DNA of 11,298 bases from an archaeon (GTDB taxonomy: Archaea; Hydrothermarchaeota; Hydrothermarchaeia; JALTZZ01; JALUTC01). Below, piece after piece: positions 1-11,298 of this stretch; positions within the stretch are counted from its first letter, which is position 1, and every line of letters starts with the position of its first letter. Made by a program: the position numbers and the translations under genes. The notes under the pieces are model-generated. The model was not told where the DNA came from. It saw only the letters and a program-made list of their open reading frames with translations, and did no database searches. The DNA lies in contig JALTZH010000180.1 in the NCBI GenBank assembly GCA_027051265.1, forward strand, positions 1 through 11,298, in the 5' to 3' direction.

Positions 1-314
1 ATATATCCTACATATCCACCTATAAATCTAGGTAAAATTTCATTCTTTATAACTCTCATGTTAATAACTCTTCTTATTTTGTTCAGTTTTTCTTCAATAT
101 TCCTATCGTTTTTTGCTCTTAAAACTTCTTCACCAAAACCTATAAAGGAATATCTAGCTATGTTAACTCCAAAAATTGCAGATTCTAAAAGGTAACAGTT
201 ATCATAGTTGTTAAAAATCTTACTAAAGAAAATATCGGTTGGTTTTAGTTTAGAATCTAAAACTTTATATATTGGAACTACACATGGTCTTTTTAAATTG
301 TTTAAATGTTCCAC
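1..314 (-). CDS. trpE: Anthranilate synthase component I (TrpE), N-terminal part, cut by window edge; start in doubt
   Basis: TrpE makes anthranilate from chorismate with the amidotransferase subunit TrpG, the first committed step of tryptophan synthesis. About 104 N-terminal residues are visible and the catalytic C-terminal part lies outside the window. Seen directly: a PIYKVL-type start of the domain, the LLES motif (the tryptophan feedback site of the family, so feedback inhibition is likely kept), NIARYSFIG and finally LPRFIGGYVGY, all in the order expected for TrpE. The open frame can start at a GTG (314-312), which has no ribosome site at a usable distance. An excellent GGAGGAGG lies 7 bases before an ATG at 328-326, but that ATG reads MEISGWNI and stops. 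One extra G in the G4 run (314-317) would give MEISGVEHLNN and join the frames. A sequencing indel, true GTG start, slippage or recent mutation are all possible. The family call is firm; the start is not. Confidence 0.88.
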   Translation of the reverse strand, partial: MEHLNNLKRPCVVPIYKVLDSKLKPTDIFFSKIFNNYDNCYLLESAIFGVNIARYSFIGFGEEVLRAKNDRNIEEKLNKIRRVINMRVIKNEILPRFIGGYVGY

Positions 315-335
315 CCCGAAATTTCCATAAGGAAT

Positions 336-365
336 CCTCCTCCAGTTTTAAAGATTTATAATTTA
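336..365 (-). promoter_or_regulatory. trpE upstream signals: TATA-like box (353-365) and strong ribosome site (336-343)
   Basis: Read on the minus strand, TAAATTATAAATC (365-353) resembles an archaeal TATA box. About 25 bases downstream would place transcription start near 333, close to the ATG at 328. GGAGGAGG (343-336) is an ideal Shine-Dalgarno site for that ATG, but a start near 333 would leave it off the RNA. Either transcription begins further upstream (the 366-580 gap is AT-rich and has other weak TATA-like stretches) or the GGAGGAGG is not used. The box is inferred from sequence alone. Confidence 0.45.
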
Positions 366-580
366 GGTTACATTCTGCAGGAACTAAATTTGTTAACTTT
401 ATGGTCGCTGAACTATTAAAATTATTAAAAGTAACAACAACAAACATCTTCAATTATTTTTCTCCCACGTATCCCTTTGCTCCAATATAATATTGAAAAC
501 AACAGGAAGATGAAAATTAACAAAATTTCTCATACTTATAAGATATTAAGGAAATCGTTTCAAGAAGAAAGAAGAGAAAA

Positions 581-1702
581 CTATATTTCTTTTATACCAA
601 AAACTGTTGAAGCTATTAATCCTATCAAATATGTTATCGTTGCAGCACCTAATCCGATGATGATCATCTCAAAGGATTTTTTCTTAATGTCTAAATCGGC
701 GGAAAGTGCTATTATTGAACCTGTTAGTCCAAGAAGTACTCCTGCTAGAATGAATGATATTAGAATAGCAGTGCTAATTGGTAGCATTAGAAAATAAGGG
801 ATAAGAGGAAATAGTGATCCAATTATATAAAATAATCCAGTATAAACTCCAGCTCTTATAGGATTTTCCAGAGTTTCTTCTTTTAGACCATATTCCTCCT
901 TTATAGCAAAATTTTTAAGAAGACTTTTATTTCGTTCTAGATCTTTTATCATCAAATCTATAACATTTTTACTGAAACCTCTATGTATTAATTTTTTATA
1001 AAACCTTTTGATCAATGCTAATGATGCATATTTTACTGCAGATGCTACTCTATTTATAATACCTACTCTTACTTCTTTCTGAGCCTTTACACCTGCATAT
1101 ACTCCTAATCCCATTGAGATGCTTCCTCCTATAGCAACTATCAATCCTCCTATTGCTACATGTATCGGATTTCCATATGCACCAGCAAGTCCCGCAGATA
1201 TAGATAAGATTTCAACGAGACCATCATTCATACCTAATACTGCATCACGTATATAGTTTAAAAATTCTTTAAACTTTGCTTTTTCTTCTATAAGTTCATT
1301 TTCATGTATTAATTCTTCCTCGAGTATACTTTTTATCTTAGTTTTAATTTCATCGCTAAGCTCAAAGTTCTCTAAAATTTTCATATAAATTTCAATCGCT
1401 TCTCTTTCACCTCGCTCCAAAAGCTTGAGGGTTAAACCCAGTCTCAAAAATCTGCTAAGTATTTTAATAAGAAATAACTTTACTTTACTAGGTTTAAGTT
1501 GAGAGATATCAATTCCAAGAGATTTCAAAAAGCATCTCCAAAATACCGCATGCTCCTTTTCTTTCTTAGCTATTTCGTTAAGTTTTTCGCTGAATTTTTT
1601 ATCATGTACGTATCTAGTAGCGAGATATTTATAAATCGAGTTTGAATATAATTCATCTAAATATACTTTAACAGCATATTTTATTAGATGTTTCTCTTCC
1701 AT
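581..1702 (-). CDS. Ferritin/rubrerythrin-like domain fused to VIT1/CCC1-family metal transporter
   Basis: A probable iron or manganese transporter of the inner membrane with an N-terminal metal-sensing or ferroxidase-like domain. Counted from the ATG at 1702 (373 aa), residues about 1-145 form a four-helix ferritin-like domain with spaced carboxylate/His groups: DEL near 16, EKEH at 48-51, ERGEREAIE at 96-104 and EEELIHE at 128-134. Residues about 150-373 are the VIT1 domain: DAVLGMNDGLVE at 153-164, glycine-rich helices to about 205, a charged helical insert (about 210-280) and three more hydrophobic segments (285-370). The architecture resembles membrane-bound ferritin A and archaeal VIT1-family proteins. 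I chose the internal ATG because the longer reading from 1738 overlaps the upstream gene by 32 bases; the chosen start follows that gene's stop by 4 bases. It is the last gene of a three-gene operon. Metal specificity and direction of transport cannot be read from sequence. Confidence 0.88.
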   Translation of the reverse strand: MEEKHLIKYAVKVYLDELYSNSIYKYLATRYVHDKKFSEKLNEIAKKEKEHAVFWRCFLKSLGIDISQLKPSKVKLFLIKILSRFLRLGLTLKLLERGEREAIEIYMKILENFELSDEIKTKIKSILEEELIHENELIEEKAKFKEFLNYIRDAVLGMNDGLVEILSISAGLAGAYGNPIHVAIGGLIVAIGGSISMGLGVYAGVKAQKEVRVGIINRVASAVKYASLALIKRFYKKLIHRGFSKNVIDLMIKDLERNKSLLKNFAIKEEYGLKEETLENPIRAGVYTGLFYIIGSLFPLIPYFLMLPISTAILISFILAGVLLGLTGSIIALSADLDIKKKSFEMIIIGLGAATITYLIGLIASTVFGIKEI

Positions 1703-1706
1703 AAAA

Positions 1707-2672
1707 TTAGAGATGTACAACTTTGAAATAATCACCAATAACGTTTAGAATATATCTTCTATGACAATGCTTGTAATTTTTCTCCATGCACATGATGGCA
1801 ACGTTTAAACATTTTTTGATAACTTTTAACAGCTTGATAATACCATTGATGAAATCATAAGTATACATATATTTTTCATATCCTCCCGTTCTAAAACCTC
1901 CTAATTCTTCGATCCAAAAATACTTTATACCAACTTTTTCCAGTTCTTTTTTAAGATTTTCTCTACAATATTCCTTTATTTTACTCGTTGGGAATCTTCT
2001 TACATCAACGATAGCATTGATATTTTTTGAGTTCAATATCTTTAAAAAATTTGAAAATCTTTTATCACTATATCCTATATCGTAAACTGTTATATGAGGA
2101 AATTCTTCCGAGACAAATCTATAATCCTTTAATATAAAATCGTTATCGTTAAAATCATAACCAAGCCAATATAGAATTAAACCCTTCCCAAATTTTTCCG
2201 AATAATATACGTATTGTTTTCTCTTAAAGTATTCATGTATCTTCTCATCAGCATAAAAGAATTTGCTCTCAATCCAATTAATCTCAACGTTATTTATCTT
2301 AAGATTGTTATCTAAAATAAAATCCGGTTCTTTTTTGTTTTTCCTTCCTTTAATAAATTTTATCCCTTTAGATTTTAAATACTCTTCTAGAAGCTTTTCG
2401 TAGTATTTTCCTCTTATTTCTTGAACAATTGTAGCAATTGGAGAATATAATCTATCGGATAATATAACCTTACAACACGTTCTTTCGGAAAATTTTTTAC
2501 CATACTTTTTCTCAAGCCTCTTTAATACTAAATACGATGCGTGCTTTAACTTTAAAACTTTATTTTCATCTAAATAATCATCTATGTTTATTTTTATTTC
2601 TTTTAATATATATTTTTTAAGTAATTTTTGGTCCTGTAATATCTTATTTAAGAGCTCATCTCTTTCAAACAT
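1707..2672 (-). CDS. CDIN1-like TPD nuclease domain fused to DUF488 domain
   Basis: A two-domain protein of 321 aa. Residues about 40-172 match the TPD family (CDIN1/C15orf41, a PD-(D/E)xK-type nuclease fold known in eukaryotes and archaea): a Cys/Asp-rich stretch and SPIA near 66-80, EPDFIL at 115-120, NWIESK at 132-137 and GKGLILYWLGY at 162-172. D117, E135 and K137 are the expected PD...ExK catalytic set. Residues about 193-321 are a DUF488 domain: TVYDIGYS at 195-202, VDVRRFP at 222-228, EELGGFR at 255-261 and the CMEK...CHRR pair at 295-306. Residues 1-40 are lysine-rich helix. DUF488 has no settled function. The ATG at 2672 lies 25 bases inside the aminotransferase gene, with no clear ribosome site, which suggests coupled translation. 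Nuclease activity on DNA or RNA is inferred from the fold; the substrate is unknown. Confidence 0.85.
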   Translation of the reverse strand: MFERDELLNKILQDQKLLKKYILKEIKINIDDYLDENKVLKLKHASYLVLKRLEKKYGKKFSERTCCKVILSDRLYSPIATIVQEIRGKYYEKLLEEYLKSKGIKFIKGRKNKKEPDFILDNNLKINNVEINWIESKFFYADEKIHEYFKRKQYVYYSEKFGKGLILYWLGYDFNDNDFILKDYRFVSEEFPHITVYDIGYSDKRFSNFLKILNSKNINAIVDVRRFPTSKIKEYCRENLKKELEKVGIKYFWIEELGGFRTGGYEKYMYTYDFINGIIKLLKVIKKCLNVAIMCMEKNYKHCHRRYILNVIGDYFKVVHL

Positions 2673-3796
2673 TTTTCAATTAGTTCAAGTCCTTCTTCAA
2701 TTTTTTCAATTGGAATTGTTATGGAAAGGCGTAGATGATTTTCTCCACCAGGACCAAAAGCTTCACCTGGTATTGTGGCTACGTGATATTTCTCTATCAA
2801 TCTTTCAGCCAATTTAAAACCGTTGACATTGAATTTTGGAAACACATAAAACGTGCCTTTAGGTTTTATATGAGATATATTCATCTCGTTTAATCTCTTT
2901 GTTATGTATTCCATTCTCTTCCTGTATTCGTAATTCATCATTCTAACAAAGTATTCACATTTTTTAAGTGCAGCAATCGCTGCAATTTGAACAAAACTTA
3001 CAGCACACGATACGGTATGCTCTTGTACCTTTGCCATCTCATCTATTATCTTCCTATTAGCAATTGCATATCCTAGTCTAAATCCTGTCATAGAATATGT
3101 TTTAGAAAAGCCGTTAATCAATACAATTTTATCTCTTGCTTCTTTAAACTTAAGTAGTGTAATATGCTTTTCAAACGTTATCCTATCGTAAATTTCATCA
3201 GAAAGTATATAAACGTCATTTTCAAGACATAAATCTATGACTTTTCTTAAGGTTTTTTCATCATAACTACATCCCGTTGGATTATTGGGATAATTTAATA
3301 TCAAAAGCTTTGAATCAGCAATTTTTCTTTCCAAATCTTCGATATCTATTTTAAAACCTTCTTCCTCTATAGTTTTTACAAATTCAACAACACCATCACA
3401 TAATTTAACTATTGGTTCATAGCTAACCCAACATGGTGTTGGAATTAATACCTTATCACCTGGATTTAATAGGGTTGCAACCGCCTCAAAAATTGCTTGT
3501 TTTGCACCAGGTGTTATAATAATTTCCTCATGATCAACGTTAATGTTATATAATTCTCGATACTTTTCAGCGATGGCTTTTCTTAGTTCTAAATAACCTT
3601 TAGATGGTGCATAGTATATATAGTTGTTTTCAATAGCATTATTAATCTCAGTAATAACTTCTTTTGGAGTTTTAAAATCAGGCTCTCCAGCAGCAAAATT
3701 TATGACATCAATTCCCTTTTGCTTTAAAGTTTTTGCTTTTGCTGTGATTTGAAGTGTTGAACTCTTAGGTATTTTAAGAACTTTATCCGATAACAA
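2648..3796 (-). CDS. Class I PLP aminotransferase, aspartate/aromatic type (AspC-like)
   Basis: A 382-aa fold-type I aminotransferase of the aspartate/aromatic subfamily, using pyridoxal phosphate to move amino groups between amino acids and 2-oxo acids in the cytoplasm. Seen: FAAGEPDF near 34-41, YAPSKGYLELR at 62-72, the NYPNNPTG loop at 168-175, D200 and Y203 of SDEIYD, the PLP lysine K232 in GFSKTYSMTGFRLGY, R240 and the substrate-carboxylate arginine R356 in HLRLS. Length is normal. It starts at TTG (3796-3794): there is no ATG near, and GGTGA sits 5 bases before the TTG as a ribosome site. It heads the operon with the TPD-DUF488 and ferritin-VIT genes. Substrate is not decided; aspartate, tyrosine or phenylalanine are all possible, and with trpE, trpC and hisC nearby a biosynthetic role is likely. 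Confidence 0.9.
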   Translation of the reverse strand: MLSDKVLKIPKSSTLQITAKAKTLKQKGIDVINFAAGEPDFKTPKEVITEINNAIENNYIYYAPSKGYLELRKAIAEKYRELYNINVDHEEIIITPGAKQAIFEAVATLLNPGDKVLIPTPCWVSYEPIVKLCDGVVEFVKTIEEEGFKIDIEDLERKIADSKLLILNYPNNPTGCSYDEKTLRKVIDLCLENDVYILSDEIYDRITFEKHITLLKFKEARDKIVLINGFSKTYSMTGFRLGYAIANRKIIDEMAKVQEHTVSCAVSFVQIAAIAALKKCEYFVRMMNYEYRKRMEYITKRLNEMNISHIKPKGTFYVFPKFNVNGFKLAERLIEKYHVATIPGEAFGPGGENHLRLSITIPIEKIEEGLELIEKCLKEMSS

Positions 3797-3968
3797 TTAA
3801 ATCACCCTTAAGTTCATGTTAAGTTATTGGAACCAAGCTTTATCAGCCCGGTAACTACTAAGCTATTATATTACTAAAAAATAACAACAGTCATTTCTAT
3901 CTTGCAAAACATCTTATAAGAATACAGGAAAATAAATTGAAAAATATTTAAAAATTACTATTATATAT
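3797..3968. promoter_or_regulatory. Divergent promoter region between aminotransferase and HTH-CBS regulator
   Basis: A 172-base non-coding gap with promoters pointing both ways. On the plus strand TATTTAAAAA (3945-3954), preceded by GAAAA, is a good TATA box; transcription would start within a few bases of the regulator's ATG at 3969, suggesting a leaderless mRNA. On the minus strand AATATAATA (near 3864-3872) and a T-rich stretch further up are possible boxes for the aminotransferase. The stretch 3832-3852 is unusually GC-rich for this genome and can fold into a hairpin (separate entry). Regulation of the operon by the neighbouring HTH-CBS protein is a reasonable guess from layout only. Confidence 0.55.
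3832..3852 (-). promoter_or_regulatory. Possible RNA hairpin in aminotransferase leader
   Basis: Read as minus-strand RNA this 21-base stretch folds into an 8-bp stem, ACCGGGCU pairing with AGCUUGGU (two G-U pairs), closed by the loop GAUAA. Flanking GUU and AAC could extend pairing across a bulge. It stands out as a GC-rich patch in an AT-rich intergenic region and would lie about 35 bases before the TTG start if transcription begins upstream of it. It may equally be a DNA operator or chance. Confidence 0.35.
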
Positions 3969-4547
3969 ATGTATTTTTATATACCATCTCCGGAGGAAAT
4001 AAGAAGGTATAGAATAAGTCTTGGATTAACGCAAAGCGAACTTGCAAGAAGAGCTAAAGTTTCTCAGTCATTGATTGCAAGAATAGAATCCGGTGAAATT
4101 GATCCAAGAGTTTCAACGTTGAAAAAAATATTAAATTGTTTAAGAAATGAAGAGTTTAAGATTAAAAAGAAAGAGAGTATAAAAGCACATGAAATAATGA
4201 CCTCTCCAGTAATTTATGTGGAACCATCAGATACCGTGCTGAAAGCATCGAAACTCATGGAAAAATATAAGATATCACAACTCCCTGTCATAAAAAACGA
4301 TATTCAGGTTGGAACAATTACTGATGATACTTTACTGAAAGTATTTCTTAGAGAAAAAAATCCAAACGTTATATCAAAGCTTAAGGTTGAAAAAATAATG
4401 GAAGAACCATTTCCTATGGTTAATAAGAGTACGGATATGGATGTGATATATAAGTTATTACAAAACTTTAGAGCTGTATTGGTTTTAGATAAAGGAAAGA
4501 TTATTGGTATAATAACAAAGTCCGATTTAATTAAATTATTTAAATAA
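3969..4547 (+). CDS. XRE-type HTH transcription regulator with paired CBS domains
   Basis: A 192-aa cytoplasmic regulator of the archaeal HTH-CBS type (COG3620-like). Residues about 6-60 form a helix-turn-helix: PSPEEIRRYRISLGLTQSEL, then VSQSLIARIESGEIDPRVST as recognition region. Residues about 72-130 are the first CBS motif (MTSPVIYVEPSDTV...PVI...GTITDD) and 138-192 the second (MEEPFPMV...VLDKGKIIGIITKSDL). CBS pairs in this family usually bind adenosyl ligands (ATP, AMP, SAM), so the protein probably couples DNA binding to an energy or methyl-donor signal; the ligand is not readable here. The ATG at 3969 is chosen because the TATA box at 3945-3954 places transcription start almost on it and because family members begin with the PSPEE segment; the GGAGG at 3991 lies inside the gene. 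It is divergent from the aminotransferase operon, a possible target, and may control itself. Confidence 0.9.
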   Translation: MYFYIPSPEEIRRYRISLGLTQSELARRAKVSQSLIARIESGEIDPRVSTLKKILNCLRNEEFKIKKKESIKAHEIMTSPVIYVEPSDTVLKASKLMEKYKISQLPVIKNDIQVGTITDDTLLKVFLREKNPNVISKLKVEKIMEEPFPMVNKSTDMDVIYKLLQNFRAVLVLDKGKIIGIITKSDLIKLFK

Positions 4548-4560
4548 AATATATTTTAGA

Positions 4561-4575
4561 TAATAAAAAATAAAA
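4561..4575 (-). terminator. Oligo-T stretch after the 86-aa winged-helix gene
   Basis: Just past the minus-strand stop the RNA would read TTTTATTTTTTATTA, a T-rich tract of the kind that ends transcription in archaea without a hairpin. The gap between the convergent genes (4548-4591) is only 44 bases. On the plus strand TTTTT at 4586-4590 could serve the HTH-CBS gene. Assigned by composition only. Confidence 0.4.
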
Positions 4576-4591
4576 GATTAAGCAATTTTTG

Positions 4592-4852
4592 TTAAACCAG
4601 TATAGTTTTTTCAACCTTCATCTTTTTTGCATAGTATATTTTTCTTCCAACTTTGATTTTAACGAGATCTTTATATAATAGATTATATCTAATATACATT
4701 GCCAAGTGTCTTTTATCCATCTTATATCCTAATCTTGATAATCTTCGATGAATCTCATCCAATGTAATGAGTTCACCATCCCTGATAACTTTTAGAATCT
4801 CTTTTTGTTTATGAATACCGTTAACAAACCTCTTCCTTACATTTGTAGGCAT
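4592..4852 (-). CDS. Small winged-helix-type protein, family not recognised
   Basis: An 86-aa basic protein I cannot place in a named family. Residues about 14-75 look like a winged helix: helix KQKEILKVIRD, a second helix LDEIHRRLSRLG at 31-42, a recognition-type helix MDKRHLAMYIRYNLLYKD at 45-62, and a two-strand wing VKIKVGRKIYYAK at 64-76. The tail MKVEKTILV is short. High lysine/arginine content fits DNA or RNA binding. The ATG is well supported: GAGGT (4865-4861) sits 8 bases upstream and a TATA box (TATTTATAAATT, 4894-4883) about 40 bases upstream. It is a single-gene unit, convergent with the HTH-CBS gene and divergent from the wHTH-trpC operon, so it shares the 332-base control region with that operon. 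Function unknown; a local transcription regulator is the simplest idea. Confidence 0.75.
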   Translation of the reverse strand: MPTNVRKRFVNGIHKQKEILKVIRDGELITLDEIHRRLSRLGYKMDKRHLAMYIRYNLLYKDLVKIKVGRKIYYAKKMKVEKTILV

Positions 4853-4860
4853 GAAGATTC

Positions 4861-4894
4861 ACCTCAGACATGTTAACTATATTATTTATAAATT
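4861..4894 (-). promoter_or_regulatory. Promoter and ribosome site of the 86-aa winged-helix gene
   Basis: On the minus strand TATTTATAAATT at 4894-4883 is a classic archaeal TATA box. Transcription would start near 4863, giving a leader of roughly 10 bases that just includes or borders GAGGT (4865-4861), 8 bases before the ATG. Confidence 0.55.
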
Positions 4895-5039
4895 AACAAT
4901 TTGTGGATATTTAAACCTTATCGTCTCAGAAAAATTCTACCATTAAATCTCGATGGAATTAACATTTTGTAAATTCGTGTCATTATTTTGTAATTTATAA
5001 TTTTTTGCTTTTCAACTTTTTTCCCTTTTTCTATATAAA

Positions 5040-5060
5040 TTGTGAAATGTTTAAGTTATA
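5040..5060 (+). repeat. Direct repeat copy 1, possible operator
   Basis: TGTGAAATGTTTAAGTTATA (5041-5060, preceded by T at 5040) matches copy 2 at 20 of 21 positions. It starts at the last base of TATATAAAT (5032-5040), a position where a bound protein would block transcription. It is not a palindrome. A role as operator is inference. Confidence 0.7.
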
Positions 5061-5120
5061 CGTGTAGTATTAGAAATAATATCGAAGGTAATGATGAAAG
5101 AAGAACAATAATAGTGTATG

Positions 5121-5141
5121 TTGTGAAATGTTTGAGTTATA
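5121..5141 (+). repeat. Direct repeat copy 2, possible operator
   Basis: TGTGAAATGTTTGAGTTATA (5122-5141, preceded by T at 5121) differs from copy 1 by one base (A to G) and starts 81 bases after it. It ends 7 bases before TTTATAAATA (5149-5158), so a bound factor would touch or sit just upstream of the second TATA box. Confidence 0.7.
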
Positions 5142-5184
5142 TTAGAGATTTATAAATAAACTTGCAGTGTTGAAGGAGGAATAC

Positions 5185-5730
5185 ATGCATATCGAAATAC
5201 ATATAAGTAATTCGGATGAAAAATTATCAATGGAATTCGATAATCCAAACTATTATGAAATAAGAGAAGAAATCATAGATTATTTTGAACATCTGTATGA
5301 TAAGGATCGATATCTTAGCATAACGATAATTGTAAGAAAACGAAATAAAAGAATAACAAAGGAAATTCATGGTGCCGAATTTAAGGAAGCAATAGAAAAG
5401 ATAGATGAATTTTTAAGGTTCATATTTAGAATAAAAGAAAAACCCGTTGTACGGAAAGAAAAAAGAGAAATTTTATCTTCAAGAGTTGATTGGTTTAAAT
5501 ATCATAACATATTATCACAGAAAGAAAAAATACTATTGATAATTAGAGAATTACATTCAAATGAATGGGTTTCATCGGATATAATAAAAAGAGAATATGA
5601 ACAAATTTTTGGTGAGAATATAAAACTCAGCCATGTATCAACATATTTGGCAAGATTATACAGAGAGGGGTATCTTGAAAGAAGAGGAGATAAATATAAG
5701 ATGGAATATAAACTCAAAGCTACAATATGA
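5185..5730 (+). CDS. Winged-helix protein co-transcribed with trpC, family not recognised
   Basis: A 181-aa protein with no family I can name. Residues about 1-80 are an alpha/beta domain rich in charged residues (strands IEIHIS and YLSITIIVRKRN, helices near 24-38 and 65-80), which could be a sensing or dimer domain. A basic linker (84-100) leads to a clear winged helix at about 110-178: helix SQKEKILLIIRELH, helix SSDIIKREYEQIFG, recognition helix LSHVSTYLARLYREG and wing YLERRGDKYKMEYKL. The ATG at 5185 is chosen because GGAGGA (5175-5180) lies 4-5 bases upstream; a GTG at 5167 is in frame but would bury that site. Its TGA overlaps the ATG of trpC (ATGA), so the two are made together. With the paired repeats upstream, an autoregulating control protein for trpC is plausible; tryptophan sensing is only a guess. 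Confidence 0.8.
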   Translation: MHIEIHISNSDEKLSMEFDNPNYYEIREEIIDYFEHLYDKDRYLSITIIVRKRNKRITKEIHGAEFKEAIEKIDEFLRFIFRIKEKPVVRKEKREILSSRVDWFKYHNILSQKEKILLIIRELHSNEWVSSDIIKREYEQIFGENIKLSHVSTYLARLYREGYLERRGDKYKMEYKLKATI

Positions 5731-6503
5731 AAAATAATGTTAATTTTAAGTATATATTTGAAGATGTAAAAAAATATTATAAAAAGTTTAACAAAAAAGT
5801 AATTCCAAAAAGAAAACCGAAAGATTTTCGTACCTATATATTTCAATCGAAAAATAATGGTTTAAATCCTATTATAGGTGAGATTAAATTCTGTTCACCA
5901 AAAGGAAGAATAAGAGAGTATGAAGACGTTAAGAAAATAGCTTTGGATTATATCTCAGCTGGTGTATGTGGAATCTCAGTATTAACAGAAAGAAAATACT
6001 TCTGTGGAGACCTTTCTTATCTAAAAGAAGTATCGGAAATATCTACCGTGCCGGTATTAAGAAAAGATTTTATATTTGATAAATCACAAATAGTTGAAGC
6101 TTATTATTATGGTGCAGATAGCGTGCTAATTATTTCAAGCTTTTTCAGTGAATCCAATCTCAGAGAATTGATTGCGACGTGTAGATATTATGGAATGGAA
6201 CCAATTGTTGAAGTGCATTCGGAAAACGATGTGATAAAATCCTATAACTGTGATGCTAAAATTATTCTAATTAACAACAGAGATAAAGATACGTTAGATA
6301 TAGATTTAAGAAGAACGGAATATTTATCCAAAGTCATAGATAATTATTATCATGAGGTTACAAAGATATCGGCTTCAGGAATATCATCCCTAAAAGATTT
6401 GAGATATGTTTTAAAATATGCGGATGCTGCACTAATAGGAACACGTTTCATGAAAGAGAACAATCTAAGAAGTGTTGTTGAAAAATTCGTTCGCAATTTA
6501 TGA
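5727..6503 (+). CDS. trpC: Indole-3-glycerol phosphate synthase
   Basis: A 258-aa (beta/alpha)8 enzyme that closes and decarboxylates CdRP to indole-3-glycerol phosphate, the fourth step to tryptophan. Family residues are in place: E52 and K54 in GEIKFCSPKG, F92 in LTERKYFCGD, K113 in LRKDFI (the general acid), E162 in PIVEVH, N183 and R185 in INNRD, S217 in the phosphate-binding turn and the final IGTRFM. Two deviations: the motif usually written SESGI/AESGI reads SASGI here, so the glutamate (E210 of the Sulfolobus enzyme) is Ala216, and the loop after K54 reads SPKG where SPSKG or SPSG is common. There is no TrpF fusion. It overlaps the upstream wHTH gene by ATGA and is convergent with the DUF123 gene 18 bases away. 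Identity is firm; full activity is probable but the Ala216 change deserves note. Confidence 0.93.
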   Translation: MKNNVNFKYIFEDVKKYYKKFNKKVIPKRKPKDFRTYIFQSKNNGLNPIIGEIKFCSPKGRIREYEDVKKIALDYISAGVCGISVLTERKYFCGDLSYLKEVSEISTVPVLRKDFIFDKSQIVEAYYYGADSVLIISSFFSESNLRELIATCRYYGMEPIVEVHSENDVIKSYNCDAKIILINNRDKDTLDIDLRRTEYLSKVIDNYYHEVTKISASGISSLKDLRYVLKYADAALIGTRFMKENNLRSVVEKFVRNL

Positions 6504-6521
6504 TATTTTATTATAAACCGT

Positions 6522-6935
6522 TTAACAAAATAGAACACGATATGTTATATTTAATTTCCTTAGACATTCCTCTATACTTTTTTTCATCGTTGATAAATTT
6601 TCGGAATAAAATAAATGCGTATTACATCTGTTTAAGTTACATTTGAATTCTTTAATGGGTTTTAGATTCACGTTTCTTGCTATTTCACAACAGATTTCAT
6701 TACTTGTGAACGTATAGTAAATGAGTTTTGCTTTAAAGTTGTTTAAGATAAAATCCATATACCATTGTTTTCCTTTTCTTTTAGAAAATAATCTGGATAA
6801 TTTCTTAAACAAATCTTTTTTCGCATAGTCCATGAAAGCGTAATATCCGGGTTTAAATTTTATTCTACCATATTTACCTACGTTTAATTCACGTTCCTTA
6901 TTATTATATGCTACCAAAATATAAACACCCATCAT
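6522..6935 (-). CDS. DUF123 (GIY-YIG-like, Uri-family) protein
   Basis: A 137-aa stand-alone DUF123 protein, a domain related to GIY-YIG nucleases and also found fused to endonuclease III in some archaea. Seen: GVYILV at 3-8, GRIKFKPGYYAFMDYA at 23-38 (the usual FPAGWYAYVGSA position), KQWYMDFIL at 56-64 (usual HWHIDYLL), CEIAR at 83-87 and CNLNRCNTHLFY at 99-110 (usual CxCxSHLF). Cysteines 99 and 104 and H107 keep the conserved C-terminal pattern. Biochemical role is unsettled; nuclease activity is predicted, not shown, for this branch. The first ATG (6935) overlaps the TGA of the upstream 746-aa gene and a second ATG follows directly; GGAGG (6947-6943) about 8 bases upstream serves them. 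Translation is therefore coupled to the membrane protein. Confidence 0.87.
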   Translation of the reverse strand: MMGVYILVAYNNKERELNVGKYGRIKFKPGYYAFMDYAKKDLFKKLSRLFSKRKGKQWYMDFILNNFKAKLIYYTFTSNEICCEIARNVNLKPIKEFKCNLNRCNTHLFYSENLSTMKKSIEECLRKLNITYRVLFC

Positions 6936-9172
6936 CGTCTAATCCTCCTTAATAATTTTCTAACATCCTCTTCTCTCATTCCTAATTTATCGGCCAAATC
7001 TTTTATTGTAGGTTTTAAACCTTTTCTTTTATACAGTATGAGTAAATTTTTAATAGCTCGGATTTTTTCATCCTCTCTTTTCTTTCTAAAAAATCTTAAA
7101 ACTAAAGAAATTATAGGTAGAGTAAGGATAGATAATAACAATATTGGATTATATTTTGGTTCCAAATAAAGTTCGACAGCATTGGTATATTGCTTGAAGC
7201 CATTGTAGATTAGAGTAGCGTTTGGTAATATTACTCTTTTCTTTCTAAACGTGAACAACCCATCCTTAGCTTCAATGATATAAACATACGTGTAATTGTC
7301 TTTAGGTAGAAGTAAAATTTCAGCTGATAAATTTCCTTGTACAACTTTAAAATCTTCAGGAATCGTGTCATTTAACTTAAGTTTTAAAAATCCTTTTCTC
7401 ACCGTTATATTTGTTACAATGTTTATATAAACTTTAAGACGATCTCCATATTTAACTCTATTTTTTTCTACGTATTTTTTGACCATTATATTTGGTTTAT
7501 ACACTTTCGTTTCAGTTTTTTTAACTATCGTATTAGTTATAGTATCGTTTAGATTTAGTTCTAAAGATTTAGTTATATTATATAGTATGTTATCATAAGA
7601 GTACTTTAATTGTGCAATAATCCTTCCTTTTTTACCTATAAATTTAAGTTTAATATAATATATATCTTTAACTTTTAAATTTTTATAGACACGTTCAACA
7701 GATCCATCTCTAAACTTCAAATTCCTCAGAAAAACTCTTAAATTCAAATCTTTAACTTTAATTTTTTCATCCTGTTTCCTTAGAATCTTTATGTTTAGAC
7801 TCTCATTTTTATATGATATATTAAAGTCATAAATTTTTATTAAATTTATTATATATACTTTTTTATGTAGTATCTTATTAAGATCTTTATAAAATATTAC
7901 AACGTTAATATCCCCTTCAGAAATGTTTAAACGTATATAATCTTTAATAGAATTGTTTGGTTCCAAAATATTATACTCTTTTACAAAAGAGTTCGTACTG
8001 TATATGAATTTAATTTTTACATCAAATGCTTTACCATCACCGATGTTTTCCAAAGTATAATTGATTGTAGATTTGTTGTTTTCTACTGTTACTTTATAGC
8101 TGAATTTAATCTCCGGTAATTTTACACGAGATTTCTCAAACAGAATGAGTTTATTATCGGTAATAATTACCAAATCATCATCTACAAAATCTTTATCCAA
8201 ATCTATGTTGAGTATTAGTTCTATTGGTAAATTTATATAAAAGTTATCAAGCATGTTTAATTTGTTATCAAAAACATATATATTATTCTTTGTAACAATA
8301 TAGTATCCAACAAATTCATTCATCGAATAAACGTTTAAAACTTTAATTATGCTTTCATTAAACTCAAGTATCTTTTTTAGAGAAGATATTCCGTTTTCAT
8401 ATTCAACCTTGTAAATTTCTTTATCTCTAATAACAAGAAGATCATCAAAAAAGGAATCATCATCGAAGTTTGCTTTTGATATGATGTTTGCATTTTTGAA
8501 TTCTATTTTGTCAACAATATCTCCAACTTTATCTATTACTATGATCTCGTTCTCTAAGCATATTGCTAAATAATTTTCAAAGGAATCTTCGTTATAATCA
8601 AATGTAGTTACACATCTCACATTTCCTTTTAATGTTTTATTCCATATTTCTCTGAAAAAGCCATCTCCTAATTTAATTGTGGAAATCTTTGAAATCTTCT
8701 TTTTAGGGTTGTTTTTAATTATTACTAAATGATCATATTTCTTATTTTCTCCAAAATCTACCAATATAAGAAAATCTGCATTACTATAATCTTTACTATA
8801 TGTTGCAACATATAAAGTTTCAGGTGGTGATTTTTCCCAATCTTTATATAGCATGACTTCATCTCTTATAGAATATAATCTAACAAAGAGAAGATAATCT
8901 TTATCAGTCATTATCAAAAAATCTCTAAATGCTTCAAATCCCACTAGATTTGTAATCTTACTTCTCCCCTTTATCTTAAAAATTTTTTCCAAATAGTTGT
9001 ATTCAATCTTATATGCAACGATCTCTTTATTCTTTATTACGACAAATATATAGTCCTTATATTTATATAAACCCGTAATTTTTTCATCAAATATCCTCTT
9101 ATCTGTTAGTTTAAAACCATTTACCACTGTTATAATAAGCATCAATATAAGAATTATTGGAGAAATTCTCAT
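6932..9172 (-). CDS. Membrane-anchored protein with large extracytoplasmic part and cytoplasmic HTH tail
   Basis: A 746-aa protein I cannot assign to a named family. Residues 1-19 are a signal peptide or N-terminal anchor (ISPIILILMLIITVV). Residues about 25-350 look like a beta-propeller-type repeat region; three segments share an acidic, FG-GAP-like pattern: DYNEDSFENYLAI (192-204), NFDDDSFFDDLLVI (235-248) and DLDKDFVDDDLVII (324-337). Residues about 355-445 resemble a CARDB-type beta domain and about 565-645 a DUF11-like domain (VKYGDRL, VTNIT, NDTIPEDFKVVQGNLS). There are more than ten N-x-S/T sequons, fitting a glycosylated surface protein. A membrane helix spans 676-695, followed by RKKR (positive-inside), and the last 45 residues form a helix-turn-helix (TIKDLADKLGMREEDVRKLLRR). 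Topology suggests an outside sensor with DNA-binding tail. The ATG at 9172 is chosen for the signal peptide; no ribosome site is seen. Confidence 0.8.
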   Translation of the reverse strand: MRISPIILILMLIITVVNGFKLTDKRIFDEKITGLYKYKDYIFVVIKNKEIVAYKIEYNYLEKIFKIKGRSKITNLVGFEAFRDFLIMTDKDYLLFVRLYSIRDEVMLYKDWEKSPPETLYVATYSKDYSNADFLILVDFGENKKYDHLVIIKNNPKKKISKISTIKLGDGFFREIWNKTLKGNVRCVTTFDYNEDSFENYLAICLENEIIVIDKVGDIVDKIEFKNANIISKANFDDDSFFDDLLVIRDKEIYKVEYENGISSLKKILEFNESIIKVLNVYSMNEFVGYYIVTKNNIYVFDNKLNMLDNFYINLPIELILNIDLDKDFVDDDLVIITDNKLILFEKSRVKLPEIKFSYKVTVENNKSTINYTLENIGDGKAFDVKIKFIYSTNSFVKEYNILEPNNSIKDYIRLNISEGDINVVIFYKDLNKILHKKVYIINLIKIYDFNISYKNESLNIKILRKQDEKIKVKDLNLRVFLRNLKFRDGSVERVYKNLKVKDIYYIKLKFIGKKGRIIAQLKYSYDNILYNITKSLELNLNDTITNTIVKKTETKVYKPNIMVKKYVEKNRVKYGDRLKVYINIVTNITVRKGFLKLKLNDTIPEDFKVVQGNLSAEILLLPKDNYTYVYIIEAKDGLFTFRKKRVILPNATLIYNGFKQYTNAVELYLEPKYNPILLLSILTLPIISLVLRFFRKKREDEKIRAIKNLLILYKRKGLKPTIKDLADKLGMREEDVRKLLRRIRR

Positions 9173-9253
9173 AAAACATATCTAAAATCATGAAATCATG
9201 CCTTTTTTGTGTAGATATCTTGTTTTCATAAATAAATAATTCATTCTATTGAA
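9173..9253 (-). promoter_or_regulatory. Probable promoter of the membrane-anchored HTH gene with 12-bp inverted repeat
   Basis: The 81-base gap after hisC reads ATTATTTATTTATG on the minus strand (9240-9227), a weak TATA-like box that would start transcription near 9206. The interrupted palindrome CATGA-TT-TCATG (9200-9189) lies just downstream, between start site and ATG, where a repressor could bind. The gap is also short enough for read-through from hisC. Weak evidence, stated as possible. Confidence 0.35.
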
Positions 9254-10351
9254 TTAAGAAGATTTTGTACATATCATGTTCATGATCTCTTCAAGTGTTT
9301 TTATAAAAAGTTCCATATCATATCTCTTACCAATAGTAACTCTTAAATAATTTACATTTAATCCAAAACTCTCACAGGTCCTAATGATTATACCTCTTTT
9401 TAACAATTCTCTATAGATTATATTACCCTTACCATTTAAGGATTTTATCAAAATAAAATTTGCTTCAGATTTAAACGGTTTAATTCCTCTAATGTTCTTT
9501 AATCTTTCATAAACGTATTGCCTTGTCTTAATTATTTCCCTTATTATATTTTTATAATAATTTTCATAATTCCTAATTGCTATTGCTCCAATTTTTTGTG
9601 CTAAAGAATTAACGTTGAAAGGCAATTTAGCACGATTTAAGTAATCTATAACTTTAGGATCAGCAACGATATACCCGAGCCTTATTCCAGCAAGTCCAAA
9701 TGCTTTGGAGAATGTTCTTAAACATATTATGTTCTCATATGATTTCACCAGTTTTGTATAAGTTTTGCTTGCGAATTCTGCATAAGCTTCATCCAATACT
9801 ATTATAGAGTCGAGGTTTAATAATTCGTTTAGAAAGTCTTCCTCAATAACATTTCCCGTTGGATTGTTAGGAGTACATACGATTATTAATTTTGGTTTCA
9901 TTTTTTTAACAGCATTAGAGATATCTTTTGGATATTCAAAGGAACTTTCCTTTTCAATGAGATTTATTTTTATAACTTTTGCACCATATATCTTAGAAAG
10001 TATCTCGTATAGTGAGAAAGTTGGGGTAAATATTAGAACGCTATCGTTTTTTTCTATAAATCCTTTAAATATTAAATCCAATCCTTCATCAGAACCATTT
10101 GTAATCAAGATGTTCTCTTTGTTCAATTTTATAAATTTAGAAATTTCGTTTAATAACTCTGAAGGATGTTCATCTGGATATATATTTAAATTTTTATAAT
10201 TTTTTAAAAAATCATATATCTCATTACATGCAGGATAAGGATTTTCATTCGAAGATAGTTTTATTACATTTATAGGTTTATCCACTTTAGATTTTCCTGG
10301 TATATAAATTTTTGATTGCAATATATTCTTCTTAAAAAATTTTTCAATCAT
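9254..10351 (-). CDS. hisC: Histidinol-phosphate aminotransferase
   Basis: A 365-aa PLP aminotransferase that converts imidazole-acetol phosphate and glutamate to histidinol phosphate, in histidine synthesis. Seen: LSSNENPYP (32-40), the HisC/CobD signature near the N-terminus; TNGSDEGLDL (84-93); the PNNPTGN loop (161-167); D187 and Y190 of LDEAYAEF; the PLP lysine K216 in RTFSKAFGLAGIRLGY; R224; LPFNVNSLAQ (243-252); SEANFI; and the substrate arginine R337 in YLRVTIG. The LPFNVNS segment separates HisC from AspC-type enzymes such as the one at 2648. Length is normal. It starts 8 bases after the stop of the KH-domain gene, without a clear ribosome site, so it is likely translated from the same mRNA. 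No other his gene is in view. In some archaea HisC also serves other transaminations, which cannot be judged here. Confidence 0.93.
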   Translation of the reverse strand: MIEKFFKKNILQSKIYIPGKSKVDKPINVIKLSSNENPYPACNEIYDFLKNYKNLNIYPDEHPSELLNEISKFIKLNKENILITNGSDEGLDLIFKGFIEKNDSVLIFTPTFSLYEILSKIYGAKVIKINLIEKESSFEYPKDISNAVKKMKPKLIIVCTPNNPTGNVIEEDFLNELLNLDSIIVLDEAYAEFASKTYTKLVKSYENIICLRTFSKAFGLAGIRLGYIVADPKVIDYLNRAKLPFNVNSLAQKIGAIAIRNYENYYKNIIREIIKTRQYVYERLKNIRGIKPFKSEANFILIKSLNGKGNIIYRELLKRGIIIRTCESFGLNVNYLRVTIGKRYDMELFIKTLEEIMNMICTKSS

Positions 10352-10359
10352 GCTTGAAT

Positions 10360-10926
10360 CTAATCTTTTTTATATATTGCTTCATAAAATCTTCTCTCTC
10401 TTAATTCAAGAGCTTTTCTTTCCAGGAATCTATAGACACTAGCATGAGATTTTCCTTCAGCCAACATTAGGATACCTTCTCTTGCAATTGAAACTTCTTC
10501 ATACTTTCCTATAATACTGACGGTTTTTCCATAGATAGCAAGATTAACGTTTAACGTATCTTCGAAGAATTTTCTGCATCTTCCTTTCTCTCCAATAATT
10601 CTTCCTCTTTGTCTTATCAATTCTTTTCTCGAAGAGACAATTTCAGATAAATCTATTATTTCAAGAACAAATTCATCGTTTAATAATTTAAACGCAACCC
10701 CTGGTGAAAATCCTCTCCCTATAGCTAAAACGATGTTCTTTGCTTTTAATGCGTTAAGAGCATGATCAGTATCATATATGATTTTTACAGAATTTTCTTT
10801 CTTATTTATTTCTAACTTTATTTTGAGTTCATTTTCTATTCTCTTCTTTACATCACCGTTTTTACCTATGAGTACAGGTATCCTTTCTTCAGGTATTTTT
10901 ACAACGATTTCGAAGAATTCTTTCAT
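10360..10926 (-). CDS. KH-domain RNA-binding protein, Pno1/Dim2-like ribosome biogenesis factor
   Basis: A 188-aa protein with two KH domains, matching the archaeal Pno1/Dim2 (Krr1-like) family, which binds near the 3' end of pre-16S rRNA and works with the Nob1 nuclease and aIF2 in small-subunit maturation. KH1 (about 5-65) carries the RNA-binding loop GKNG at 21-24 in VLIGKNGDVKKRIE. The family's linker IGRGFSPGVAFKLL is at 69-82. KH2 (about 95-160) carries GEKG at 112-115 in RGRIIGEKGRCRKFFED, followed by VNLAIYGKTVSIIG. The C-terminal helix (160-188) contains GKSHASVYRFLE, typical of the family. Both GxxG loops are intact. The gene starts at ATG 10926, is followed by hisC after 8 bases, and is preceded by a 113-base gap with an inverted repeat. 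In other archaea this gene often sits with RIO kinase and aIF1A genes; that context is absent here, although the upstream side is cut. Confidence 0.9.
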   Translation of the reverse strand: MKEFFEIVVKIPEERIPVLIGKNGDVKKRIENELKIKLEINKKENSVKIIYDTDHALNALKAKNIVLAIGRGFSPGVAFKLLNDEFVLEIIDLSEIVSSRKELIRQRGRIIGEKGRCRKFFEDTLNVNLAIYGKTVSIIGKYEEVSIAREGILMLAEGKSHASVYRFLERKALELRERRFYEAIYKKD

Positions 10927-11005
10927 ATCAAAAATAATAATAAAATAAAGATAAAGTAAAAGTTTTAGATAACGTTATATGTTTAATCAAGCAATTCTCT
11001 TTCAA

Positions 11006-11035
11006 TATCTTATACCTTTAATTATGTATAAGATA
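11006..11035. repeat. Perfect 10-bp inverted repeat after the DHH gene
   Basis: TATCTTATAC (11006-11015) and GTATAAGATA (11026-11035) are exact reverse complements around a 10-base spacer. The repeat begins 4 bases past the DHH gene's stop on the minus strand and lies about 80 bases before the KH gene. It can fold as an RNA hairpin at the 3' end of the DHH mRNA, or act as an operator for the KH-hisC unit. A smaller palindrome ATAACGTTAT is at 10969-10978. The rest of the 10927-11039 gap is AT-rich, without a clear TATA box. Confidence 0.6.
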
Positions 11036-11039
11036 ATAA

Positions 11040-11298
11040 TTATTTTATTTTAAATTCTTCAAAATGCTTGTTTAAAAATTTAATTAAATTTTCCAAATCT
11101 TTTTTATATATTAAACCACCTGCAGCTTCTGGATGACCTCCACCTCTAATTCCATATGTTTTTGAAAATTCCTCTATAGCACTTCCAACATCTATAACAT
11201 TACTTCTTAATGATATTTTTAACATGATGTCCTTCTTTTTAAATATTTTTTCAAGAATATTAAAATCTTTAGGTGAATAAACAAGAATAACCTTATCC
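11040..11298 (-). CDS. DHH/DHHA1-family phosphoesterase, C-terminal part, cut by window edge
   Basis: The open frame runs past the right edge; about 85 C-terminal residues are visible, starting DKVILVYSPKDF. An internal Met at 11225 is not the start. The signature is the DHHA1 substrate-binding motif RGGGHPEAAGG, preceded by MLKISLRSNVIDVGSAIEEFSKTYG split over residues that match the usual SxRS...DVGxxxxE pattern. DHH/DHHA1 proteins are Mn-dependent phosphoesterases: RecJ-like exonucleases, NrnA-type oligoribonucleases or cyclic-dinucleotide hydrolases. The catalytic DHH part lies outside the window, so the subfamily is open; an archaeal RecJ-like or NrnA-like enzyme is most likely. The 10-bp inverted repeat follows directly after its stop. 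Confidence 0.85.
   Translation of the reverse strand, partial: DKVILVYSPKDFNILEKIFKKKDIMLKISLRSNVIDVGSAIEEFSKTYGIRGGGHPEAAGGLIYKKDLENLIKFLNKHFEEFKIK

Follow-up and report, generated by a model that had tools for sequence, protein, structure and literature searches.

The TPD family, which includes human CDIN1 (C15orf41), has been predicted to consist of PD-(D/E)XK nucleases, and a similarity between CDIN1 and the resolvase Hjc has been reported (PMC7261414). The same work predicted AraC/XylS-like helix-turn-helix domains in the N-terminal region of CDIN1 and found no nuclease activity of the human protein on many DNA and RNA substrates (PMC7261414); by 2026, none had been published (PMC13370696). 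Orthologues of C15Orf41 have been reported from Euryarchaeota, and Codanin-1, the partner of CDIN1 in humans, resembles the CCR4-NOT scaffold CNOT1 (PMC7092493).

Known members of a second family, DUF488 (PF04343), carry a C-x-E-x5-C-H-R loop that is also found in the full DUF488 domain described here. They stand alone, are fused to ParB-like domains or lie beside a conserved protein without a Pfam match, whereas the domain described here is fused to TPD. Burroughs and Aravind (2023) reportedly placed DUF488 in the rhodanese-phosphatase superfamily, in the same clade as DUF4326, with a predicted role in DNA-end processing. This superfamily comprises cysteine phosphotransferases, and ADP-ribose phosphates have been put forward as the substrates of its DUF4326 clade (PMC9503650). 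Fusions of DUF488 to ParB-like domains have likewise been described (PMC12704722).

Both families meet in a single gene of the window, by which we mean the whole stretch of 11,298 nucleotides of archaeal DNA that was analysed. The open reading frame at 1707-2672 (minus strand, ATG at 2672) encodes 321 amino acids, and the original prediction that it joins a TPD to a DUF488 domain holds, since the two are in frame and both Pfam profiles match well above their cut-offs. The N-terminal part, on whose agreement with the TPD profile (PF14811) the prediction had been made to depend, matches it at residues 67-172 (2157..2474, minus strand; E 2.7e-27, 95.7 bits vs a cut-off of 27), and DUF488 matches at residues 207-310 (E 6.7e-18, 65.9 bits vs a cut-off of 22.2) within a domain that spans residues 195-321 (1710..2090, minus strand). 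The preceding helical region (residues 1-66; 2475..2672, minus strand) is shorter than in other TPD proteins. The protein thus shares the PD and ExK motifs with CDIN1, but CDIN1 lacks DUF488 and has Codanin-1 as its partner, while in the protein of the window the N-terminal region is shortened and a DUF488 follows at the C-terminus.

The catalytic residues proposed for the TPD half, D117 of the PD motif (2322..2324) and E135 and K137 of the ExK motif (E135-S-K137, 2262..2270), are found where they had been predicted and are near-invariant among 42 archaeal TPD domains: D117 and K137, together with the acidic E92 upstream of the PD motif (2397..2399), occur in 42/42 and E135 in 41/42 (all on the minus strand). 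The window has E-P-D where 39 of the 42 domains have T-P-D, and its ExK motif reads ESK. The E, D, E and K of the PD-(D/E)XK superfamily are thereby present in the expected order. The DUF488 half is complete, as had also been claimed, with the loop C295-M-E297-x5-C303-H304-R305 (1758..1790, minus strand) in place; these five residues as well as G200, D223 and R225 are invariant in 27/27 DUF488 domains, and the window has every one. Because the conserved active-site residues are all present in both domains, both halves are intact, as judged by sequence.

The fusion gene lies between a class I aminotransferase gene upstream (2648..3796, minus strand; Pfam) and, directly downstream, a gene for a rubrerythrin-like domain fused to a VIT1 family transporter (581-1738, minus strand). 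The 3′ end of the aminotransferase gene extends 25 nt into the fusion gene, an overlap found identically in a genome of the same genus (G001), and the two genes are therefore likely co-translated.

A search of archaeal genomes for the same domain order, as had been suggested, showed that the fusion is a real junction and not an assembly artefact: in G001, the protein (60% identity) crosses the junction into the start of DUF488 before the contig ends, and a second genome, from the window's order (G002), carries the whole fusion in 399 amino acids, with both active sites and with an N-terminal region of the greater length that is expected of CDIN1-type proteins. Six further genomes of the window's class, from two of its families (G008-G013), encode TPD and DUF488 separately, with the DUF488 gene next downstream of TPD on the same strand. 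In G008, an 11-nt gap separates the two genes; in the other five they overlap, by 4 nt in G009 and G013 and, with predicted start codons, by more than that in G010, G011 and G012. The fusion therefore joined a pair of neighbouring genes. This arrangement of overlapping or near-adjacent genes strengthens the proposed functional link between the two families, whose parts probably work together.

TPD was found in 64 and DUF488 in 90 of 394 archaeal genomes by Pfam. Among the 16 genomes outside the window's class with matches to both, the two families were adjacent in 0/16, and neither fusion nor adjacency was seen among about 370 other archaea by Pfam matches, a measure to which the decayed form described below is invisible. 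In a DUF488 tree (FastTree), the partners and fused domains group with unpaired DUF488s of the window's class, and the ParB-fused and mobile-type DUF488s lie outside this group. Both families are known, and a fusion of the type in the window may already stand among the Pfam architectures. Among the papers naming DUF488 whose titles and abstracts were scanned, none describes a pairing with TPD.

With respect to the mobile-type DUF488 genes, those in seven loci (L087, L090, L091, L093, L094, L095 and L099) adjoin a gene for a conserved protein of about 250 amino acids with the pattern KERLLVLAK..P..S.KY...VCVAGIT..GEWRRIYPI; the one copy scanned, from L095, had no Pfam match. Some of the mobile-type DUF488s in these loci carry fused ParB-like domains. 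At L132:1105-2082, a DUF488 seems, by eye, to be fused to a MoaB-like (molybdenum cofactor) domain.

A search with the fusion profile against 344 genomes of another phylum led to family f16, which we take to be Archaeoglobaceae. Its TPD proteins of 284-373 amino acids have an additional C-terminal part (L118-L131, e.g., L118:2439-3506) that Pfam does not call as DUF488, with one sub-threshold match (E 0.0027). A profile built from seven of these tails nevertheless aligned with the DUF488 profile in hhalign with a probability of 98.8% (E 1.4e-16, 112 columns), and with E 8.9e-16 when the fused sequences were left out of the DUF488 profile, as opposed to E 0.07-0.55 for the controls (reversed DUF488, TPD, Hjc and HhH-GPD). 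This difference identifies the tail, at the level of profile comparison, as a decayed DUF488. The domain order is that of the window, but the DUF488 has decayed below Pfam calling and lacks the nucleophile: full-length tails have G, S or other residues in place of C295 and have lost D223 and R225. The tails are graded from full length to short remnants; in L130, a cysteine aligns at position 295, though in a shortened tail without the remainder of the loop. E92, D117, E135 and K137 are retained in 14/14 proteins of the family, so that DUF488 chemistry can evidently be lost in this setting and the nuclease cannot. No hidden DUF488 came to light in further families whose TPD genes have long reading frames (f17, f37, f64, f75 and others). 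As it lies below the Pfam threshold, the decayed form is probably unrecorded.

In a phylogeny built from 56 TPD domains, from which the DUF488 columns were left out, all 17 fused proteins (families f1, f2 and f16) fall into one clade (98% bootstrap, 92% SH-aLRT). This grouping, which takes in the lineage with the decayed DUF488, further supports a functional link and makes a single origin of the fusion likely, as far as the domain tree can tell. Two fusions, or transfer between lineages, are possible: the tree hints at a putative horizontal transfer between family f16 and the window's order, but an AU test did not reject a monophyletic grouping of the TPD domains from the window's class (p 0.22).

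Of the two halves, only DUF488 is informed by fold searches. AlphaFold2 models (two runs, three sequences each) gave the TPD half a pLDDT below 50 in both cases, which voids fold searches for this half, as well as any reading of an alpha-beta-beta-beta-alpha-beta core of the PD-(D/E)XK type from the models, and makes the lack of a nuclease match uninformative. No sequence-detectable relative of either half was found among PDB chains. The TPD half did not match a small Hjc-like set in profile comparison, and a cleaned larger Hjc set gave a non-significant E of 0.03 (reversed control 0.34); E-PD-ExK of Hjc (PF01870) falls into register with the TPD domain of the window only when the alignment is forced. 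The TPD half is a predicted nuclease. For the DUF488 half, models of two different proteins, of low-to-moderate confidence (pLDDT mostly 60-80), matched PTP-fold phosphatases and tetrapyrrole methylases with Z 7.5-10.5. SsoPTP (Z 8.6), PRL-1, laforin and a baculovirus RNA 5′-phosphatase were found on the PTP side, and the tetrapyrrole methylases reached Z 10.5. At the confidence of these models, the matches would agree with a Rossmannoid fold shared with PTPs and with a place in the rhodanese-phosphatase superfamily. The H-C-x5-R signature of a classical PTP is absent, the DUF488 half having C295-x9-R305 instead. The match for DUF488-N3 was weak (E 0.0038) and below cut-off.

The genes around TPD favour DNA repair as the probable setting, because archaeal TPD genes repeatedly adjoin genes for HhH-GPD base-excision proteins. 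By raw count, such genes lie on the TPD strand, overlapping or close to TPD, in 12 loci of three families: in 10/10 loci of f36 (L045-L054), in G115 of f48 (L061:1998-2648) and in G070 of f16 (L130:3474-4097). A gene for MutS domain V lies near TPD in family f3, and a PDDEXK_1/Cas4-like nuclease gene adjoins it in f98. In G002, the fusion gene and a DUF790 gene (Bax1 family, partner of XPB) are convergent (L084:7770-8969 and 9201-10685, respectively), and a MutS-like gene is nearby. Other neighbours are related to the ribosome. In G013 and G014, TPD stands at the end of an L21e-RpoF-DUF655-KsgA-HemK-like run (HemK-like by Pfam, the others by recognition), and one Archaeoglobaceae-like genome has a small NMD3-like gene (Pfam) before TPD in L131, with similar small ORFs before TPD in other loci of this group.

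Two further observations on TPD loci may be added. An AMMECR1-like gene, recognised by eye, adjoins TPD divergently in several genomes (L153-L156; f17 and f37). The Hjc resolvase was not detected in 7/7 searched Methanosarcinaceae-like genomes (f36), all of which have TPD; the searched Archaeoglobaceae-like genomes have both Hjc and TPD.

How might the two halves work together? Our preferred reading, which we hold tentatively and would put somewhat short of an even chance, is that a nuclease and a cysteine-type end-processing module share a single nucleic-acid substrate, with DNA repair as the probable setting. The CDIN1-like TPD domain would cut or trim DNA as a metal-dependent nuclease of the PD-(D/E)XK type. 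DUF488, as a rhodanese-phosphatase superfamily member that relies on a cysteine, would bind the cut end and modify it; most likely, C295 would accept a phosphate or a damaged sugar-phosphate remnant, and R305 would belong to the anion loop. The partners first occurred as neighbouring genes, as they still do in relatives, and their later fusion may have allowed one active site to pass its product to the other. In the Archaeoglobaceae-like lineage, the catalytic residues of DUF488 would have been lost, leaving a binding role at most. Several observations speak against such a two-module enzyme: the negative tests of CDIN1 (PMC7261414), the spacing C-x9-R in place of C-x5-R, the limited confidence of the DUF488 models and the 16 genomes outside the class that have both families without adjacency. 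The loss of the nucleophile, moreover, shows that DUF488 catalysis is dispensable in Archaeoglobaceae-like genomes, which makes a purely binding DUF488 the strongest rival. Under this rival, which we regard as doubtful, DUF488 would position or control TPD through a binding or regulatory function directed at a nucleic-acid end or at a nucleotide or ADP-ribose signal, and its chemistry would be incidental. It would account for an f16 lineage that keeps the domain fused, either at full length without C295 or shortened, next to nuclease residues retained in all 14 proteins, but not for the invariant catalytic residues of DUF488 in the window and G002 and among the separately encoded partners, which imply selection for catalysis there.

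The ribosome-related neighbours (the KsgA operon of G013/G014 and the NMD3-like gene of L131) argue against a repair setting and would fit a pair that acts on RNA, in rRNA or mRNA processing, with the DNA-repair neighbours being coincidental. The resemblance of Codanin-1 to CNOT1 (PMC7092493) and the RNA 5′-phosphatase among the fold matches point the same way; the HhH-GPD/TPD pairs in three families, the MutS-domain V gene in f3 and the DUF790 gene beside the G002 fusion do not, and we consider an RNA substrate unlikely. A role in antiviral or antiplasmid defence is suggested by matches of the DUF488 half to the PADLOC candidate families PDC-M45B and PDC-M19A and by DUF488 in viral contigs (six relatives) and in ANME plasmids (PMC9674854). 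We hold this to be very improbable, given that the TPD clade spans whole archaeal families, that its neighbours (aminotransferase, KsgA, HhH-GPD, ferritin-VIT) are not defence genes, that no TPD relatives were found in viral contigs and that the TPD-paired and fused DUF488s stand apart in the tree from the ParB-fused and mobile types. Little credence can also be given to a chance read-through that joined two neighbours without functional meaning: TPD and DUF488 do occur apart in most archaea, but fusion proteins from different genera and families, at 40-44% identity, have retained both active sites, and the fusion is also found in a second phylum.

The end-processing reading extends to a broader one, which we consider rather improbable as a whole. 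TPD-DUF488 would be a two-step enzyme made of a nuclease and a cysteine-based end-processor, and the CDIN1 nuclease family would have had this pairing as its original task, with a single fusion that has stayed active in the window's order and that in the Archaeoglobaceae has been reduced to a nuclease whose partner is dead in the manner of STYX. CDIN1 is an inherited anaemia gene for which neither an activity nor a substrate has been demonstrated, despite its predicted nuclease domain, and the archaeal fusions and overlapping genes name a candidate partner and a candidate class of substrate, nucleic-acid ends, for its family. Given that G013 has the partners as separate proteins and that cultivable Archaeoglobus-type relatives carry the version with the dead partner, the halves can be compared directly. 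If the pairing is indeed ancestral, the missing activity of CDIN1 would need a partner that processes or binds such ends.
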